A DNA stretch of 64,000 bases, taken from contig CACYPF010000011.1 of the NCBI GenBank assembly GCA_902776195.1, forward strand, positions 84,081 to 148,080, in the 5' to 3' direction. Position numbers and translations under genes: made by a program. This DNA is from an uncultured Prevotellaceae bacterium. Lineage in GTDB: Bacteria; Bacteroidota; Bacteroidia; Bacteroidales; Bacteroidaceae. The notes beneath the pieces are model-generated. The model had not been told where the DNA came from, searched no databases, and saw only the letters and a list, made by a program, of their open reading frames with translations. Numbering within the stretch: the stretch's first letter is position 1; every line of letters starts with the position of its first letter. This document shows positions 1 through 64,000 of this stretch, in pieces.

Positions 1-1
1 C

Positions 2-1126
2 ACAGAAGTGGAGACACCGACACTCCAGATGATTGCCGGTGGTGCCAGTGCGCGTCCTTTCATCACTCATTTCAACGCTTTGGACCAGGATATGTATATG
101 CGTATCGCCACCGAACTTTACCTGAAGCGACTCATCGTCGGTGGTTTTGAGGGTGTTTATGAGATCGGCAAGAACTTCCGCAATGAGGGAATGGACCGCA
201 ACCACAATCCTGAGTTCACTTGTATGGAGCTCTATGTTCAGTATAAGGACTATAACTGGATGATGTCATTTACGGAGAAGCTGCTGGAGACGATTTGTAT
301 CGCTGTCAATGGAAAACCAGAGCGTGAGATTGACGGTAATATCGTCAGTTTCAAGGCTCCCTATCGCCGTCTGCCTATCCTTGACGCTATCAAAGAGAAA
401 ACCGGTTTTGACTGTGACGGTAAGACAGAAGAAGAGATTCGTGCTTTCTGCAAAGAGAAAGGCATGGAGGTTGACGAGACCATGGGTAAAGGAAAACTGA
501 TTGACGAGCTCTTCGGTGAGTTCTGTGAGGGGACCTTCATCCAACCAACCTTCATCACCGACTATCCCGTGGAGATGTCACCTCTGACTAAGATGCATCG
601 CAGCAAGCCCGGACTGACTGAGCGTTTCGAGTTAATGGTCAATGGCAAGGAACTTGCCAATGCCTATTCAGAGTTAAATGATCCTATCGATCAGGAGGAA
701 CGCTTCATTGAGCAGATGAAACTGGCAGACAAGGGTGATGACGAGGCGATGATTATCGACCAGGATTTCCTGCGTGCCCTGCAATACGGCATGCCACCTA
801 CCAGTGGTATTGGCATCGGCATTGACCGTCTGGTGATGCTGATGACGGGCAAGACCTTCATTCAAGAGGTATTGTTCTTCCCCCAGATGAAACCAGAGAA
901 GAAGATTCCTCAGAGCACTGTGGCTGAATGGGCAGAAATAGGAGTCAGCGAGGACTGGGTTCCCGTACTCCGTAAAGCTGGCTTCAACCTCATCTCCAAC
1001 ATCAAGGAAGAAAAGGCGCAAGGACTGCAACAGAAAATTGGCGATATCGTTAAGAAATACAAACTGGAAATGCAAAAGCCCAGTGTTGATGAAGTGCAGG
1101 GCTGGATTGACAAAGCTAATAAATAA
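2..1126 (+). CDS. lysS: Lysyl-tRNA synthetase, class II (5' end outside window)
   Basis: The last 374 residues of a class II lysyl-tRNA synthetase, which charges tRNA-Lys with lysine in the cytosol. The reading frame is open to the window edge, so the anticodon-binding OB domain lies upstream. Motif 2 is visible as [20 protein letters not shown] (about residues 59-78 of the visible part) and motif 3 as [18 protein letters not shown], which ends the catalytic core. About 75 further residues follow motif 3; a lysine-rich helical extension of this kind occurs in Bacteroidota LysRS but not in the E. coli enzyme (recalled knowledge). The stop codon abuts the gpsA start with no spacer, so the two are very likely cotranscribed. 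Confidence 0.96.
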
Positions 1127-2122
1127 ATGTACGACTGCGGGAAGATAGCCATCATTGGCGGCGGCAGCTGGGCTACCGCAATTGCCAAGATCGTGGTGGG
1201 ACACACACACCACATTGGATGGTATATGCGTCGTGACGACCGTATAGATGATTTCAGGCGCATGGGGCATAACCCCGCATATTTGATGAGTGTCCATTTC
1301 AACACAGATGAGATATTTTTCTCTTCGGACCTCAACAAGATAGTACAGATGTACGACACGCTGGTGTTTGTCACGCCATCTCCCTATCTGAAGAGTCACC
1401 TGAAGAAACTGAAGACCCGTATCCGCGACAAGTTTGTCATTACTGCCATCAAAGGTATCGTTCCCGATGAGAACCTGGTATGCTCAGAGTATTTCCATCA
1501 GGTATATGACGTACCTTACGAGAATCTTGCGTGTATCGGAGGTCCCTCACATGCTGAGGAGGTCGCATTGGAGAGACTGAGTTACCTGACTATAGGATGT
1601 GCCGACCGTGAGAAAGCCCAAGCCTTTGCCGAGATAATGACCAGTGAGTATATCAAGACCAAGACCTCTACCGATGTGATAGGTATTGAATACTCCTCCG
1701 TATTGAAGAATGTCTATGCTATTGCTGCGGGTATCTGTAATGGACTGAAGTTCGGTGACAACTTCCAAGCAGTGCTGATGGCGAATGCCGTACAGGAGAT
1801 GGCACGTTTCCTGCAAGTGGTTCACCCCATTGAGCGGAATATTGTTGACAGCGTTTATCTGGGAGACCTCCTTGTGACGGGCTACTCTAATTTCTCCCGC
1901 AACCGCACGTTCGGTACGATGATCGGAAAAGGCTACTCTGTCAAGTCGGCACAGATAGAGATGGAGATGATAGCGGAGGGCTACTTCGGTACCAAGTGCA
2001 TGAAGGAGATTAATCGCCACTGTCATGTAAACATGCCTATTCTGGATGCTGTTTATAATATCCTTTATGAGCGCATCTCCCCACAAATTGAAATCAAGCT
2101 ATTAACAGATTCATTTAGATAA
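1127..2122 (+). CDS. gpsA: Glycerol-3-phosphate dehydrogenase [NAD(P)+]
   Basis: 331-residue enzyme that reduces dihydroxyacetone phosphate to sn-glycerol 3-phosphate, the backbone precursor of phospholipids, in the cytosol. An N-terminal Rossmann motif reads [13 protein letters not shown] (about residues 8-20). The conserved substrate-binding stretch [11 protein letters not shown] is near 138-148 and the catalytic lysine region [16 protein letters not shown] is near 188-203. The ATG follows the lysS stop directly, and pgi starts 10 bases after the gpsA stop, so this is the middle gene of a tight three- or four-gene operon. Length is normal for the family. No separate promoter was seen. Confidence 0.96.
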
Positions 2123-2132
2123 CAATAAAACT

Positions 2133-3485
2133 ATGAGTATTAAACTTGACATCACAAAGGCTGCTTGTTTCTTGGAAGCAGGTGCCGTTAAAGCTTTCGA
2201 GCCGAAAGTAAAAGCCGCACAGCAGGCATTAGAGGAGGGCACATGCCCTGGTAATGATTTCTTAGGATGGCTGCATCTTCCCAGCAGTATTACTCCTGCT
2301 TTCTTAGATGAGGTACAGGCTGTTGCCAATACCCTCAGAGAGAAATGCGAGGTAGTTGTTGTGGCAGGTATCGGTGGCTCTTACTTAGGTGCCCGTGCCG
2401 TTATCGAGGCTTTAGGAAACTCTTTCGCATGGCTTATTCAGGACAAGAAGAATCCTACCATTCTCTTTGCTGGCAACAATATTGGTGAAGACTATCTCTC
2501 TGAGATGACCGAATACCTGAAAGGAAAGAAATTTGGAGTTATCAATATCTCTAAGTCTGGCACAACCACCGAGACCGCTCTGACTTTCCGTCTGTTGAAG
2601 AAACAGTGTGAGGCACAGATGGGCAAGGACGCCGCAAAAGACGTGATCGTTGCCGTCACCGACGCTAAGCGTGGTGCCGCCCGTACTTGTGCAGACAAGG
2701 AAGGCTATAAGAGCTTCATCATTCCCGATAATGTGGGTGGACGCTTCTCCGTACTTACTCCTGTAGGTCTGCTGCCTATCGCATGCGCCGGTTTCGACAT
2801 CAAGCAACTCGTACAGGGTGCTGCTGACATGGAGAAGGCTTGTGGCAAGGATGTTCCTTTCGAGGAGAACCTCGCTGCGCAGTATGCCGCTGTCCGCAAC
2901 GGTCTGTATGGTGCTGGCAAGAAGATTGAGATCATGGTGAACTACCAGCCTAAGCTCCACTTTATCTCTGAGTGGTGGAAACAACTCTACGGAGAGTCTG
3001 AGGGTAAGGACAAGAAGGGTATCTTCCCTGCATCATGCGATTTCACTACCGACCTGCATTCTATGGGTCAGTGGATCCAGGATGGTGAGCGTACCATCTT
3101 CGAGACGGTCATCAGCATTGAGGAGCCTAACCGCAGCCTGCTCTTCCCCAGCGATGAGGAGAATCTGGATGGTTTGAACTTCCTTGCCGGCAAGCGTGTT
3201 GATGAGGTCAACAAGATGGCAGAGCTCGGCACTCGCCTCGCTCACGTGGATGGTGGTGTGCCCAACATCCGCATCAGTGTTCCCAAACTGAACGAATACT
3301 ATATCGGACAACTCATCTACTTCTTCGAGATTGCCTGTGGCATCAGTGGTAACGTATTGGGAGTAAACCCATTCAACCAGCCAGGCGTAGAGGCATATAA
3401 GAAGAATATGTTTGCCCTGCTTGACAAACCCGGCTATGAGGCTGACTCCAAGGCTATCAAGGAGCGTCTTGCCAAAGAGAGTTGA
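2133..3485 (+). CDS. pgi: Glucose-6-phosphate isomerase
   Basis: 450-residue cytosolic isomerase interconverting glucose 6-phosphate and fructose 6-phosphate. It is the short bacterial type rather than the 550-residue E. coli type. Signatures include [19 protein letters not shown] (about residues 75-93), the phosphate-binding [10 protein letters not shown] (about 139-148), [14 protein letters not shown] (about 199-212) and the PGI signature near [14 protein letters not shown] (about 413-426). It lies 10 bases downstream of gpsA and ends 4 bases before the TTG start proposed for the next gene. This gene order is typical of Bacteroidales. Confidence 0.97.
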
Positions 3486-3489
3486 AGAA

Positions 3490-4203
3490 TTGAAGAAAGC
3501 AATTCAATTATATTTAAAGAAGCACGGCTTTGGACAGTTCTGCCCTAAAGCCGTGCTTTTCGACATGGACGGTGTCATCTACGACTCGATGCCCAACCAT
3601 GCCCATTCCTGGCATCAGTCAATGGCGGCGGCAGGTATCGATATGGAGGAGAGTGAGGCGTACCTGTATGAGGGGATGCGTGGAGTTGAGACCATCAAGC
3701 TCAAAGCAAGGCAACAATGGCACAGGGAAATCAGTGATGAGGAGGCACAAAAGTTATACGAGCTGAAAGCTAAAATGTTCAGTCAATGCCCCCCTGCCCT
3801 GAAGATGGAAGGTACCGAAGAGCTCATGCGCCAGATTAAAGCTGACGGTTTAAAGATTTGTGTGGTAACCGGAAGTGCACAGCATACCTTATTGGATAAG
3901 TTAGCAGGAGACTTCCCCGGACTGATTGACCCAGACCTCATGGTGACCAGTTATGATGTCAGTCACGGGAAACCCGCCCCAGACCCTTATCTGGCAGGAA
4001 TGAAGAAAGCACATGTCTATCCCTGGGAGTCCATCGTCGTAGAGAATGCCCCATTAGGAGTCCAGGCAGCTGTTGCCGCCAGATGTTTCACGATTGCTGT
4101 CAATACCGGTCCTTTACCCGATGAAGAACTAATCAGTAAAGGGGCCGACCTTCTAATGCCGGATATGAGAACACTTAGTCGTCAATGGAGTCATTGGCAC
4201 TAG
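3490..4203 (+). CDS. HAD-superfamily phosphatase (phosphoglycolate-phosphatase-like)
   Basis: About 237 residues when read from a TTG codon 4 bases after the pgi stop; an ATG at 3412 in the same frame would lie inside pgi and is less likely. The TTG start gives an N-terminus of the form (M)KKAIQLYLKKHG, which I recall from related proteins. HAD motif I is VLFDMDGVIYDSMPNHA with both catalytic aspartates. Motif II is CVVTGSAQ, the motif III lysine lies in SHGKPAPDPY, and motif IV is represented by VVENAPLGVQAA. A helical cap lies between motifs I and II, so this is a subclass I sugar-phosphate-type phosphatase, and its place after pgi fits a sugar phosphate substrate. Its 3' end overlaps the convergent lipoprotein gene by 29 bases. 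The exact substrate is unknown. Confidence 0.85.
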   Translation: MKKAIQLYLKKHGFGQFCPKAVLFDMDGVIYDSMPNHAHSWHQSMAAAGIDMEESEAYLYEGMRGVETIKLKARQQWHREISDEEAQKLYELKAKMFSQCPPALKMEGTEELMRQIKADGLKICVVTGSAQHTLLDKLAGDFPGLIDPDLMVTSYDVSHGKPAPDPYLAGMKKAHVYPWESIVVENAPLGVQAAVAARCFTIAVNTGPLPDEELISKGADLLMPDMRTLSRQWSHWH

Positions 4204-4729
4204 TGTCCAACCGGGTGTCTCGTCTTACAGAAAGCTCACCCATTCTGGAGAGACGTACCACCAAGGGAATATACTCATCTGTCTGGGGATGACAGACGCT
4301 GGCAGCAAACTCCAGCCAGTCGCCATCTGCCTTATCAAACACCAGACCTTCCAAGATACCCGTCTTCCTATAGTCCTCATCCAAGTAACGGTCAAAATCC
4401 TTCTTGGTAAACCTATGATTATAGAACTGAGAACCATCCTGACGGGACACAACCAACGTGATACAGTTATCCACAAACTGCTGACCTGCCTCATCCTTCA
4501 CCATTGGCAGGGAGTCACTTGGCTGGCGGTTAATATCCAGATGATAGGTACGACCTATCCAACTAACATCGCGGCTGTCTGAATAAGACTGTAGGCGAAC
4601 AGGCCCCTGCGGCTTTGGGATTTCCACCCGTTCTGTAATAATATCATTACTCTTTTTCTTTTCGCCACATGCCATCAATGTCAAGGCAAGACAGCCAACT
4701 ATGATGAGATAAATATTGCTGGTTTTCAT
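4175..4729 (-). CDS. Putative lipoprotein, DUF4738-like
   Basis: 184-residue predicted outer-membrane or periplasmic lipoprotein. The ATG at 4729 starts MKTSNIYLIIVGCLALTLMA followed by CGEKKK, a clear lipobox with a lysine/asparagine-rich tether. A longer start at 4753 would put charged residues before the signal and is rejected. The mature part has no catalytic motif that I recognise; the overall shape resembles the Bacteroidota DUF4738 family (recalled, not searched). It is transcribed away from a tandem repeat whose first unit carries a promoter about 20 bases upstream of the start. It is convergent with the HAD gene. Confidence 0.75.
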   Translation of the reverse strand: MKTSNIYLIIVGCLALTLMACGEKKKSNDIITERVEIPKPQGPVRLQSYSDSRDVSWIGRTYHLDINRQPSDSLPMVKDEAGQQFVDNCITLVVSRQDGSQFYNHRFTKKDFDRYLDEDYRKTGILEGLVFDKADGDWLEFAASVCHPQTDEYIPLVVRLSRMGELSVRRDTRLDTSANDSIDD

Positions 4730-4750
4730 CTGTTCTCTATTTTTATGATG

Positions 4751-4916
4751 CAAAGATACGATTAAGTGAGAAGAAAACCAAAAAAATTTTGAGTTTTCTC
4801 GAACGTGAGTATCTTCGACCGAAGGTCAAAGATACGATTAAGTGAGAAGAAAACCAAAAAAATTTTGAGTTTTCTCGAACGCAAGTACCTTAAACGAAGT
4901 TAAAGGTACGATTAAG
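4751..4916. repeat. Tandem 76-bp repeat carrying minus-strand promoters (family R1)
   Basis: Two full units begin at 4751 and 4827 (period 76) and a third partial unit begins near 4901 and runs into the stop codon of the calcium ATPase. Each full unit, read on the minus strand, contains TTTG, a 20-base spacer and TATCTTTG, a consensus Bacteroidota promoter. Each also contains a near-perfect hairpin made of GTATCTTCGACC and GGTCAAAGATAC. Related copies occur at 50601-50690 and 52335-52440. Confidence 0.85.
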
Positions 4917-7533
4917 TATGTAAAAAACCAAGGAATTTCCGGAGTTTTTTATCACGACACAGTTCTCCTATCCACAAGACTAAAGAGGTTGCTCCTATTA
5001 TCATCACCCAATCTTTCCAACATAAAGGAGTCACATTGAACATCCGTCCTCCTAATGAGACGATCAGGATTTGTCCAAAGAACACCAGGAGCGCAATGAA
5101 TAAGAAACCCTTGCAACCCCGTAGTATCAATGCACTTCCCCCCGTAGCATAGGCACGGGCATTGAACAGATTCCAGAACTGAAGCATCACAAAGATGGTG
5201 AAGAACATACTTTGCTCATAGAGTGACCACCCATGACGCTCGTAAGTATAAAGCAGGAAGAGGAGAAGGACGAAGAAGGAGCACCCCACCCCGATAATCT
5301 GCCATGCCATCGCACGGTTGATAATAAAAGCACGACGGTCACGCGGTTTTTCCCTCATCACCGCAGGAGAAGGAGGTAAGGAAGATAATGCCATCGCCGC
5401 AAAGGTATCCATAATCAGATTGACCCATAACATCTGCGTTACCGTCAATGGGACCTCCGTCCCCATAAAGGCACCTGCCAATACTATCAGACAAGCCGCG
5501 ACATTTACCGTTAACTGGAAAAGGATGAAACGCTGGATGTTCCGGTAGAGGGAGCGTCCCCACATCACAGCCCGTCCTATGCTGCTGAAAGAATTATCAA
5601 TAATAGTAATATCAGAAGCTTCCTTGGCAACCGATGTACCATCGCCCATGGAGAGTCCCACATGAGCCGCCTTCAGGGCAGGAGCATCATTGGTACCGTC
5701 ACCAGTGACGGCAACGACCTGTCCCAACTGCTGTAAAGCGACAACAATCCGTTTCTTGTCCATTGGACGGGCACGGGCTATCACTTTCAAGTCCATCACC
5801 CTTTCCAACACCTCCTCATCCGTTAAGGCAGAGAACTCTGGACCCGTGATTAATTGTTTGTCAGTATCCTCTTCCGTCCACAGTCCCACCTGTCTGGCTA
5901 TCTCGCAGGCTGTAGCTGCAGTATCTCCTGTCACGATTTTCACAGCAATACCGGCATTCATACACTCACGGACAGCTGGAGGCACATCCTGACGGACCGG
6001 GTCGGAGATAGCCACAACACCCAGGAATACCATCTGGTCAGTTATCAGCTGCTGGTTCTCTATCACTTTTTCGCCCTCATCCAATCGCTTGTATGCAAAA
6101 CCCAGCGTACGCATTCCCTGTTTCTGGAAAGCAAGGAGTCTTTTCTGTATGCCTGCACGGTTCTCCTCCGACATGACACACTTTCCGTACACAATCTCCG
6201 GAGCTCCCTTGACATAAAGGATCCTCTCCTGACCTTTCCTGATGACTACCGCCATCAACTTACGCTCTGTAGAGAAGGGCAGCTCTTCCTCATATACCAC
6301 TTCATCTTTCAATGCCTGGTAGTCAATGTCCTGGTCATGTAACCACAAGAGTAAAGCTCCCTCTGTCGGATTCCCCAAGACGACAGGATGTCCGCCATCC
6401 CTTACTTGCAAGGATGCCGTCGTGTTAACAGCAATACCTTGACAGACAATATCCTTATTGTCTTGGCTATCCATATCAAAACATGCCTCATAGACATGCA
6501 TCTGGTTCTGTGTCAGTGTACCTGTCTTATCCGTACAAATGACGGTAGCAGCTCCCATGGTCTCACAAGCATGCATCTTCCGCACCAGGTTATTGGTCTT
6601 CAGCATTCGACGCATGCTATAGGCAAGACTTAGTGTCACAGCCATGGGCAATCCTTCCGGGACAGCGACGACGATCAGTGTCACAGCAATCATGATGGTC
6701 TGAAGGACATAAGAGATGAAAGGAACCCACGCGAAGTCATTATGCACAAAGAACATCAGGACCCTTCCTACAATGACAAGGAAAGCAACCCCATAGCTCA
6801 TTCTTGCTATCAGCGTCCCTAACCTGTCCAGTTGCTCATTCAGCGGAGTCTTGACAGTATCGTCAATCCGGGCTGCCTCATATACCTTTCCATTCTCCGT
6901 CCTGTCACCCACGGCATGCACTTCAAAGACACCATGTCCTTCCATGACCTTGGTACCGCGAAGTACCTGATTGGTGGGGAAGGTAGCCTCCTGGTCGAAC
7001 TCCTGTTCCTCTACACTTTTATGACAAACAGGTTCTCCTGTCAGCGTCGACTCATCGACATTCATGGATACTGCCTCCAAAAGCATACCGTCCGCAGGAA
7101 TCTCATCACCAGTATTGATTAAGACGACATCCCCTACTACTATGTCACATTTGGCGACCTGCTGTCTCTGACCATTGCGGATAACCATGACAGGCTCCTC
7201 GTCATTCACCTGGTTGAGAATGGCAAACTCCCGGTCTGCCTTTACTTCAAACAGAAAAGCCATTCCCGTGGCTAACAGAATGGCTACAAAGATACCAACT
7301 GGCTCAAAAAAGACAGTACTCCCCTCACCCAGTATATAATATTCGTAAAAAGAGATACCTACCGACAACAATCCCGCTACCAATAATATGATGATGAGAG
7401 GATCCTTAAACTTTGTCAGGAAGCGTTTCCATAAAGGAATCTTTTCAGGCTCAGAAAGTATGTTGGCACCGTATCTCTCACGACTCTCCAGTACTTCCGA
7501 GTCTGTCAGTCCTGTATAATGCTGTTGTTTCAT
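4912..7533 (-). CDS. Calcium-translocating P-type ATPase, PMCA-type
   Basis: 873-residue inner-membrane cation pump, probably exporting Ca2+. The ATG at 7533 (MKQQHYTGLTDSEV) was chosen over one 30 bases upstream because it gives the usual family N-terminus. The actuator loop has LTGEP, the phosphorylation site is CTDKTGTLTQNQ (aspartate near residue 334), and the hinge is GDGTNDAPALKAAHVG (near 613). The membrane calcium site VAVPEGLPMAVTL and the WVNLIMDTFAAMALSSLPPS stretch are typical of type IIB pumps. About ten membrane segments are visible. A minus-strand -7 box ends only 5 bases before the ATG, so the message may be leaderless. The stop codon lies inside repeat family R1. Confidence 0.93.
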   Translation of the reverse strand: MKQQHYTGLTDSEVLESRERYGANILSEPEKIPLWKRFLTKFKDPLIIILLVAGLLSVGISFYEYYILGEGSTVFFEPVGIFVAILLATGMAFLFEVKADREFAILNQVNDEEPVMVIRNGQRQQVAKCDIVVGDVVLINTGDEIPADGMLLEAVSMNVDESTLTGEPVCHKSVEEQEFDQEATFPTNQVLRGTKVMEGHGVFEVHAVGDRTENGKVYEAARIDDTVKTPLNEQLDRLGTLIARMSYGVAFLVIVGRVLMFFVHNDFAWVPFISYVLQTIMIAVTLIVVAVPEGLPMAVTLSLAYSMRRMLKTNNLVRKMHACETMGAATVICTDKTGTLTQNQMHVYEACFDMDSQDNKDIVCQGIAVNTTASLQVRDGGHPVVLGNPTEGALLLWLHDQDIDYQALKDEVVYEEELPFSTERKLMAVVIRKGQERILYVKGAPEIVYGKCVMSEENRAGIQKRLLAFQKQGMRTLGFAYKRLDEGEKVIENQQLITDQMVFLGVVAISDPVRQDVPPAVRECMNAGIAVKIVTGDTAATACEIARQVGLWTEEDTDKQLITGPEFSALTDEEVLERVMDLKVIARARPMDKKRIVVALQQLGQVVAVTGDGTNDAPALKAAHVGLSMGDGTSVAKEASDITIIDNSFSSIGRAVMWGRSLYRNIQRFILFQLTVNVAACLIVLAGAFMGTEVPLTVTQMLWVNLIMDTFAAMALSSLPPSPAVMREKPRDRRAFIINRAMAWQIIGVGCSFFVLLLFLLYTYERHGWSLYEQSMFFTIFVMLQFWNLFNARAYATGGSALILRGCKGFLFIALLVFFGQILIVSLGGRMFNVTPLCWKDWVMIIGATSLVLWIGELCRDKKLRKFLGFLHT

Positions 7534-7538
7534 GACTG

Positions 7539-7546
7539 CAAAGATA
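7539..7546 (-). promoter_or_regulatory. -7 box of calcium ATPase promoter
   Basis: On the minus strand the sequence is TATCTTTG, then CAGTC, then the ATG of the calcium ATPase. With the usual distance from the -7 box to the transcription start, the mRNA would begin at or beside the start codon. Confidence 0.6.
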
Positions 7547-7590
7547 ACTAAAAAAATAAGCATAACTATAGCATTTTGGGATTTTTTTAA

Positions 7591-7598
7591 CTAACTTT
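7591..7598 (+). promoter_or_regulatory. -7 box for the DUF4230 operon
   Basis: TAACTTTG lies 11 bases before the first ATG at 7610. No well-spaced -33 TTTG was found, so only the -7 element is claimed. Confidence 0.5.
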
Positions 7599-7609
7599 GT
7601 AGCCGACTG

Positions 7610-8290
7610 ATGAAAGAAATGAAAAAATACACTCTGATACTTTCCCTTCTGCTTTGCCTCACCGCATGCCATCATGAGAAGCAAGCAGAGACACCGCCTC
7701 CCCCCGTGGATACCTTGTCTGTTCTTGTAACACAAATCCAGCAATGCTCCCGTATCTATACGACGGCATACCAGATTCACAAGGTAGTGACTCATGATGA
7801 CGTCATCCGGCTAAAGGGGAGTTTCCTTGCTCAGAGTTTCAATATCAAGATGCCTTTGGGCGACCGCAAGATTGCCATCCCTATAGATGCGACGCTGAAA
7901 GCGTATATAGATATGAGTCAGTTCTCCCAAAGCAATGTGGAGAAAGAAAACGGGAAAATCATCATCACGTTGCCCGATCCGCAGGTAGTGATGACCAGTT
8001 CCAGAATAGACCAGAAGAATATCAAGGAATATGTCGGACTGGTACGTTCCCACTTTACCGACGCTGAAATGTCAAACTATGAGCAGCAAGGTCGTGCCGC
8101 TATCATTGAGAGTATTCCGCAATTAGGTATCATCCCCACTGCCCAGGAGAATGCCGCTCGTGTCTTAGTTCCCTTAATCACCCAGATGGGCTATCGGGAA
8201 GAGGACATCATTATCCAGTTCCGTAAGGAGTATGGGGTACGCGACATCCAGTCACTGATTAATATGGATATTGAAAATGCAAAGAAGTAA
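7610..8290 (+). CDS. DUF4230 domain lipoprotein
   Basis: 226-residue lipoprotein; ATG codons at 7610 and 7619 are both possible and the second gives a compact signal MKKYTLILSLLLCLTAC. The cysteine of LTAC is the expected lipidation site. The rest matches the DUF4230 pattern: a beta-rich first half (RLKGSFLAQSFNIKMPLG, ENGKIIITLPDPQVV) and a helical second half (ARVLVPLITQMGY). The function of DUF4230 is unknown. The gene overlaps a second DUF4230 gene by 14 bases, so the two are probably translated together and may form a pair anchored in different membranes. Confidence 0.75.
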   Translation: MKEMKKYTLILSLLLCLTACHHEKQAETPPPPVDTLSVLVTQIQQCSRIYTTAYQIHKVVTHDDVIRLKGSFLAQSFNIKMPLGDRKIAIPIDATLKAYIDMSQFSQSNVEKENGKIIITLPDPQVVMTSSRIDQKNIKEYVGLVRSHFTDAEMSNYEQQGRAAIIESIPQLGIIPTAQENAARVLVPLITQMGYREEDIIIQFRKEYGVRDIQSLINMDIENAKK

Positions 8291-8867
8291 TAAGATTATA
8301 CTGACGTTATATGCTGTCGGCATCATCCTGACAGTGGTGGTGCTTGCCTGGATATTCAACAGTGTGAAGACGAGCAGTCTTGAGATAGGAGCCGACCAGC
8401 AGATTGATATCACCCCAGAGCAGATCCAGAGTATCAAGGAGATCGGGGAATGGGAATTCCTTTCTATCAGTGATGAGGAGATGGTTGACACGACTCGTCA
8501 CGGACTATTCAGTGACGACCACTTAGTCAGGATCTATTATGGTACGTTACGGTTGGGCATCAACCTCAAACAAGTGAGGACGGGGTGGATCGTTCCCAGT
8601 GGTGACTCTCTGTCTATTACCCTTCCAAAAGTGGGGCTGCTCGACCGGGATTTCATTGACGAGGCTCGTACCAAAAGTTTCTATGAGAACGGCAACTGGG
8701 CTCCGAAAGACCGTGAGGCATTACTTCAAAGAGCCTATCAACGGATGCTGCGACGGTGTCTGACTCCCCAGAATATCGAAAATGCCAAGCAAAACGGCAA
8801 TGCACAGGTCAGACAAGTGCTGCAGGGCATGGGCTTCAAACACGTCAACATACAATACGAAGACTAG
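8277..8867 (+). CDS. DUF4230 domain membrane-anchored protein
   Basis: 196 residues from the ATG at 8277, which overlaps the previous stop by 14 bases; a TTG six bases earlier is also possible. One N-terminal membrane anchor is visible (IILTLYAVGIILTVVVLAWI), followed by a DUF4230-like body with VRIYYGTLRLGINLKQV, SLSITLPKVGLLD and a helical C-terminus. It differs from its upstream partner in having no lipobox, so one would be held by a lipid and one by a transmembrane helix. The symporter gene starts 5 bases downstream, indicating a three-gene operon. Function unknown. Confidence 0.75.
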   Translation: MQRSNKIILTLYAVGIILTVVVLAWIFNSVKTSSLEIGADQQIDITPEQIQSIKEIGEWEFLSISDEEMVDTTRHGLFSDDHLVRIYYGTLRLGINLKQVRTGWIVPSGDSLSITLPKVGLLDRDFIDEARTKSFYENGNWAPKDREALLQRAYQRMLRRCLTPQNIENAKQNGNAQVRQVLQGMGFKHVNIQYED

Positions 8868-8871
8868 GCAA

Positions 8872-10251
8872 ATGGAAATTCTTAATCAATTCTTTAGTGA
8901 TTTAAGCGGGCTGCTATGGGGCTGGCCGATGATTATCCTTCTGCTGGGCACCCATATTTACCTGACAATTGTCCTTCGGTTCCCCCAGCGATATATCTTT
9001 AAGGCAGTACGGCTGTCTGTGAAGCGAGACAAGGAGGCGACAGGTGACGTGTCTCAGTTTGCCTCTCTTGCCACAGCCTTGGCGGCTACCATAGGGACAG
9101 GCAACATTATCGGTGTGGCGACAGCCATCGCGTTAGGAGGACCCGGTGCCGTCTTATGGTGCTGGCTGACGGGAGTCTTTGGTATCTCCACCAAATATGC
9201 TGAGGGACTCCTTGCTATTAAATACAGGAAGAAGAAACCTGATGGCAAGATCATCGGAGGACCGATGTTCGCCCTGGAATATGGGTTAGGATGGAAATGG
9301 CTCGCCGTCTTATTCGCCCTGTTCACCGCCATCGCCTCTTTCGGCATAGGAAACACCGTACAGGCGAATGCCATTGCCACCTTGACCAAAGAGACCTATC
9401 ATCTCTCTCCTTATATCACTGGAGCCTTTGTCTGTGCACTGACCGGCTCTGTTGTCTTGGGAGGTGTTAAGAGTATTGCCCGTGTTTGTTCGATGCTGGT
9501 TCCTTTCATGGCACTGTGCTATGTGGCAGGCTGTATATATATAATAGGTGTCAACGCCGACTATGTCCTGCCTGCCATCAAACTCATCTGTGTCTCAGCC
9601 TTCACTCCTCAGGCTGCCGGTGGCGGTTTCATCGGTACTACCGTGATGATGGCGGCACGCTTTGGTATTGCCCGTGGCTTATTCAGCAACGAGTCGGGAC
9701 TGGGTTCCGCACCCATCGTTGCCGCTGCCGCCCAGACCCGTAATCCTGTTCGTCAGGCATTGGTATCCAGCAGTGGTACTTTCTGGGATACTGTCGTGAT
9801 CTGTGCCATGACAGGTATCGTGATTGTCAGCAGTGTCCTTGCCTATCCAGACATCACCTTTGACAACGGTGCCGTCCTGACCAAGGTTGCTTTCTCGAAG
9901 ATTCCGGTAGTCGGTACCCCTATTCTGACACTCGGGCTGTTGACATTCGCCTTCTCCACCATATTGGGATGGTGCTATTATGGAGAGAAAGCCGTGGAAT
10001 ATCTGAAAGGAAGGAAGTGGGTCCTCTGCTACCGTATCCTGTATATTGCCGCTGTCTTCTTAGGAAGCATCATGAACCTGAGCATTGTATGGAATATCGC
10101 CGACTGCATGAATGCCCTCATGGCGATACCTAACCTGATATCGCTGATAGCCCTTAGTGGTATCATCGTTCATGAGACGCGAAAATACCTTTGGCGTGAA
10201 AGACTTGACAGGAGTGATGAGGACGAATTCCTAATGGAGCGGGAGAATTAG
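8872..10251 (+). CDS. Alanine or glycine:sodium symporter (AGCS family)
   Basis: 459-residue inner-membrane protein from the ATG at 8872 (MEILNQFFSDLSGLLWG). Family signatures include IGTGNIIGVATAIALGGPG (about residues 77-95), FGIGNTVQANAIA (about 156-168) and SNESGLGSAPIVAAAA (about 273-288). At least nine hydrophobic segments are present and the length is typical of AGCS carriers, which import alanine or glycine with Na+. It follows the DUF4230 pair by 5 bases. Its 3' end overlaps the convergent histidine kinase gene by 21 bases. Substrate choice cannot be read from the sequence. Confidence 0.92.
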   Translation: MEILNQFFSDLSGLLWGWPMIILLLGTHIYLTIVLRFPQRYIFKAVRLSVKRDKEATGDVSQFASLATALAATIGTGNIIGVATAIALGGPGAVLWCWLTGVFGISTKYAEGLLAIKYRKKKPDGKIIGGPMFALEYGLGWKWLAVLFALFTAIASFGIGNTVQANAIATLTKETYHLSPYITGAFVCALTGSVVLGGVKSIARVCSMLVPFMALCYVAGCIYIIGVNADYVLPAIKLICVSAFTPQAAGGGFIGTTVMMAARFGIARGLFSNESGLGSAPIVAAAAQTRNPVRQALVSSSGTFWDTVVICAMTGIVIVSSVLAYPDITFDNGAVLTKVAFSKIPVVGTPILTLGLLTFAFSTILGWCYYGEKAVEYLKGRKWVLCYRILYIAAVFLGSIMNLSIVWNIADCMNALMAIPNLISLIALSGIIVHETRKYLWRERLDRSDEDEFLMEREN

Positions 10252-11022
10252 GACAAAGCGGGTTCCCCGGCGAGCATAGCGCTCATCCATTCGGAGTGTA
10301 CCTCCCATTTTCTGGGCTACACGCTGACAGATACTCAGGTCAAGCTCTGCCTCATCATTCATATCCTCAGGATCCTCAAACCATGTAAACAACTTGCTTA
10401 CACGATTCTGCGGAACACCATTACCCGTATCTTCCACAAAGATGGTCAGACAGTCTGTATTCTCACTGGTATTACAACCCACGATTACTTCACCGGCTTC
10501 CGTGAAACGGCAAGCGTTCAGTATCAGCTTGTTGAGAACCAGCTCCACCAGATGGCGGTCATTCTTCACAAAGAACTCATCACTCAGTTCCCTTTTGAAG
10601 TTCAGTTTCACTGCCTGACGGTGATAGATACTGTACATATTAGCTTCCAGACAACGACGGCAGAGAGCATTCGGACTAAACGACTCGATATGGAACTGAT
10701 GCCCCTCATGTCCACATTCCGTAAACATGAGTATCTCATCCATCAAGGTATCTATCAGGTCAGCGTTATAATTCAGCTGCTCACGGATGTCACGCTTCTC
10801 GTTCTTGGAGAGGTAAAGGTCTTCTTTTCCGATGACATCCGCCAATCCTGTCATCGCCTTCAAAGGAGTACGTATCTCATGATGAATATTATTCAGGAAG
10901 GCCTTCTTCATCTTTTCAGACTTAGAAGTCTCACACAGTCTTTCTCTCAGCGTCTTGATGCACCACAAGCTGTAAGCCAGTGCTATCAATAGAATAATCC
11001 CTAATATGATAAATATCAACAT
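10231..11022 (-). CDS. Small membrane-anchored sensor histidine kinase
   Basis: 263 residues: one N-terminal membrane helix (MLIFIILGIILLIALAYSLW), no extracytoplasmic sensor domain, then HisKA with the H-box NNIHHEIRTPLKAM (histidine near residue 46) and an HATPase domain. The N-box is NKLILNACRFTE (near 168) and the G1 box is VEDTGNGVP (near 197). The G2 region is degenerate (DEAELDLSICQRVAQKMGG): the usual GxGLGL glycines are replaced by acidic residues, so ATP binding may be weak. No response regulator is adjacent, so it is an orphan kinase. It is convergent with, and overlaps, the symporter gene. Confidence 0.85.
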   Translation of the reverse strand: MLIFIILGIILLIALAYSLWCIKTLRERLCETSKSEKMKKAFLNNIHHEIRTPLKAMTGLADVIGKEDLYLSKNEKRDIREQLNYNADLIDTLMDEILMFTECGHEGHQFHIESFSPNALCRRCLEANMYSIYHRQAVKLNFKRELSDEFFVKNDRHLVELVLNKLILNACRFTEAGEVIVGCNTSENTDCLTIFVEDTGNGVPQNRVSKLFTWFEDPEDMNDEAELDLSICQRVAQKMGGTLRMDERYARRGTRFVLILPLH

Positions 11023-11113
11023 ATTTTAATCCCTCCTTGTTCTTTTCTTCGCTGCAAATATATAGATTATTCCACAACAATCCAAATTTTTCCATCAATT
11101 TCCTTTAAAAAAA

Positions 11114-11776
11114 CTAAAATATCTTAACAACGGTCAAGTGTCCATCATCCACTTTAAAATGAATCTCCTTGCCTGCGAAAGGCATTCCATATTCCCGCTG
11201 GGCATCAGCATGATAATGGGGACGGGGGTCTAAGGAGAGTATCTCCTCAATGACCTGCCACTGCTCCTCATCGTAGCAAGGACGGAGATTCTCGGGGATC
11301 ATCACCTGCAGCCGCTGCCACTGATGACTATCCGTAAAACCGCCACGTGCCTCCGGATGACTGTCAACATAAGGGAGATAGGGCTTGATATCGTAAATCG
11401 GAGTACCATCCATCAGGTCTGCTCCCAACACCTCTATACTGGGAATCTCCGGATGAACGGCGAGAATACGGACAGACGACAGTCCAAGGTTGTTGGGACG
11501 GAAGGGAGAGCGTGTTGCCCACACCCCCATCCGTTCGTTACCTCCCAGCAAGGGAGGACGCACGGTGGCATGTTTCTCCGCTTCCACATTCTCTGAGAAT
11601 CCCCATATCAGCCACAGATAATCGTAATCTTCCAAGCCTTTCAATGCTTCCGACTGTGCATAAGCCTTGGTGAAAATGACAGTACCTGTCACTTCCTTGA
11701 CGATACCACTCTGCCGCGGAATGCCGAACTTCGACGTAAAGGGCGATTGGAAATGGGCTATCGGCTCTATATTCAT
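11114..11776 (-). CDS. trmO: tRNA (adenine(37)-N6)-methyltransferase TrmO-like (TsaA/YaeB)
   Basis: 220-residue cytosolic enzyme of the TsaA/TrmO family, which uses S-adenosylmethionine to methylate threonylcarbamoyl-adenosine 37 in tRNA-Thr. The family pattern is clear: IAHFQSPFTSKFGIPRQSG near the N-terminus, LEDYDYLWLIWGFSE, RPPLLGG, GVWATRSPFRPNNLGLSSV and GADLMDGTPIYDIKPYLPY. The ATG at 11776 is preferred to one five codons upstream because it lies at the usual family start. A possible -7 box (TATCTTCG) sits 4 bases before it on the minus strand. The gene stands alone between a kinase and a pectate lyase operon. Confidence 0.9.
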   Translation of the reverse strand: MNIEPIAHFQSPFTSKFGIPRQSGIVKEVTGTVIFTKAYAQSEALKGLEDYDYLWLIWGFSENVEAEKHATVRPPLLGGNERMGVWATRSPFRPNNLGLSSVRILAVHPEIPSIEVLGADLMDGTPIYDIKPYLPYVDSHPEARGGFTDSHQWQRLQVMIPENLRPCYDEEQWQVIEEILSLDPRPHYHADAQREYGMPFAGKEIHFKVDDGHLTVVKIF

Positions 11777-11831
11777 GGTGCGAAGATACAAATAATTCTG
11801 TTAAAAGCCAAGTGACACAATATAAAATAAC

Positions 11832-11862
11832 ACAGCGGACAGAATTTCACATCCCATCCGCT
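11832..11862 (-). terminator. Possible terminator hairpin after pectate lyase
   Basis: CAGCGGA and TCCGCTG form a 7-bp stem around a 17-base loop, followed on the minus strand by a T-rich stretch (TGTTATTTTA). It lies 60 bases past the pectate lyase stop. The long loop makes this tentative. Confidence 0.4.
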
Positions 11863-11921
11863 GCCGATTTGAATTAGTAGTTGTTGTTTTCAGTGTTTTA
11901 TATCTTTACTCTTGCGTTAAA

Positions 11922-13850
11922 TTATTCACCACCAGTCTCTCCAAAGAAGCCTACGAGAGAAGACTTATAGTTGTCGAGCAGAGCACCAAGAGTCGTGTCA
12001 TAAGCGGAATCATCATTATCACTACCCACATTATCCTTGAAGGTATAAGTGATGTCGCCATGATTCAGGCGACCAGCACCGTAGAAGCCTGTTACGACAA
12101 CAGGAACATCCTCAGCAGCCACAGCCTCATACTCATACATCAGTTCCTTATCAGAATCGAAGTTATTATATTTGGTGCCACCCTGTTTTGTAACCTCGGT
12201 CTCCGGCACCTTTGTGTCACGGGTAGCCGTCTCATAGGCATCATAGCCTGTTGTAGCGTCCGGGTTGTTCTGTGTATAGTAACTGAAGTTCTTCGTTGTC
12301 TTGTCGAAGTAGTTGCCGAAGGATTTGATCATACCACCATTCTCTCCGGAGAACGTGCCAGATCCCTTAGCGTCAGTACCCTGCAACGAAGAGAGGACAG
12401 GCTTCTTAGTCTTCAGGAAGTAGTTGTTCTCCACGAAGACACTGGCACCAGTGGTAGCACCCACACCATACTTAGCGACATTGTCGAAGTAGTTGTTCCA
12501 AACATGGACACTCATCGTACGGACACGAGGATGACGGGAGTCTGAGTGGTCGAACCAGTTATGGTCGTAGCTGATATAGTTAGGACCTGACTCTTTCTTC
12601 ATACCAAACATGTTCGTCTTACCAGTATCCCAGAAGCGGTTATAAGATACGGTCACATATTTTGAGTTTGTCTTCACATCAGTGGCACCATCACCCTTGG
12701 CATGGTCGCCAGAACCAGACTTTCCATAGAACTGGTCTGTATGATGAACCCAGATGTTTGAGTTGTCTGTATCGAGAGAGATACCATCGTCCATGCAGCG
12801 CATGATACCGATATTACGGAACTCCACGCCCTTGGCATTACGTACCAGGAAGCCGAAGCCACGGAGTGTAGCATCATCACCGACACCTTCGATGGTGATA
12901 TTCAGCTCGCTATCCGCATTCTTTCCTTTGATCTGCAGCCCCTCCTCACTACTGCTCATACCGTCAAGGTCGTCTTTCTCCACCAGTCCGATGAAGCGGA
13001 AGGTGATAGGAGTCTTGTCGTAACCTTTCTGATAAGCATCAATGATCGTCTGGATACCAGTACACTTTGTCGTACTACCCTTGCTGTTGGTAACCACGTC
13101 TGTTTCTATCTTCGCAGCGGTATTCTTGGTGACATACATCACTTTACCGTTAGCTTTCAGTGTTCCGTCATTGTCATAAGCACCAGGAGCATAACCATTC
13201 ATAAAGGCGAAGCCCTGACGGCTGTAGCCCTTCACTACAAGACCTTTCGCCTCATTGGCAGCAGCAGTATTCTCCTTACCGGCCTCATCGACAGGCACCA
13301 CCTTGATGGCATAGTCGCTACCCTTCACCAAGCCCAGCACATCAGCACGACCATAGGAGCCATAGTTACGCACCAGCTCCTTGTCGATTATCTTATAGTC
13401 GGAATAATTTCCACCTTTTATATATACATGATAGGTCTTGGCACCTGTGAATGGCTCAAACTTCACGTAGGCAGACTCCAACCAGCCTTTCGCCTCGGTG
13501 ATCTTCACCTTGCCGTCCACGTTGACAACAGTACCGGACTGACCATTATCTGCCTTATTGAATACAATTCCTGTCACCTGATTGTCATAGGTGTCGTCTC
13601 CAGCCTGTTGTCTGACAATCACCTTGTTATCATCAGCAAACCCTATCTCACTGACTGCACTGGTGTTGTAATACCTCTTCACACCATCACTCAGGGTCAG
13701 CACCACCTGGTTGACGGAAGAGTTGGCTGAGGTGGAATAGTCTGAGGATGTATCATTGACAGACCCGGAGTCCCACGACTGTGCCTCCACATTCATGCTT
13801 AGTCCCATCATCAGGACAAGTAGTGTAAAAACAGATGTTAGTCTTTTCAT
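11922..13850 (-). CDS. Secreted pectate lyase, PL1-like
   Basis: 642 residues with a signal peptide (MKRLTSVFTLLVLMMGLSMNVEA). An N-terminal region of about 220 residues includes a fibronectin-III-like stretch (YVKFEPFTGAKTYHVYIKGG). It is followed by a right-handed beta-helix lyase domain with FRNIGIMRCMDDGISLDTDN, VSYNRFWDTGK, SYDHNWFDHSDSRHPRVR (catalytic-type arginine in DSRHPRVR near residue 440) and VHVWNNYFDNV. These are PL1 pectate-lyase hallmarks; the enzyme would cleave polygalacturonate by beta-elimination outside the cell. It is the second gene of a two-gene operon with a small secreted protein. No SusC/SusD pair is nearby, so this is not a complete utilisation locus. Confidence 0.88.
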   Translation of the reverse strand: MKRLTSVFTLLVLMMGLSMNVEAQSWDSGSVNDTSSDYSTSANSSVNQVVLTLSDGVKRYYNTSAVSEIGFADDNKVIVRQQAGDDTYDNQVTGIVFNKADNGQSGTVVNVDGKVKITEAKGWLESAYVKFEPFTGAKTYHVYIKGGNYSDYKIIDKELVRNYGSYGRADVLGLVKGSDYAIKVVPVDEAGKENTAAANEAKGLVVKGYSRQGFAFMNGYAPGAYDNDGTLKANGKVMYVTKNTAAKIETDVVTNSKGSTTKCTGIQTIIDAYQKGYDKTPITFRFIGLVEKDDLDGMSSSEEGLQIKGKNADSELNITIEGVGDDATLRGFGFLVRNAKGVEFRNIGIMRCMDDGISLDTDNSNIWVHHTDQFYGKSGSGDHAKGDGATDVKTNSKYVTVSYNRFWDTGKTNMFGMKKESGPNYISYDHNWFDHSDSRHPRVRTMSVHVWNNYFDNVAKYGVGATTGASVFVENNYFLKTKKPVLSSLQGTDAKGSGTFSGENGGMIKSFGNYFDKTTKNFSYYTQNNPDATTGYDAYETATRDTKVPETEVTKQGGTKYNNFDSDKELMYEYEAVAAEDVPVVVTGFYGAGRLNHGDITYTFKDNVGSDNDDSAYDTTLGALLDNYKSSLVGFFGETGGE

Positions 13851-13871
13851 AGCTTGTTCTCCTCCTTGCCT

Positions 13872-14216
13872 TTACTTGATAATCACTTTCTTGTTACCGA
13901 CGATGTAGAGACCTTTCTTCAGGCCCTCAACACCTTTACCCATATACTGACCTTGCAGACTGTAAACAGCGTCATCCTTCAGAGCCTCGACCTGGCGGAG
14001 AGTGCTGATATCTGTGGCGTTAGAGAAATCAATCTCAACAGTCTCCATATCTTTTGCCGAAGAGGTCGTACCATTTTTGTAGTACAGGATCACATTATCA
14101 CCCTCGAAGGTAATCTTAACGAGCTGCGTCACATCAATCTTCTCAGGCTCTGTCCCCTCTGCCCTCACCGCCATTGACAGCAGAAACACTCCACACAAAA
14201 GTAAAAGTTTCTTCAT
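13872..14216 (-). CDS. Small secreted protein with sorting-tail-like C-terminus
   Basis: 114 residues: a signal peptide (MKKLLLLCGVFLLSMAVRAEG), a short beta-rich region (KITFEGDNVILYYKNG) and a C-terminal tail VYSLQGQYMGKG...KKGLYIVGNKKVIIK. The tail resembles the degenerate sorting-domain-like ends of many Bacteroidales secreted proteins, and two other proteins in this window end the same way. The middle part resembles the N-terminal segment of the neighbouring pectate lyase (VVLTLSDGVKRYYNTS), so the two proteins may share an adhesion or targeting module. It is 21 bases upstream of the lyase gene in the same operon. Function unknown. Confidence 0.7.
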   Translation of the reverse strand: MKKLLLLCGVFLLSMAVRAEGTEPEKIDVTQLVKITFEGDNVILYYKNGTTSSAKDMETVEIDFSNATDISTLRQVEALKDDAVYSLQGQYMGKGVEGLKKGLYIVGNKKVIIK

Positions 14217-14306
14217 TTCTTTTCGCTCTTAGTTATTTTACTGAGTGCAAAATTACTAATAATCAGGTATATTCCATCATGTCTTATACCATTATTCACC
14301 GTAAAC

Positions 14307-14316
14307 GTTTGCAAAC
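14307..14316. promoter_or_regulatory. Palindromic operator candidate between divergent genes
   Basis: GTTTGCAAAC is a perfect 10-bp palindrome in the 233-base gap between the pectate lyase operon and the AraC-type regulator. A minus-strand -7 box (TAATTTTG) lies at about 14248-14255 and a plus-strand one at 14385-14392. Binding by the neighbouring regulator is only inferred. Confidence 0.35.
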
Positions 14317-14384
14317 ATCATTCTATTACGAGAACTTTTGAAGGAATATTTTACCCTTTTATCTTTTGTTTCGTTTTTTTGCGC

Positions 14385-14392
14385 TATCTTTG
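14385..14392 (+). promoter_or_regulatory. -7 box for AraC-type regulator
   Basis: TATCTTTG precedes the regulator ATG by 57 bases. A TTTG lies 16 bases further upstream, slightly too close for the usual spacing. Confidence 0.55.
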
Positions 14393-14449
14393 CACACATA
14401 ATTCATAATAAAAATAATGAAGGTAGGAAACTGTTGAAGTAAAACAATC

Positions 14450-15592
14450 ATGTACGATCAAATTCGGGAAGATACCCTCTTTATAATATTATACAGCATG
14501 GTGACAGCTATGGCATTGATGTCCAGTTGTTATATGCTGCTCCGTCGTGCCAATGCCTTTGCCCCCGACATAACGTCGCCAGTACGCTTACGTCGCTGGA
14601 CAGCAGTTTTCTTTGCCTCCGCTGCATTGAGCCACTTTTGGTATATGCCGATATTCTTTCATACCTCAATGGAGGATATTATGATGACCGACCTTACAGG
14701 CGGATTGCTTGACAGCATGACGATTTTTCCTTCGGCAATCATCGTCATGCTCAACATGCTGCAAGACCGCAGGCGACCGCTGTGGCCTATCGCTTTGATG
14801 ATAGCACCGTTTGTCGCTGGAGGGGTATTCAGCGTTGCCACCCTTAGTTATGCTCTTATCCCGATGTTATATGTCTATATGCTGCTGTTGGGAGTATGCC
14901 TAGTCATATATATGGTACGCGCGACAAAACAATACGGACATTGGCTGCGCAACAATTATGCCGATCTAGAGCATAAGGATGTCTGGCAGAGTTTTGTAGT
15001 ACTGGCCTTCATACTGCTATTGTTCGTTTTCTATGCGTTTATAAGCCAAGGTCCGCTTTCCCAATACGCCTTGCAGGTGTTTGACATCGTGCTTATCGGC
15101 TATTTCCTGTGGCGGGTAGAAACGCTAAGCGACCTGAGCATCCCTGTTAATGATACGGCAGAAGAAATGCCCACTACTGAGAAAGTGGAAGACAATGACC
15201 TTTCATTATCCACCTGTAATCGCCCGGCTTTGCCGCCTGGCATGTCCAAGAACATCGGGCTATTGCTTCAGCAGCGTTGCATAGATACGCAACTCTATTT
15301 ACAGCACGACATGACCCTTGCCCAACTTGCCAAATCCATCGGTACCAACCGTCTTTATCTCAGCCAGTATTTCTCCAGTCAGGATATGAATTATAATACC
15401 TATATCAACGATTTACGTATCAACCATTTTGTCGGTCTCTATCGCGAGGCTTTAGACACTCAGCGTTCTTTCACCATCCAGCAGTTGGCTTTAGAGAGTG
15501 GCTACCGCAGTTATAGCACCTTTAGTGATGTCATTAGGCGCAAGACGGGAAAGTCGGTGAGAGCATGGATGAAAGAGCTTGGCGAACCATAA
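14450..15592 (+). CDS. Membrane-bound AraC-family transcriptional regulator
   Basis: 380 residues. The first 220 form six or seven hydrophobic segments (for example LFIILYSMVTAMALMSSCYM and SFVVLAFILLLFVFYAFI). The C-terminal 105 residues are an AraC-type double helix-turn-helix: DMTLAQLAKSIGTNRLYLSQ for the first helix pair and FTIQQLALESGYRSYSTFSD with RKTGKSVRAW for the second. A DNA-binding domain tethered to a multi-pass membrane part is common in Bacteroidota. It is divergent from the pectate lyase operon, which makes that operon a possible target, and is followed by a strong terminator. Confidence 0.88.
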   Translation: MYDQIREDTLFIILYSMVTAMALMSSCYMLLRRANAFAPDITSPVRLRRWTAVFFASAALSHFWYMPIFFHTSMEDIMMTDLTGGLLDSMTIFPSAIIVMLNMLQDRRRPLWPIALMIAPFVAGGVFSVATLSYALIPMLYVYMLLLGVCLVIYMVRATKQYGHWLRNNYADLEHKDVWQSFVVLAFILLLFVFYAFISQGPLSQYALQVFDIVLIGYFLWRVETLSDLSIPVNDTAEEMPTTEKVEDNDLSLSTCNRPALPPGMSKNIGLLLQQRCIDTQLYLQHDMTLAQLAKSIGTNRLYLSQYFSSQDMNYNTYINDLRINHFVGLYREALDTQRSFTIQQLALESGYRSYSTFSDVIRRKTGKSVRAWMKELGEP

Positions 15593-15637
15593 AGTTACGA
15601 AATCTGCAAAATAAGTTACGGAATCTGCAAGAATCTG
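15589..15637 (+). repeat. Dispersed repeat R4, copy 1
   Basis: A 49-base segment starting at the regulator stop codon (ATAAAGTTACGAAATCTGCA and onward) recurs with few changes at 18032-18078. In both places it is followed by an intrinsic terminator and then a -7 box. Confidence 0.75.
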
Positions 15638-15638
15638 A

Positions 15639-15677
15639 CCCGCAAGCCAATGATGTCATCATGGTTTGCGGGATTTT
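15639..15677 (+). terminator. Intrinsic terminator after AraC-type regulator
   Basis: CCCGCAAGCC pairs with GGTTTGCGGG (one mismatch), and the loop itself can fold (ATGAT/ATCAT). TTTTT follows at once. Confidence 0.8.
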
Positions 15678-15732
15678 TGTTACTTTTGTGAACTTAAAAC
15701 GACAAAGAAGTTTATAAAACGTAATTGGCTAT

Positions 15733-16281
15733 ATGATTATACTCAGAAAACTATCGAAGAGTCACCCGGACATCCCGCTGGTGTGGAAACTTTTCTCTGA
15801 ATCGTTCCACGAGCATGAGCGTATCATCTTGTCCGAACTATTGGACTGTCCACAGGCAACTTTATATGGCATTTACCCTGATGAAGAGTCCCATCAGTTT
15901 GCAGGATTCTTCATCGTCCTCGACTGCGAACGAATCGTGTATCTGTACTATTTAGCCGTCTGTCCTGAAATGCGCTCTACCGGCATAGGTGGAAAGGCGC
16001 TACACACCTTAATAGACATGTATAATGGCAGACAGATAACGCTGTCCTACGAAAGCATCCTCCAGCCCAGTGACAACGCTGATCAACGTAAGCGCAGGCA
16101 GGCGTTCTATTTACGAAACGGTTTCCATGAAAGCCCTTGGTATTTTTGCTTTGATGGTACCGAATATGTATTGGCTAGTACAGAAGAACCTATCGATATT
16201 GCTGGCGCCAAAGAGATGTTTTATCAATTTGCCAACTTTGATTCCGATTTTTACACTCATAACATAACAGAAGACAAATAA
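15733..16281 (+). CDS. GNAT-family N-acetyltransferase
   Basis: 182 residues with a GNAT fold. The strand YLYYLAVCPEMRSTGIGGKAL holds the acetyl-CoA pyrophosphate-binding loop (RSTGIG, about residues 81-86) and RQAFYLRNGFHES is the typical C-terminal helix-strand. The substrate is unknown. It sits 20 bases upstream of the first broken amidohydrolase and is probably cotranscribed with it. A possible -7 box, TACTTTTG, lies at 15681-15688, just after the preceding terminator. Confidence 0.85.
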   Translation: MIILRKLSKSHPDIPLVWKLFSESFHEHERIILSELLDCPQATLYGIYPDEESHQFAGFFIVLDCERIVYLYYLAVCPEMRSTGIGGKALHTLIDMYNGRQITLSYESILQPSDNADQRKRRQAFYLRNGFHESPWYFCFDGTEYVLASTEEPIDIAGAKEMFYQFANFDSDFYTHNITEDK

Positions 16282-16301
16282 TCAAATAAAGAAGCAAAAC
16301 A

Positions 16302-17974
16302 ATGAAAGAGACAGCAGACAAAGTTTATAGGAACGCAAAAGTTTATTCCGTTGCACTGGATGGAACAGAAACGCATGCGGAGGCACTCGCTATCAAAGAC
16401 GGCAAATTCGCATACGTTGGAGATGAGACAGGTGCCACTGAGTGGATTGGTGATGCCACAGAGGTCATTGACTGCAAAGGGAAGAGCGTTATCCCCGGTC
16501 TTGGAGATGCGCATTTGCATAATGCGCAAGCTACGCTGAAGTACGGCACGTGCAGCTTTAGCGATATTATACCAAATCCTGAGACTGACACCCCCGACGG
16601 TGTGGTCAAGCTGATTCAGGAGAAACTGAAAACCTATGCTGAAGAGCACAAGAATGCCCCTGTGATTAGAGGATTCGGCTGGGATAGAATGTGGTTTGCC
16701 GGTGCACTACAGGGCATCGTGAGACCGTTTACCAGACATGATGTGGATGCGGTTATACCTGATAAACCAGTCGTTCTCACATCGTTCTGCGGTCATCTTG
16801 TCTTGCTGAATACGAAGGCTCTGGAAACTGCAGGTGTTACAAAAGATACTGATGACCATAATGGACTGATCATCAAGGAAGCCGACGGAACGCCCAGCGG
16901 CTATATCTCTGAACCTGCCATATTCCACCCTATCATTTATAGTATTCCGAACTATGATTTCACGCCGGAGGAGTATCACGACTGCTTAAAGAAAGCGTTT
17001 AATGATTTGAACGCAAGTGGATACACACTTTTATGCGACTGCCAACAGGTAGAGTCCTCTTATGCTGTCCTTTCAGAAATGGCTAAAAATGGCGAATTTA
17101 CCGCCAGAGTATCCGGTGTTCATAATGTCAACGATGCAACAAGGGAGTCGGATTTCGAAAAAGCCATCGCCAACCGCACGAAGTTTGATGTCGATGAGCT
17201 CTTTATGGTGGATACGGTAAAATACTTTGCTGATGGTTCCCTCGCTATGATTGAGCCATACACAGAGAGTGCGTCCGACAAAGAACCAGGCACCAGAGAA
17301 CCGCTTCTATGGGATGAGGAGCATCTGAAGGAGTCGATGGCACTTGCCAACAAGGAAGGCTTCAACATCCATACACATGCCATGGGAAGTTATGCCATAC
17401 GCAGAGTGATTGACTGCTATGAGAACGCGCAGCAGTTGTACCCGAATCCCAAAATCAGAAACATCATTGCGCATTGCACATTCATAGAGCCAGAGGATCG
17501 TGTGCGTATGGGCAAGAGCCATATCATAGCCAGCAATCAGCCCGGTTGGTTCAGTGACAACCCCACCGAAGAACCTGTCATGGTAGCTTGGTGGGGTGAA
17601 GATGTATAGACAATGGTGTGGTGTGTGCTTATGGTTCCGACTTCCCTGTCAATGCCGCTTACGGTCTTGCAGGTATTCAGGTAGCTATGACGCGAAGGCA
17701 TGTTAAGCAGGATCCGACTTATGAGCTGTTCAAGGATTTACCCGCTGCCTTGCCCAATGAGTGTGTATCTTTGAAGGAAGCGCTTCAGGCACATACCATC
17801 CATGTGGCATATCAGGCACATCTGGAAAAAGTTACCGGCTCCATCGAAGTCGGTAAATCCGCAGAGCTGGTTGTTCTTGATAGTAATATAGAAACCACTC
17901 CCGCAGACCATATTCAGGATATCAAAGTGCTTGAAACTTTATTTAAAGGGAAAACAGTATTCAAAAACATTTAA
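16302..17974 (+). pseudogene. YtcJ-like amidohydrolase 1, frameshifted
   Basis: The first 435 codons and a further 118 codons in another frame together make one amidohydrolase of about 550 residues (Amidohydro_3/YtcJ type, a metal-dependent hydrolase of unknown substrate). N-terminal metal ligands are in IPGLGDAHLHN, later ones in GFNIHTHAMGSYAI and IAHCTFIEPED, and the C-terminal part has GVVCAYGSDFPVNAAYG and SIEVGKSAELVVLD. The first frame ends at TAG 17607-17609. The second frame reads on from about 17600 (RCIDNGVVCAYGSDFP), so a single base is lost or two are gained near 17598-17609. No signal peptide is present, unlike the next copy. It could also be a sequencing error. Confidence 0.85.
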
Positions 17975-17985
17975 TTAGCAAAACA

Positions 17986-18057
17986 ATGAAAAAGATTATT
18001 CGCTCGACTTTGCTGCTCGGCTTTGCCAAGGATAAAGTTACGAAATCTGCAAAATAA
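17986..18057 (+). pseudogene. Truncated signal-peptide remnant (deletion scar)
   Basis: Twenty-three codons starting MKKIIRSTLLLGFA look like the signal peptide of an exported protein, but the frame then runs straight into repeat R4 and stops. It starts 12 bases after the first amidohydrolase in operon-like spacing. I infer that a gene was deleted between its 5' end and the copy of R4. Confidence 0.5.
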
Positions 18058-18078
18058 CTCACGAATTCAGCAAGAATC
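18032..18078 (+). repeat. Dispersed repeat R4, copy 2
   Basis: Second copy of the segment at 15589-15637, identical for about the first 26 bases and then diverged. It again precedes a terminator. Confidence 0.75.
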
Positions 18079-18111
18079 ACGGTTCAAGGCATGAACCGTG
18101 ATTCTTTTTTT
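18073..18111 (+). terminator. Strong intrinsic terminator
   Basis: A perfect 14-bp stem (AGAATCACGGTTCA with its complement) closes a 5-base loop and is followed by seven T residues. Confidence 0.92.
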
Positions 18112-18123
18112 AGGGAATATTGC

Positions 18124-18131
18124 TAATTTTG
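18124..18131 (+). promoter_or_regulatory. -7 box for amidohydrolase 2
   Basis: TAATTTTG sits 13 bases beyond the terminator and 64 bases before the ATG at 18196. Confidence 0.45.
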
Positions 18132-18195
18132 TAAGCGCAAAACTTCAAATATGTTCTCTCCATGTAAGCTAATAGACATAACAAATAAGAAAATA

Positions 18196-19933
18196 ATGAA
18201 ACAAACAGTTCGCATGAGTGTTAAGAAGATGCTGTCGTGCATCGTAGTTTTGAGTGTTATCATCGCCATGGGTACGCTTGTCTGCTGCTCAAGCAATGAC
18301 AATCCAAGTAATGGAGTACCCATTTCCGAAAAGGCTGACCTCGTGGTCTATGGAAAAATTTTCACCTCTGATGACAATAAGGTGGTAGAAGCCTTTGCCG
18401 TGAAAGACGGCAAGTACATCTATGTAGGCGACAAGACGGGAGCCGAAGCCTATGTCGAGGCAGGCAAGACCGAGGTGGTGGACTATACCGGCAAGGGACT
18501 TGTAATGCCCGGTTGCGGCAACGGACATGCACACTACTCGATGGCTCACTCCGTCAAATTAGTCGGTGCGACAGTAGGATTAGAGGACAATGCCAGCAAG
18601 TTCCTGACGGAAATCGTACCTGCTGCTGTCAAGCAGGCAAGAGACGCAGGGGCAAAAACTATCTTTGGCTTCGGATGGAATCTTCATGTCTTCGAGAGTA
18701 ATATGCCTACTCGCCAACAGTTGGATGCCATCTGCAGTGATATTCCTATGTACTTCTCAGACAATGAGGGCTGACGGCACCGTGCTCAAAAAAGATGGAG
18801 ACATATTAGGTGGTGAGATTGTAATGGGTACTGACGGCACACCTACAGGCTATCTGAAGGAGCAGGCCGGCACTTACGCACGTTCCTTCTTAGACAATGA
18901 AAGTCTCTTTAGCCTTGACATTGCAAGTGATATCTTGCCAAAAATCGAGCAGCAACTGTTGTCTGAGGGCTACACCATGTATGTCGATGGTTGGGGCAAC
19001 TATTACTATAACACTAATTTCTATCAGGCCGCTCAACAGTTAGACAATGCTGGTGGTATGCACTTCGTGTTGGGCCTGTCCTACGAGATTGAAAGTTGGA
19101 TGAATATTGACGAAGCCCTGGCCAAGGCTGCTGACGCCAAGAAATTTGCTTCCACTCGCGTCAAACCGAACTGGATTAAACTCTTTATGGACGGCACGGT
19201 GGAGACTGGCACCGGATTTGTGGATCCGCTCTATCCTGACGGACATCAGGGCCTGCCCAACTGGTCGGAAGAACAACTGACCGACATGACGCGTGTGGCT
19301 AATGAAAACGGAGTAACTATGCACATACATGCCATGGGCAACAAGGGCGTCACGCGTATTATCAACGCCTTCATCAATGGCGGAAAGGATGAGATGCGTA
19401 ACACGCTGGTTCACGTGCGTAATATTGACGAAGCAGATTACAAGCGTATGGCAGACCATAATATCTATGTCACCTCTGGTGTGCTTTGGCATTTTGCTGA
19501 GGATGGTTTGGTGGAGCATATGCGCGAGCATGGTATCGTTCCTGCAGGTCAGGAAGACAAATCTTATCCGATGAAATCGTATTTTGAAAACGGCATTATT
19601 GCGACTACCCACTCGGACTATCCTGCAACGAGCGGCAGCCCCGACGACCCGTTTGGCATTATGGAGATAGCCGTGACAGGTATGTTTACAGGAGCGATTG
19701 GAAAGCCCTACTGGACAGAAGAACTCGTCACCCGCGAGCAGGCCATCACCGCAATGACCATCAACATTGCCAAGCAGATGTTCATCGAGGATGAGCGAGG
19801 CAGCATCAAGACAGGCAAGTATGCCGACTTCCTCCTCGTCACCAAGGATGTGCTTTCGTGTCCTGAGAATGAGATTCACGAGGCCAAGCCCGCAGCCACC
19901 TACTTCGAGGGGAAAAAGGTTTTCTCGATGTAA
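18196..19933 (+). pseudogene. YtcJ-like amidohydrolase 2 with lipoprotein signal, broken by a small deletion
   Basis: Read from ATG 18196, the protein begins with a signal ending in MGTLVCCSSND, a lipobox-like site, so this paralogue was exported. Family motifs are VMPGCGNGHAHYSM, KTIFGFGWNLH and, in the second part, LFMDGTVETGTGFVDPLYPD, GVTMHIHAMGNKGV, TLVHVRNID, IATTHSDYPAT and SIKTGKYADFLLV. The first frame stops at TGA 18772-18774 just after MYFSDNEG. The second frame resumes at once with MRADGTVLKKDG. Related proteins have roughly 15-20 residues between these points (recalled), so a short out-of-frame deletion is likely. A perfect terminator follows the gene. Confidence 0.85.
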
Positions 19934-19957
19934 CGTGCCGGCATGGCATGACTCTGA

Positions 19958-19992
19958 ATGATTATCCGCAATCTGCGGATAATCATTTTTTA
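19958..19992 (+). terminator. Strong intrinsic terminator after amidohydrolase 2
   Basis: ATGATTATCCGCA and its perfect 13-bp complement flank a 3-base loop, with a run of T residues after it. Confidence 0.92.
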
Positions 19993-20040
19993 TAATCCTG
20001 ATTACTACTGATGCGATAAAATCGCGTTAGGTATAAATAT

Positions 20041-20345
20041 TCAAAATAGAGAGAGTTCTTTGACAGATTGATTGAGATTGACAGAGTCGTGTGGCTTGGT
20101 GATGAGTTCTCCCAGTGAGACTTTCTCCAGAGCTGAGATTCTAATCAGTGTTGCCACCTCGGTGATGGAGTATGGGCTTTTATAGTTCGCCTTGATTCTG
20201 GCGATAATCAGATAGGCGATGACTGCCACCCAAAGATGAGTCCGCACAGCATTCTCTGAATACCCCCACAGGGTCTTCACTACGATATTCTGCTTGACCC
20301 ATTTGAAGAAAACTTCGATGTCCCACCTATGTCTATATAAGCAGG
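20041..20345 (-). mobile_element. IS4-family transposase remnant (C-terminal end)
   Basis: The last 100 or so residues of a DDE transposase. They include the IS4-family YREK signature (YRHRWDIEVFFKWVK: Y-x2-R-x3-E-x6-K), then TLWGYSENAVRTHLWVAVIAYLIIARIK. The catalytic N-terminal part with the two aspartates is missing, and the frame upstream runs into the antisense of an amidohydrolase, so the boundary near 20345 is an approximate deletion junction. No intact inverted terminal repeat was identified. The element is immobile. Confidence 0.8.
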
Positions 20346-20794
20346 AAACCTCAGAGGCGCTGATGTCGAAGGCAGAGATTGCCCGCATTGCCACACAGCG
20401 TGCCGAACTGAGTGGTGAGTATTTCCATATTGTCGGAGCCAAGGCGTTCCTCGATGGTGTGACCGAGGCACACACGGGTTGGCAGAACCAGGATTATCTG
20501 GACCTGCCCGGCTATCACGGTGTGGAGCGCACGGCTCCAAAGGACATGTTGGGCGGAATATGCCAACCGCGTAATGTCAAGGAGGTCATCACCCGCGAGC
20601 AGTCGCTACGTGCCATGACCATCAATGTGGCACGTCAGTGGCATCAGGAGCATCGCATGGGTAGCATTGAGTTCGGTAAGATTGCCAACATGGCGGTATT
20701 CGATTGCGACTTCCTGCACGACGACATCGAGAAGGTTGCACAAGCTAATATCGTTGCCACGATCGTTGATGGCGAGGAAGTTTATAAAGCATAA
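20346..20794 (+). pseudogene. YtcJ-like amidohydrolase 3, truncated and internally deleted
   Basis: A third member of the amidohydrolase family. The first part (SKAEIARIATQRAELSGEYF, GAKAFLDGVTEAHTGW) is from the middle of the protein and the last part (VITREQSLRAMTINVARQW, MGSIEFGKIANMAVFDCD) from its end. In the intact family these blocks are separated by far more residues than the roughly 50 found here, so an in-frame internal deletion is inferred, with a junction near KDMLGGICQP. The 5' end is cut off by the transposase remnant. Confidence 0.8.
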
Positions 20795-20815
20795 GAAAAA
20801 AACAAACGCATTTAT

Positions 20816-20846
20816 TTTGTTCTTCACTCGTTTTTTCGTAATTTTG
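20816..20846 (+). promoter_or_regulatory. Consensus promoter of the MBL-porin-symporter operon
   Basis: TTTG at 20816-20819, a 19-base spacer and TAATTTTG at 20839-20846 match the Bacteroidota consensus exactly, 28 bases before the ATG. Confidence 0.85.
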
Positions 20847-20874
20847 TCGCCAATTAACCAATTAAGAAAAACAA

Positions 20875-21606
20875 ATGAGAAGAATTTGTGTTGTTTTAAT
20901 GACTATTTGCCTTGCAATAGGATGCATGGCGCAGCAGTTTGAGAAGGACGTGTTTACGACAGCATCGGGAAAAAAACTGACGATTACCTGTATCAAACAC
21001 GCCAGTATCATGATGGAGTATGACGGCAAGGTGATTTACTTCGACCCTGTCACTAACATGGAGCCACGAACAGACTTCACCACATGGCAGAAGGCTGATT
21101 TCATCTTCGTGACCCATGAGCATCACGACCATTTCGACTCCATGGCATTGACAGAGCTGCGCAGAAACTATACCGTCGTCTATTGTAACCATAACGTATA
21201 TACCCAGTGGGGCAGCGGATATGTGCTTGCCAATGGCGACAAGGCTGAGGTCTGTGAGAACATCACCGTGGAGGCTGTCCCTGCCTATAACACCACTGCC
21301 GGGCGCGAGAAGTTCCATCCCAAAGGACGTGACAACGGCTATGTGCTGAACGTGGAGGACCTGCGTATCTATGTGGCTGGCGACACGGAGGACATCCCAG
21401 AGATGGCTAACCTGAAAGATATCGACATTGCCTTCCTGCCCTGCAACCAGCCGTACACCATGACGGTGGAGCAGCTGGTGAAGGCGGCGAAGACCATCCG
21501 TCCGAAGGTGCTGTTCCCTTATCACTATAATGACACTCCCGTCCGCAAGGTAGCGATGTTCCTGGGCGGCAGCGGCATTGACGTGAGGATCAGGAAATAC
21601 CAATAA
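20875..21606 (+). CDS. Secreted MBL-fold metal-dependent hydrolase
   Basis: 243 residues with a signal peptide (MRRICVVLMTICLAIGCMAQ) and a metallo-beta-lactamase fold. The metal-binding motif is FVTHEHHDHFDS (about residues 79-90), followed by AVPAYNT, YVAGDTEDIPEM (aspartate ligand) and LFPYHYND (last histidine). The pattern is close to the UPF0173-type hydrolases. The LAIGC stretch could act as a lipobox, although the following MAQ makes simple signal cleavage equally plausible. It is the first gene of a three-gene operon with a porin and a sodium symporter, which suggests breakdown of a small imported compound in the periplasm. Confidence 0.85.
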   Translation: MRRICVVLMTICLAIGCMAQQFEKDVFTTASGKKLTITCIKHASIMMEYDGKVIYFDPVTNMEPRTDFTTWQKADFIFVTHEHHDHFDSMALTELRRNYTVVYCNHNVYTQWGSGYVLANGDKAEVCENITVEAVPAYNTTAGREKFHPKGRDNGYVLNVEDLRIYVAGDTEDIPEMANLKDIDIAFLPCNQPYTMTVEQLVKAAKTIRPKVLFPYHYNDTPVRKVAMFLGGSGIDVRIRKYQ

Positions 21607-21648
21607 CCCAAGACATCAATTCATTCACCAAAATAAAAATTAAACAAG

Positions 21649-22740
21649 ATGAGAAAGGCTTTTTTTAAGGAGGCGTTGCTTGCCGTTGCGCTTGCCGCCT
21701 TCAGCAGCACTGCCGCCATGGGGCAATCTGGCGAGCAGAAACAGAAAGAGATGACTGACTGGTTGAAAGATGTTGCCGACCGCGTCGAACTGCACGGCTA
21801 CGCACAGGGAGGGTTCAACTACACCCACCAGAATGCCGAAGACAAAGGCACTTTCGAGCTCAAACGTGTCCTCTTCTGGGTCAATGCTCGTATCACAGAC
21901 CGATGGTCGTTCCTTTTCATGCACGACTTCTCGAGCGTCGTACAGGAGTATTACACCGACTATCGCCTCACCAACAACAAGGCACTGACCGTTCGCCTTG
22001 GACAGTTTAAGAACGGCGTATCCCTCGAGAACCCCCTATCCCCTACTTCCATGGAGGCTATTGATGTCTACTCAGAAGGTGTGACCTATCTGACGGGCTG
22101 TGGCAGCGACCCCCTGATGGGGGGGCAGTATGGTCGTGACCTGGGACTCTCCGTTTTTGGTGAGACCAACGACGGCAAACTGCACTATGAGGTACAGGTG
22201 ATGAACGGACAGGGTATCAACAAGAAAGACGGTAACAAGGAGAAGGACTTCATCGGGCGACTGGAATACCGCCCTGTGAAAGGACTCAACCTCGTTGCCA
22301 CAGGACAGATCGGACGCGGGCATGCCGTCGCCAACTCGCTCTACAATCCGGATATTCATGAAGGCGACAACTATAAGCGTAACCGCTGGACGGTAGGCTT
22401 CGACTACAAATCGAAAGACTTCAACGTACATGGGGAATATATAGAAGGTAAGGACGGAAGTGCCACCAGCCGTGGCGCCTACGTCACTGGTGCCGTTCCC
22501 TTGTACAAGGGACTGGAGTTCGTAGGCTCTTATGACTTCTTCAATTTCAACACCTCGCTCGGCATGGACCAGCATAAGGCGATTGCCGGTCTGCAGTACT
22601 GGTTCTTCAAGAAGTGCCGCTTCCAGGTGCAGTATGTCTATAAGAGTGCTTATATTAATAATAAGGTGTTCACCCACGGTGCCTGCCACCAGGTCATGGC
22701 ACAGGTGCAGGTAAGACTGGATTATTCAAAGAAAAAATAA
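21649..22740 (+). CDS. Outer-membrane porin, OprO/OprP-like
   Basis: 363 residues with a signal peptide ending near STAAMGQ, then a 16-strand-like beta-barrel pattern. Features are a short N-terminal helix (KEMTDWLKDVADRV), ELHGYAQGGFNYT, LKRVLFWVNARITDRWSFLF, VRLGQFKNGVSLENPLSP and a barrel-closing VQVRLDYSKKK. This resembles phosphate-selective porins O and P, but selectivity cannot be read from the sequence. It lies 42 bases after the MBL gene and 3 bases before the symporter, so outer-membrane entry, hydrolysis and inner-membrane uptake may be linked. Confidence 0.85.
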   Translation: MRKAFFKEALLAVALAAFSSTAAMGQSGEQKQKEMTDWLKDVADRVELHGYAQGGFNYTHQNAEDKGTFELKRVLFWVNARITDRWSFLFMHDFSSVVQEYYTDYRLTNNKALTVRLGQFKNGVSLENPLSPTSMEAIDVYSEGVTYLTGCGSDPLMGGQYGRDLGLSVFGETNDGKLHYEVQVMNGQGINKKDGNKEKDFIGRLEYRPVKGLNLVATGQIGRGHAVANSLYNPDIHEGDNYKRNRWTVGFDYKSKDFNVHGEYIEGKDGSATSRGAYVTGAVPLYKGLEFVGSYDFFNFNTSLGMDQHKAIAGLQYWFFKKCRFQVQYVYKSAYINNKVFTHGACHQVMAQVQVRLDYSKKK

Positions 22741-22743
22741 ATC

Positions 22744-24267
22744 ATGATCATTAAAATTCTTCTCACTATCATCTTCTTTGCCGTGATGATAGGCGTGGGT
22801 GTCTACTCACGCAAACAGGCAAGCAGTGTGGACGGTTTCGTCCTGGGCGGCCGTGCCGTGGGACCTTGGCTGACTGCCTTCGCGTATGGCACGAGTTATT
22901 TCTCCGCAGTGGTCTTCGTGGGCTATGCCGGACAGTTTGGTTGGAAATACGGTATGTCGGCGACATGGATTGGTGTGGGCAATGCCGTCATCGGCTCCTT
23001 GCTTGCCTGGATCCTGTTAGGTCGCCGCACGAAACTGATGACACAGCATATCGAGAGCCGCACCATGCCGGACTTCTTCGGAACACGTTTCGACAGTCAG
23101 GGACTGCGTGTGGTAGCCTCCGTCATCGCCTTCGTCTTCCTGATTCCCTATACCGCCGGTGTCTATAAAGGCATCTCCACCCTCTTCGAGATGGGATTCG
23201 GTATTCCCTACGAGTACTGCGTGGTGATCATGGCAATCCTCACCGCCGTCTATGTCATCCTCGGAGGTTATAAGGCAACGGCGATGAACGACTTCATACA
23301 GGGTGTCATCATGCTCTTCGGCATCGTCATCGTCATCGCCGCCGTGCTGAACACGCAAGGGGGACTGACGGCTGCCGTGGAGAAGATGGCGGCACTGCCC
23401 TCAGACAGTGACCCGTCTGTGAATGGCGGCTTTGCTGACTGGTTCGGTCCTGACCCCTGGAACCTGCTGGGTGTCGTCATCCTCACCTCCCTTGGTACAT
23501 GGGGACTCCCGCAGATGGTGGGTAAGTTCTACTCCATCACCGATGAGAGTGCCATCAAGCGCGGCACCATCATCTCCACCATCTTCGCCTTTATCGTGGC
23601 TGGTGGCTGTTACTTCCTCGGTGGCTTCGGTCGTCTGTTCGGCATGCCACCCGTCCTGCCTAACGGAAAACTTGCCTTCGACTCCATCGTACCCTCCATG
23701 TTGGTGACATTACCCGACGTGATTATCGCCCTGGTGGTATTGCTGGTGCTCTCCGCCTCCATGTCGACCCTCGCCTCCCTGGTACTCACCTCGTCCAGTA
23801 CGATGACCCTCGACCTCATCTACCGTGACAAGAAAGCGGCTCCCGGTGAGGTGGAGGAAGGTACCATCGACGATGTCGTGGCTGAGCGGATAGAGCGCCG
23901 TAAGGTGGTGGTGATGCGTGTGCTGATCGTGTTCTTCATCGTCATATCCCTGATGATAGCACTCAATCCCCCCACCTTCATCGCCCAGCTGATGGGTATC
24001 TCATGGGGTGCCCTTGCCGGTGCCTTCCTCGCCCCCTTCATGTTGGGACTCTACTGGCGCGGGGTCACCACGGCAAGCGTATGGGCATGCTTCATCTGGG
24101 GCGTGGGCATCACCGTAGTCAACATGCTGCTGGGTAACCCCATCAACCCCATCAACTGCGGTGCTATCGCCATGGTAGGCGGTTTCCCCGTCGTATGGCT
24201 CGTCAGTCTGCTGTCACCGAAGATGAACAAGGAGACCGTCAGCAATATCTTCGAATGCTACAAATAA
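22744..24267 (+). CDS. Sodium:solute symporter (SSS family)
   Basis: 507-residue inner-membrane symporter with about 13 hydrophobic segments. Family stretches are VDGFVLGGRAVGPWLTAFAY, GTSYFSAVVFVGYAG, PYTAGVYKGISTLFE, YVILGGYKATAMNDFIQG and SMSTLASLVLTSSSTMTLDL. The last motif forms part of the sodium and substrate sites in this family. The start is 3 bases after the porin stop. An intrinsic terminator follows the stop by 9 bases. The substrate is not evident. Confidence 0.92.
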   Translation: MIIKILLTIIFFAVMIGVGVYSRKQASSVDGFVLGGRAVGPWLTAFAYGTSYFSAVVFVGYAGQFGWKYGMSATWIGVGNAVIGSLLAWILLGRRTKLMTQHIESRTMPDFFGTRFDSQGLRVVASVIAFVFLIPYTAGVYKGISTLFEMGFGIPYEYCVVIMAILTAVYVILGGYKATAMNDFIQGVIMLFGIVIVIAAVLNTQGGLTAAVEKMAALPSDSDPSVNGGFADWFGPDPWNLLGVVILTSLGTWGLPQMVGKFYSITDESAIKRGTIISTIFAFIVAGGCYFLGGFGRLFGMPPVLPNGKLAFDSIVPSMLVTLPDVIIALVVLLVLSASMSTLASLVLTSSSTMTLDLIYRDKKAAPGEVEEGTIDDVVAERIERRKVVVMRVLIVFFIVISLMIALNPPTFIAQLMGISWGALAGAFLAPFMLGLYWRGVTTASVWACFIWGVGITVVNMLLGNPINPINCGAIAMVGGFPVVWLVSLLSPKMNKETVSNIFECYK

Positions 24268-24276
24268 AGAACTAAG

Positions 24277-24305
24277 GAAGCCCTGCCGGTTGGCAGGGCT
24301 TCTTT
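24277..24305 (+). terminator. Intrinsic terminator after symporter operon
   Basis: GAAGCCCTGCC and GGCAGGGCTTC form a perfect 11-bp stem with a 4-base loop and trailing T residues. Confidence 0.92.
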
Positions 24306-24307
24306 GC

Positions 24308-24400
24308 TTACATGCAGCTCGTCACTCCAAGGGGGGTGGCGACGGCGGTGAGGATACTCACGATGAGCTGGATCACCATCTTCCAAGTCTCTTTCTTCAT
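24308..24400 (-). CDS. Smalltalk-type small protein (30 residues)
   Basis: A 30-residue peptide starting MKKETWKMVIQLIVSILTAV and ending in GVTSCM, too short for ordinary ORF calling. It matches the Bacteroidales family named smalltalk protein in public annotation (recalled). The hydrophobic core could be a membrane helix or signal-like segment. Its ATG overlaps the TGA of the HU-like gene as ATGA, so translation is probably coupled. The same position beside an HU-like protein is usual for the family. Function unknown. Confidence 0.85.
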   Translation of the reverse strand: MKKETWKMVIQLIVSILTAVATPLGVTSCM

Positions 24401-24906
24401 CCTTCACCCCCTTCCTCTGTTTTGTTCTCTGTCTCCGCAACCACGGCATTCTCATGCGTCTCCTCGAAGACGATGTCCTTCACCATCACCTTCTCGACGG
24501 AGAACGGTTTCACGATGACGGGGGTACCGTCCTTGCCCTCACGGATCTCAGGCTGTCCCTCCACACGGACGGTCTCGGGGGTGAAGAGCACACGGCGACC
24601 GTAGATGCTGTTTGCCGTCACGTCGGCTGCCTTGGCTGAGCCGAGACTGGAGAAACCTACCTTGAAGGTACCGATACCGTCGATCTTCACCTTCTGTCCC
24701 ATCTCCAGGTAGTGCTTCAGGGCGGCACCCAGCTCGTCGAGCACGGCGATGCAGTCTGACTTCTTCACGGTAGCCTGTGTCTGGATGAAGTTGGCGATCT
24801 CCTTGGTGGAGATGGGGTTCTTGTCGTAGACCGCACGGGCGAAGAACTTGCCGAAGGCGTTGGAACGGAGGTTGTTGTTCTTGTACTTAATGAATTTCTG
24901 ACTCAT
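24397..24906 (-). CDS. HU-like DNA-binding protein with C-terminal extension
   Basis: 169 residues. The first 125 form an HU/IHF-like domain of the Bacteroidales type (KFFARAVYDKNPISTKEIAN, DCIAVLDELGAALKHYLEMG, KVKIDGIGTFKVGFSSLG). A tail rich in Glu and Lys follows (ENAVVAETENKTEEGGEG). HU-like proteins bend or coat DNA; this family differs from classical 90-residue HU by its extra strands and tail. It is cotranscribed with the smalltalk peptide. The nearest minus-strand -7 box is at 25125-25132, implying a leader of about 210 bases. Confidence 0.88.
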   Translation of the reverse strand: MSQKFIKYKNNNLRSNAFGKFFARAVYDKNPISTKEIANFIQTQATVKKSDCIAVLDELGAALKHYLEMGQKVKIDGIGTFKVGFSSLGSAKAADVTANSIYGRRVLFTPETVRVEGQPEIREGKDGTPVIVKPFSVEKVMVKDIVFEETHENAVVAETENKTEEGGEG

Positions 24907-25124
24907 ATTCTAACTGTTTTAAAGGGTTAATGACTTGCCATCCGCACGTGGCTTCAGGCGTTTTGTTGAGAGCGATGCCTTGCATCATGGTGGCGGATGC
25001 TTTCTCTCGCAGAGGGGTCGGTCTCGTATGCGCCATCGGAGACTTTCCTATCTTTGATCGGAGGCACCGCCCACTGGCGGCGCAGGCATCTGTCGCTCTC
25101 GGTGTGGTGTCCGGAACACTGGTG
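24907..25124 (-). promoter_or_regulatory. Long GC-rich leader of the HU-like gene
   Basis: Between the HU-like ATG and the TAACTTTG box at 25125-25132 lie about 210 bases with no convincing gene. A plus-strand frame through this stretch has low-complexity, unprotein-like composition. The whole gap to the next gene (24907-25577) otherwise holds the inverted repeats and tandem repeats listed separately. Confidence 0.4.
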
Positions 25125-25132
25125 CAAAGTTA
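25125..25132 (-). promoter_or_regulatory. -7 box of the HU-like gene
   Basis: CAAAGTTA on the plus strand reads TAACTTTG on the minus strand, pointing toward the HU-like gene. Confidence 0.5.
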
Positions 25133-25270
25133 CACCTGTTTTACTGCCTCCGCAAGCCCCCTCCCCCTGCCGTTAGCAGCCAGCCTGCACTCCGATGCCT
25201 TCTATCTCTGCTTTCTTAACTTTCATTTAGAATTTTGCCCATTTTATTTAGTTCCGTTAACGAATCCGTC

Positions 25271-25449
25271 AGTTTTCACTTTTCATCATTCACCATTTCA
25301 TCATTTGCTTGTTTTTTACTGCTGAGCCGCCAATTTTCTAAAAATGCCTTAAATTATTATATAATTATAATTATATAATAATTTATTATAAAGATTGACT
25401 TTAAAAAAAGTACCTAATGATGAAAAGATGAAAGTGAAAAGTGAAAACT
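25271..25449. repeat. Nested inverted-repeat structure with AT-only palindrome
   Basis: A left arm at 25271-25305 (AGTTTTCACTTTTCATCATT and onward) is the imperfect reverse complement of 25416-25449. Between them, 25351-25384 is a perfect 34-bp palindrome made only of A and T. Confidence 0.75.
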
Positions 25450-25464
25450 TTTGTCCCGAAACAC

Positions 25465-25495
25465 TTTGTGATTTGAATAATTTCTTTTATCTTTG
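25465..25495 (+). promoter_or_regulatory. Consensus promoter of AAA ATPase gene
   Basis: TTTG at 25465-25468, a 19-base spacer and TATCTTTG at 25488-25495. Transcription would start at the edge of the 22-bp tandem repeats. Confidence 0.85.
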
Positions 25496-25496
25496 C

Positions 25497-25562
25497 AACC
25501 AAGATTTGAACATTTCGTAACCAAGATTTGAACATTTCGTAACCAAGATTTGAACATTTCGT
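25497..25562 (+). repeat. Three exact 22-bp tandem repeats in a 5' leader
   Basis: Three identical 22-base units at 25497-25518, 25519-25540 and 25541-25562, each beginning AACCAAGATTTGAAC and ending TTCGT. They make up nearly the whole leader of the ATPase message. Confidence 0.95.
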
Positions 25563-25577
25563 AAATACGTTTTGAGT

Positions 25578-26768
25578 ATGATGGAGTATAGAAGACTACA
25601 TTTTGCAGAAGTACTTGAACGGACGAATGAGCCTCGTAGATTCATTCAGGTATTAGCCGGTCCACGGCAGGTCGGGAAATCAACACTCATGGATCAGGTA
25701 TTGGCAGAATGCCAGTTACCTCATTATCTGTATAATGCAGACGGGATTGACGAGAACGACACGGATTGGATCAGACGGATATGGGAGAGTGCCCGGGCTC
25801 AAATGGACACCCAGCAGCAGAAAGAGGCAGTGCTGGTGATAGATGAGATTCACAAGATTAGTCATTGGAGCGAAATCGTCAAGCGGGAATGGGATGCCGA
25901 CACCCGTGACCGCCGTCAGTTGAAAGTGTTCTTATTAGGCTCGTCACGCCTGATGTTACGAAAAGGTTTGAAGGAGTCGCTGGCTGGTCGTTTTGAGTTG
26001 ATACGCTTAGGGCACTGGACATTGCGGGAAATGGAGGAAGCCTTTGGGTGGTCCCTTGATGAATGGGTCTATTATGGAGGATATCCCGGGAGTGCTCCAC
26101 TCATCAAGGATATGCGTCGTTGGCGGAGATATGTCAAAGAGTCGTTAGTGACCCCTGCGATAGAAAAAGATGTCATCCTGACATCGAACATCTACAAGCC
26201 GACACTGATGAAGCAACTCTTTGAACTGGGATGCTCCTATTCCGCAGAACTGCTTTCGCTGACAAAGGCGTTGGGGCAGTTGCAGGATGCGGGAAACGTA
26301 ACAACGCTGTCATCCTATCTTGACATCCTTGACCAGTGCAACTTATTGGCAGGACTGCAAAAATATGCGAATGATGCCGCTCGCCGTTACCAGTCGGTGC
26401 CCAAGTTTCAGGTGTACAATAATGCTTTGTTGACTGCTTACAAGGGAACCTCCTTTGATAAGGACCGCATTGCCCCACAGGTATGGGGCAGGTGGGTGGA
26501 ATCCGCCGTAGGAACCTATCTTTTAGGAGAAGTGGAGGAGGCAGGCTATAAACTCTATTATTGGCGAGAACGCTCTGACGAGGTTGATTATGTAATTGCC
26601 CGTCAGGGAGAGGTCGTCGCATTGGAGGTGAAAAGTGGGAGGCGTGGCATGAATAGTGGTCTTCCTAAATTCTGCGACACCTTCCATCCCAAGCGTTCCC
26701 TTGTCATCGGAACAGACGGCATTCCTTTCGATGATTTCTTCCGAATGAGCATAGAAAACTTATTTTAA
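25578..26768 (+). CDS. AAA+ ATPase with DUF4143-type C-terminus
   Basis: 396 residues from ATG 25578 (an ATG three bases later is also possible). Walker A is LAGPRQVGKSTLMDQVL (about residues 26-42), Walker B is AVLVIDEIHKI (about 89-99) and a sensor stretch is LKVFLLGSSRLML. The C-terminal half (PKFQVYNNALLTAYKG, WGRWVESAVGTYLLGEVE, LYYWRERSDEVDYVIARQGE and VVALEVKSGRRG) is the DUF4143 type with a restriction-nuclease-like E-x-K motif. This large family of Bacteroidota ATPases is often sporadically distributed and has no firm function. The tandem-repeat leader suggests variable expression. Confidence 0.88.
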   Translation: MMEYRRLHFAEVLERTNEPRRFIQVLAGPRQVGKSTLMDQVLAECQLPHYLYNADGIDENDTDWIRRIWESARAQMDTQQQKEAVLVIDEIHKISHWSEIVKREWDADTRDRRQLKVFLLGSSRLMLRKGLKESLAGRFELIRLGHWTLREMEEAFGWSLDEWVYYGGYPGSAPLIKDMRRWRRYVKESLVTPAIEKDVILTSNIYKPTLMKQLFELGCSYSAELLSLTKALGQLQDAGNVTTLSSYLDILDQCNLLAGLQKYANDAARRYQSVPKFQVYNNALLTAYKGTSFDKDRIAPQVWGRWVESAVGTYLLGEVEEAGYKLYYWRERSDEVDYVIARQGEVVALEVKSGRRGMNSGLPKFCDTFHPKRSLVIGTDGIPFDDFFRMSIENLF

Positions 26769-26799
26769 CTTCTCTTTTGTGATAAAAGATGTAAAAATC

Positions 26800-26830
26800 T
26801 TTGCACATTGTAATACATTTCGTATCTTTG
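26800..26830 (+). promoter_or_regulatory. Consensus promoter of 6S-like RNA
   Basis: TTTG at 26800-26803, a 19-base spacer and TATCTTTG at 26823-26830, with no downstream open reading frame for 340 bases. Confidence 0.85.
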
Positions 26831-26835
26831 CATGA

Positions 26836-26995
26836 CATTTGGGCTGAGCCCGTAGTATTCGTATTCCACAATAGTCCACAACAAAAAGAGAATTACGTCT
26901 ACGAAGACTACCTGCTCGCACCCTTAGGGGCGCGAGTCTTGGTGGTGTTTCAACAGACGTAAGGGATGTGGACCCCTGTGGAATATGTTGTTTCT
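26836..26995 (+). ncRNA. ssrS: 6S-RNA-like regulatory RNA
   Basis: An untranslated stretch after a consensus promoter folds into one long rod with a central bubble, as 6S RNA does. TATTCCACA (26862-26870) pairs with TGTGGAATA (26977-26985), and GTCCACA (26874-26880) with TGTGGAC (26967-26973). An asymmetric bubble follows (26881-26892 opposite 26963-26966), then TTACGTCT (26893-26900) with AGACGTAA (26955-26962), and an inner stem containing ACTACC/GGTGGT and CTCGC/GCGAG. 6S RNA binds RNA polymerase holoenzyme by imitating an open promoter. The exact ends are uncertain, and no covariance search was possible. Confidence 0.65.
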
Positions 26996-27173
26996 AAACC
27001 ATTCTTTGCGCCCCTTCTTTATTTTAATAACTGAAAAAAGCAGACGCAATGAAAAAGTTCCCGGACACCTCATGAGAGATGATTGACACATTATTATCAT
27101 CTAGTCATTGGTATTCTTCACGGTTTACTGACGACTTATTAACAACAGATTTAAATAACCTACAGCAATAATT

Positions 27174-27656
27174 ATGAATCAAATAGAAGAGAACTCATTG
27201 TTGGCTCTCATCCGTGAGAGCCTGACCAGTAACGGTCAACCGACTATCATTAGTATCAACGTTCATGCCACTGGGCAGTATATCGCCCATGTGGATCAGT
27301 ATTATCAACATGGTAATTTCGTGGAAGCGGAGGAAGTGAAGGAAACTACGCCTGAGGATTTACAGAAAGCCGTCATAACCTCCATGTCGGAAGGTCTCTG
27401 GTGGGCAAATACCTCATGGGCTGTCGTTTACCGAGTTTATCAAATCAAAGGGTATAAAGGAAATATCAGCCAATTCTTGTCTCTTGTACATCAATGGAAA
27501 TGGGAGAAGGCACCTGATTTCCCTTGTACCTATGATGCCATACAGAAGCCAGTCGCAAGTGGCAAGATGATAGGTAATATTGATAAATGGCAGCAAGAAG
27601 GTGCTTCTGAGCAAATGATTAGGTTGGGAAGATTCCTTTTAGATCATCTGAATTGA
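27174..27656 (+). CDS. Hypothetical protein
   Basis: 160-residue cytosolic-looking protein with no signal peptide or membrane segment. I do not recognise the family. It is aromatic and tryptophan-rich in its second half (GLWWANTSWAVVYRVYQIKG, LVHQWKWEKAPDFPCTYDAI) and ends in an amphipathic helix (EQMIRLGRFLLDHLN). Codon usage and length suggest a real gene. It stands alone between the 6S-like RNA and a toxin pair, about 180 bases downstream of the RNA. No recognisable promoter was found directly before it, so read-through from the RNA promoter cannot be excluded. Confidence 0.6.
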   Translation: MNQIEENSLLALIRESLTSNGQPTIISINVHATGQYIAHVDQYYQHGNFVEAEEVKETTPEDLQKAVITSMSEGLWWANTSWAVVYRVYQIKGYKGNISQFLSLVHQWKWEKAPDFPCTYDAIQKPVASGKMIGNIDKWQQEGASEQMIRLGRFLLDHLN

Positions 27657-27718
27657 ATACGTGATGTTCTGAAAAACATTCTGATATTCTGAATAAATAT
27701 CTGAGTCTCCGACAAAAA

Positions 27719-27749
27719 TTGCCGGGGCTATTCCCTTTTCCTATCTTTG
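27719..27749 (+). promoter_or_regulatory. Orphan plus-strand promoter facing the toxin gene
   Basis: TTG at 27719-27721, a 20-base spacer and TATCTTTG at 27742-27749. The only gene downstream on this strand is antisense to the toxin coding region. Confidence 0.6.
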
Positions 27750-27798
27750 CTGCGTCAAACAAAGGAAACGTTTTTGACAGTGCTCTTTGAAATTGATA

Positions 27799-28122
27799 TT
27801 ATGTCAAGAGACTGGAAAGTTTCTTGGGATCCATTCGCATATCCCATATTGCAACTATATGAACTCGATGGCGAGGCTCATCAATGGCATAGATGATTTT
27901 AAAATGCTTCATGACGATATGACCTCTGTATTGATGTTTACCTTTGAATGGAGTCAGGATAGAATATGACTTGGGATACTCCCTTAGTCTTCTTTCCATC
28001 TCTTTGACACTATCTACCCATCCATAAAAGGCTTTATTGCCAAATTCCTGTTGGGCGTAAATAAGATGTTGGAGGTATTGCTTTCTGGCTTTAGCCTTCC
28101 AGAATATCAAATATTTGCCCAT
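27799..28122 (-). CDS. ParE/RelE-family toxin
   Basis: 107 residues with the ParE/RelE fold pattern: an N-terminal FWKAKARKQYLQHLIYAQQEFG helix pair, RLREYPKSYSIL, GHIVMKHFKIIYAIDE and VHIVAIWDMRMDPKKL. The last two strands are the usual core of this toxin fold. ParE-type members poison gyrase and RelE-type members cut mRNA on the ribosome; which applies is not clear here. The gene overlaps the upstream partner by 16 bases, as expected of a toxin-antitoxin operon with the antitoxin first. Confidence 0.85.
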   Translation of the reverse strand: MGKYLIFWKAKARKQYLQHLIYAQQEFGNKAFYGWVDSVKEMERRLREYPKSYSILTPFKGKHQYRGHIVMKHFKIIYAIDEPRHRVHIVAIWDMRMDPKKLSSLLT

Positions 28123-28385
28123 GGGAATTGCTGCTTAACGTCAGCCCAAAGTTCTTCGGATGCACACCACTGATTAGGGTCGTCCCACGAGGCTTCCGCT
28201 TCGTCGATCTCTTTCTGCACTTCTTCTAAAGTGCGTGGGAACCCGAGGTCTTTGTTGCCAAATGAATAGTCAATTTCATCAGTCATAGACTGTGTGGTGG
28301 GGGGTGTATAAACTCCCACAGGCTCGCAGGCGGACATTCCGCCTTCCTCTTCCTCAAATGGAGGATATTTCTTTTCTTCACTCAT
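28107..28385 (-). CDS. Putative antitoxin partner of ParE/RelE toxin
   Basis: 92-residue acidic protein immediately upstream of the toxin and overlapping it. The body (MTDEIDYSFGNKDLGFPRTL, EEVQKEIDEAEASWDDPNQW) looks like a toxin-wrapping helical peptide. The N-terminus (YPPFEEEEGGMSACEPVGVY) is disordered and lacks a recognisable ribbon-helix-helix or HTH DNA-binding domain. The role is inferred from position. A minus-strand -7 box (TACCTTTG) is at 28405-28412, 20 bases upstream of the ATG. Confidence 0.7.
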   Translation of the reverse strand: MSEEKKYPPFEEEEGGMSACEPVGVYTPPTTQSMTDEIDYSFGNKDLGFPRTLEEVQKEIDEAEASWDDPNQWCASEELWADVKQQFPWANI

Positions 28386-28404
28386 AGTTGTAATAATTAT
28401 AGTG

Positions 28405-28412
28405 CAAAGGTA
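28405..28412 (-). promoter_or_regulatory. -7 box of toxin-antitoxin operon
   Basis: CAAAGGTA on the plus strand is TACCTTTG on the minus strand, 20 bases before the antitoxin ATG. Confidence 0.5.
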
Positions 28413-28472
28413 AAGATTCCGTGAATAAGAAGCAAATTATTTTTTAATTATTAACATCCAAAATACAATGAT

Positions 28473-30803
28473 ATGTTTAGTTTACAGTATAATTTAATGA
28501 TGCCCACACAGGGATGTACGAAGGAGGACTTCTACAAAGTCGTCGGCTCTGACCGTGTGAAGAACAGAATTGCCGAGTTCCGCCAACTGAAAGCGGAAGG
28601 CAACGACAAGGAGGCGGATGCCAAGAAGCGGGCACTGCCTGTCTTCATCTATCAGGCGACCTTTGAGGAAACGGAGTCGAAGAGCGGTGCCAAGGCTTGT
28701 TGGCGCAAGCAGCAGGCGGCACGTCTGAACGGACTGGTGATGCTCGACATCGACCACATCGACCACCCTGGCACCGTCTTTATGCACATACCCAGAGAGT
28801 TATTCGAGGATGGTGCCAGGAATCAGGTGATGTTGGTACACGTCACCCCATCGGGCAAGGGGCTGCGTGTGGTCTTCAAGGCTGATGCGGAGACGGGTGA
28901 CCTCAGTGCCAACCAACACGCCTTTGCGAAACTGTTGGGCGTGGAGCCTGACGAGGCTTGCAAGGATGCCAGCCGTGCGTCGTTCGCTCCACAGGAGGAC
29001 GAGATACTCTATATCAATGACAACATCTTTGAGTACCAGAATGAGGAGTATGAGAAGTTGTTTGGAGAGCAGTATAGAGATGGAAGATGTAAGACGGAAG
29101 ATGTAAGATGTCAGCCATCAGCCATCAACCATCAGCCATCCTACAAAGGCATCCCCTATTCCAAGATCATTGACGAGTATTGGCAGCGGACGGGCGGTGT
29201 ACCTGTGGATGGGGAGCGTAATGTCCGGCTGCATAAGCTTGCCGTCAACCTTCGTGCCATCATGGAGAACGACCCTCAACAGATATTGACTGTCATCCCC
29301 CGTCTGGGACTCTCTGAGGACGAGGTGCGGCGTATCGTGGACTCCGCCTGCAAGGAGCCGCCCAAGGGTTTCTCCCGAAAGATGAGAGCCGTGCTGAAGG
29401 CGTTGGGTGCCGACATGGAGGCAGACGGACGGGGACGAGTTGACGGGATACCGTACGACGACTTCGCCCGACGGCTCAAGCCCCTGTTATGTCCTCCCTA
29501 TGATGTCGCCTGTGCCGGGGTGGACGACGCTAACAAACTGGGTGCCGTCTTTGTGGCTGGTGCCATGTACTGCACCCTGATGACCCGTTGCTACTACAGA
29601 CACTATGACGGACGCATGCAGCGCATGAATCCGCAGGTGTATATCATCGGTGAGCCGGCAAGCGGCAAGTCGTTCGCCACCCGTCTCGACAAACAGATCA
29701 TGGCGGCGATGAAGAGTGCCGACGAGCCGGCACGGCAGGCGGAGGAGGCGTATAAGAAGGAGGCGAAGGCACGCACCACCTCCACAAAGGAGCAGAAGAA
29801 AGCGGCACTGGAGCGTCCCGAGGGGATGATACGCTATCTGCCGTCACGCACCTCCAACCATGTGTTCTACCGCCGGCAGATCAATGCCATGGAGGTGGTG
29901 AACGGTGACCTGCTGCCCCTGCATCTCTATACCTTTGACTCAGAGCTGGACTCCTCGCTGACGGCACAGAGCGGCGGCTCCTGGATCGGTAAGCATGACG
30001 TGGAGCTGAAGGCGTTCCATAACGAGGAGAGTGGTGTGGACTATGCCAATGGCGACAGTGTGAACGGGGTCATCCCTATCTTCTGGAACCAGGTGATCAC
30101 GGGAACGCCCATCTCCCTCTCCAAGAAGGTGACGCTGCGGAACGTCAACGACGGTCTCTGCACCCGTATCGCCATCTTCCGCATGGTGTCATCGCAGTTC
30201 CAGATGATGCCGAAAGGAGAGCAGCGTGTGAACCATGAGCAGGATGTGAGACTGAAACAATGGGGCTTCCAGTTTGAGCAGATGCGGGGAGAGCTAAGCA
30301 TCGGCAAACTGGTGGACCATGTCTATACCCTCTGTGAGCAGACGGCAGCGGAGGCGGCGCTCGCCAACGATACCGTGCTGGACTACCTCCGTAAGCGTGC
30401 CGTGTTCTATGCTACGTGGTTCACCATCCCCCGTATCTACGGGCGACAATGGGAGAACTACCGTAAGACGGGGAAGGTCACCGTCAACAAGGGTGACTTG
30501 CAGTTTGCCACCCTTATCTATGATGCCGTGCTCTATTTCCAGGATTACTTCTTCGGGCAGATGCTGGAGGACTCGTGGGAGAACGCCACCAAGGACTTCG
30601 TGCCGAGACGGAGGCGAGACGGCACCGTGGAACTCTATGAGATGCTGCCCGACCAGTTCAAGGCGGAGGATATGATGAGGGCTGGCTCTTTCTCCACGAA
30701 CAAGACCGCGTCGAATCTCGCCGCCCGCTGGGTGTCGGACGGACTGGTGAGACGGGTGCGCCAAGGGGTCTATCAGAAAAACGTTAAGTGTATAAAGGTA
30801 TGA
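28473..30803 (+). CDS. VirE_N / DUF3987 protein (primase-helicase-like)
   Basis: 776 residues. The N-terminal 190 match the BT4734-like VirE_N domain (LPVFIYQATFEETES, GLVMLDIDHID, VTPSGKGLRVVFKAD). A middle helical region (residues about 225-310) follows, then DUF3987 with a P-loop-like IGEPASGKSFATRL (near 393) and FHNEESGVDYANGD. These proteins are common in Bacteroidales genomes and mobile elements and probably act on DNA, but no activity is established. A 63-base low-complexity insertion lies between the first two domains. The M15-like gene starts inside the stop as ATGA, so the two are coupled. Confidence 0.85.
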   Translation: MFSLQYNLMMPTQGCTKEDFYKVVGSDRVKNRIAEFRQLKAEGNDKEADAKKRALPVFIYQATFEETESKSGAKACWRKQQAARLNGLVMLDIDHIDHPGTVFMHIPRELFEDGARNQVMLVHVTPSGKGLRVVFKADAETGDLSANQHAFAKLLGVEPDEACKDASRASFAPQEDEILYINDNIFEYQNEEYEKLFGEQYRDGRCKTEDVRCQPSAINHQPSYKGIPYSKIIDEYWQRTGGVPVDGERNVRLHKLAVNLRAIMENDPQQILTVIPRLGLSEDEVRRIVDSACKEPPKGFSRKMRAVLKALGADMEADGRGRVDGIPYDDFARRLKPLLCPPYDVACAGVDDANKLGAVFVAGAMYCTLMTRCYYRHYDGRMQRMNPQVYIIGEPASGKSFATRLDKQIMAAMKSADEPARQAEEAYKKEAKARTTSTKEQKKAALERPEGMIRYLPSRTSNHVFYRRQINAMEVVNGDLLPLHLYTFDSELDSSLTAQSGGSWIGKHDVELKAFHNEESGVDYANGDSVNGVIPIFWNQVITGTPISLSKKVTLRNVNDGLCTRIAIFRMVSSQFQMMPKGEQRVNHEQDVRLKQWGFQFEQMRGELSIGKLVDHVYTLCEQTAAEAALANDTVLDYLRKRAVFYATWFTIPRIYGRQWENYRKTGKVTVNKGDLQFATLIYDAVLYFQDYFFGQMLEDSWENATKDFVPRRRRDGTVELYEMLPDQFKAEDMMRAGSFSTNKTASNLAARWVSDGLVRRVRQGVYQKNVKCIKV
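29080..29142 (+). repeat. Low-complexity repeat inserted in VirE_N/DUF3987 gene
   Basis: Two copies of GGAAGATGTAAGA are followed by several TCAGCCA/TCAACCA units. It is translated in frame as a linker (RDGRCKTEDVRCQPSAINHQ) that does not resemble the flanking domains. Confidence 0.75.
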
Positions 30804-31300
30804 GAGGAAACAGACGATTATCCCCCCACTTCACACTGGGGCAGTTGATGGAGGTGAATGTGGAGCATCGGGGCAGGACACTGCCCGCACAGGACACCCC
30901 GGGACAGGCGGTCGTCTGTCATCTGGAACTGCTGTGTGAGTGTTATCTCGAACCGCTGTACCAGGCGGGCGAGGAACCACGGATACGGTGTGCCTATCTC
31001 TCGAAGCGGCTCAATGACTATCTCGGGGAGCGTGAGGACGACTGGCACACACGGGGCTCCGCCGTGGACATCTACTGTGACGGACTGCCCCACGCCATCC
31101 GTCTCTTCAACATCATTCACAAGCGTTTCCTCTATGAGGGCGTGGGCTTCGACGAGTTGTTTATCTATATCAGGGGCAGGACTACGTGGCTGCACGTCAG
31201 TTACGACTGCTGCTGTGACCCCCGGCGGGTAAAGGACAACCAGAACAGTCTGCGATATGGTATTTTCAAGTATAATCAAAGAATGAGACATTATGAGTAA
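30800..31300 (+). CDS. Peptidase M15-like (D-Ala-D-Ala carboxypeptidase-type) protein
   Basis: 166 residues from ATG 30800, which overlaps the previous stop as ATGA. Zinc-peptidase motifs of the M15A type are present: FTLGQLMEV at the start, RIRCAYLSKRLND, DDWHTRGSAVDIY (histidine and aspartate ligands near residues 91-98) and TWLHVSYD (last histidine). It has no signal peptide. Small soluble M15 proteins next to DUF3987 and P5-like genes occur in many Bacteroidales and resemble phage endolysin modules. It overlaps the next gene by 8 bases. Confidence 0.8.
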   Translation: MRGNRRLSPHFTLGQLMEVNVEHRGRTLPAQDTPGQAVVCHLELLCECYLEPLYQAGEEPRIRCAYLSKRLNDYLGEREDDWHTRGSAVDIYCDGLPHAIRLFNIIHKRFLYEGVGFDELFIYIRGRTTWLHVSYDCCCDPRRVKDNQNSLRYGIFKYNQRMRHYE

Positions 31301-31733
31301 ACAACAAGCAAGAGGACTGCGTAACTGCAATCCACTGAATATCAGAAAGAGTAAGAAAGTATTCTGGATCGGAGAGAAGGTCAAGGGCAGCGACCCCGAC
31401 TTCTGCCAGTTCGAGAGCATGGGACTGGGTTTCCGTGCCGCCCTGAAACTGCTGCGCACGTACCATCAGAAGTACGGGTGTACCACCATCCGTAAGATCA
31501 TCCGACGGTGGGCACCGGAGACGGAGAACCAGACAGAGGCGTATATCCAGACCGTCAGCCGTCTCACCGGCTGGCATCCTGACGCACCCCTGCCTCCCAT
31601 GAAACGCGAGACGGAAGTCATCTGGAGTGACCTCGTCCTCGCCATGGCGAGTGTGGAGTGCGGACTGTCGGCACAGGGCAGGAACGAGCAGAAAGAAGCC
31701 GTGTACCATGGCTGGGTGATGCTTTATCCGTAA
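31293..31733 (+). CDS. Structural protein P5-like
   Basis: 146 residues beginning MSKQQARGLRNCNPLNIRKS, the hallmark of proteins annotated in Bacteroidales as structural protein P5 (recalled from phage-derived annotation). The pattern GLGFRAALKLLRTYHQKYGC, TIRKIIRRWAPETENQTEAY and GWHPDAPLPP resembles small muramidase-like virion proteins. It is the third gene of a coupled DUF3987-M15-P5 operon. No phage head or tail genes surround it, so this appears to be a domesticated or solitary module. Confidence 0.75.
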   Translation: MSKQQARGLRNCNPLNIRKSKKVFWIGEKVKGSDPDFCQFESMGLGFRAALKLLRTYHQKYGCTTIRKIIRRWAPETENQTEAYIQTVSRLTGWHPDAPLPPMKRETEVIWSDLVLAMASVECGLSAQGRNEQKEAVYHGWVMLYP

Positions 31734-31911
31734 GAAAGTCTACAAATCATATCAAGCCTCTTTTCGCACTCACTGGCGGGTGAAAAACTGAATTCGCAGG
31801 TTAACGACAGCATAAAGCCCCTGTAATGCCTGACGGGGTAAGGGGAAGGTGGGCGCTACCCAAACTGCAAAATGTAGTCTACATCACTATTTGTTGCGGA
31901 TTTTAGGTAAT

Positions 31912-33783
31912 TTATACTGGTAATGTGAAGACAAATCTCGCTCCCTCTGTGTAACTGGTATCAAGGGTGATGTCACCACCGAGGCGGCGGGCCACATTAC
32001 GGCTCAACGGGAGTCCGATGCCCACGCCGTCCTTGAACTCATCCAACTGGACAAACTCACCGAAGATCTCCTCTGCCTTTTCTGCGGGAACACCACAACC
32101 TGTATCCTCCACGATGATCTTCATAAAGGTGTCCTCCTGGGCACATGACAGACGGATGGAACCGCCAGAAGGAGTAAACTTCATCGCATTGTCGAGCAGA
32201 TGGGAAAGTGCCAATACCACGTCCTGCTCTGAGGTCTGTATCATCAAGGTGTCATCGACCTGCGTGGTAAAGTCAAAGTGGTAGTCGGATTTCTCAGGAA
32301 TACCAGAATGCGTAATGGCATTAGCGCATAACTGATTGACACTCACGGTATCGGTGCGGTCGATATGTGTACGGCTGCTGGTCTCAGAGAGTGACAGCAA
32401 CCCATTGATGAGAGTCGTGATGCGGTTGGTATTCTCCTGAATCTGCAGACTCGCCTCCTTCCGTACCTCGTCAGGGAGGTCGGCATCAGGCATCGCCATC
32501 ATCTGCGAGAAGCCAGAGAGGATATTCAGCGGGGTACGGATCTCATGACTGACATTCTTGATGAAGTTGGTCTTCATACGGTCTGACTCACCAGCACGGT
32601 CGAGTGCCACGGTCAGTTCCTCGTTCTTAACAGTCAGTTGGTGACTCATGGCTGCAAGTTCGTCGTTCTTTTTCTTTAACCGGCGGTTCATCCAATACCA
32701 ATAACCTACCAGGACAGCCAACGCAAATGCGATGAAGACCGTGGTGAACAACATGATACGGCTATGCTCCAGCTGGTGTTCCATCTCCATCTCACTGACA
32801 CGGAAGAGCGTATTCAACTCATTAATCTGTGTACGGGCATCCTTCTTATACAAGGAGTCGGTACCCTCATACACACTCTTATACATCTGCGCAGCCTCCT
32901 CATAACGCCCCATCCCCCGGAGAATCTCCGCACGCTGTTCCTGAGCTATGACGATGGAGGATATATCTCCATAGCTCATGACCTGATCATAATAGCGGGT
33001 ACTATAGTCATACGCCTTGGCATAGTCCTTACGCTGCAGGTAAAGCTGGGCATAGGCATGCAGGACCGCCATCGGGATGAAGTCGCCACTTCCGTCAGCG
33101 CGTTTCTCCACCTCCTTGATATCCTGCTCCGCCTCATCCAGCATTCCCAGTCCCAGGTGCATCTCGGAACAGGAGAGATAATAGTAGGCATACCATACCT
33201 TGTAACTCGACGCATCACCCCTTTTCCTCTTAGCCTCCTCTTCTTCCAGATACTGTCTCCACTGCGTGGTGACCACCTTCATCTCCTCATAGCTCTTCTT
33301 ATCAACCAGCGCGTCACAATAGTAAGAGAAGACATCACTGGTACATGACGGATACTCTTTCAGCTCCTTGATCAGTCTCAGACTCTGCCTGTAACTGGCG
33401 ATAGCCTCATCCGTATAGCCCATGTTCAGATAAGCAATACCCATGGCATAGTCAGCAAGGGCGAGTCCGTATTTATCATCACGGTCCGTGGCATCCTGAT
33501 GCATCCGCTTCACCTCCTGCAACCCCGTATTGACCTTTCCGCTGAACACATAGGTATTCACCAGTAACAACCACGTATCATAATAGTAGTTCCACAAGCC
33601 GTGCTTTCTGAAGAAAGCGAGGTTTTCCGGAACCAACATAATGAGTGAGTCATTCTTGTCGTAGTTATACAGGTTGCTGAGACGGTCACGACGCTGGTCC
33701 GACTCTCGCGTCAGGGATTCGTCAGCACCCATGACAGAGACGGACAACGACAACGTCAGGAGAAAGAGGATAGTTCGATACAT
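31912..33783 (-). CDS. TPR-containing sensor histidine kinase
   Basis: 623 residues: a signal peptide (MYRTILFLLTLSLSVSVMGA), a periplasmic region with TPR-like repeats (for example YGLALADYAMGIAYLNMGY), one membrane helix (IMLFTTVFIAFALAVLVGYW, near 343-366), a short coiled coil, HisKA with VSHEIRTPLNILSGF (histidine near 408) and HATPase with LLDNAMKFTPSGG, VEDTGCGVP and KDGVGIGLPLSRN. All phosphotransfer motifs look intact. It lies 6 bases after the GH31 gene on the same strand, so it is cotranscribed with two glycoside hydrolases. No response regulator is adjacent. Confidence 0.9.
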   Translation of the reverse strand: MYRTILFLLTLSLSVSVMGADESLTRESDQRRDRLSNLYNYDKNDSLIMLVPENLAFFRKHGLWNYYYDTWLLLVNTYVFSGKVNTGLQEVKRMHQDATDRDDKYGLALADYAMGIAYLNMGYTDEAIASYRQSLRLIKELKEYPSCTSDVFSYYCDALVDKKSYEEMKVVTTQWRQYLEEEEAKRKRGDASSYKVWYAYYYLSCSEMHLGLGMLDEAEQDIKEVEKRADGSGDFIPMAVLHAYAQLYLQRKDYAKAYDYSTRYYDQVMSYGDISSIVIAQEQRAEILRGMGRYEEAAQMYKSVYEGTDSLYKKDARTQINELNTLFRVSEMEMEHQLEHSRIMLFTTVFIAFALAVLVGYWYWMNRRLKKKNDELAAMSHQLTVKNEELTVALDRAGESDRMKTNFIKNVSHEIRTPLNILSGFSQMMAMPDADLPDEVRKEASLQIQENTNRITTLINGLLSLSETSSRTHIDRTDTVSVNQLCANAITHSGIPEKSDYHFDFTTQVDDTLMIQTSEQDVVLALSHLLDNAMKFTPSGGSIRLSCAQEDTFMKIIVEDTGCGVPAEKAEEIFGEFVQLDEFKDGVGIGLPLSRNVARRLGGDITLDTSYTEGARFVFTLPV

Positions 33784-33789
33784 AATGTC

Positions 33790-36105
33790 TTATTTTGTAA
33801 TGGTCTGTAACTGACTGTCACCGGGTTTGTAGAGTAATCCCGTACAGGTCTTCGCATCAACCTTGTAAGCCTTCATCTCCACTTTGTCCCACTGTATCTG
33901 GTCGGTACGCTGGGCAAGGGGAACATGAGGAATCAGACTACCGTCACGAACGAGGATGACAGCAGGTATCTCACCTACCTTGATGGTCTGGTAACCACCC
34001 TCATAAACCTTTCCACCCTGATAGTCTATCCACTTGCCGCGAGGCAGGTATACCATGCGGCTGTCACCTGACTCCAACAAGGGAGCGACGAGGATCTGGG
34101 AGCCGAACATATACTCATCCTCCACCAGCCAGGCACCGGGGTCGTCAGGAAACTCCACCAACAGGGCACGTACCATCGGCAGTCCCCGCTCGGTACAGTC
34201 TTTTGCCTGTGCATAGACATACGGCATGAGTTTGTACTTCATCTCAGCAGCCTGACGGAAAGCCTTGGTGAACGACTCACTGATGAGCCAGGGCTCTGTG
34301 GGAGGTGCACCATGGGCACGGGTATGACTGGACAGGAAACCGAAGGGCAGCCAACGGCGGTAGATATCCTCCGGCGACGCAGTCACGAAACCACCCATGT
34401 CATGACTCCAGAACGAGAAACCACTCAGTCCGAAGGAAAGTCCGCCACGCAGGTCACCTAACATTCCCGTATTGGTAGTAGCGGCATCACCACCCCAATG
34501 GAGGGCATACCGCTGTGAGCCAGCCCATGCGGAGCGTGCCCAGATAACACCCTCACCGGGATGAGAGCGCTCCACCTGTTCCCATAAAGCTTTGTTATAA
34601 CGCAACGGATAGAGGTTATGCTCATACTTCCCGCCACGACCACTGTAGTAGAAACCGTCATAGGGTGCAGCCTCACCGAAGTCACACTTAATGGTGGAGA
34701 CACCCTGACGCATCAGTCCCTCGATCTTTGACTGATACCAGCTGACAGTCTGCGGATTCGAGAAGTCGAGGACAGCATCCTCGTACGGCATACCGCCATC
34801 GGCATTCTTCACATGCATCCCCTTCTCTACGATCTCACGGAAGAAGCGGTTCTTGGGAGTGAAATAAGGTAACTGCCACAGACAGGTATGGAAACCGTCT
34901 TTCCTCATCTGGTCAAGCATACCCTTCGGATCCTTGAAACGGTCTTTGGCAAACTCATAGTCACACTGCCAGTCAACGCCAAACCAACCGGTATCGAAAT
35001 GAATCACATCGGACGGTATCTTATGCTGGCGCAACTGCTTGGCAATCTCCAAGCCCTCTTCCTGTGAGAAATAGGTAATACGGCTCATCCATGTACCAAA
35101 GGTCCACAGGGGCAGCATCGGTGACTTTCCTGTGATATTGGTATACTCGTTGAGGATATCCTTCGGTTCTCCGAAGAACACGAAGAAGTCGAGCTGCTCG
35201 TCAGCCATAAACAGGCGGTCGGCACCGATATACGACGCACCGAAGTCTGCCGTCACAGGAGCAGAGGTATGCAGGAAAATGCCATAGCCACGGTTGGAGA
35301 AGAAGAAAGGCACGGGCTTGTACTGTCCGTCGGTCTCTGGTCCCTGCGGGTCAGTCACCATAATCTGTACCTTCTGTCCTACCTTATTCAAGGCACCGAA
35401 TGACTCTCCACAACCATAGATACGCTCACCCGGGGCAATCGTCAGCACGGGATTGACACTCCGGGAGTTGTCAGCACCACGTTTGATAAAGGAGAAAGGT
35501 AACAGTTTCACCTGTGACGAGTCATTATCGATGATATGACGGGTCTGCGTCATCACCTTGCCGTTCTTGTCTTTCAAGATGATACGCCAAGGGTATTTCT
35601 GTATCTCCACACTGCCGTACTCCGTCCTGTACGCCACAACACCGTCATTGCGTACCAACCGCCATGCCGATGACGAGGGTACTGCCCCGGCAAGCATCAG
35701 ACTCTCACTGTCTTTCCGTGGAGCCTCTATAGGTGATGTCGCCATACGGATTCGTACACAGCGGGGACTGACGAAGTCTATCTTCAACGACAGGTTGGGG
35801 TCGTTGTCATATTGTGTGTCAGGGAAGTCGAGCATCCGCATCCTCACAGGCCAGTAGCCGTTGAGGTTAAATGCCTGACGGGGTGACAGACGATAGCGTT
35901 TCCAGTTCACCAGTCCCTCCCCTTTTGCCACATCGAACGATGCCAGCGAGTCGGCAAGGAAATAGGTATTACTCAGGTCGGAGAAATCACCCGACTGGTC
36001 TTTGGGCATACACTGCAGGTACTGTATTCCTGCGGAAGTCTGCAACTGTGCCTGCGCCGCCATTGAGGCACCCAGCAAGCAAACCATACTGATTATCTTT
36101 CTCAT
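33790..36105 (-). CDS. Glycoside hydrolase family 31 (alpha-xylosidase/alpha-glucosidase-like)
   Basis: 771 residues from ATG 36105 with a signal peptide (MRKIISMVCLLGASMAAQAQ). The GH31 barrel is clear: FGTWMSRITYFSQEEGLEIA, VIHFDTGWFG, the nucleophile motif STIKCDFGEAAPYDG (aspartate near residue 474) and ARSAWAGSQRYALHWGGD (acid/base region near 539), then GLSFGLSGFSFWSHDMGGF. These stretches resemble E. coli YicI, an alpha-xylosidase (recalled). It would remove alpha-linked terminal sugars in the periplasm. The start codon overlaps the GH2 stop as ATGA, so the two are translationally coupled. Confidence 0.88.
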   Translation of the reverse strand: MRKIISMVCLLGASMAAQAQLQTSAGIQYLQCMPKDQSGDFSDLSNTYFLADSLASFDVAKGEGLVNWKRYRLSPRQAFNLNGYWPVRMRMLDFPDTQYDNDPNLSLKIDFVSPRCVRIRMATSPIEAPRKDSESLMLAGAVPSSSAWRLVRNDGVVAYRTEYGSVEIQKYPWRIILKDKNGKVMTQTRHIIDNDSSQVKLLPFSFIKRGADNSRSVNPVLTIAPGERIYGCGESFGALNKVGQKVQIMVTDPQGPETDGQYKPVPFFFSNRGYGIFLHTSAPVTADFGASYIGADRLFMADEQLDFFVFFGEPKDILNEYTNITGKSPMLPLWTFGTWMSRITYFSQEEGLEIAKQLRQHKIPSDVIHFDTGWFGVDWQCDYEFAKDRFKDPKGMLDQMRKDGFHTCLWQLPYFTPKNRFFREIVEKGMHVKNADGGMPYEDAVLDFSNPQTVSWYQSKIEGLMRQGVSTIKCDFGEAAPYDGFYYSGRGGKYEHNLYPLRYNKALWEQVERSHPGEGVIWARSAWAGSQRYALHWGGDAATTNTGMLGDLRGGLSFGLSGFSFWSHDMGGFVTASPEDIYRRWLPFGFLSSHTRAHGAPPTEPWLISESFTKAFRQAAEMKYKLMPYVYAQAKDCTERGLPMVRALLVEFPDDPGAWLVEDEYMFGSQILVAPLLESGDSRMVYLPRGKWIDYQGGKVYEGGYQTIKVGEIPAVILVRDGSLIPHVPLAQRTDQIQWDKVEMKAYKVDAKTCTGLLYKPGDSQLQTITK

Positions 36106-38516
36106 AGCTTGATAGTATTTGATTTCAGTCCTATAGCTTTGGCGGTCAATGTACCATGACCATTGACCACAGCGAAGCAACGTCCGAAGAACGCCTTACG
36201 CTTTGTGTCCTTGAAACGCTCCATGGAGGTTTGACAACCATTATCGACACCGATGATCTCCGCATCGGTCTCGAAGAACACCTGGTTCTCTGCCCATGGA
36301 CAGCGATTGCCGTCCTTATCCACCACCTCTGCCTTGACGAAGGTAGTAGTCTTTCCTCGGTAGTCGATGCTGAGTTGGATATGGTCTGGCTGTCCTGCCG
36401 TCCTGATAACTTGTTCACGGACGACTTTCCCGTCCTTGCGTGCCACCGCTTTAACCTCACCAGGCTCATACCTCACACGCCACATGACATGATACTGATG
36501 ACTATCCATCTTGCGACGAACGCCCTGACTTTTACCATTGACAAATAGCTCTACCTCATCGGCATGGTTATAATAACACCACATATCGATCTCCTGACCC
36601 TCCAGCCAGTTCCAGTGAGGGAAGAGGTGCAAGACGGGCTGGTCGGTCCACTCACTCTGATACATATAATATACATCCTTCGGTTGACCCGCCAGATCGA
36701 TGATACCAAAGTAACTGCTGCGTGCCGGGAAGGAATAGGGAGTAGGCTCACCGATATAATCGAAACCAGTCCAGATAAACTGACCACCCACATAGGGGGT
36801 ATGCTTCACCACATCCCAGGTCTCTTCATGGGTACTTGACCATGAGGCATGCATATTGTCATAGGCGGAACACATCATCGTCGGGTCTGTATAGGGCAGC
36901 CACCATTCCTTGGGTGCCTTATAGATACTGTCTGAAGGCATCATGTAGAATCCTGTCGTCTGTAGTGCTGACACGCTCTCCGTCATGATAAACGGACGAC
37001 CTGGGAAATTCTGGGGTACATCCTTAACCCACTCGTGATGATAGTTGAAACCAATCACGTCAATCGCTTTGCCTTTGAACAGATGATTGTTGGGGGAAGG
37101 TTCGTTACATCCCGCCGTGATAGGACGAGTAGTGTCATAACGACGTACGATCTCGGCGAGGTGATCGGCAAGCAGGGTATTGACGCTTATCTCACCATCC
37201 TTCGCCAGCGTCGAGGCATCATGTCCGGCATTCAGAATAAGGTTTGCCTGCTCTAAAGTCAGGGTATCAGCCTCAGCCGACGACCACTGCTCCAGTACCT
37301 CATTACCTATCGACCACATCAATATACACGGATGGTTACGGTCACGCAGTACCAGGTCGGTAAGGTCACGCTCATGCCACTCATCGAAGAAACGGGCGTA
37401 GTCGTTCTGTGTCTTACGACGACGCCACATGTCAAACGACTCGTCCATGAAAATCAAGCCCATCGTATCGCACATATTCAACAACTCGGGGGCAGGAGGG
37501 TTGTGTGACGAACGGACAGCATTAACACCCATCGCCTTCAACTTTGTCAGTTTACGGTGCATGGCATCCTCATTAACGACGGCACCGAGACAACCGAAGT
37601 CATGGTGCTCACAGACTCCATTCAACTTCATATTCTTGCCGTTGAGCCAGAACCCTGTCTGTGCATCGAAACGGAAGTCACGGAAAGCCGTCAGCGTCTC
37701 GTAGGCATCAACAGTTTTTCCATTGACCACCACTTCCGTCAGAAGCTTATAAGTATGGGGATCTGCTGGTGACCATAGCTGGGGCTCTGGAACCCTTATG
37801 GTTGACGAAAGTCCTTTAGCACTCCCTATCTTTTTCCCTGTGGCATCATACAGTGTGTTCACCACCTGTACCTTCTCGTTTGTGACACCATCAAGTGTCA
37901 CATAGGCTGCCACCGTCCACCACTTCCTGTCAGCTACAGCAACGGGGAGGGTCTTTACATGCGTTCCCCAATGTGCCACACGCACCTTACCGGTCTTGGT
38001 AAACCACACATGGCGATAGATTCCACAACCGGAATACCAACGTGAATTGGGTTGGTCACTATTATCTACACGCACAGCTATCACATTACTTCCTTTCTTC
38101 AGAAACTGTGTTATCTCATATTCGAATGAGCTGTAGCCATAAGGTCGATGACCTACTTCCTGTCCGTTTACATAGACCGTAGAATTCATATACACACCAT
38201 CAAACTCGATGAAATAACGGCTCTGTAGAGCGTCATCACCTGAAAGTGTGAACGTTTTCCGATACCAACCGATACCACCAGGCAAGGCTCCCCCACCCGC
38301 TCCCGAGGGATTAGAGGCAAGGAAATCACCCTCTATCGCCCAGTCATGGGGTAAGTTGAGCATACGCCAATGTCCATCCTGATACGATTGACCCGCCATC
38401 TGTGCGGAGTCAGCAAGGATGAAACGCCATCCTGCATCAAAGTTCTGACGCTCACGAGCCTGTGAGTAAATTGCAGCCATCAACATGACTGTTAAAAGAA
38501 GGATTCTGTTATGCAT
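36102..38516 (-). CDS. Glycoside hydrolase family 2 (beta-galactosidase-like)
   Basis: 804 residues with a signal peptide (MHNRILLLTVMLMAAIYSQA). In order: a sugar-binding jelly roll (NFDAGWRFILADSA, LPHDWAIEGDF), an immunoglobulin-like domain, the catalytic barrel with LMWSIGNEVLEQW (acid/base glutamate near 406) and FIMTESVSALQTTGF (nucleophile glutamate near 512), and a C-terminal DUF4982-type region (MYQSEWTDQPVLHLFPHWNW). It probably releases beta-linked galactose or a similar sugar in the periplasm. First gene of the GH2-GH31-kinase operon, with a consensus promoter 28 bases upstream. No SusC/SusD genes are present. Confidence 0.88.
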   Translation of the reverse strand: MHNRILLLTVMLMAAIYSQARERQNFDAGWRFILADSAQMAGQSYQDGHWRMLNLPHDWAIEGDFLASNPSGAGGGALPGGIGWYRKTFTLSGDDALQSRYFIEFDGVYMNSTVYVNGQEVGHRPYGYSSFEYEITQFLKKGSNVIAVRVDNSDQPNSRWYSGCGIYRHVWFTKTGKVRVAHWGTHVKTLPVAVADRKWWTVAAYVTLDGVTNEKVQVVNTLYDATGKKIGSAKGLSSTIRVPEPQLWSPADPHTYKLLTEVVVNGKTVDAYETLTAFRDFRFDAQTGFWLNGKNMKLNGVCEHHDFGCLGAVVNEDAMHRKLTKLKAMGVNAVRSSHNPPAPELLNMCDTMGLIFMDESFDMWRRRKTQNDYARFFDEWHERDLTDLVLRDRNHPCILMWSIGNEVLEQWSSAEADTLTLEQANLILNAGHDASTLAKDGEISVNTLLADHLAEIVRRYDTTRPITAGCNEPSPNNHLFKGKAIDVIGFNYHHEWVKDVPQNFPGRPFIMTESVSALQTTGFYMMPSDSIYKAPKEWWLPYTDPTMMCSAYDNMHASWSSTHEETWDVVKHTPYVGGQFIWTGFDYIGEPTPYSFPARSSYFGIIDLAGQPKDVYYMYQSEWTDQPVLHLFPHWNWLEGQEIDMWCYYNHADEVELFVNGKSQGVRRKMDSHQYHVMWRVRYEPGEVKAVARKDGKVVREQVIRTAGQPDHIQLSIDYRGKTTTFVKAEVVDKDGNRCPWAENQVFFETDAEIIGVDNGCQTSMERFKDTKRKAFFGRCFAVVNGHGTLTAKAIGLKSNTIKL

Positions 38517-38543
38517 GTTTTGTCTCAGGTTATTTTATGACCA

Positions 38544-38574
38544 CAAAATTACGAAAAGTCGGGGGCAAAACAAA
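38544..38574 (-). promoter_or_regulatory. Consensus promoter of GH2-GH31-kinase operon
   Basis: On the minus strand: TTTG (38571-38574), 19-base spacer, TAATTTTG (38544-38551), 27 bases before the ATG. Confidence 0.8.
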
Positions 38575-38636
38575 GAATTTTATTCTTTTTTTCTAATATA
38601 GGGTGTATTTTTAGTTAATTATTGCCGAAAAAGAAT

Positions 38637-38644
38637 TATCTTTG
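38637..38644 (+). promoter_or_regulatory. -7 box of D-2-hydroxyacid dehydrogenase gene
   Basis: TATCTTTG followed by a 23-base leader. No TTTG was found at the usual distance. Confidence 0.55.
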
Positions 38645-38667
38645 CACGGTATATCAATGAATATCGC

Positions 38668-39621
38668 ATGAAGATAGTTATATTAGACAGTTATGGTGCT
38701 AATCCGGGAGATTTGTCTTGGGATGGACTGAATGAAGTGGGACCTGTGACCATCTATGACCGCACAAAGCCAGAAGAGACGGTAGACAGGGCTGCTGATG
38801 CAGAGATCCTGTTAACCAACAAGGTCATCCTGGGACGAAAAGAGATAGAGCAGTTGCCCAAGCTCCGCTATATCGGTGTGCTGGCAACTGGCTATAATGT
38901 CGTTGACATAAAGGCGGCACATGAGCGGGACATCGTGGTGACCAACGTACCTGCCTACAGCACGGAGAGTGTGGCACAGATGGTGTTCTCACACCTGCTG
39001 ACGGTAGTCAACCACACAGAGCACTACGCCCTGCAGAACCGGGACGGACGTTGGAGCAGTAATCCTGACTTCTGTTATTGGGACACCCCTTTGACAGAAA
39101 TTGCCGGTAAGACGTTTGGCATCGTCGGACTGGGGAATATCGGCAGTCGGGTAGCTGAGATAGCCATTGCCTTTGGTCTCAAGGTGAAGGCACTGACCTC
39201 AAAGCCAGCCGACGCTCTCCCTGCCGGTATTGAGAAGACTGACTTTCCTACGCTGCTCTCCACGGCAGATATCCTGTCACTGCATTGTCCGCTGACAGAC
39301 GATACCCGTCACCTCATCAATGCCGAGGCACTGCGTCAGATGAAACCCACCGCTATCCTCATCAATACGGGTCGTGGTCCCTTAATAAATGAGACGGATG
39401 TGGCAGAGGCACTGTCATCAGGACAGATTGCAGCCTATTGCGCCGATGTCCTCAGCGAAGAACCGCCCAAAGCAGACCACCCACTGTTGGGACTCCACAA
39501 TGCCTATATCACCCCGCATATTGCCTGGGCAACTCATGAGGCTCGTATCCGACTGCTGAACGTTGCCATCTCCAATGTAATAGCATTTGCAGAAGGACAC
39601 CCCCAAAACAAGGTGTTATAA
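38668..39621 (+). CDS. D-2-hydroxyacid dehydrogenase (hydroxypyruvate/glycerate type)
   Basis: 317-residue NAD(P)-dependent reductase of the D-isomer-specific family. The Rossmann motif is FGIVGLGNIGSRVAE (about residues 151-165). The catalytic triad is visible as arginine in INTGRGPLINE, glutamate in VLSEEPPKADHP and histidine in YITPHIAWATHEA. The N-terminal lobe has LATGYNVVDIKAA and VPAYSTESVAQMVF. Its length and motifs best fit glycerate or hydroxypyruvate dehydrogenases. It is the first gene of a stretch of small enzymes flanked by AraC regulators, 39 bases upstream of the cupin gene. Confidence 0.9.
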   Translation: MKIVILDSYGANPGDLSWDGLNEVGPVTIYDRTKPEETVDRAADAEILLTNKVILGRKEIEQLPKLRYIGVLATGYNVVDIKAAHERDIVVTNVPAYSTESVAQMVFSHLLTVVNHTEHYALQNRDGRWSSNPDFCYWDTPLTEIAGKTFGIVGLGNIGSRVAEIAIAFGLKVKALTSKPADALPAGIEKTDFPTLLSTADILSLHCPLTDDTRHLINAEALRQMKPTAILINTGRGPLINETDVAEALSSGQIAAYCADVLSEEPPKADHPLLGLHNAYITPHIAWATHEARIRLLNVAISNVIAFAEGHPQNKVL

Positions 39622-39660
39622 ATCGTATAATTATATATTTATCTATAAAAATAAAAAACT

Positions 39661-40131
39661 ATGAGACAAACAAGATTATGGGTAATTATCGCCATTCTCT
39701 GTATCTGTGGCGCTACTGTGGCATTTATAGCATGTGAGAAAGCTCATGCAGATAATGCGTCACCGTCACAAGTGGAATCCACAGAACTGATACGCACCAG
39801 TCAGAGCTGGGACGGCGTAGAACTGCCAGACTACCTCAAAGGACGTCCGGAACTGGTTGCTGTGAAGTATGTATTCCCCGCTGGTAAGAAATTGGGATGG
39901 CACCACCACCCCGTCATGAACTACGGAATACTGATACAAGGTGAACTGACCATCATCGGACAGGATGGAAAGGAGAAAGTGGTACATGAGGGTGAGCCCG
40001 TCGTGGAGATGGTGAACACAATCCATCATGGCGAGAACAGGGGCTCAAAACCAGTCATCCTCTATATGTTCTACCTATCGCAGAAGGATCTGCCCTTGGC
40101 TGTGCAACACCCTGAGATTCCTATAGAATAA
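39661..40131 (+). CDS. Exported cupin-domain protein
   Basis: 156 residues with an N-terminal membrane or signal segment (LWVIIAILCICGATVAFIAC) in which FIAC could be a lipobox, then a single cupin barrel. Metal ligands of the cupin motif are visible in KKLGWHHHPVMNYGILIQGE and, for the second motif, in VNTIHHGENRG. Cupins of this size bind a metal and may act as small dioxygenases, isomerases or sensors. An exported cupin is unusual. It lies 39 bases after the dehydrogenase. Activity unknown. Confidence 0.8.
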   Translation: MRQTRLWVIIAILCICGATVAFIACEKAHADNASPSQVESTELIRTSQSWDGVELPDYLKGRPELVAVKYVFPAGKKLGWHHHPVMNYGILIQGELTIIGQDGKEKVVHEGEPVVEMVNTIHHGENRGSKPVILYMFYLSQKDLPLAVQHPEIPIE

Positions 40132-40219
40132 AAGGGGGGTAAGCCTCTGATATTATCACGCCAACGCCTTTTTAGGGAGGGCTCAGTTGGCATGTTGAAT
40201 ACATATCGAAGAAAAATAG

Positions 40220-40227
40220 TACCTTTG
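40220..40227 (+). promoter_or_regulatory. -7 box of AraC regulator 1
   Basis: TACCTTTG followed by CAGCCAG, 23 bases before the regulator ATG. The same sequence context recurs before two other genes in this module. Confidence 0.5.
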
Positions 40228-40250
40228 CAGCCAGAAGGCTACGAACCGCT

Positions 40251-41156
40251 ATGACAATAGACTTGTATATCAACAAAGCAAATGACTACGCACAGGACAT
40301 CGGTGCGCCAGTCTATCATCCCCATGTCTCAGTGATTCACTACGACGAGGTGGGTGAGATACGACATACGCTGAATCGTATCAACTGTTACGGAATTTTC
40401 TTGCAGAAGGAATTTCCGGAAGGGCTGACTTATGGTATCGGCACCTATCATGAGGGCGATGGCTCACTCATGGCATACTCCCCTGGGCAGATTGGCGGCA
40501 AATTGGATGATGGTACCCTTCGGCGGTACCACGGCTGGGTGCTGCTATTCGACCATGAGTATATCCAAGGGTCATTAATAGAACAAAAACTCGAAGGGTA
40601 TCATTTCTTCTCATACTATTCAAACGAAGCACTCATTCTGACCCCAGAAGAAAAAGACATTCTTTCTCAGCTAATGGCAAACCTGCGCAAGGAGTTGGAG
40701 CTACAGTCTAATACTTTTGGGCATGAGGACATTGTCAGAAATTACATTCTGCTAATCCTTGACTACTGCAACCGCTTTTATTTCCGTCAGTTCAAGGAAA
40801 TGGCAGCTGAAGACAGCGACATCCTCAGTCGATTCCAACAGGTACTGAACAATTATTATGCCTCTGGTAAACAGAAGTCGGACGGACTGCCAAGCGTAAA
40901 ATATTGTGCGGGCGAGCTATGTCTTTCACCCGGCTATTTTGGGGACATCGTAAGAGGTGCGCTTGGCGAGAGCCCGAAGGACTATATACGGGGATTCGTC
41001 ATAATGCGTGCCAAAAACCTCATTCTAAGTGGCAAGTCCATCGCTCAAATCGCTGAAGAATTAGGATTTGAATATCCCCAGCATTTTACCCGTATGTTCA
41101 AGAATACTACTGGCAAGACACCAAGACAGTTCCTTGACGAACAGCGCAAGAAATAA
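40251..41156 (+). CDS. AraC-family transcriptional regulator 1
   Basis: 301 residues: an N-terminal cupin-like sensor region (HPHVSVIHYDEVGEIRHTLN, YSPGQIGGKLDDGTLRRYHG) and a C-terminal AraC double helix-turn-helix (VKYCAGELCLSPGYFGDIVR, KSIAQIAEELGFEYPQHFTR, TGKTPRQFLDE). It is closely similar in plan to the regulator at 43064-43963; both share GAP..HP.VSVIHYDE and FEYPQHFTRMFK. It probably controls neighbouring exported enzyme genes in response to a small effector that has not been identified. Confidence 0.9.
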   Translation: MTIDLYINKANDYAQDIGAPVYHPHVSVIHYDEVGEIRHTLNRINCYGIFLQKEFPEGLTYGIGTYHEGDGSLMAYSPGQIGGKLDDGTLRRYHGWVLLFDHEYIQGSLIEQKLEGYHFFSYYSNEALILTPEEKDILSQLMANLRKELELQSNTFGHEDIVRNYILLILDYCNRFYFRQFKEMAAEDSDILSRFQQVLNNYYASGKQKSDGLPSVKYCAGELCLSPGYFGDIVRGALGESPKDYIRGFVIMRAKNLILSGKSIAQIAEELGFEYPQHFTRMFKNTTGKTPRQFLDEQRKK

Positions 41157-41186
41157 CTTTCCCCATTTTGGGTAGTTTTATCTGTA

Positions 41187-41202
41187 ATCCGTCTATACGG
41201 AT
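41187..41202. promoter_or_regulatory. Palindrome in promoter region of cyclophilin-like gene
   Basis: ATCCGT and ACGGAT flank a 4-base centre, 16 bases upstream of the TACCTTTG box at 41219-41226. The position fits an operator. Confidence 0.35.
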
Positions 41203-41218
41203 ATTAGACTTATCGTCG

Positions 41219-41226
41219 TACCTTTG
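41219..41226 (+). promoter_or_regulatory. -7 box of cyclophilin-like gene
   Basis: TACCTTTG followed by a 20-base A-rich leader before the ATG at 41247. Confidence 0.5.
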
Positions 41227-41246
41227 CAGCAGATTAAGAAAAAAAA

Positions 41247-41882
41247 ATGAGACCTTATGTTATTTGCCACATGATGGCTTCGCTCGACGGCAGGATTGAC
41301 TGCAAAATCTTACTGACAATAGCCATGTCTTTACTTTTATTTTCGTGCAGCAGCGATGATGCCCAGGCACAGACAGCAAACTATGAGACTATGACACAAA
41401 AAATGTACATCACAATCGGTGGAAAGACAGAGTCAGTTACACTTGCTGATAATAGTGCCACACAAGCACTTGTGAAGAAACTCCAGCAAGCATCTGTCAC
41501 GGTGACACTCAATTCGAGCGGGGACTTTGAGATATGGGGAGCTTTGGGCTTCCCGCTGCCAACGAGCAACGAACAAATAAATGCACAACCGGGGGATGTC
41601 ATCCTTTACAGCGGCAGCAATATCTGCATCTTCTATGGTACGAACTCATGGAGTTACACCCGTTTAGGTAAGATTGACAACTTGTCGGCAAGCGAACTGA
41701 GAACTTTTCTCAAAGCGGGTGAAAGCAATATTGGTGTTACACTGTCACTTAACAACCCTACAAGTATCAACAAGGTAAAAACAGACAAGTCCTCTTCGAG
41801 AACCTACACCCTGCAAGGCACGGTGGCACAGACCGGACAGAAAGGTATTGTCATCCAAAACGGAAAGAAAATAATAAAATGA
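41247..41882 (+). CDS. Cyclophilin-like-fold lipoprotein with chimeric N-terminus
   Basis: 211 residues. Residues about 50-165 fit the small bacterial cyclophilin-like fold (KMYITIGGKTESVTLADNSA, FYGTNSWSYTRLGKIDNLSA). The end, YTLQGTVAQTGQKGIVIQNGKK, resembles Bacteroidales sorting tails. A lipoprotein signal (LLTIAMSLLLFSC) lies inside the protein, preceded by MRPYVICHMMASLDGRIDC, the typical start of a RibD-like dihydrofolate-reductase-family protein. The simplest reading is a deletion that joined the first 19 codons of one gene to the signal peptide of another. Translation from ATG 41325 would give a short signal; from 41247 a longer N-region. The hydrolase gene overlaps its stop as ATGA. 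Confidence 0.75.
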   Translation: MRPYVICHMMASLDGRIDCKILLTIAMSLLLFSCSSDDAQAQTANYETMTQKMYITIGGKTESVTLADNSATQALVKKLQQASVTVTLNSSGDFEIWGALGFPLPTSNEQINAQPGDVILYSGSNICIFYGTNSWSYTRLGKIDNLSASELRTFLKAGESNIGVTLSLNNPTSINKVKTDKSSSRTYTLQGTVAQTGQKGIVIQNGKKIIK

Positions 41883-43042
41883 AGAAAATATTAATAATGA
41901 CAGCCATTTTCAGCGGAATACTGACAGGCTGCACAGAAAACAAACAATCAAAATCAGAAGATAATATGCAGAAGTTAGAACTGACACAGGAGTGGGACAA
42001 GGTATTCCCAAAGAGTGACAAGGTAGACCACCGGAAGGTGACGTTTGAGACACAGTTTGGTCTGACATTGGCGGCAGATCTGTATACACCACGCATCGGC
42101 ATGTCCGACAATGGGAATAACGACAAGATGCGTTTCCCCGCCATCGCCGTCAGCGGTCCGTTTGGTGCTTGCAAGGAGCAGTCGAGTGGTCTATATGCCA
42201 TGCGGATGGCAGAACGTGGATTCGTGGCACTTGCCTTCGATCCCTCTTATACCGGTGAGAGCAGCGGTGAGCCACGTCGTACGGCATCGCCCGATATCAA
42301 TACCGAAGACTTCCTGGCAGCCGTCGACTTCCTGTCAAAACAGGAAAATGTGGATGCGGAGCGCATCGGTATCATCGGTATCTGTGGATGGGGAGGTATT
42401 GCCCTCAACGCTGCCGCTGCCGACACTCGCATCAAGGCAACCGTAGCCTCAACGATGTACGATATGACCCGTGTCAGCGGTAATGGCTATTTCGACAGCG
42501 AAGACAAGGAGGAGTCGCGTCATGCTGCTCGTGAGGCGATGGCAAAACAACGCCTTGCCGACCCGATGGCGATGGCTGGCGGTGTGGTGAATCCATTGCC
42601 TGCCGATGCCCCTCAGTTCGTGAAGGACTACTACGATTACTACATCACTCCACGTGGCTACCACAAGCGTAGCGGTAACTCGAACGATGGCTGGCGTACC
42701 ATCGGTACTCAGGCATTCGCTAACGCCCGATTCCTCTATTATATCAACGAGATTCGCTCCGCCGTCCTCGTGATGCACGGCGAGAAGGCTCATTCACGCT
42801 ACTTCGGTGAGGCTGCTTATAAATATATGGTAGAAGGCAAGGCGGAGGGATATCATGTCGTTGGCAAACCCAATCCCAATCCAGAGAACAAGGAACTTCT
42901 GATTATTCCTGGGGCCTCGCATTGTGACCTCTATGACGGTGGTTATACGGAATTAGTCGGGAAGGGAGAGCCTAAAAATCTCATTCCTTGGGATAAACTT
43001 GCAGATTTCTTTACTAAAAATATGAAAGATTGTAAGAAATAA
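41879..43042 (+). CDS. Alpha/beta-hydrolase lipoprotein
   Basis: 387 residues with a lipoprotein signal (MKKILIMTAIFSGILTGC) and an alpha/beta-hydrolase fold. The nucleophile elbow is IGIIGICGWGGIALNAA with cysteine in the nucleophile position rather than serine (near residue 168). The acid region is near AVLVMHGEKAHSRYF and the histidine is in IPGASHCDLYDG. Cysteine nucleophiles are known in dienelactone-hydrolase-like members. The start overlaps the cyclophilin-like stop by 4 bases, so the two exported proteins are made together. Substrate unknown. Confidence 0.85.
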   Translation: MKKILIMTAIFSGILTGCTENKQSKSEDNMQKLELTQEWDKVFPKSDKVDHRKVTFETQFGLTLAADLYTPRIGMSDNGNNDKMRFPAIAVSGPFGACKEQSSGLYAMRMAERGFVALAFDPSYTGESSGEPRRTASPDINTEDFLAAVDFLSKQENVDAERIGIIGICGWGGIALNAAAADTRIKATVASTMYDMTRVSGNGYFDSEDKEESRHAAREAMAKQRLADPMAMAGGVVNPLPADAPQFVKDYYDYYITPRGYHKRSGNSNDGWRTIGTQAFANARFLYYINEIRSAVLVMHGEKAHSRYFGEAAYKYMVEGKAEGYHVVGKPNPNPENKELLIIPGASHCDLYDGGYTELVGKGEPKNLIPWDKLADFFTKNMKDCKK

Positions 43043-43046
43043 TATG

Positions 43047-43054
43047 TACCTTTG
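43047..43054 (+). promoter_or_regulatory. -7 box of AraC regulator 2
   Basis: TACCTTTG lies just after the hydrolase stop and only 9 bases before the ATG at 43064, so the leader would be about four bases long. Confidence 0.5.
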
Positions 43055-43063
43055 CTGCCAGCA

Positions 43064-43963
43064 ATGGAAAAAATCCTCAGAGTCCACAACGTTAACGACT
43101 ATGCCCATTATATTGGTGCACCTGAGTTACATCCGCTCGTCTCGGTCATCCACTACGACGAGTTAGAACACTGTCGCCACTCCCTCAACAACTATGATGT
43201 CTATGCCCTGTTTATCGGAGACGAGGAATTGGAAGACCTCTCGTATGGTCAACTCCAGTACGTCCTGCAACGCCATGCGCTGATGACGGTCTCTCCGGGA
43301 CAGATAGGAGGCAAGACCGATACAGGTGAGGAAATCCATACCAAGGGCTGGGCTCTGCTCTTCGACACTGAGCTGTTGCGAGACACGGAACTGGGTCGTC
43401 GCATCTCTGGCTATACCTTTTTCTCCTACAATATTAGTGAAGCCTTACTGCTGACCGATGAACAACGGCAGAGCATCGTCAATCTGCTGGAACAGATTCG
43501 ACAGGAACTGCTTCACGAGGAGGATGTCCACACCCTTCGCATCGTCACCTCACAGATCGAACAGGTCTTGGAACTCGTGGCACGTTACTATACACAACAG
43601 CTCTCCACATCGGTCAAATCGACAAACTCCGACCTGCTACCACGCTTCGAACATCTGCTCCATCAGTATTATGACCATCATCTGCAGCAAGAAAACGGGT
43701 TGCCTACAGTGAAATATTGTGCTCAGCAACTGTTCCTGTCACCCAACTATTTCGGTGATCTCATCCGTGAACTGACTGGCGGCACTGCCTCATCACACAT
43801 CCGTCGCTTTATTTTGCAGCGTGCCCAGCAATTGCTCATCAGCGGTGCCACTATCACCGAGACTGCTGAGCGACTGGGATTTGAATATCCGCAGCATTTT
43901 ACCCGAATGTTCAAAAAACATTTTGGAATTACCCCTTCCGAATATATCAACAATCTACCATAA
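43064..43963 (+). CDS. AraC-family transcriptional regulator 2
   Basis: 299 residues from ATG 43064. It parallels regulator 1 throughout: sensor part with IGAPELHPLVSVIHYDELEH and VSPGQIGGKTDTGEEIHTKG, DNA-binding part with VKYCAQQLFLSPNYFGDLIR, ATITETAERLGFEYPQHFTR and FGITPSEYIN. The two regulators bracket the exported cyclophilin-like and hydrolase genes, so a duplication followed by specialisation is likely. The LUD-domain gene follows 15 bases later. Confidence 0.9.
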   Translation: MEKILRVHNVNDYAHYIGAPELHPLVSVIHYDELEHCRHSLNNYDVYALFIGDEELEDLSYGQLQYVLQRHALMTVSPGQIGGKTDTGEEIHTKGWALLFDTELLRDTELGRRISGYTFFSYNISEALLLTDEQRQSIVNLLEQIRQELLHEEDVHTLRIVTSQIEQVLELVARYYTQQLSTSVKSTNSDLLPRFEHLLHQYYDHHLQQENGLPTVKYCAQQLFLSPNYFGDLIRELTGGTASSHIRRFILQRAQQLLISGATITETAERLGFEYPQHFTRMFKKHFGITPSEYINNLP

Positions 43964-43978
43964 GCACATCATTAAAAT

Positions 43979-44617
43979 ATGACACCACAAGAAGAGAGAA
44001 ATCAGAAACTGGCAGAAAGGATGATTAAGAATCTGAACCGCCGTAACATGGAAGCTTTCTACTGTCCTACTGGTAAAGAAGCAGTGATGAAGGTTTCAGA
44101 ACTCATAGCCGATGGAAGTACCGTAACATGGGGAGGAACGGTAACAGTTCGTCATCTTGGTATTCCTGAAGTATTGAAAGAGAGAGAGACACTCAATGTC
44201 CTTGACCGTGATGCCATAGAGACCCCAGAGGAAAAGGAAGCGATGTATCTCAGGGCTTTCACTGCAGATGTGTACCTGACAAGTGCCAATGCCATTTCGG
44301 AAGATGGGGTTATTGTGAATATCGACGGCAATGGCAATCGTGTGGCGGCTATCACCTGGGGACCGAAAAAGGTCATCTTCGTCATCGGGCTTAACAAGGT
44401 TGCCCAGACGGTAGAGGCAGCTTTGGCAAGGGCAAGAAGTACAGCATCACCCACCAATGCCCAACGTTTCGACATTAAGACACCCTGCAGGACAGACGGT
44501 ACATGTCATAACTGCAATTCACCAGAGAGCATTTGCAGCTACGTTCATTTCCTAAGAAACAGCAGGAACAAGGGACGACATGTCGTTGTTCTTGTTGGCG
44601 AAAATTTAGGCTATTAG
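43979..44617 (+). CDS. LUD-domain protein (LutC/YkgG-like)
   Basis: 212-residue cytosolic protein with the LUD (DUF162) domain found in lactate-utilisation proteins. Motifs are EAFYCPTGKEAVMKVSELIA, GSTVTWGGTVTVRHLGI, YLTSANAISEDGVIVNIDGN and KKVIFVIGLNKVAQTVEAAL. A cysteine cluster near the C-terminus (CRTDGTCHNCNSPESIC) could bind a metal or an iron-sulfur centre and is not part of the core LUD domain. No LutA or LutB partner is present. It is probably cotranscribed with AraC regulator 2. Confidence 0.85.
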   Translation: MTPQEERNQKLAERMIKNLNRRNMEAFYCPTGKEAVMKVSELIADGSTVTWGGTVTVRHLGIPEVLKERETLNVLDRDAIETPEEKEAMYLRAFTADVYLTSANAISEDGVIVNIDGNGNRVAAITWGPKKVIFVIGLNKVAQTVEAALARARSTASPTNAQRFDIKTPCRTDGTCHNCNSPESICSYVHFLRNSRNKGRHVVVLVGENLGY

Positions 44618-44622
44618 AATTC

Positions 44623-47325
44623 CTATATGATCAGTTTCACGCGGAAGCCACGCTTGGTGGGTTCCTCAATCACCTGAAGACACTGTGCGGAAAGTTCGCT
44701 TCGCTGGGTGTCGCTCAACGGCGTGTCGGTCATCTTCTCCACCATGAAGTCAAGGGCGGTGACCAGCGACTGCTCACTATGGGTAATGCGCACGGTGATG
44801 GGCCGGTACGGTGCCATCGCACCAGATAGCATCTGGTCTGTGAGCCGGTGAGCCATCTCCTCCTTCTCGCTGATGCCGTACTTGTGGCAGAAGGCACTGA
44901 TGGTGGAGTGCATGCCCAGAAAGTCGAAGTCGGAACCGCTAATCTCAAACACCTCCTTGCGGATGCGTTGGATAAAGGCTTTGGTGGCACTGTGTATGGG
45001 GTTCTCAAAGATTTGCTCTGGTGAGCCATCCTCATGGATATACCCGTCATACATGAAGAAGAGGCGTGTCGAGACATCGTGGGCAAACTTCATTTCGTGA
45101 GTGACGATGAGCATCGTCATACCCTCCTGCGCCAGTTGACGAATAACGCTGAGCACCTCGCCAACCATCGTCGGGTCAAGAGCCGACGTGGGTTCGTCAA
45201 AGAGGATAACCTCGGGGTTCATGGCTAAGGCACGGGCAATGGCCACACGCTGTTTCTGACCGCCAGAGAGACTCGACGGGTAGACATCTGCCTTCTCAGC
45301 GAGTCCAACCTTGCGCAGCAGAGTCAGTCCCTCTTTACGCGCTTCCTCCTCCGACTGGTGAAGCAGTTGACAAGGTGCAAAGATGACGTTCTCCAGCACA
45401 GTCTTATGTTCGAAGAGGTTGAACGACTGGAACACCATGCCCATCTTCTGACGCAGTCTGTTGACGGGATACCCCTTGGCGAGGATGTCCTTCCCGTTGA
45501 CGATGATGCTGCCGCCACTGGGTTGCTCCAACAGGTTCAGACATCGCAGAAAGGTACTTTTGCCCGTGCCCGACGGTCCGATAATGGAGATGACTTCGCC
45601 ACGATGGATGTCGACTGAGATGTCACGCAGCACATCAAGACTGCCATAGCTCTTGCGGAGGTGCACGATTTTAAGTGAAGTATCAAGAGGGGAGGATGAA
45701 GAGTTTGCTACATCCGCTGTAGTGTTGCGCTTGCGGCGGATGAAGAACCATGCACTACCACCTATGATTAAAATCAGGAAAGCTCCAGCAAAAAAGAATA
45801 TGCTTTTTTCCTTCTCAGGGTGAATCTGGGTCTGTTGGGATTGGGAAGAGAGTATTCCAATCTCTCCTTTCCGTGTGATGAACAGAATGTACGAATCGAC
45901 ATAGCCGTCGGAGAAGAGCACTTGTTTCTGTCGCTCCTCAGTGACACTGATAGCCCCCATTGCCATATCTGCCTTACCCGTCTGCACGGCGGGAATCTGG
46001 GCGGCGAAGTCCATCACGAGAAATTCCAGTTTGTAGTTGCGCTGGTTTGCCCACTCTGTCAGGAGGGCTGGTTCCAAACCAGACAATTTTCCAGAATTGA
46101 TGAAATTGAATGGTGGCATTGTGGGATAGGTTGCCACACGCAGGGTGCGTCCCGTGCCCACCTGTTCAGGTATCGCCATTGCCGAAGGGTCGTCAGACTT
46201 TTGCCAGCGGTCATAAACCTTCTGGTATGTGCCGTCACGGCGGATGTCGGCAAGGAATCTGTTGAAGTCCTGCTGAAGGGCTGTGTTGTCCTTCCTAAAG
46301 ATAGCACCAATAGGGATATTCCCCAGTCCGGCACTTACCGAGTCAACCTTGTCGGCTATTTCCCTACTGAAATTCAAGGTCAGGCTCTCACTGCCCGCCA
46401 CATCCAGCTTACCGTTCTCCAAGGCAGCCAGCAAATCGGTTTGTGAGGTCATACGGAGGATGTCGGCATCGGGAGCCATGCTGGTGACGGCAAGGTCCTG
46501 TACGCTGCCTATGATAACGCCGACACTCTTGCCTTTAAGTGCCTTGAATACGGGAGGAATCTCAGTTTCGGCTACAGACTTTACAGGCTCCTCTTCCGAC
46601 AGATAGCCAGCCATTCCCATTAACAACAACAGCACAGCCGCCGCAATACCTTTCACGCGCTGACGCTGTACCAACGACTGCAGCAAGAGTCCGATGAGCC
46701 ATGCCGCGACAAAGTAAATAATCGCAGTCAGGATAAGGGGGAAGAAGGCATCAAACGTCCGCGAGCGTATCAGGTCGGAGGCACGTGTCATGTCGGCAAC
46801 GGCGATATAGCCCACGATACTCGTGCCTTTCAGCAGACTTATTATCTCGCCTTGATAGACGGGCATCACCGCCCTGACTACCTGTGGCAGCACAACATGG
46901 AAAAACGTCTGTCGCCGGGTGAAACCAAGTGCCAGACCAGCCTCCGTCTGTCCACGGTCGATTCCCTGGATGGTGGTGCGCAGCATCTCGCTGATGTATG
47001 CCGCTGTGTTCATGGCGAAGGTGACGATAGCGACCACGATACCCGTAGCGTCCATCGGTGCCATCACCACATAGTACATCAGCATGAGCAGCACAAGCAC
47101 CGGTGTGCCTCGCATCAGGTCGATATACACTTTAGCTATACGCTGCAGATATCGTCTGCGACTCATGCGCATCCAACACACCAGTCCACCTAAAAGCGTA
47201 CCTAAAACGGTTGCAAAGAGTGTGATAAGAAGCGTCACCTGCAAACCATCGAGAATCATTTGATATCGATTCTCCACTAACAGATTATTGCTAAAACTAT
47301 CTACTATATTTTCTATTAACCTCAT
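44623..47325 (-). CDS. One-polypeptide amino-acid ABC importer with permuted binding domain
   Basis: 900 residues holding a whole polar-amino-acid importer. Residues 1-220 form a HisM/GlnP-type permease with the EAA loop [19 protein letters not shown] (about 130-148). A helix near 226-241 leads to a solute-binding region at about 260-487 and a further membrane helix at 508-529. An ATPase follows at 551-790: Walker A GPSGTGKS (583-590), LSGGQ (686-690), Walker B VILFDEP, H743. About 105 residues of unknown type end the protein. The binding region is reversed relative to GlnH: the C-lobe half ([11 protein letters not shown] to [11 protein letters not shown], 264-374) comes first and the N-lobe half ([14 protein letters not shown] to [16 protein letters not shown], 395-487) second. 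A minus-strand -7 box is at 47400-47407. Confidence 0.9.
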
Positions 47326-47399
47326 ATCTATTGCAAATATTAATGATAAATCCGTTGCAGATTCCGCATACTAAAGCAATATGGTCTGCATAAGTGGTG

Positions 47400-47407
47400 C
47401 AAAGATA
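47400..47407 (-). promoter_or_regulatory. -7 box of fused ABC importer gene
   Basis: TATCTTTG on the minus strand, with TTTG 17 bases upstream of it, about 75 bases before the ATG. Confidence 0.5.
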
Positions 47408-47435
47408 CTTAAAATTTCGTAGACCAAAGAATAAT

Positions 47436-48437
47436 TTACTTAGAAATCGTGTCCGAGTTCTGGTTGAATGAGAGCAGCATGGACAGCGCAAGGACACCGA
47501 AGATGACGGCAAGACTGACCGGGGTAGACACCTCTATGTGAGGAATGTTCAAGTTCAGACCTACGACTGCACCCAGACCATTGATATACTCGTTCATAGC
47601 AAGCAGCATCTTGATGCCGACGAAAATAAGGATGATACCCAGTCCGTACTTCAAATACTTGAAGTATTTTGCCACAGCAGCCAGTGCAAAATACAGGGCA
47701 CGGAGTCCGAGAATGGCAAAGATGTTGGAGGTGAGCACAATAAACGGGTCGCGGCTGACGCTGAAGACAGCAGGAATACTGTCAACAGCAAAGGCGACAT
47801 CGGTAGTCTCGATGACCAACAATGCGACAAACAACGGTGTCGCCATACGCCGTCCGTTCTCAACGATGAAGAAGCGGTCGCCATGCATTCGGTCGGTCAC
47901 TGGATAGAGTTTGCGGAACCACCGCACGATGATGTTCTGTGACGGGTCAGATAGCTCGTTGTCATCGTGGGTAAACATCTTACCACCCGTATAGAGCAGG
48001 AACAGTCCGAAGAGTCCTAACACCCATTCGAAGCGCTCCACCATTGCAGCACCGGCAAAGATGAAGATGCTGCGCAACACCAGGGCACCAAAGATCCCCC
48101 AGAAGAGCACCTCATGCTGATACTTGCGCTCTATGCCAAAAAAGGAGAATAGCATAAGAAACACAAACAGGTTGTCCATCGACAGCGACTTCTCTATCAG
48201 GTAGCCTGCCAGAAACTCCAGCGCCATCTCATGAGAGTCGCCAGGATAGAAGAAATAGATACCTGCGCAGAACAACAGGGATACACCTATCCACACGGCG
48301 GTCATCTTGAGTGCTTCGCCTACTTTCACCTCATGCTGTCCTTTCTTTCCGAACATCTTCAGGTCGGCAACCAACATGAGCAATACTAACACATAGAAAA
48401 CAATCCAAGCCCAAAAAGGCAATACCATTAAATTCAT
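47436..48437 (-). CDS. TerC/Alx-family integral membrane protein
   Basis: 333 residues with about nine membrane segments. Family motifs are EFLAGYLIEKSLSMDNLFVF, LFWGIFGALVLRSIFIFAG, VIETTDVAFAVDSIPAVFSV and FAILGLRALYFALAAVAKYF, with conserved acidic residues in the membrane. TerC/Alx proteins are linked to manganese export and tellurite resistance in other bacteria. A minus-strand TAATTTTG box at 48443-48450 ends 5 bases before the ATG, so the transcript may be leaderless. It stands alone upstream of the ABC importer. Confidence 0.9.
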   Translation of the reverse strand: MNLMVLPFWAWIVFYVLVLLMLVADLKMFGKKGQHEVKVGEALKMTAVWIGVSLLFCAGIYFFYPGDSHEMALEFLAGYLIEKSLSMDNLFVFLMLFSFFGIERKYQHEVLFWGIFGALVLRSIFIFAGAAMVERFEWVLGLFGLFLLYTGGKMFTHDDNELSDPSQNIIVRWFRKLYPVTDRMHGDRFFIVENGRRMATPLFVALLVIETTDVAFAVDSIPAVFSVSRDPFIVLTSNIFAILGLRALYFALAAVAKYFKYLKYGLGIILIFVGIKMLLAMNEYINGLGAVVGLNLNIPHIEVSTPVSLAVIFGVLALSMLLSFNQNSDTISK

Positions 48438-48442
48438 GGGCG

Positions 48443-48450
48443 CAAAATTA
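48443..48450 (-). promoter_or_regulatory. -7 box of terC-like gene
   Basis: On the minus strand TAATTTTG, then CGCCC, then ATG. The 5-base gap equals that seen at the calcium ATPase. Confidence 0.55.
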
Positions 48451-48590
48451 CATATAATTATAACAATAGCACCGATACTGCGATTACGATTAGGTTACAA
48501 TTTCCATGATTTAACCCAAATTCCTCATATTGCTTATACTTTTAGCAACTTGTCACACAAATTGCTCCTAAACTTTCAAAAAGGAAGGTC

Positions 48591-49286
48591 TTATTTTTGA
48601 AACATCATCCGCTCTAATTCATAGACACGTGTAATCTCAAAGTGAATCTTTGGTCTGTCATAATACTCGCTACTTTCGCCTAAATCAAAGACGTCACAAC
48701 AAGACGTGGCTGTTTGGCTGTTGAATTTCCAAAGGTTCAGATAGTAGTGCATAAAGCAATACTCATCACTGACTTTGGTTACGTAGAAAGGATGATCTTC
48801 TGAGCCATCGCCAGTCATTGCTATTGTGTTATAGATTCTCATTGCTCTCTTGAAGTATGGTTTTGCATCTTCTAACGTCACTCCACTATTTTGCGTAGAA
48901 TCTTTTGCCATTACATAGAGCACATGCCCCATGGTATTAAGGGCATTTAGGTTAAGAGGATTTATATCCAACATCTTTTTAGCTGTTGCGAGACATTCTT
49001 TTAACAAGCCTTGCTCTTTCTGCTTGTACATATCTGTTTTGAGCCCATCCTCTTCATCATTCGATAGAAACGACTGACCATAAAAAGCCAGGATTCTATC
49101 TTGATAGGTTAACGTCGTATCAAGATTTGTCGCTGACAGTCTCATCACTAAGTCTTTCACACGTTGTGGGTTATCTTTCACTTCGTTACTTATCTTTTTC
49201 CAGTCAACAGGCATTAATTTTCTTTCCTGTGCAACAGCATTTACAGACATAAAGAAAACCATCACAAAAAAGCACAACTGCCTCAT
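48591..49286 (-). CDS. Secreted DUF4919-like protein
   Basis: 231 residues with a signal peptide (MRQLCFFVMVFFMSVNAVAQ). The mature protein is helical and TPR-like (LLKECLATAKKMLDINPLNL, AKPYFKRAMRIYNTIAMTG) and includes the DUF4919-type stretches RLSATNLDTTLTYQDRILAF and DHPFYVTKVSDEYCFMHYYL (family recalled, not searched). Function unknown. It lies 30 bases downstream of the flavin-reductase-like gene on the same strand and may share its transcript. Confidence 0.7.
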   Translation of the reverse strand: MRQLCFFVMVFFMSVNAVAQERKLMPVDWKKISNEVKDNPQRVKDLVMRLSATNLDTTLTYQDRILAFYGQSFLSNDEEDGLKTDMYKQKEQGLLKECLATAKKMLDINPLNLNALNTMGHVLYVMAKDSTQNSGVTLEDAKPYFKRAMRIYNTIAMTGDGSEDHPFYVTKVSDEYCFMHYYLNLWKFNSQTATSCCDVFDLGESSEYYDRPKIHFEITRVYELERMMFQK

Positions 49287-49316
49287 ATTCGTATTATCGT
49301 TCTAAAACTAACACGA

Positions 49317-50039
49317 TTACTTCACCTCACGCTCTTGAATAGCCTTGCCTGAACCCCAGGCGGTGCCAACCTTCTCACCAACAACACGGTATTCGTTCTT
49401 GGCAGAGTCGAAAATGACGGGCTGAAGTTTCGAGAGGTCAATGTTACCCTCCTCGTCAAGGATGCTCTCGTCAGCACTCATGTTGACAACCTCGCCAACC
49501 ACACGGGCACCACCATTCTCATCCTCATCAAAGGTAATGACCTTGCACTCCAGCGTCAGCTTGTACTCGTTGATGATAGGTGCGTCCACATTGGGACTTG
49601 GAGTAATGGTGAAACCAGCCTTGGCGACCTTGTCAGGCACGTCATTACCAGAAACGATACCGAAGTAGTCGCTCTGTACGATGTCATCCTTGGTGGCGAA
49701 GCTAATAGTAAAAGCTTTCTTCAGACGGATATTGTCCGTTGTCTTGTGCTTGGAGAGTTCAAAGGTGATGTGCTTCGGACCACACTGACCACCCCATGCT
49801 GCCATCATCACATCAGGATTCTTTTTCTCATCCCATGTGGCAATCATGATGGCGGGCAACGGTGTGATAACAGCCTTGTCGCTGAAGTTCTTGCGACCCT
49901 CAACGGCTTTTACCTCCACTTTCTCCTTCGTAGGATTCTCATTCACGTTTGACTCACTCTTCTGCTCCTTATTTCCACAGGCGGCGATGAGCAGTGCACC
50001 TGTCAGCGCGAGGGCTGATGTTCTCATTAAACTCTTCAT
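49317..50039 (-). CDS. Flavin-reductase-like lipoprotein
   Basis: 240 residues. The first 21 form a lipoprotein signal (ALALTGALLIAAC) followed by a Lys/Glu/Asn-rich tether of about 30 residues. The rest matches the FMN-binding split-barrel of flavin-reductase-like proteins: VITPLPAIMIATWDEKKNPD, MMAAWGGQCGPKHITFELSK, FTISFATKDDIVQSDYFGIV and YKLTLECKVI. Members of this fold bind FMN in the cytosol, so an outer-membrane lipoprotein form is notable. It is the upstream neighbour of the DUF4919-like gene. Whether it binds flavin outside the cytosol is unknown. Confidence 0.8.
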   Translation of the reverse strand: MKSLMRTSALALTGALLIAACGNKEQKSESNVNENPTKEKVEVKAVEGRKNFSDKAVITPLPAIMIATWDEKKNPDVMMAAWGGQCGPKHITFELSKHKTTDNIRLKKAFTISFATKDDIVQSDYFGIVSGNDVPDKVAKAGFTITPSPNVDAPIINEYKLTLECKVITFDEDENGGARVVGEVVNMSADESILDEEGNIDLSKLQPVIFDSAKNEYRVVGEKVGTAWGSGKAIQEREVK

Positions 50040-50104
50040 ATCGGATGAATATTATCAATGTGTTACTTTTTACTTTTCTTATACTATTACCTGATTCCTT
50101 TATT

Positions 50105-50413
50105 TTACCTCAAAATTTTACGGATGACCCTACAAGGGTTGCCTACTGCCATCGAGTCAGAGGGGATATCCTTAACAACCACGCTTCCTGCACCGATGAT
50201 ACAGCGGTCGCCAATAGTTACTCCTGGGCATACCGTCGATGATTCAGGAATGTCGGGAATCAGCTCTTCTATCGTCTGCCGGTAGTCTTCGTCCTCGACG
50301 GTCATGGTTTGCAGTTTTGCGCAAATATGCTTGGCTCTGTAATAACTTGTCAGGCATTCCTCACTTGTAAAGTCATAGAACTCTTCACTGCGCATCTTTT
50401 CAAATTCTGTCAT
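50105..50413 (-). pseudogene. Sugar O-acetyltransferase with internal deletion
   Basis: 102 residues. The start ([35 protein letters not shown]) is the N-terminal cap of maltose-type O-acetyltransferases and the end ([34 protein letters not shown]) is the last coil of the left-handed beta-helix. Full-length relatives, including two in this window, have about 80 more residues of hexapeptide coils between them. The frame is kept. In intact relatives a TVCP-like stretch occurs near both break points (recalled), which would allow slippage. The active-site histidine region is lost, so it is probably inactive. Confidence 0.8.
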
Positions 50414-50498
50414 AGCTGTTTATTTTTATTTACCAACTCTATCGCTTCCTTGCCTGTGAAAGCTGTTGGCGTTTACGTCTCATCTCTCTGAATTCCAT
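50410..50498 (-). pseudogene. Remnant of pyridoxamine-phosphate-oxidase-like gene
   Basis: Two short pieces in different frames remain. The first codons read MEFREMRRKRQQLSQ, the usual start of Bacteroidales PNPOx-like flavoproteins. The last codons read [15 protein letters not shown] and end in a TGA that overlaps the acetyltransferase ATG. The roughly 130 codons between are gone. The ATGA overlap shows that this was once the upstream gene of an operon with the acetyltransferase. Confidence 0.65.
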
Positions 50499-50600
50499 TA
50501 CGAAATTGTTTTTAGTCCGACAATTGACGCAATGAGCGTCGTAAGAAAGAACAGTCGCCAGAATGTGGCTGGTTCGCGGAACGCGAAATTCCAGTTCATT

Positions 50601-50690
50601 ACTCAAACCTTTCTATGGCGATGCAAAGATACGAATAAGCGAGCGAAAAGCAAAAGAAAAGCTGGTTTTCTTTTGTTTTTCGAGTGGAAC
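50601..50690. repeat. Repeat family R1, second locus
   Basis: Shares CTCAAACC, a GGCGATGCAAAGATACGAAT core and a hairpin with the copies at 4751 and 52335. On the minus strand TTTG (50651-50654), a 19-base spacer and TATCTTTG (50624-50631) form a consensus promoter directed at the PNPOx and acetyltransferase remnants. CGAAAAGCAAAAGAAAA and GTTTTCTTTTGTTTTTCG (50644-50682) form a long hairpin. Confidence 0.8.
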
Positions 50691-50794
50691 ATCATGTGTT
50701 ATTAAAACATATTAAAACTTTGGGCAAAAGTACTCATTTTACTGCAAATTTACTATTTTTGCAGCAATTATTAAAATAGTTTAGGAAATTTGAG

Positions 50795-50935
50795 ATGGCA
50801 CACTTCGGACAGTCTGACGATTACAGACGTAATGAGCTGATACGGGTCATTGAGCATTCTGTAGAAAAACTAACGCTTCAGGAGCTGGAGGCTCTATATT
50901 ATGACATGAGTACGAAAAATTATATTAACGATTGA
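50795..50935 (+). CDS. Small hypothetical protein (46 residues)
   Basis: A 46-residue protein starting MAHFGQSDDYRRNELIRVIE and ending in LTLQELEALYYDMSTKNYIND. It is charged and helical, without a signal. A possible -7 box, TATTTTTG, lies at about 50754-50761, and the DUF2271 gene starts 19 bases after the stop, so the two are likely cotranscribed. I do not know a named family, though similar short LELEALYYDM-type proteins occur in Bacteroidales (recalled). Its length is below common gene-calling cutoffs. Confidence 0.6.
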   Translation: MAHFGQSDDYRRNELIRVIEHSVEKLTLQELEALYYDMSTKNYIND

Positions 50936-50954
50936 TAAATATAAAAACTAAACG

Positions 50955-51533
50955 ATGAAGAAGTATTTTATAGCAATGATGGCAGCCATGCTGCTCAGTA
51001 TGCCTGCAATGGCGCAAGGTAAGAAGGTCAAGAGCCTTGAAGTGTCGTTCAACTATCAGAAGCAGGCAGGTCCTGGTTCCAACCAGTATGCCGTATGGAT
51101 TGAGAATGAGAAGGGTGAAGTGGTAAAAACACTCTTCGTGACCTCCTTCACTACCAAAGGACGTGTGCGTGGAAACGAAAAGCCCATGCGTGGTTATGTA
51201 AAGCGTCCCAACTGTGTGCCGACATGGGTAAAGACCGTAAAAGCCAATGACCTCAGTGACCAGCAACTGGATGCGGTGACAGGTGCCACTCCCAAGGCAG
51301 GAGGCAGGCAGACCTTCATCTGGGACTTCACTGACCAGCAGGGAAAGAAAGTCAAGAAGGGCAAGTACCGTGTGATGATGGAAGCCACGCTCTATCAAGC
51401 CAGCGACATCATCTACTCTGGCACGTTCTCTACTCAGGACAAAGCAGGTAACGTGGTGCTCACCTCGAAACTTACGGAGCCAAAAGAAAGTCATCAGGGC
51501 ATGATAACAGACGTAAAGGCTATACTGAAATAG
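50955..51533 (+). CDS. Secreted DUF2271 protein
   Basis: 192 residues with a signal peptide (MKKYFIAMMAAMLLSMPAMAQ). The mature part fits DUF2271: YQKQAGPGSNQYAVWIENEK, VKTLFVTSFTTKGRVRGN, KRPNCVPTWVKTVKAND, AVTGATPKAGGRQTFIWDFT and GKYRVMMEATLYQASDIIYS. The GATP and WDFT motifs are typical. DUF2271 proteins are often found near flavin-transfer and redox genes, which fits the neighbourhood, but the function is not established. It is probably cotranscribed with the 46-residue protein. Confidence 0.82.
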   Translation: MKKYFIAMMAAMLLSMPAMAQGKKVKSLEVSFNYQKQAGPGSNQYAVWIENEKGEVVKTLFVTSFTTKGRVRGNEKPMRGYVKRPNCVPTWVKTVKANDLSDQQLDAVTGATPKAGGRQTFIWDFTDQQGKKVKKGKYRVMMEATLYQASDIIYSGTFSTQDKAGNVVLTSKLTEPKESHQGMITDVKAILK

Positions 51534-51578
51534 ACGGTTATCTCTGTTTGTTGAATATATCACCCCCTTTTACGGATT

Positions 51579-51677
51579 TTACAACATCTTCTTCATACTC
51601 CAACTACCCATGATCTTTCCGTCGTTGGCAATCTTCTCTGAATGAAACACCTCGAAACCGCGACGGCGGTAAAAGGC
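51579..51677 (-). pseudogene. GNAT acetyltransferase remnant (C-terminus)
   Basis: The last 30 or so codons of a GNAT enzyme (FYRRRGFEVFHSEKIANDGK and WSMKKML) remain. The frame then runs into repeat R2 at 51677, marking the truncation point. Confidence 0.65.
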
Positions 51678-51726
51678 AAAATTAGTCAATTCTGATAAAT
51701 TCCCGTGAATATTGCGTAACTTTAAC
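51677..51726. repeat. Repeat family R2, copy A
   Basis: Core TGATAAATTCCCGTGAATAT, followed by GCGTAACTTTAAC. Related copies are at 55151 and 59404. Its minus-strand -7 box is TAATTTTG. The distal part of the repeat (GTTACCGAC...GAAGGGCATTC) resumes at about 51860-51898 after the MITE. Confidence 0.8.
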
Positions 51727-51849
51727 TTTCGCAAAAACATGTATGTTATATGTATGTTATATGTTTGAACAACATATAACATGGCTCAAACCCTTTGTAC
51801 AAGGACATTTGCGCCCTGTCATGTTATAAGGTTATATGTTTTTGCGAAA
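51727..51849. mobile_element. MITE-like element, 123 bp with 14-bp terminal inverted repeats
   Basis: Ends are the perfect 14-bp inverted repeats TTTCGCAAAAACAT (51727-51740) and ATGTTTTTGCGAAA (51836-51849). Inside, ATGTTATATGTT and AACATATAACAT (51754-51782) form a perfect 12-bp stem. No coding capacity. It interrupts repeat R2: compare copy B at 55151-55245, which lacks it. Confidence 0.75.
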
Positions 51850-52088
51850 TTCATGAAAATCAGTTACCGACAGAAGGGCATTCAGTTACCGACTGAAGCC
51901 CACTTTCCTACCGATTAAAGCCTGTTTTCATTACGATTAAAGCCTCCATTTGACGGAGATGCCCCGCATTCCTCACTCCGATATCTGTTATAGGGGTATT
52001 CCGATATCTCCCATGAGTGATGGGAAGCATCCCCATGAGGGTAAAGGAGATATTACCAAGGGGCTTGGCAATAATCCCCAAGCCCCAC

Positions 52089-52176
52089 GGAGCCCGTACC
52101 TTCACCCCTTGGAGGCGGCACCTTCGACCCACGGAGGCGGCACCTTCGACCCTCGGAGGCGGCACCTTCGACCCTC
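52089..52176. repeat. GC-rich 22-bp tandem array
   Basis: Three near-identical 22-base units start at 52111, 52133 and 52155 (GGAGGCGGCACCTTCGACCC plus two bases), preceded by a degenerate unit at 52089. Just upstream GGGGCTTGG and CCAAGCCCC form a hairpin. Confidence 0.9.
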
Positions 52177-52311
52177 GGAGCCTAGGGCTTCGCAAAGAGG
52201 AAGTGCCGCTTATATAAGTGAGGCAGGAAAGCCCGTCTCAGCAAGTCGGAGTGACTCTGCAGTGATGCAGAGATACCAAACCTTGTTGTCCTGACTTACT
52301 AAAAGAGCGGC

Positions 52312-52330
52312 ATCCCCGTTTGTCGGGGAT
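52312..52330. other. Strong short hairpin
   Basis: ATCCCCG and CGGGGAT flank a 5-base loop. No T run follows, so it is not called a terminator. Confidence 0.6.
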
Positions 52331-52334
52331 TGCT

Positions 52335-52440
52335 CAAACCTTCTAAGGCGGTGCAAAGGTACGAATAAGTGAACAAAGAACCAAATTCATTTGAGTTCTT
52401 TCGAACGGGAGTACCTTCGACGGAACGTCAAAGATACAAA
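52335..52440. repeat. Repeat family R1, third locus
   Basis: One full unit plus the beginning of a second (GTCAAAGATAC). On the minus strand TTTG (52382-52385), a 20-base spacer and TACCTTTG (52354-52361) form a consensus promoter pointing into the gap. Confidence 0.8.
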
Positions 52441-52494
52441 TTTTCTTTCACATCATGCACTTAGTGACTTAGATTCCATACTACATAAAGTCAA

Positions 52495-52530
52495 GAAGTC
52501 CCGGCTTGCACAATAGCAGGTCGGGACTTC
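52495..52530 (-). terminator. Probable terminator after hsp20-like gene
   Basis: GAAGTCCCG and CGGGACTTC make a perfect 9-bp stem 26 bases past the stop. The T run is weak. Confidence 0.5.
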
Positions 52531-52555
52531 AACTTATGCGGTTAATCAATGTCCG

Positions 52556-52981
52556 TTACGAGACCTCGATGGCCTTGGTTACCTTTTCCTTCGGCTCGGT
52601 CTTCGGCATCGTGATGGTCAGGATGCCGTCCTCCACCTTGGCAGAAATCTTGTCGCGAACCACATCGTCAGGCAACACGTAGTTCTGCTCATAGTTAGAG
52701 TAGCTGAACTCGCGGCGCAGATAGTGATGATGCTTGTCCTCATGCTTGTGTTCCTGTTTGTTTTCAATGGCGATGGTGAGGTTGCCCTCGTCATTGATGC
52801 CTATGCGGCAATATTCCTTCTTAATGCCAGGGGCTGCAAGCTCCATCGTGTAGGCCTTCTCACTCTCCTTGACATTGACTGCGGGTGCTGTACTATTGGC
52901 ACGAGGCATGAAATCAGTGTTAAAGAAATCATCAAACATTGTTGGGAACCAACCATTGCTTTTCATCAATCCGTTCAACAT
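52556..52981 (-). CDS. Hsp20/alpha-crystallin small heat-shock protein
   Basis: 141-residue ATP-independent chaperone that holds unfolded proteins in the cytosol. The alpha-crystallin domain spans about residues 35-135: YTMELAAPGIKKEYCRIGI, LTIAIENKQEHKHEDKHHHY, REFSYSNYEQNYVLPDDV and the A-x-x-x-x-G-x-L-x-I-type AKVEDGILTITMPKTEP. The N-terminus (NGWFPTMFDDFFNTDFMP) is typical of Bacteroidota Hsp20. It is followed by a hairpin terminator. It is the only obvious stress gene in the window. Confidence 0.93.
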   Translation of the reverse strand: MLNGLMKSNGWFPTMFDDFFNTDFMPRANSTAPAVNVKESEKAYTMELAAPGIKKEYCRIGINDEGNLTIAIENKQEHKHEDKHHHYLRREFSYSNYEQNYVLPDDVVRDKISAKVEDGILTITMPKTEPKEKVTKAIEVS

Positions 52982-53038
52982 AATTATTACCTCCTAATTA
53001 TACTTTTGTTTAACTTATTTTTCTTGATTGCCTCTGCT

Positions 53039-53074
53039 CATTCCCGAGCAAGCTCGCCTACCCGTGGCCTTTCG
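53039..53074. repeat. Repeat family R3, intergenic copy
   Basis: CATTCCCGAG, four variable bases, then GCTCGCCTACCCGT and GCCTTTC. The same segment is found inside the flavodoxin gene at 59993-60029. Confidence 0.75.
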
Positions 53075-53181
53075 CTTCGGCTCTCACTTACAGATAAGCA
53101 AAGTACATGCCTATGGAAAGAATCCGTGCCAGAATGACAATCGCTGAAGTCAAACTGGCACGGATTTTAAACTCGCTTAAA

Positions 53182-53631
53182 CTATACTGTCATCTTGATA
53201 TGTGGAATGCCGTCGAGCATGAAGGTGTCGGACGATTGTTTGAACCCCACGCTCTCGTAGAACCCCTTGGCATACTCCTGTGCCTCGATGTCTATGAGTG
53301 TAGCACCGAAATACTCTTTGGCAGCATCGATGGCATGAAGCATAATCTGCTTGCCGTAGCCCTTGCCTCGAATGGTGGTGATGACCCTGCCGATGGAGAT
53401 TTCCGTCATGTGAGTCCCTGCCGGACACACACGGGCTAAAGCCACAATCTTATCACCCAGCGTCAGCCAAAGATGGATGGCCTGCTGGTCATCGCCGTCC
53501 AGGTCCTGATAGACGCAGTTCTGTTCCACTACGAACACCTCGCTACGCACTCGCAGTAGTTCGTACAGTTCATCCGTAGTCAGCTGCCGGAATGTTTTCT
53601 TGTGCAATATCATCTCTTGCCCGTTGTCCAT
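53182..53631 (-). CDS. ElaA-type GNAT acetyltransferase
   Basis: 149 residues; an ATG six codons downstream (53613) is an equally good start. The ElaA pattern is present: LYELLRVRSEVFVVEQNCVY, QDLDGDDQQAIHLWL, a GNAT acetyl-CoA loop in ISIGRVITTIRGKGYGKQIM and the C-terminal IDIEAQEYAKGFYESVGFKQ. The substrate is unknown. It follows the MmcQ-like gene by 6 bases and the CDF transporter gene precedes both, suggesting a three-gene minus-strand operon. Confidence 0.88.
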   Translation of the reverse strand: MDNGQEMILHKKTFRQLTTDELYELLRVRSEVFVVEQNCVYQDLDGDDQQAIHLWLTLGDKIVALARVCPAGTHMTEISIGRVITTIRGKGYGKQIMLHAIDAAKEYFGATLIDIEAQEYAKGFYESVGFKQSSDTFMLDGIPHIKMTV

Positions 53632-53637
53632 TTTCGC

Positions 53638-53988
53638 TTACTTCTTGACTTTTCTATACTTCGCCTTTACTAACTCGTAGGAGTTTCGTGTAAGTTCCTT
53701 CAGTAGTTCATCGGGAGCCGTGTTGGGGTTAACGCCTATCCAATGCTTGGGCGGTTCATTATATGGATTGCCGATACACTCACACTGTGCCTTCAAGTCC
53801 TCAATCCGCTTCGGCTGGCATTTGAGTGAGATGACGGAGAAATCATTGCAGTCGAAGAACGAGAACATGTGTCCTGAGACATAAAATACTAACACGCCCT
53901 CTCCGCTTTTAAACTTTTGGAACGGCAGTTTCTCTTCAATATCCGTGCCTAATGACAGGCAATACTCACGATAGTCTTCTATGTTCAT
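53638..53988 (-). CDS. MmcQ/YjbR-family protein
   Basis: 116 residues of the MmcQ/YjbR family, small proteins with a CyaY-like fold proposed to bind DNA. Recognisable stretches are YREYCLSLGTDIEEKLPF near the start, MFSFFDCNDFSVISLKC in the middle and NEPPKHWIGVNPNTAPDELL with a C-terminal helix (LTRNSYELVKAKYRKVKK). No signal peptide. It lies between an ElaA-type acetyltransferase and a cation transporter, in the same direction as both. Confidence 0.88.
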   Translation of the reverse strand: MNIEDYREYCLSLGTDIEEKLPFQKFKSGEGVLVFYVSGHMFSFFDCNDFSVISLKCQPKRIEDLKAQCECIGNPYNEPPKHWIGVNPNTAPDELLKELTRNSYELVKAKYRKVKK

Positions 53989-54008
53989 GTGATTTGATAA
54001 ATTGAAAT

Positions 54009-55112
54009 TTACTCGCTATAATTATGGTCAACTATTATATCCAGATGTACTCCAGGCACTAAAGGCTGAATGTCACTGATGAGCTGGTTGACTAAGGCCT
54101 TCTCATCGTGGACGGCAATGTCAGGGACAACATCAACGGAAATTGTATTCTCCTTTTCCGAATAATAGAAGCCATGAACCTGAACAATATCCTTGCGCGA
54201 GTGAAGAGCCTGCAAGACCTTCGTCTGCAACTCTGCCCGCTTGTTGTCGCCTGTTGCAATGGCATAGATACCAACGGTCAGAATGATACCGTGACGCGCC
54301 AACATCTGCATGGTAATCTTGCGAGTGAGTCCGTGGATTTCGTGAGCCGACATCGTGTCATAAACGTTGATGTACAGCGAGCCTATCTTCATATCCGGGC
54401 CATAATTGTGGAGTATCAGATCATAAACTCCATGCACTCCCTCAAATTCAGAGACCTCCTTCTTGATTTGATTGGTGAGCTCAACGGGAATACTGGTGCC
54501 TAACAGTTCGTTGACAGGCGAGGACAGCATTTCGATACCGGCCTTGATGATGACAATGGAAATGAGAACACCGAGAATACCATCGAGCGAAATGCCCCAC
54601 AACAGCATAACACCAGCCGAGACAAGCGTAGTCAGGGTTATAATGGCATCAAACAAGGCATCTGATCCTGAGGCTATCAGCGCATCACTGTTCAATTGCA
54701 CGCCCTTGTTCTTGACATACCTGCCCAGCACCAGTTTCACGATAATGGCTACAGCAATGACGATGAGTGTAGTATGGGTGTATTCCGGTTGTGTCGGATT
54801 GAGAATCTTCTTTGCTGACTCGAAGAGTGAGGTGACACCCGCCGACAAAACGATGACGGCTATGATGATAGCACTGAAATACTCTATGCGACCATGACCG
54901 AAGGGATGCTTCCTGTCGGCTGGGCGTTGTGACAGTTTAGTGCCGACAATGGTGATGACGCTCGACAACGCATCGCTGAGATTATTAACCGCATCCATCA
55001 CTATAGCGACAGAATTTGCCAGAAGGCCTACTGCCGCCTTGAAACCTGCCAGAAAGACATTGGCAACTATGCCTATCCAACTAGTCCGAATGATTTGAGA
55101 ATTACGATTCAT
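54009..55112 (-). CDS. Cation diffusion facilitator (CDF) transporter
   Basis: 367-residue inner-membrane metal exporter. Six membrane helices are followed by a cytosolic ferredoxin-like domain. Metal-site signatures are VAIVMDAVNNLSDALSSVIT (helix II, N-x3-D) and ALIASGSDALFDAIITLTTL (helix V, D-x3-D), and KLSQRPADRKHPFGHGRIEY is the loop typical of the family. The C-terminal part is longer than in E. coli ZitB, with a second half-domain (VQVHGFYYSEKENTISVDVV). It probably exports Zn2+, Fe2+ or Mn2+. Its promoter and leader lie within repeat R2 copy B and resemble those of the DUF1349 gene. Confidence 0.92.
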   Translation of the reverse strand: MNRNSQIIRTSWIGIVANVFLAGFKAAVGLLANSVAIVMDAVNNLSDALSSVITIVGTKLSQRPADRKHPFGHGRIEYFSAIIIAVIVLSAGVTSLFESAKKILNPTQPEYTHTTLIVIAVAIIVKLVLGRYVKNKGVQLNSDALIASGSDALFDAIITLTTLVSAGVMLLWGISLDGILGVLISIVIIKAGIEMLSSPVNELLGTSIPVELTNQIKKEVSEFEGVHGVYDLILHNYGPDMKIGSLYINVYDTMSAHEIHGLTRKITMQMLARHGIILTVGIYAIATGDNKRAELQTKVLQALHSRKDIVQVHGFYYSEKENTISVDVVPDIAVHDEKALVNQLISDIQPLVPGVHLDIIVDHNYSE

Positions 55113-55150
55113 GTAAATTCCGATTTATCTGCCTATATTATTAAACTTTG

Positions 55151-55245
55151 TTGCAAAAGTAGTCATTTCTGATAAATTCCCATGAATATTGCGTAACTTT
55201 AACAAAACAGTTACTGACTGAAGGGCATTCTGTTACCGACTGAAG
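55151..55245. repeat. Repeat family R2, copy B
   Basis: Contains the core TGATAAATTCCCATGAATAT and the distal GTTACTGACTGAAGGGCATT segment without the MITE seen in copy A. The minus-strand -7 box is TACTTTTG, about 40 bases before the CDF start. Confidence 0.8.
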
Positions 55246-55310
55246 ACTGTTTTCGGTACTCGTCACTTAAAAAAGTTGGTACTCACCACTCTTTTTCTAA
55301 TGAAAATTGA

Positions 55311-55318
55311 GTAATTTT
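55311..55318 (+). promoter_or_regulatory. -7 box of WbuC-MsrA fusion gene
   Basis: TAATTTTG lies 39 bases before the ATG at 55358. Confidence 0.5.
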
Positions 55319-55357
55319 GTCCCCGGATTAAAAGTAACTAAATCAATCGCAAAACGT

Positions 55358-56284
55358 ATGAAGATAATAAACGACCAACTGATTAACGGTGTGATGGAAC
55401 AGGCGAAACAGTCACCAAGACTAAGGATGAACTACAACTTCCACCAGAGCCTTCAAGATAAGTGTCACCGTTTCCTCAATGCCTTGGAGCCAGGTACTTT
55501 CATTCCTGTGCATCATCATCCTGACAAGGACGAGACCTTTGTCATACTGAAAGGCAAGGTCAGAGTCTCCACATACAATGACCAAGGAGTAGTTATCACC
55601 TCTTGTGTTATCAGCCCTGAGAACGGAACATACGGTGTGGATATTCCAAAGAACGTATGGCATGGATTAGAGTGTCTTGAACCCAGCGTTTTGTTGGAAT
55701 GTAAGGCTGGTCCATTCGTAGAACATGAGGTGGACGGTATCTTGGAGATAAAAGACGGTAAAGACATTTTTCTTGCCGGGGGCTGTTTCTGGGGGACAGA
55801 GCATTACTTCAAGCAGATAGATGGCGTTGTGGAAACGTCGGTGGGATTCGCCAACGGACATACTGCCAATCCGACATACAAGGAGGTCTATACGGACACT
55901 ACCGGGTTTGCCGAGACGGTGCATGTGAAATACAACCCCGATGTGGTGAGCCTTGAATTTTTGCTGCAGATGTTCTTCAAAGCCATCGACCCTACTAGTC
56001 TCAACAAACAAGGACATGATGAAGGGACACGCTATCGTACAGGCATCTATTATACCCATGCAGAGGATTTGCCCATTATCGAAAAGGTGTTCAGAGAGGT
56101 GCAGAAGGAGTACCAGAATCCTCTATGCGTCGAAAAGCTGCCACTGCAGAACTACTATTCTGCCGAAGAGTATCACCAGGACTATCTCGACAAGAATCCT
56201 ACAGGCTACTGTCATCTTCCTGAGTCACTGTTTGAGTTTGCAAGACAGGCAAAAGAAAAGACAATGCACCAGTGCTGCAGATGA
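55358..56284 (+). CDS. msrA: WbuC-type cupin fused to peptide-methionine (S)-S-oxide reductase
   Basis: 308 residues from ATG 55358. Residues 1-130 are a WbuC-type cupin (NYNFHQSLQDKCHRFLNALE, FIPVHHHPDKDETFVILKGK, VDIPKNVWHGLE) with metal-ligand histidines. Residues about 135-300 are MsrA: catalytic cysteine in FLAGGCFWGTEHYFKQIDGV, then SVGFANGHTANPTYKEVYTD, AIDPTSLNKQGHDEGTRYRT and YHQDYLDKNPTGYCHLP. MsrA reduces oxidised methionine and repairs proteins. No signal peptide is present. MsrA joined to a WbuC cupin is not an arrangement I recognise; fusion to MsrB is the common one. A resolving-type cysteine pair may be the final CC. Confidence 0.85.
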   Translation: MKIINDQLINGVMEQAKQSPRLRMNYNFHQSLQDKCHRFLNALEPGTFIPVHHHPDKDETFVILKGKVRVSTYNDQGVVITSCVISPENGTYGVDIPKNVWHGLECLEPSVLLECKAGPFVEHEVDGILEIKDGKDIFLAGGCFWGTEHYFKQIDGVVETSVGFANGHTANPTYKEVYTDTTGFAETVHVKYNPDVVSLEFLLQMFFKAIDPTSLNKQGHDEGTRYRTGIYYTHAEDLPIIEKVFREVQKEYQNPLCVEKLPLQNYYSAEEYHQDYLDKNPTGYCHLPESLFEFARQAKEKTMHQCCR

Positions 56285-56374
56285 AGACTGCAAGCATGGT
56301 TTCGACGAGATAAAAGTCATAAGCGAACCAAACCGCCCAAAGCGCAGACCGCTGGACGGCATCGTGAAATTCCA

Positions 56375-56542
56375 CTAGAATCTTTCCAGATTCTCCTGTG
56401 TCGCATCTTTAATGGCATCATCGTAGCCTGTCAATGCGGCAAAAGGGGCAAACTGGGCTGCACGGTTCCATATAGACATCTGCGGGTGATGCTTCGAGAC
56501 GTGATGCGGCAAATTGATAATATCGTCGTAGTCGTTGGTCAT
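56375..56542 (-). pseudogene. YolD-like protein, C-terminally truncated
   Basis: 55 residues: MTNDYDDIINLPHHVSKHHP then WNRAAQFAPFAALTGYDDAI. This is the start of the small YolD-like protein that usually follows Y-family polymerase genes in Bacteroidales, where it is about twice as long (recalled). The ATG overlaps the polymerase stop as ATGA. The stop after ENLERF ends it early. The opposite strand here holds the end of an unassigned plus-strand frame (GFDEIKVISEPNRPKRRPLD) that may be another remnant. Confidence 0.7.
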
Positions 56543-57375
56543 GCTTTATGTCCTCCTATCTGTTTATTGCGTTCTTTGGCGGTGGCACCCTCCTCAAAGT
56601 TCAGACCTCTGAGGATAGCGTTCTTACCAAAACGTTGTTTTATCTTCAACTGCGTTCCCTGCATCATAACCGACGGTCAGCACCAGTTGGTCAGTCACTA
56701 ACCGTTTTGATACTAAGCCGAGTGCCATTCCCTCTGCCATCTCCTGTATCACCACACGGGCTTTCTTGAAATCGTATGGCTCCTGCAACACCTGTCCGCT
56801 GCTAAAGGAGTTCGTCTCAGGTCTGTAAGCCTTTACTGCTTCCATTGTACATGGCTCCCAGCCCCAGGCATGGTCTATCAGCAACTCAGCATTCACACCG
56901 AAAAGTTTATAGAGCGTTTCCTCATTCTGCACAGACATCCGTGCCAGTTTTCCCATCGTATCGACACCATAAAGAGCCAACTTTTCCGCGATGCCGCGAC
57001 CAACTCGCCAGAACTTCGTTATCGGACGATAGTCCCATAGTTCACGGCGATATAGTCAACAGCCCAGTCCGGATGCTGTTTCAATTCTATATCAGATGAG
57101 GATTTGCCTGTCAGACGATGGCTTGGTACCTTGCTCTGACGATCGAAGTTCACCTCCCGCATCCGCTGCACCACCTCAAAGAGCCGTGCTCTTCCACCAA
57201 TACCATATGCTTTAAGAGATGGCGATACAGCAAGGCAAATTGTTTTCTCAGTACGACTTACATCAGCTACGACGAGGTTAGTAGTCAGCGGGGCAAGCCC
57301 TCTGTCCACACATTCTACTGAAGCATAAAACGACTTCAGGTCGATGGCTACATATGTCCGTCCTGCCTCTGACAT
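56539..57375 (-). pseudogene. Y-family DNA polymerase (UmuC/DinB-like), internally deleted
   Basis: The N-terminal piece (ATG 57375, SEAGRTYVAIDLKSFYASVE, LVVADVSRTEKTICLAVSPS) has the catalytic aspartate and the YASVE motif of translesion polymerases. It stops at 57019 after DYIAVNYGTIVR. A palm/thumb piece follows in another frame (FWRVGRGIAEKLALYGVDTM, AELLIDHAWGWEPCTM, SFSSGQVLQEPYDFKKARVV), and the last 34 codons (FGKNAILRGLNFEEGATAKE...QIGGHKA) are in a third frame. The stretch with the second catalytic acidic residues is absent, as is most of the little-finger domain. Roughly 270 residues remain of about 420. Confidence 0.82.
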
Positions 57376-57488
57376 TATTAATCTCAAAACTTGGCACAAA
57401 AATACGAAGATTTCTCCAAATATCAGATGAATGACAGGGAGCAGCACCCGATTCGTGACGAATGCTGCTCCCTCTACTTTTCATGAAT

Positions 57489-57878
57489 TTAAAGCAGATG
57501 TGCGATATACGCTACATCCTTGCCCTCATAGAAACGTGGTTCGAAGACAGGCTTGTATTGGAAATCGATGAAGCGGAACAACTGCAACGCACAGAACAGA
57601 CGGTCGTCACTCAGGCAGAGTTCCAGACGGAAATGACCGTTGGTTCCGGACGCAGGCCTGCCCTTTTGCTGGATGTCGGCAGCCATCTTGTCGAGCGGCA
57701 TGTCCAGCAGTCGCTCCACGCGCTCACCTTCCGTGGGGGTGTACTCCAGGATGACGGGTTTGACCTGACTCTGTGTAGGTGTGTAGATGGCCTTAGTTGA
57801 AAACAATGATTTCTTGATCTCGATATGCTGATAGGCGGAGAGGGCAGCAGCCATCTCCAAGTTTTTGATACTTGACAT
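57489..57878 (-). CDS. Hypothetical protein
   Basis: 129 residues, no signal peptide or membrane helix, family not recognised. It starts SSIKNLEMAAALSAYQHIEI and contains TPTQSQVKPVILEYTPTEGE and RLELCLSDDRLFCALQLFRF, which suggests a compact alpha/beta protein. Composition and length look like a real gene. It lies upstream of the broken polymerase on the same strand with 113 bases between, and downstream of a small secreted protein. A phage-like or mobile-element origin is possible but unsupported. Confidence 0.55.
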   Translation of the reverse strand: MSSIKNLEMAAALSAYQHIEIKKSLFSTKAIYTPTQSQVKPVILEYTPTEGERVERLLDMPLDKMAADIQQKGRPASGTNGHFRLELCLSDDRLFCALQLFRFIDFQYKPVFEPRFYEGKDVAYIAHLL

Positions 57879-57948
57879 AGTTGTTACTTAATATATTATT
57901 AATAATGTGAGTAGAATATGTGTGTCCCTGTGATAACTGACAACTATG

Positions 57949-58356
57949 TCAACGAATGATGTGCCTCAGTGCTATGACGTAATAGTCGCATGAGGCTGAC
58001 TGGCAGAATGGCGCCGTTTCCAGACGGCACCTGCTGTCGTGATAGGAATAAAAGGGGTTGACATTATGCTGCCGGATGGCAAGAGCGCCAAACGGCGTCG
58101 TATATCTATCCGTCCTTGATCCCTGGGTAGGAAGAATGCGCTGGGGACGGGAACTGCAAATGCGATAAATCTGTGAGGCATCTGTCAGCGTGGCTTCCTG
58201 GTGATGTTGATGCTGCGGAGCCAGAATCGACGACTCGCGATGCTGACAGGAGCCTTCGACAGCCACGCCATCATAGTTCTGCCAGTTTAGCAAAACCGCC
58301 AGACACAAGGCGCAAAGTGCCGTTAGTATCCTCGTTATTGTCAGAACCTGTCTCAT
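57949..58356 (-). CDS. Small secreted hypothetical protein
   Basis: 135 residues from ATG 58356, with a signal or membrane segment (RILTALCALCLAVLLNWQ). The mature part is rich in Arg, His and Cys and has a conserved-looking core (ICSSRPQRILPTQGSRTD, NPFYSYHDSRCRLETAPFCQ, SASCDYYVIALRHIIR) that I recall from other Bacteroidales hypothetical proteins. A minus-strand TACCTTTG box at 58365-58372 ends 8 bases before this ATG, which supports this start over one 66 bases upstream. Function unknown. Confidence 0.6.
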   Translation of the reverse strand: MRQVLTITRILTALCALCLAVLLNWQNYDGVAVEGSCQHRESSILAPQHQHHQEATLTDASQIYRICSSRPQRILPTQGSRTDRYTTPFGALAIRQHNVNPFYSYHDSRCRLETAPFCQSASCDYYVIALRHIIR

Positions 58357-58364
58357 TTCGGCTG

Positions 58365-58372
58365 CAAAGGTA
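58365..58372 (-). promoter_or_regulatory. -7 box of small secreted protein gene
   Basis: TACCTTTG on the minus strand, then CAGCCGAA and ATG; the leader would be only a few bases long. Confidence 0.5.
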
Positions 58373-58439
58373 CAAAAATTATCCCCAGAATCACCATTTT
58401 GAAGGTAATTTTTGGGTAACATTTAACTCCAATAAGGTA

Positions 58440-58618
58440 TTAGACGACTAACTTAGAAAGGTAGTCGTAGTCAGCTACAATGTAGAAATACTCCTTTGCG
58501 CCATCATAGGGGGGGGGCGCAATTCCTCCTTTCTGAGCAATGGACGTACTGCCTCAGTAGACTTCAGATAGAAACAGTCATCACAAATCAGACCGAATAT
58601 CTTTCCATCACAAATCCG
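58440..58618 (-). pseudogene. TfoX/Sxy N-terminal-domain remnant with poly-C frameshift
   Basis: Two frames on the minus strand join into part of a TfoX-N protein: DGKIFGLICDDCFYLKSTEA, VRPLLRKEELRPP, then YDGAKEYFYIVADYDYLSKL. The shift occurs in a run of nine C (G on the plus strand, 58509-58517); seven or ten would restore PPYDGAKEYFY. The first 35 or so residues of the domain, with the start codon, are missing; the fragment begins just past the DUF1349 stop. Confidence 0.7.
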
Positions 58619-58630
58619 ATTTATCTTGTA

Positions 58631-59365
58631 CTATTGCTTGTCGGGCTGCTGGCCGTCGTGAGCCTTCCATGCACACTCGGTAATCTTCATGTCCGAGAAG
58701 ACCGCCGTGAACGATGACTCTTCGGGCGAACAAGCATAGATGCCAAAACTGATTTCACCGGTACCGGCATACATGTGACAGATGCGCATCTGACTGAATA
58801 ACTCTCCGTCGGTAGAGCACTCGATGCAGTAGTCATCCTCGCGGCGCAAGAACCGATACCACATGGTCTTTACATCGGCAGGAATGGCCGTCGTAGCCCA
58901 GTCGGAATAGCCTTTGTTCGTCACCACACTACCCAGATGCTGAAACGTCTCGTTCTCGTATTCCACAGAGCTTTTCAGCCAGTTCTCGCTGTCGAGATAC
59001 ATCACGATGCCACACTGGTCAAAGCGGTGATGACTGCCCGTGAAGTCGGTCTTCACCACGAAGCTGAAGAACTTCTCACGCGTCTTCATCTGTAGTACGG
59101 GGGCATTATCGTTCTGGAAGTGATAGTAGGTGCGCTGCCAGAGGTCAGTCTTCGGAGCGGTGGTGATGCAGATGGTGTCGTCTTTGATGTCACACTTCGC
59201 AGGCTCCCGCGTCCACTGGAGACTGCTCAAATCGATGCGCCCGCTGTCAGCAAGTGCCACCCTTACATTGTCAATGAAATCCATAGTTGTTTCCTGTTTT
59301 TTCTGCTGTCCACATGCCGTCAGCATGATTCCAGCGCATAATAATGAGTATAGTTGCTTGTTCAT
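58631..59365 (-). CDS. DUF1349 lipoprotein
   Basis: 244 residues with a lipoprotein signal (MNKQLYSLLCAGIMLTAC) and a concanavalin-like DUF1349 domain: FIDNVRVALADSG, RTYYHFQNDNAPVLQMKTRE, QCGIVMYLDSENWLKSSVEY, SVVTNKGYSDWATTAIPADV and GEISFGIYACSPEESSFTAV. DUF1349 proteins are beta-sandwich proteins of unclear role; most are cytosolic, so the lipobox is notable. The promoter is supplied by repeat R2 copy C, about 41 bases upstream. It is downstream of the exported flavodoxin gene on the same strand. Confidence 0.82.
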   Translation of the reverse strand: MNKQLYSLLCAGIMLTACGQQKKQETTMDFIDNVRVALADSGRIDLSSLQWTREPAKCDIKDDTICITTAPKTDLWQRTYYHFQNDNAPVLQMKTREKFFSFVVKTDFTGSHHRFDQCGIVMYLDSENWLKSSVEYENETFQHLGSVVTNKGYSDWATTAIPADVKTMWYRFLRREDDYCIECSTDGELFSQMRICHMYAGTGEISFGIYACSPEESSFTAVFSDMKITECAWKAHDGQQPDKQ

Positions 59366-59403
59366 AAATTCCTAATTTATCTGTCAGCATTATTAATAAT
59401 TTG

Positions 59404-59447
59404 TTGCAAAGTTAGTCAATTCTGATAAATTCCCATGATTATTGCGG
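59404..59447. repeat. Repeat family R2, copy C
   Basis: Core TGATAAATTCCCATGATTAT. The minus-strand -7 box TAACTTTG (59407-59414) precedes the DUF1349 start by 41 bases. The leader resembles that of the CDF gene. Confidence 0.75.
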
Positions 59448-59483
59448 AGTTTCCACGAAAAAATTCACAATTTTTGAGTAACA

Positions 59484-60155
59484 TTACTTCCCCTGATAAC
59501 CTAACTTCTTCAACCACTTTTCTACTCGCCCCTTGCCTGTGCGGACATCATGACCATATATAGAGAAACCCTGCTGAACATTAGCCTTCGGATAGGCTTT
59601 CTTCACGTCCTTCACACAACTGCCAAGACCAGAGCCTTCATGGGTGGTGAAGGGGATGATGGTCTTGCCCGAGAGGTCATACTTCTTGAAGAAGGTGAAC
59701 ATGACTTGCGGATAGGTGCCCCACCAGACGGGTCCGCCAATGAAGACGACATCGTATTTCGAGACATCCACCGAACCCTCAAACGGAGGCAGTTCGCCGT
59801 TCTGTTGCTCCTTCTTGGCGAGGTCGCACAGGGGCTTATAGGCCATGCCGTCGTACTTCGAGGTCTTGATTTCAAACTGGTCGGCACCCGTGAACTCCGA
59901 GATGTAGTCAGCCACGATTTTCGTGTTGCCCACCTTGATATTGCCCACGGCATAGTTATCGCCAGCGTGGGAGAAGAAAACCACCAATGCTTCATTCCCG
60001 AGTTCTGCTCGCCTACCCGTAGCCTTTCCGTTGTTTTCCATAACTGTCATGTCGTTAGATGTTGAAACTGGAGCTTGTTGCTGTTTTGCGCCACCATTGC
60101 ATGCCGTTGATACTAACAGTGTCAGTGCGGCTGTTACGATACTTTTGATATTCAT
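59484..60155 (-). CDS. Flavodoxin-like lipoprotein
   Basis: 223 residues with a lipoprotein signal (IVTAALTLLVSTAC) and a flavodoxin fold. The FMN phosphate loop corresponds to VVFFSHAGDNYAVGNIKVGN, later strands are SKYDVVFIGGPVWWGTYPQV and KTIIPFTTHEGSGLGS, and the 90s-loop motif GPVWWGTYP is characteristic of this Bacteroidota flavodoxin group. Between the signal and the domain lies GKATGRRAELGNE, encoded by a copy of repeat R3. Flavodoxins usually shuttle electrons in the cytosol; this one would sit in the envelope. A truncated SDR gene is 15 bases upstream. Confidence 0.85.
   Translation of the reverse strand: MNIKSIVTAALTLLVSTACNGGAKQQQAPVSTSNDMTVMENNGKATGRRAELGNEALVVFFSHAGDNYAVGNIKVGNTKIVADYISEFTGADQFEIKTSKYDGMAYKPLCDLAKKEQQNGELPPFEGSVDVSKYDVVFIGGPVWWGTYPQVMFTFFKKYDLSGKTIIPFTTHEGSGLGSCVKDVKKAYPKANVQQGFSIYGHDVRTGKGRVEKWLKKLGYQGK
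59993..60029. repeat. Repeat family R3, copy inside flavodoxin gene
   Basis: CATTCCCGAG, four variable bases, GCTCGCCTACCCGT and GCCTTTC recur from 53039-53074. Here the segment is translated in frame between the signal peptide and the flavodoxin domain. Confidence 0.7.
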
Positions 60156-60170
60156 AGTTGTTGTGATTTA

Positions 60171-60371
60171 TTATCCTAATTGATACTCGCCTGTGCGGAT
60201 GCTGGCAATGACACCTCCGTCAATGAGCAGGTCGGTGCCTGTGATGAAGTGGGCATGTTCGACAAGCAGGATTTTCTTCCCTGCACCGATGCGGCGCACA
60301 ATGGTTGTTCCCATACTACCGGCACCCAGGAGTGCCACTACCTGCTTCTTTTCGTTTCTGTCGAAAATCAT
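60171..60371 (-). pseudogene. Short-chain dehydrogenase with internal deletion
   Basis: 66 residues. The start reads VALLGAGSMGTTIVRRIGAG, the nucleotide-binding turn of an SDR, and the end reads HFITGTDLLIDGGVIASIR, the C-terminal signature of SDR enzymes. About 200 residues including the catalytic tyrosine and lysine are missing, in frame. It lies between an acetyltransferase and the exported flavodoxin on the same strand. Confidence 0.8.
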
Positions 60372-60392
60372 ATTCTGTCCTCCTATTATATA

Positions 60393-60941
60393 TTATATGC
60401 TTTTGATAAATTTTGCGGGATTGCCACCTACAATCATGTTCGGTGCTACATCCTTGGTCACTACGGCACCTGCTGCCACCACGGCATTCTCGCCGATGGT
60501 TACTCCAGGCAGGATAATGGCTCCCACGCCAATCCAGGCGTTTCGACCGATATGTACGGGTTTGCAGCGCAGCACCATACGGTTCTCGAAATCGTGGTTG
60601 TCGGTGACGATGCGTACGTTGGGGCCAATCATTACCCCGTCGTCGATGGTGATGCCGCCAGCCGCCATGCACGTCAGCGAGTGGTTCACGAACACGCCCT
60701 TGCCAATCTTCATCTGGCAGGCGAAGTCAATCTGAACAGGCGGCATCAGATAGCTCGTCTGGTCGAGATTGCCGTCAAACAGTTCTTCCTCCAGCGGGCG
60801 AATCTGCTCAGGCTGTGGTGCCGTGGTGTTAATCTTGAAACAAATGTTGGCGCAGTCGGTCATGTGCTTGATAGCCTCTGCATACTCGGGTGTCGCCATA
60901 TCGACATCAGCCCCTGATCTTAATTGCTCGAAAATAGTCAT
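60393..60941 (-). CDS. Sugar O-acetyltransferase (maltose/galactoside type)
   Basis: 182 residues from ATG 60941 (MTIFEQLRSGADVDM). A helical cap (YAEAIKHMTDCANICFKINT) precedes a left-handed beta-helix of hexapeptide repeats (CQMKIGKGVFVNHSLTCMAA, ITIDDGVMIGPNVRIVTDNH, IHIGRNAWIGVGAIILPGVT). The catalytic-type histidine is in TDNHDF. Such enzymes acetylate sugars with acetyl-CoA as a cytosolic side-reaction or detoxification step. A -7 box (TACCTTTG, minus strand, 60970-60977) precedes it by 28 bases. The broken SDR and exported flavodoxin genes follow. Confidence 0.9.
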   Translation of the reverse strand: MTIFEQLRSGADVDMATPEYAEAIKHMTDCANICFKINTTAPQPEQIRPLEEELFDGNLDQTSYLMPPVQIDFACQMKIGKGVFVNHSLTCMAAGGITIDDGVMIGPNVRIVTDNHDFENRMVLRCKPVHIGRNAWIGVGAIILPGVTIGENAVVAAGAVVTKDVAPNMIVGGNPAKFIKSI

Positions 60942-60969
60942 ACTCTTTATACGTTTTGATTTCCGACTG

Positions 60970-60977
60970 CAAAGGTA
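60970..60977 (-). promoter_or_regulatory. -7 box of acetyltransferase-flavodoxin operon
   Basis: TACCTTTG on the minus strand, 28 bases before the acetyltransferase ATG. Confidence 0.5.
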
Positions 60978-61039
60978 CGATGAAACTGGCAAACCACCGT
61001 TACACGAATTGCCTCCAAACTTTCACATTTTTCCGAAAA

Positions 61040-61317
61040 TCACTTATTTCGGTACTCCGACGGTGTTTTCCCCAGCGTTTTCTTCACATAGCGGGAGAAG
61101 TGCGATAAGTTCTCGAAGTGCATTAGGTCTGACACCTCCGTCAGCGTCTTTGTAGTATCATTAAGCAACGATACCAATTCAAAAGCTGCATAGAACTGAA
61201 TCCACTGCGAGGCTGGCAGATTGGTGATGGTACGGGCTACCTGCGAGAGATATTTTGGCGTGATGCAAAGCTTGTCAGCATAGAAGGCCACTTCGCGCAT
61301 CCGTAGTTATCTTCCAT
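61040..61317 (-). pseudogene. AraC-family regulator remnant
   Basis: The readable part (ATG 61300, 86 residues) is the C-terminal AraC DNA-binding domain: REVAFYADKLCITPKYLSQV, LTEVSDLMHFENLSHFSRYV and KKTLGKTPSEYR. The sensor domain is absent. Just upstream, ATG 61317 reads MEDNYGCAKW in another frame, plausibly the original start joined to the C-terminal part by a deletion of about 200 codons. The remaining domain could still bind DNA without control if translated from 61300. Confidence 0.7.
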
Positions 61318-61348
61318 CGCTCTGTTGTATTACTATATGTCGTAAAGT

Positions 61349-61771
61349 TTATCTTTGTTTGTTGAATATCAGTCGCATCGTCTCCGGGTCGAGGGGCCGC
61401 ATGGTGGGCAACTTCAGACCCTTCACCATGTGGAGCGTTCCCTGCTTGTACTTCTGGAAGTGCTCAGTCTTGATGTGACTCTGATAGGCTTCCTCAGAAG
61501 CATAGATCTCGAGAATGCGAATCTGCGTGGAGTCCTCGGCACTCTGCATCGGGAAGAGGCAGACAACGCCCGGCTCACGCTCCACACTCAGTCGGTCCAC
61601 CTCGTTGGCAAACTTCAGGTATTCCTGCAGATGCTCAGGATACACCTCGATTTCGGCTAATCGTACGATCATGGTATTGTAATTTACTGGGGTTGCTACT
61701 TCTTGTGCCACAGCCGTAATGGATAGCACAAGGGCGAGCAACATAAGGAAAAGTTTCTGTTTCATTACCAT
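61349..61771 (-). CDS. Exported quinol-monooxygenase-like (ABM-domain) protein
   Basis: 140 residues with a signal peptide (MKQKLFLMLLALVLSITAVAQ; ATG at 61765 is the better start). The mature part is a single antibiotic-biosynthesis-monooxygenase-type ferredoxin-like domain: YNTMIVRLAEIEVYPEHLQE, REPGVVCLFPMQSAEDSTQI and EIYASEEAYQSHIKTEHFQK. YgiN-like members of this fold oxidise quinols in the cytosol; export is unusual. It follows the flavodoxin gene by a single base on the same strand, so the two products are made together. Confidence 0.85.
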   Translation of the reverse strand: MVMKQKLFLMLLALVLSITAVAQEVATPVNYNTMIVRLAEIEVYPEHLQEYLKFANEVDRLSVEREPGVVCLFPMQSAEDSTQIRILEIYASEEAYQSHIKTEHFQKYKQGTLHMVKGLKLPTMRPLDPETMRLIFNKQR

Positions 61772-61772
61772 T

Positions 61773-62480
61773 TTATTCTATGATTCGTTTCTTACCATTT
61801 ACAATATAGATACCCTTAGAAGGCTTCTGCTTCAACAATTTACCAGTTAGGTCGTAGATGCGGGTGGGTGTCAATGCTGTGGTTCTGGTCTCGTTGATTC
61901 CCGTTACCGTATTATAGTTGACAGCTGTTAGCCAGTTCTGAATCAGCGATGCACGGTTGGAGTGGTTGGAGTGGTTGACCCAAAGATTCTCACTGAAATA
62001 ATTGCAGTCAGGAACCAGCCGTTTGCAGTCAGCAGCCACACCACTGATACCACTGCTGGCACTCGACACGATCAACCCGACATTCTTGCCAGCCATCTGC
62101 CCTCCGTAGTTGAAGAGATAGGTCTGCATCGGCGCAGCCATTTGGCTCCACCAGAGGGGCGTGACAATGATGATGGTGCTGTAGTCACTCAGCGATATGG
62201 TCACTGGGTCAATGGCGGGATAACTGCTTGCATCGTTAGGAGCAGTCTGGATGGCATTGAGCAACTGAGTACCCAGTGCATAACCGTTGGCCTCGTATTT
62301 CAGTCCCTTCTCAGCAGGCAGTATCTCCAGCACGTCAGCATCTATCAGACTTGTCAGCGTGGTCACAATCTCACGGCAGTTGTTCGTGTAGCTATAGTAC
62401 ACCACGATCGTCTTTGCAGATGCCGTTGTACACAATAACATGAGCACCGAAAATATCATCACGATAAAATTCCTTTTCAT
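61773..62480 (-). CDS. Exported flavodoxin with sorting-tail-like C-terminus
   Basis: 235 residues: signal peptide (MKRNFIVMIFSVLMLLCTTA), flavodoxin domain and a C-terminal tail. The flavodoxin part has TIVVYYSYTNNCREIVTTLT (phosphate loop), YSTIIIVTPLWWSQMAAPMQ and KNVGLIVSSASSGISGVAAD. The tail RIYDLTGKLLKQKPSKGIYI, then VNGKKRIIE, resembles the type of C-terminal region that directs Bacteroidota proteins to the cell surface, although a functional T9SS cannot be shown from this window. It lies in an apparent operon with an exported ABM-domain protein and a truncated aldo/keto reductase. Confidence 0.85.
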   Translation of the reverse strand: MKRNFIVMIFSVLMLLCTTASAKTIVVYYSYTNNCREIVTTLTSLIDADVLEILPAEKGLKYEANGYALGTQLLNAIQTAPNDASSYPAIDPVTISLSDYSTIIIVTPLWWSQMAAPMQTYLFNYGGQMAGKNVGLIVSSASSGISGVAADCKRLVPDCNYFSENLWVNHSNHSNRASLIQNWLTAVNYNTVTGINETRTTALTPTRIYDLTGKLLKQKPSKGIYIVNGKKRIIE

Positions 62481-62494
62481 ATTCGAAACGATTA

Positions 62495-63043
62495 TTATTT
62501 GTTCTTACTTGCTGCCACCCAGACGGGTTCTTCATTCATCACAGGCTTGTTCACCGCCATCACGCCCGAGAGGTTGTGCGGCATGTAGGGTTCTTCCAAA
62601 TAGCGGATGTCATCTGCCGTCAGGTGAACATCGAGCGACTTCACGGCTCCCTCGATGTGGTAGATATAGAGATCAACATAGTCCATGCCGAGGTGCTCCA
62701 GACTGCTGTTGATATTATTGAGCACATGTTGTCGCCCATCAATGCCCTGCTGTATTTCCTCGTCAGTGCGAGGCAGGAACTTCGTAGCCACCACCACATC
62801 GTCACGCTTTGCCATATCACGCAAGGCACGACCTACGAACTGCTCTGAAGTTCCCAACTGATAGGCAATAGCCGTATCGAAGAAGTTCACCCCGAGTTCG
62901 AGTGAACGATGAATAATCTCCCGTGTCGGCTCTTCGCCGATTGTCCATGAGTGCTGTCCGATGCTGGCATCGCCAAAACCCATACAACCCAAGCAGATGC
63001 GTGACACACGAAGGTCAGAGTTTCCAAGTTTTACGTATTCCAT
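62495..63043 (-). pseudogene. Aldo/keto reductase with internal deletion
   Basis: 182 residues from ATG 63043. The first 130 (EYVKLGNSDLRVSRICLGCM, NFFDTAIAYQLGTSEQFVGR, VVVATKFLPR, LGMDYVDLYIYH) are a normal AKR start with the catalytic aspartate and tyrosine. The text then jumps to IEGAVKSLDVHLTADDIRYL and ends PHNLSGVMAVNKP, the usual C-terminus. About 140-150 residues are missing in frame, including the NADPH-binding loop, so it is very unlikely to work. It sits upstream of the exported flavodoxin gene. Confidence 0.82.
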
Positions 63044-63155
63044 ATTTGTCTGTAGTATCATTGTCGTGTCGCTTTTAACATATCTTTACTCATCGTCTCA
63101 GCCTATGCTCTTTCCTAATTCATATTCGTATATGCTTCTAAACTATCTTATCTGA

Positions 63156-63728
63156 TTACACCTCTATCTTTTTTATTACTTTAGCCGGAATGCCTCCGAC
63201 AATAGTATTCGGCTCTACGTTCTTAGTCACTACTGCACCTGCAGCAACAACAGCTCCATCGCCAATGGTGACACCTGCAAGCACGGTGGCATTGGCTCCT
63301 ATCCAGACGTTCTTGCCAATGTGAATGGGGGCATAGCTCATACTCTGACGCTTGGCTGGGTCAAGGTCATGGTTGAGCGTTGCCAACACGACATTGTGAC
63401 CGATGAGTGCACCCTCGTCAATAGTGATTCCTCCCTGATCCTGGAACTTGCAACCCATGTTGATGAACACCCGCTCACCAACGACGGTGTTCTTGCCGCA
63501 GTCGGTATGGAACGGTGGGAACATACCTACCGTCTTGGGTACCTCTCTGCCCCAAAGCTGCTCCAGCAACGTATGCAGCTGCTCTGGAGTATGGTATTTG
63601 CCGTTAATCTCAGCCGTTATCTTCAGTGCCTCCTGCGACAACTGATGGAACATCATGTGAACATCGGAGCCGCCAACGACGGGCTTGCCTGATGCCATGT
63701 AATCTCTAAACTCTTGTATCGTCATCAT
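63156..63728 (-). CDS. Sugar O-acetyltransferase (maltose/galactoside type), second copy
   Basis: 190 residues with an N-terminal helical part ([20 protein letters not shown]) and a left-handed beta-helix: [40 protein letters not shown] (catalytic-type histidine) and [20 protein letters not shown]. It shares its C-terminal pattern ([20 protein letters not shown]) with the copy at 60393-60941 and with the deleted one at 50105. A -7 box TACCTTTG is at 63749-63756 on the minus strand. Cytosolic; substrate unknown. Confidence 0.9.
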
Positions 63729-63748
63729 ATGTTATTGTAAAGATGGTG

Positions 63749-63756
63749 CAAAGGTA
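63749..63756 (-). promoter_or_regulatory. -7 box of second acetyltransferase gene
   Basis: TACCTTTG on the minus strand, 20 bases before the ATG. Confidence 0.5.
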
Positions 63757-63925
63757 CGAATTTCTTGTCAGAATAAGGTCTCTGAAGGGGAATTTCCTAC
63801 AAACGTTTAGGAGTTTCACCCCTCCACTTTAGGATTTATCCTTTGCAAATGAGCCGAAAAATGCCGTACTTTGCACTGTGATTAAGAAACAAATGTCTAA
63901 AATTTAAAGAATAGGAGATTTGAAT

Positions 63926-64000
63926 ATGAAGATGATGAATAAGGTGATTGCAGCCATGATGATGATGGCCATCACATCAGCAATGCCAGCAATGGCAGGA
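63926..64000 (+). CDS. Start of an exported protein (3' end outside window)
   Basis: The last 25 codons of the window read MKMMNKVIAAMMMMAITSAM, then PAMAG, a typical signal peptide reaching its cleavage site. A purine-rich AGGAG lies 9-13 bases upstream. The gene is divergent from the acetyltransferase. The mature protein lies beyond the window, so no function can be given. Confidence 0.65.
   Translation, partial: MKMMNKVIAAMMMMAITSAMPAMAG

Follow-up and report, generated by a model that had tools for sequence, protein, structure and literature searches.

Results

A permease, a binding domain and an ATPase in one chain

In the 64,000-nucleotide stretch of DNA analysed here (the window) a single open reading frame (ORF) combines a permease, a binding region and an ATPase, as an earlier reading made from the sequence alone had claimed; both Pfam and half-domain HMMs support this. 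The parts of the gene are as follows.

44623..47325, minus strand: whole ORF, 900 amino acids from ATG, in the order permease, permuted binding domain, ATPase, GHKL-like extension
46651..47325, minus strand: permease domain, residues 1-225 (Pfam BPD_transp_1 at 41-222, 2e-21; transmembrane-like stretches; PM HMM)
46591..46656, minus strand: extra transmembrane helix, residues ~224-245 (hydropathy; positive residues precede the helix)
46192..46554, minus strand: C-half of the binding domain, residues 258-378 (half-domain HMM; structure-profile and GlnH alignments)
46153..46191, minus strand: linker connecting the former C- and N-termini, residues 379-391
45862..46152, minus strand: N-half of the binding domain, residues 392-488 (Pfam, half-domain HMM, structure-profile and GlnH alignments)
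45733..45813, minus strand: second transmembrane helix, residues ~505-531 (hydropathy; positive residues come after the helix)
44956..45681, minus strand: ATPase of the GlnQ/ArtP/HisP type, residues 549-790 (ABC_tran 7.6e-36; ArtP structure 2olj 6.5e-87)
44626..44955, minus strand: extension (XT), residues 791-900, a divergent member of a GHKL (RsbW/SpoIIAB)-like domain family

Besides BPD_transp_1, Pfam placed SBP_bac_3 in two stretches (best 395-547) and ABC_tran at 566-714. The half-domain HMMs gave the order PM - C-half - N-half - NB - XT, which for this ORF (locus L001) was taken from the stop-to-stop frame, 15 residues longer. BPD_transp_1 and SBP_bac_3, with Pfam scores above the cut-offs, together with a GlnQ/HisP-type ATPase are the combination of the PAAT type. 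The ATPase is nearest to the GlnQ, TcyN and HisP models and to ArtP structures, and its scores stay below the NCBIfam equivalog cut-offs (GlnQ 297.4 bits vs 379, HisP 280.2 vs 466, ArtP 234 vs 369). The translation shows what we take to be Walker A and Walker B motifs, an LSGGQ signature and, in the permease, an EAA-type loop. The charges beside the two extra helices agree with a topology in which the binding domain is periplasmic and the ATPase cytoplasmic.

ABC importers require two permease and two ATPase domains, thus a homodimer of the fused chain is expected. The description of the gene as a whole importer is correct in that all domain types are present in one chain, which lies on the minus strand, but the chain corresponds to half a transporter.

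The source is a draft genome of 42 contigs, and neighbouring genes might appear fused because of an assembly chimera or a missed stop. We find this hardly credible. The frame is single and open, without an internal stop, and the same architecture (permease-C-N-ATPase-extension) was present in 75 of 80 records, isolates included, these being the best 80 of 206 confirmed relatives in the genome collection. Of the 75, 71 lie inside their stretch, one is located beside a second importer and three touch the stretch end. The remaining five comprise three that are cut by the stretch end, and L168 and L175, in which no permease was detected, L175 being situated at the stretch end. Isolates named Xylanibacter/Prevotella ruminicola are among the best 80, and the nearest named relatives are Prevotella records.

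The permease, both halves of the binding domain, the ATPase and the extension are under purifying selection. Five comparisons (simple Nei-Gojobori estimates with dS near 1) gave the following dN/dS ranges: C-half 0.063-0.17, N-half 0.038-0.086, permease 0.098-0.135, ATPase 0.058-0.061, extension 0.068-0.141. Constraint is loose in the helix and linker stretches, with values of 0.23-0.66 where dS was unsaturated.

The neighbourhood of the gene offers no hint of the substrate in the form of a shared neighbour family: none recurs in over 14 of the 81 loci compared. A TerC-like membrane protein is encoded upstream in the same orientation (ORF 47436-48437, by eye), and a LUD-domain protein on the opposite strand (43979-44617, Pfam). 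Two similar AraC-type regulator ORFs (40251-41156 and 43052-43963, by eye) flank a hydrolase-like ORF near the importer. In 15 of 166 loci, among them L159 (6966-7628), L167 (6973-7656) and L191 (6921-7580), a Cytidylate_kin2-like ORF lies close to the importer, and in several it follows the importer immediately; Pfam was run for this assignment on L177 only. Rfam gave no match at gathering score over the 64-kb window.

Order of the elements in the binding domain

The C-half contains lobe 2 from its second strand onward and the C-terminal return into lobe 1; the N-half contains the N-terminal part of lobe 1, the first hinge and the first strand of lobe 2. The canonical element order of type II binding proteins is not found in the ORF, the C-half stands ahead of the N-half. 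The proposal that the domain is circularly permuted is borne out by comparison of a profile with solved structures: the two halves cover canonical chains, but in exchanged order. A profile built from 34 sequences (A3) matched canonical binding proteins in two pieces tiling each chain with the order swapped; this was seen in four of the five chains with printed alignments (4zv1, 5t0w, 6svf and 5tuj), the fifth, 6h30, being a tandem of two canonical domains. In AncQR (4zv1) profile positions 134-233 correspond to chain residues 5-105 and positions 2-121 to residues 108-231. The profile thus spans AncQR 5-231 save two residues, i.e. all elements of the type II (SBP_bac_3) fold are present, and the ORF's own alignment covers GlnH apart from short loops. 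It must be added that a full-length profile match alone is no proof of permutation, since 6h30 and 4q0c, in which canonical domains stand in tandem, also give such a match over the C1-N2 junction. The order of the elements and their completeness, as well as conservation, family distribution and domain identities, can be read directly from the aligned sequences.

Alignment with E. coli GlnH (K-12 record) puts the new termini at about GlnH 97-101. We take the first hinge of GlnH to be at residues 85-89 and the second at 181-185. The new termini were originally placed at the first hinge; the alignment moves them approximately 10 residues past it, after the first strand of lobe 2, consequently both hinge strands are kept and both new ends are on lobe 2. 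The linker, counted from HMM end to HMM start, is 14-22 residues long in 194 collected C-N modules.

The residues that anchor the ligand are largely conserved. R465 aligns with Arg75 of GlnH, T462 with Thr72 and E313 with Asp157. Among 74 aligned modules the Arg75 equivalent is kept in 69 and the Thr72 equivalent in 63, and the position of Asp157 is acidic in 54 (D in 45, E in nine). As a counter-point, the fused protein has Glu at the last position, where Asp is usual, and the residues of the GlnH side-chain pocket, Asp10 and Phe13, are not kept in the GlnH alignment. With the Arg/Thr pair and the acidic residue retained, the binding domain should still be able to close on an amino acid.

The permuted domain in other architectures

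Homologues with the same C-N order, which the sequence-only reading had suggested looking for, were found in many architectures, also outside the fused chain. The C-N module occurs in 176 ORFs of 166 annotated loci, three places being represented twice among the loci (L068/L227, L036/L221, L035/L181). The same HMMs revealed free-standing C-N proteins, C-N-permease, double and triple C-N-permease, C-N-permease-ATPase, permease-C-N-C-N-ATPase and permease-C-N-ATPase arrangements. Three loci (L287, L288, L290) encode three-gene importers composed of a permuted lipoprotein (in L287 at 5023-5820, minus strand), a permease and an ATPase with the extension. The N-C order was detected in four ORFs, representing three places, among the 166 annotated loci, and none of these ORFs has a permease or ATPase match. 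The loci were fetched with the permuted profile and the modules collected by requiring a C-half followed by an N-half, therefore the number of C-N modules is uninformative on the rarity of the N-C order; canonical (half-matching) proteins were common in the same genome searches.

Thirty free-standing C-N ORFs are complete, and 28 of them have a lipobox-like motif. The C-half is preceded by 31-55 residues in 29 of the 30 and by 109 in one, and the N-half is followed by at most 10 residues, which leaves no space for another lobe. The existence of the permuted domain as a free lipoprotein and as an N-terminal fusion to a permease indicates that it is independent of being held at both ends. The idea that the permutation exists to tether the domain by its two ends, one to the permease and one to the ATPase, thus finds no support in the relatives.

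These proteins also bear on a different explanation, according to which the region descends from two canonical domains in tandem (N1-C1-N2-C2, the GlnPQ arrangement) by loss of the outer lobes, and the remaining halves either swap between the chains of a dimer or form a non-functional domain. The C1-N2 junction of GlnPQ and BvgS does resemble the permuted order, and tandem homologues exist. Nevertheless, we regard this explanation as quite unlikely, although the halves might swap within the dimer: the free-standing proteins have no room for the other lobes, both halves are under strong purifying selection, the ligand anchors are kept, and an N-half ahead of the first C-half was found in 0 of 176 C-N ORFs, a single one of which (L248) carries an eroded extra C-half. 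Tandem homologues had been named beforehand as a possible sign of a local deletion. Tandems were indeed found, but they are of the C-N-C-N type only, and since no N-C ORF of the 166 annotated loci has a permease or ATPase match, the view that a canonical tandem of this lineage underwent local deletion is unsupported. We also considered local deletion more generally as the source of the C-N order and judged it unlikely, the order recurs in many architectures.

Whole-query matches were obtained in 14 of 201 genomes of the family, 18 of 295 of the order (E up to 1e-15) and 43 of 395 of the phylum (E up to 1e-18), all three being hand counts that include the own genome. Of the 43 phylum matches 38 fall in one family. 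The FMO protein (PF02327), which we take, as established knowledge, to mark green sulfur bacteria, was present in all five tested genomes of that family, in none of five other genomes tested and in none of 14 controls. Judged by these matches, the permuted domain occurs in Bacteroidales and in green sulfur bacteria.

Cases outside the phylum were sought by plasmid tblastn, which yielded 1710 and 888 matching records, with 30 and 40 listed, respectively. All 30 listed matches of the first set were joined from two pieces, and so were the first eight of the second set. Five regions were checked by HMM: L273, L274 and L276 hold an N-C module, and in L272 and L275 no module passed the HMM cut. The one-piece match H40 (L272), which starts upstream of the annotated gene, was judged spurious. 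The matches H39, H48 and H49 span two annotated genes.

Origin of the permutation and of the fusion

In the binding-domain tree a branch with an SH-aLRT value of 95 separates 95 of 99 permuted modules from 27 canonical ones. In the quick tree L033 and L034 group with canonical proteins, and L136 and L137 are on a long branch among canonical ones. When all permuted rows were constrained together, the likelihood was higher (p-AU 0.707, from a test using 105 of 126 rows: 86 of 99 permuted and 19 of 27 canonical), thus a single origin of the permuted modules is not rejected and two origins are not shown. The permeases of L033 and L034 are nearer to GlnP, and their ATPase ORFs have no extension. 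These two loci (L033:370-2609, L034:1613-3890), with their C-N-permease and extension-free ATPase, might represent a second, independent permutation.

On the permease tree two changes are required for a fusion of the window type, one of which is dictated by branches with good support, and a single change for the C-N-permease-ATPase fusion. Counted in stop-to-stop frames, which may start upstream of the true start, 34 of 90 fused permeases and 10 of the 25 single ones have a lipobox-like motif ahead of the permease. These motifs would fit an origin from lipoprotein-permease fusions. At L236:704-1501 and L003:1354-4206 such a motif stands ahead of the first helix of the permease, perhaps as a relic of a lost binding domain.

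It is instructive to ask which pair of halves represents the evolutionary unit. A canonical chain can be aligned without a break across N1-C2 of the tandem protein L031, so canonical pairing is possible in that protein. The gap between N and C of adjacent tandem modules is 11-30 residues vs seven residues in three of the four canonical ORFs and 49 in the fourth, two of the four representing the same place. Of 31 free-standing proteins, 27 have both their halves closest to the first module of tandem proteins. The C- and N-halves of a tandem module share their best foreign module in just 16 of 40 cases. C-N as the unit is favoured by the existence of free-standing proteins, by the resemblance of 27 of these to first modules and by the wider spacing from N to C, and disfavoured by the 16 of 40; taken together, the comparisons indicate that the unit is C-N. 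The permutation is independent of the fusion and probably arose before it, the fused chain being a later rearrangement. For a permutation that is untied to the fusion, and probably older, the two-ended hold fails as a reason.

The C-terminal extension

The profile of the extension family (A7, 22 extensions) aligned with a profile of nine GHKL proteins or domains of neighbouring genes (A8) with 98% probability in hhalign (E 2.2e-13), vs 0.2% for a STAS control. The extension set A6, which includes the window copy, gave 97.3% against GHKL, and as a query against solved structures had nothing below E 0.27. Pfam HATPase_c_2 was matched by six of 21 extension members (best 5.5e-07), and the full protein of the fused ORF had no HATPase match in Pfam. 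A Glu pair is kept in 20 and 22 of the 22 extensions. The N-box Asn, the G1 Asp and the GGLG motif are each absent from all 22 (the window copy is outside this set) and present in all nine neighbouring GHKL sequences. The extension, left unassigned in the sequence-only reading, is thus an RsbW-like domain of GHKL descent, and its ATP site, to judge by the missing motifs, seems to have been lost; it is probably a docking site for a STAS protein, or the remnant of one.

The extension is present on every uncut importer ATPase ORF except those of L033 and L034, one weakly matching ATPase in L233 being taken as unrelated and left out of this tally. Two types can be distinguished: among 74 fused relatives with a full extension 51 have the window type and 23 the L036 type, and three further extensions are too short. 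The window permease is 82% identical to that of L036 and the ATPase 63%, whereas the window ATPase shares 70-73% identity with the stand-alone ATPase genes of L088, L086, L149, L150 and L213. This difference suggests that the back half of the fused gene was probably exchanged, apparently with separate ATPase genes. The two ATPase-extension types (44626-45681 in the window) occur behind the same front part of permease and binding domain, in L036, L067, L068, L190 and L232 vs L035, L138, L154, L206 and L213.

Partner-switching genes near the relatives

A phmmer search detected an ORF for a SpoIIE-type phosphatase in 16 of 166 family loci, in 15 of them on the strand of the importer, and the four phosphatase ORFs that were run against Pfam (L186, L260, L281, L284) all scored above the cut-off. 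In L281 (1418-7753) the genes for phosphatase, C-N-C-N-permease, ATPase-extension, STAS and GHKL proteins follow each other in this order on one strand, overlapping or adjacent; Pfam recognized dCache-HAMP-SpoIIE, STAS and HATPase_c_2 above the cut-off, and the extension only below it (0.002). Thirteen stretches were read. The importer, STAS and GHKL genes stand in one run in L281, L282, L286 and L291, in L291 without the phosphatase. In L283 STAS and phosphatase genes immediately precede the importer, in L292 and L293 phosphatase-GHKL fusions adjoin it, and in L289, L284 and L285 the switch set is roughly 1-4 kb away. No switch genes were found in the stretch read of L287, L288 and L290, which keep the extension.

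A phosphatase gene was linked to the importer (within about 6 kb on the same contig, with importer numbers per genome estimated) in 15 of 72 genomes, vs 1.33 expected. G477, G355, G642, G595, G619 (SpoIIE neighbour already known) and G906 were left out of the 72. One linked genome, G289, has 50 SpoIIE matches and is weak evidence, and in some genomes (e.g. G865) contigs end near the gene. Furthermore, 11 of the 15 linked genomes belong to one family (11 of 36 genomes), thus the tail probability overstates the evidence for linkage. The own genome contains four phosphatase and two STAS_2 matches, none of them on the contig of the importer; the role suggested for the extension of the fused protein therefore derives from the relatives.

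This linkage, and operons that also encode a SpoIIE phosphatase, a STAS protein and a GHKL kinase, raise the question whether the protein is a sensor rather than a pump, its permuted domain and GHKL-like extension feeding mainly into partner-switching signalling. We consider this improbable, if worth keeping in mind: both the permease and the ATPase are conserved, with dN/dS values that indicate purifying selection, the contig that carries the importer in its own genome shows neither a phosphatase nor a STAS match, and L287, L288 and L290 retain the extension with no switch genes in the stretch read.

Discussion

The interpretation that we hold to be very probable is that the gene encodes, in one chain, half of an ABC importer of the polar-amino-acid type with a permuted type II binding domain, the permutation preceding the fusion, and with a GHKL extension. 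Two fused chains would form the transporter. From the last permease helix the chain would pass through the added helix to the periplasm, the site of the binding domain, and the second helix would lead it back to the cytoplasmic ATPase. With the old termini joined by the 14-22-residue linker and the new ones in the first loop of lobe 2, both membrane anchors would be attached to lobe 2. The binding domain would close on its amino acid, dock on the permease and trigger ATP-driven import, and the extension would be a pseudo-kinase-like GHKL domain. We infer the fold, the dimer, the substrate class, transport, the order of events and the role of the extension from the sequences and their relatives.

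A wider proposal, to which we give somewhat less than even weight, is that Bacteroidales and green sulfur bacteria possess an unrecognised class of amino-acid importers that have a circularly permuted type II binding domain and carry a pseudo-RsbW on the ATPase, a pump that in many species would be gated by a partner switch encoded in its operon. The complete set would consist of a Cache-HAMP-SpoIIE phosphatase, a STAS protein and a GHKL kinase in the operon of the importer, and the STAS protein, once dephosphorylated, would part from its kinase to dock on the extension of the ATPase. The fused protein may, again a shade below an even chance, count among the most fused forms of this class, having kept its extension although its contig shows no switch genes. 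The GHKL-like extension and the SpoIIE/STAS/GHKL operons amount to a testable proposal of an ABC importer as a target of partner switching. Among titles and abstracts of the open-licence literature, a body that leaves most subscription papers outside, we found neither a permuted type II binder, nor this fused importer, nor a partner switch tied to an ABC importer.

It is useful to compare the fused importer with known systems. E. coli GlnHPQ and HisJQMP share with it the domain families, the ligand anchors and the ATPase type, but they are encoded by separate genes, have the canonical order and, judged by the lengths of their ATPases, lack a GHKL-like extension. In GlnPQ canonical binding domains precede the permease and the ATPase is separate. 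GlnPQ-type transporters (Lactococcus GlnPQ; PDB 6h30, two such domains) resemble the fused importer in having type II domains covalently joined to the permease, and resemble its relatives in having them in tandem. The two differ in that GlnPQ has the N-C order with the domains before the permease, whereas in the fused importer the half-domain HMMs show the permease first, the permuted domain after it and the ATPase in the same chain.

The three domain families of the SpoIIAB/RsbW - SpoIIAA/RsbV - SpoIIE/RsbU systems are all represented in the operons of relatives, and the extension of the importer is GHKL-like. The extension family shows the HATPase_c_2 homology of the RsbW/SpoIIAB kinases, but unlike these it has lost the N-box Asn, the G1 Asp and GGLG (0 of 22 each).

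The closest precedent for the permutation itself is TpMglB-2 (Tp0684, PDB 5JX2), which PMC4990184 presents as a membrane-anchored, circularly permuted sugar-binding protein of a proposed 'Type Ic', with a topology that its authors regard as a possible adaptation to anchoring. TpMglB-2 differs from the fused importer in having a type I sugar fold vs the type II (SBP_bac_3) fold, another cut and a fourth cross-over. At the level of family matches, which do not compare folds, the fused importer has SBP_bac_3 above the cut-off and no match to a type I sugar-binding family. Natural circular permutation of a binding protein is described there for one type I sugar-binding group (PMC4990184). The present family would add a widespread case of type II permutation, with free, tandem, triple and fully fused forms, and these natural variants make the effect of the anchoring position of the binding domain testable.
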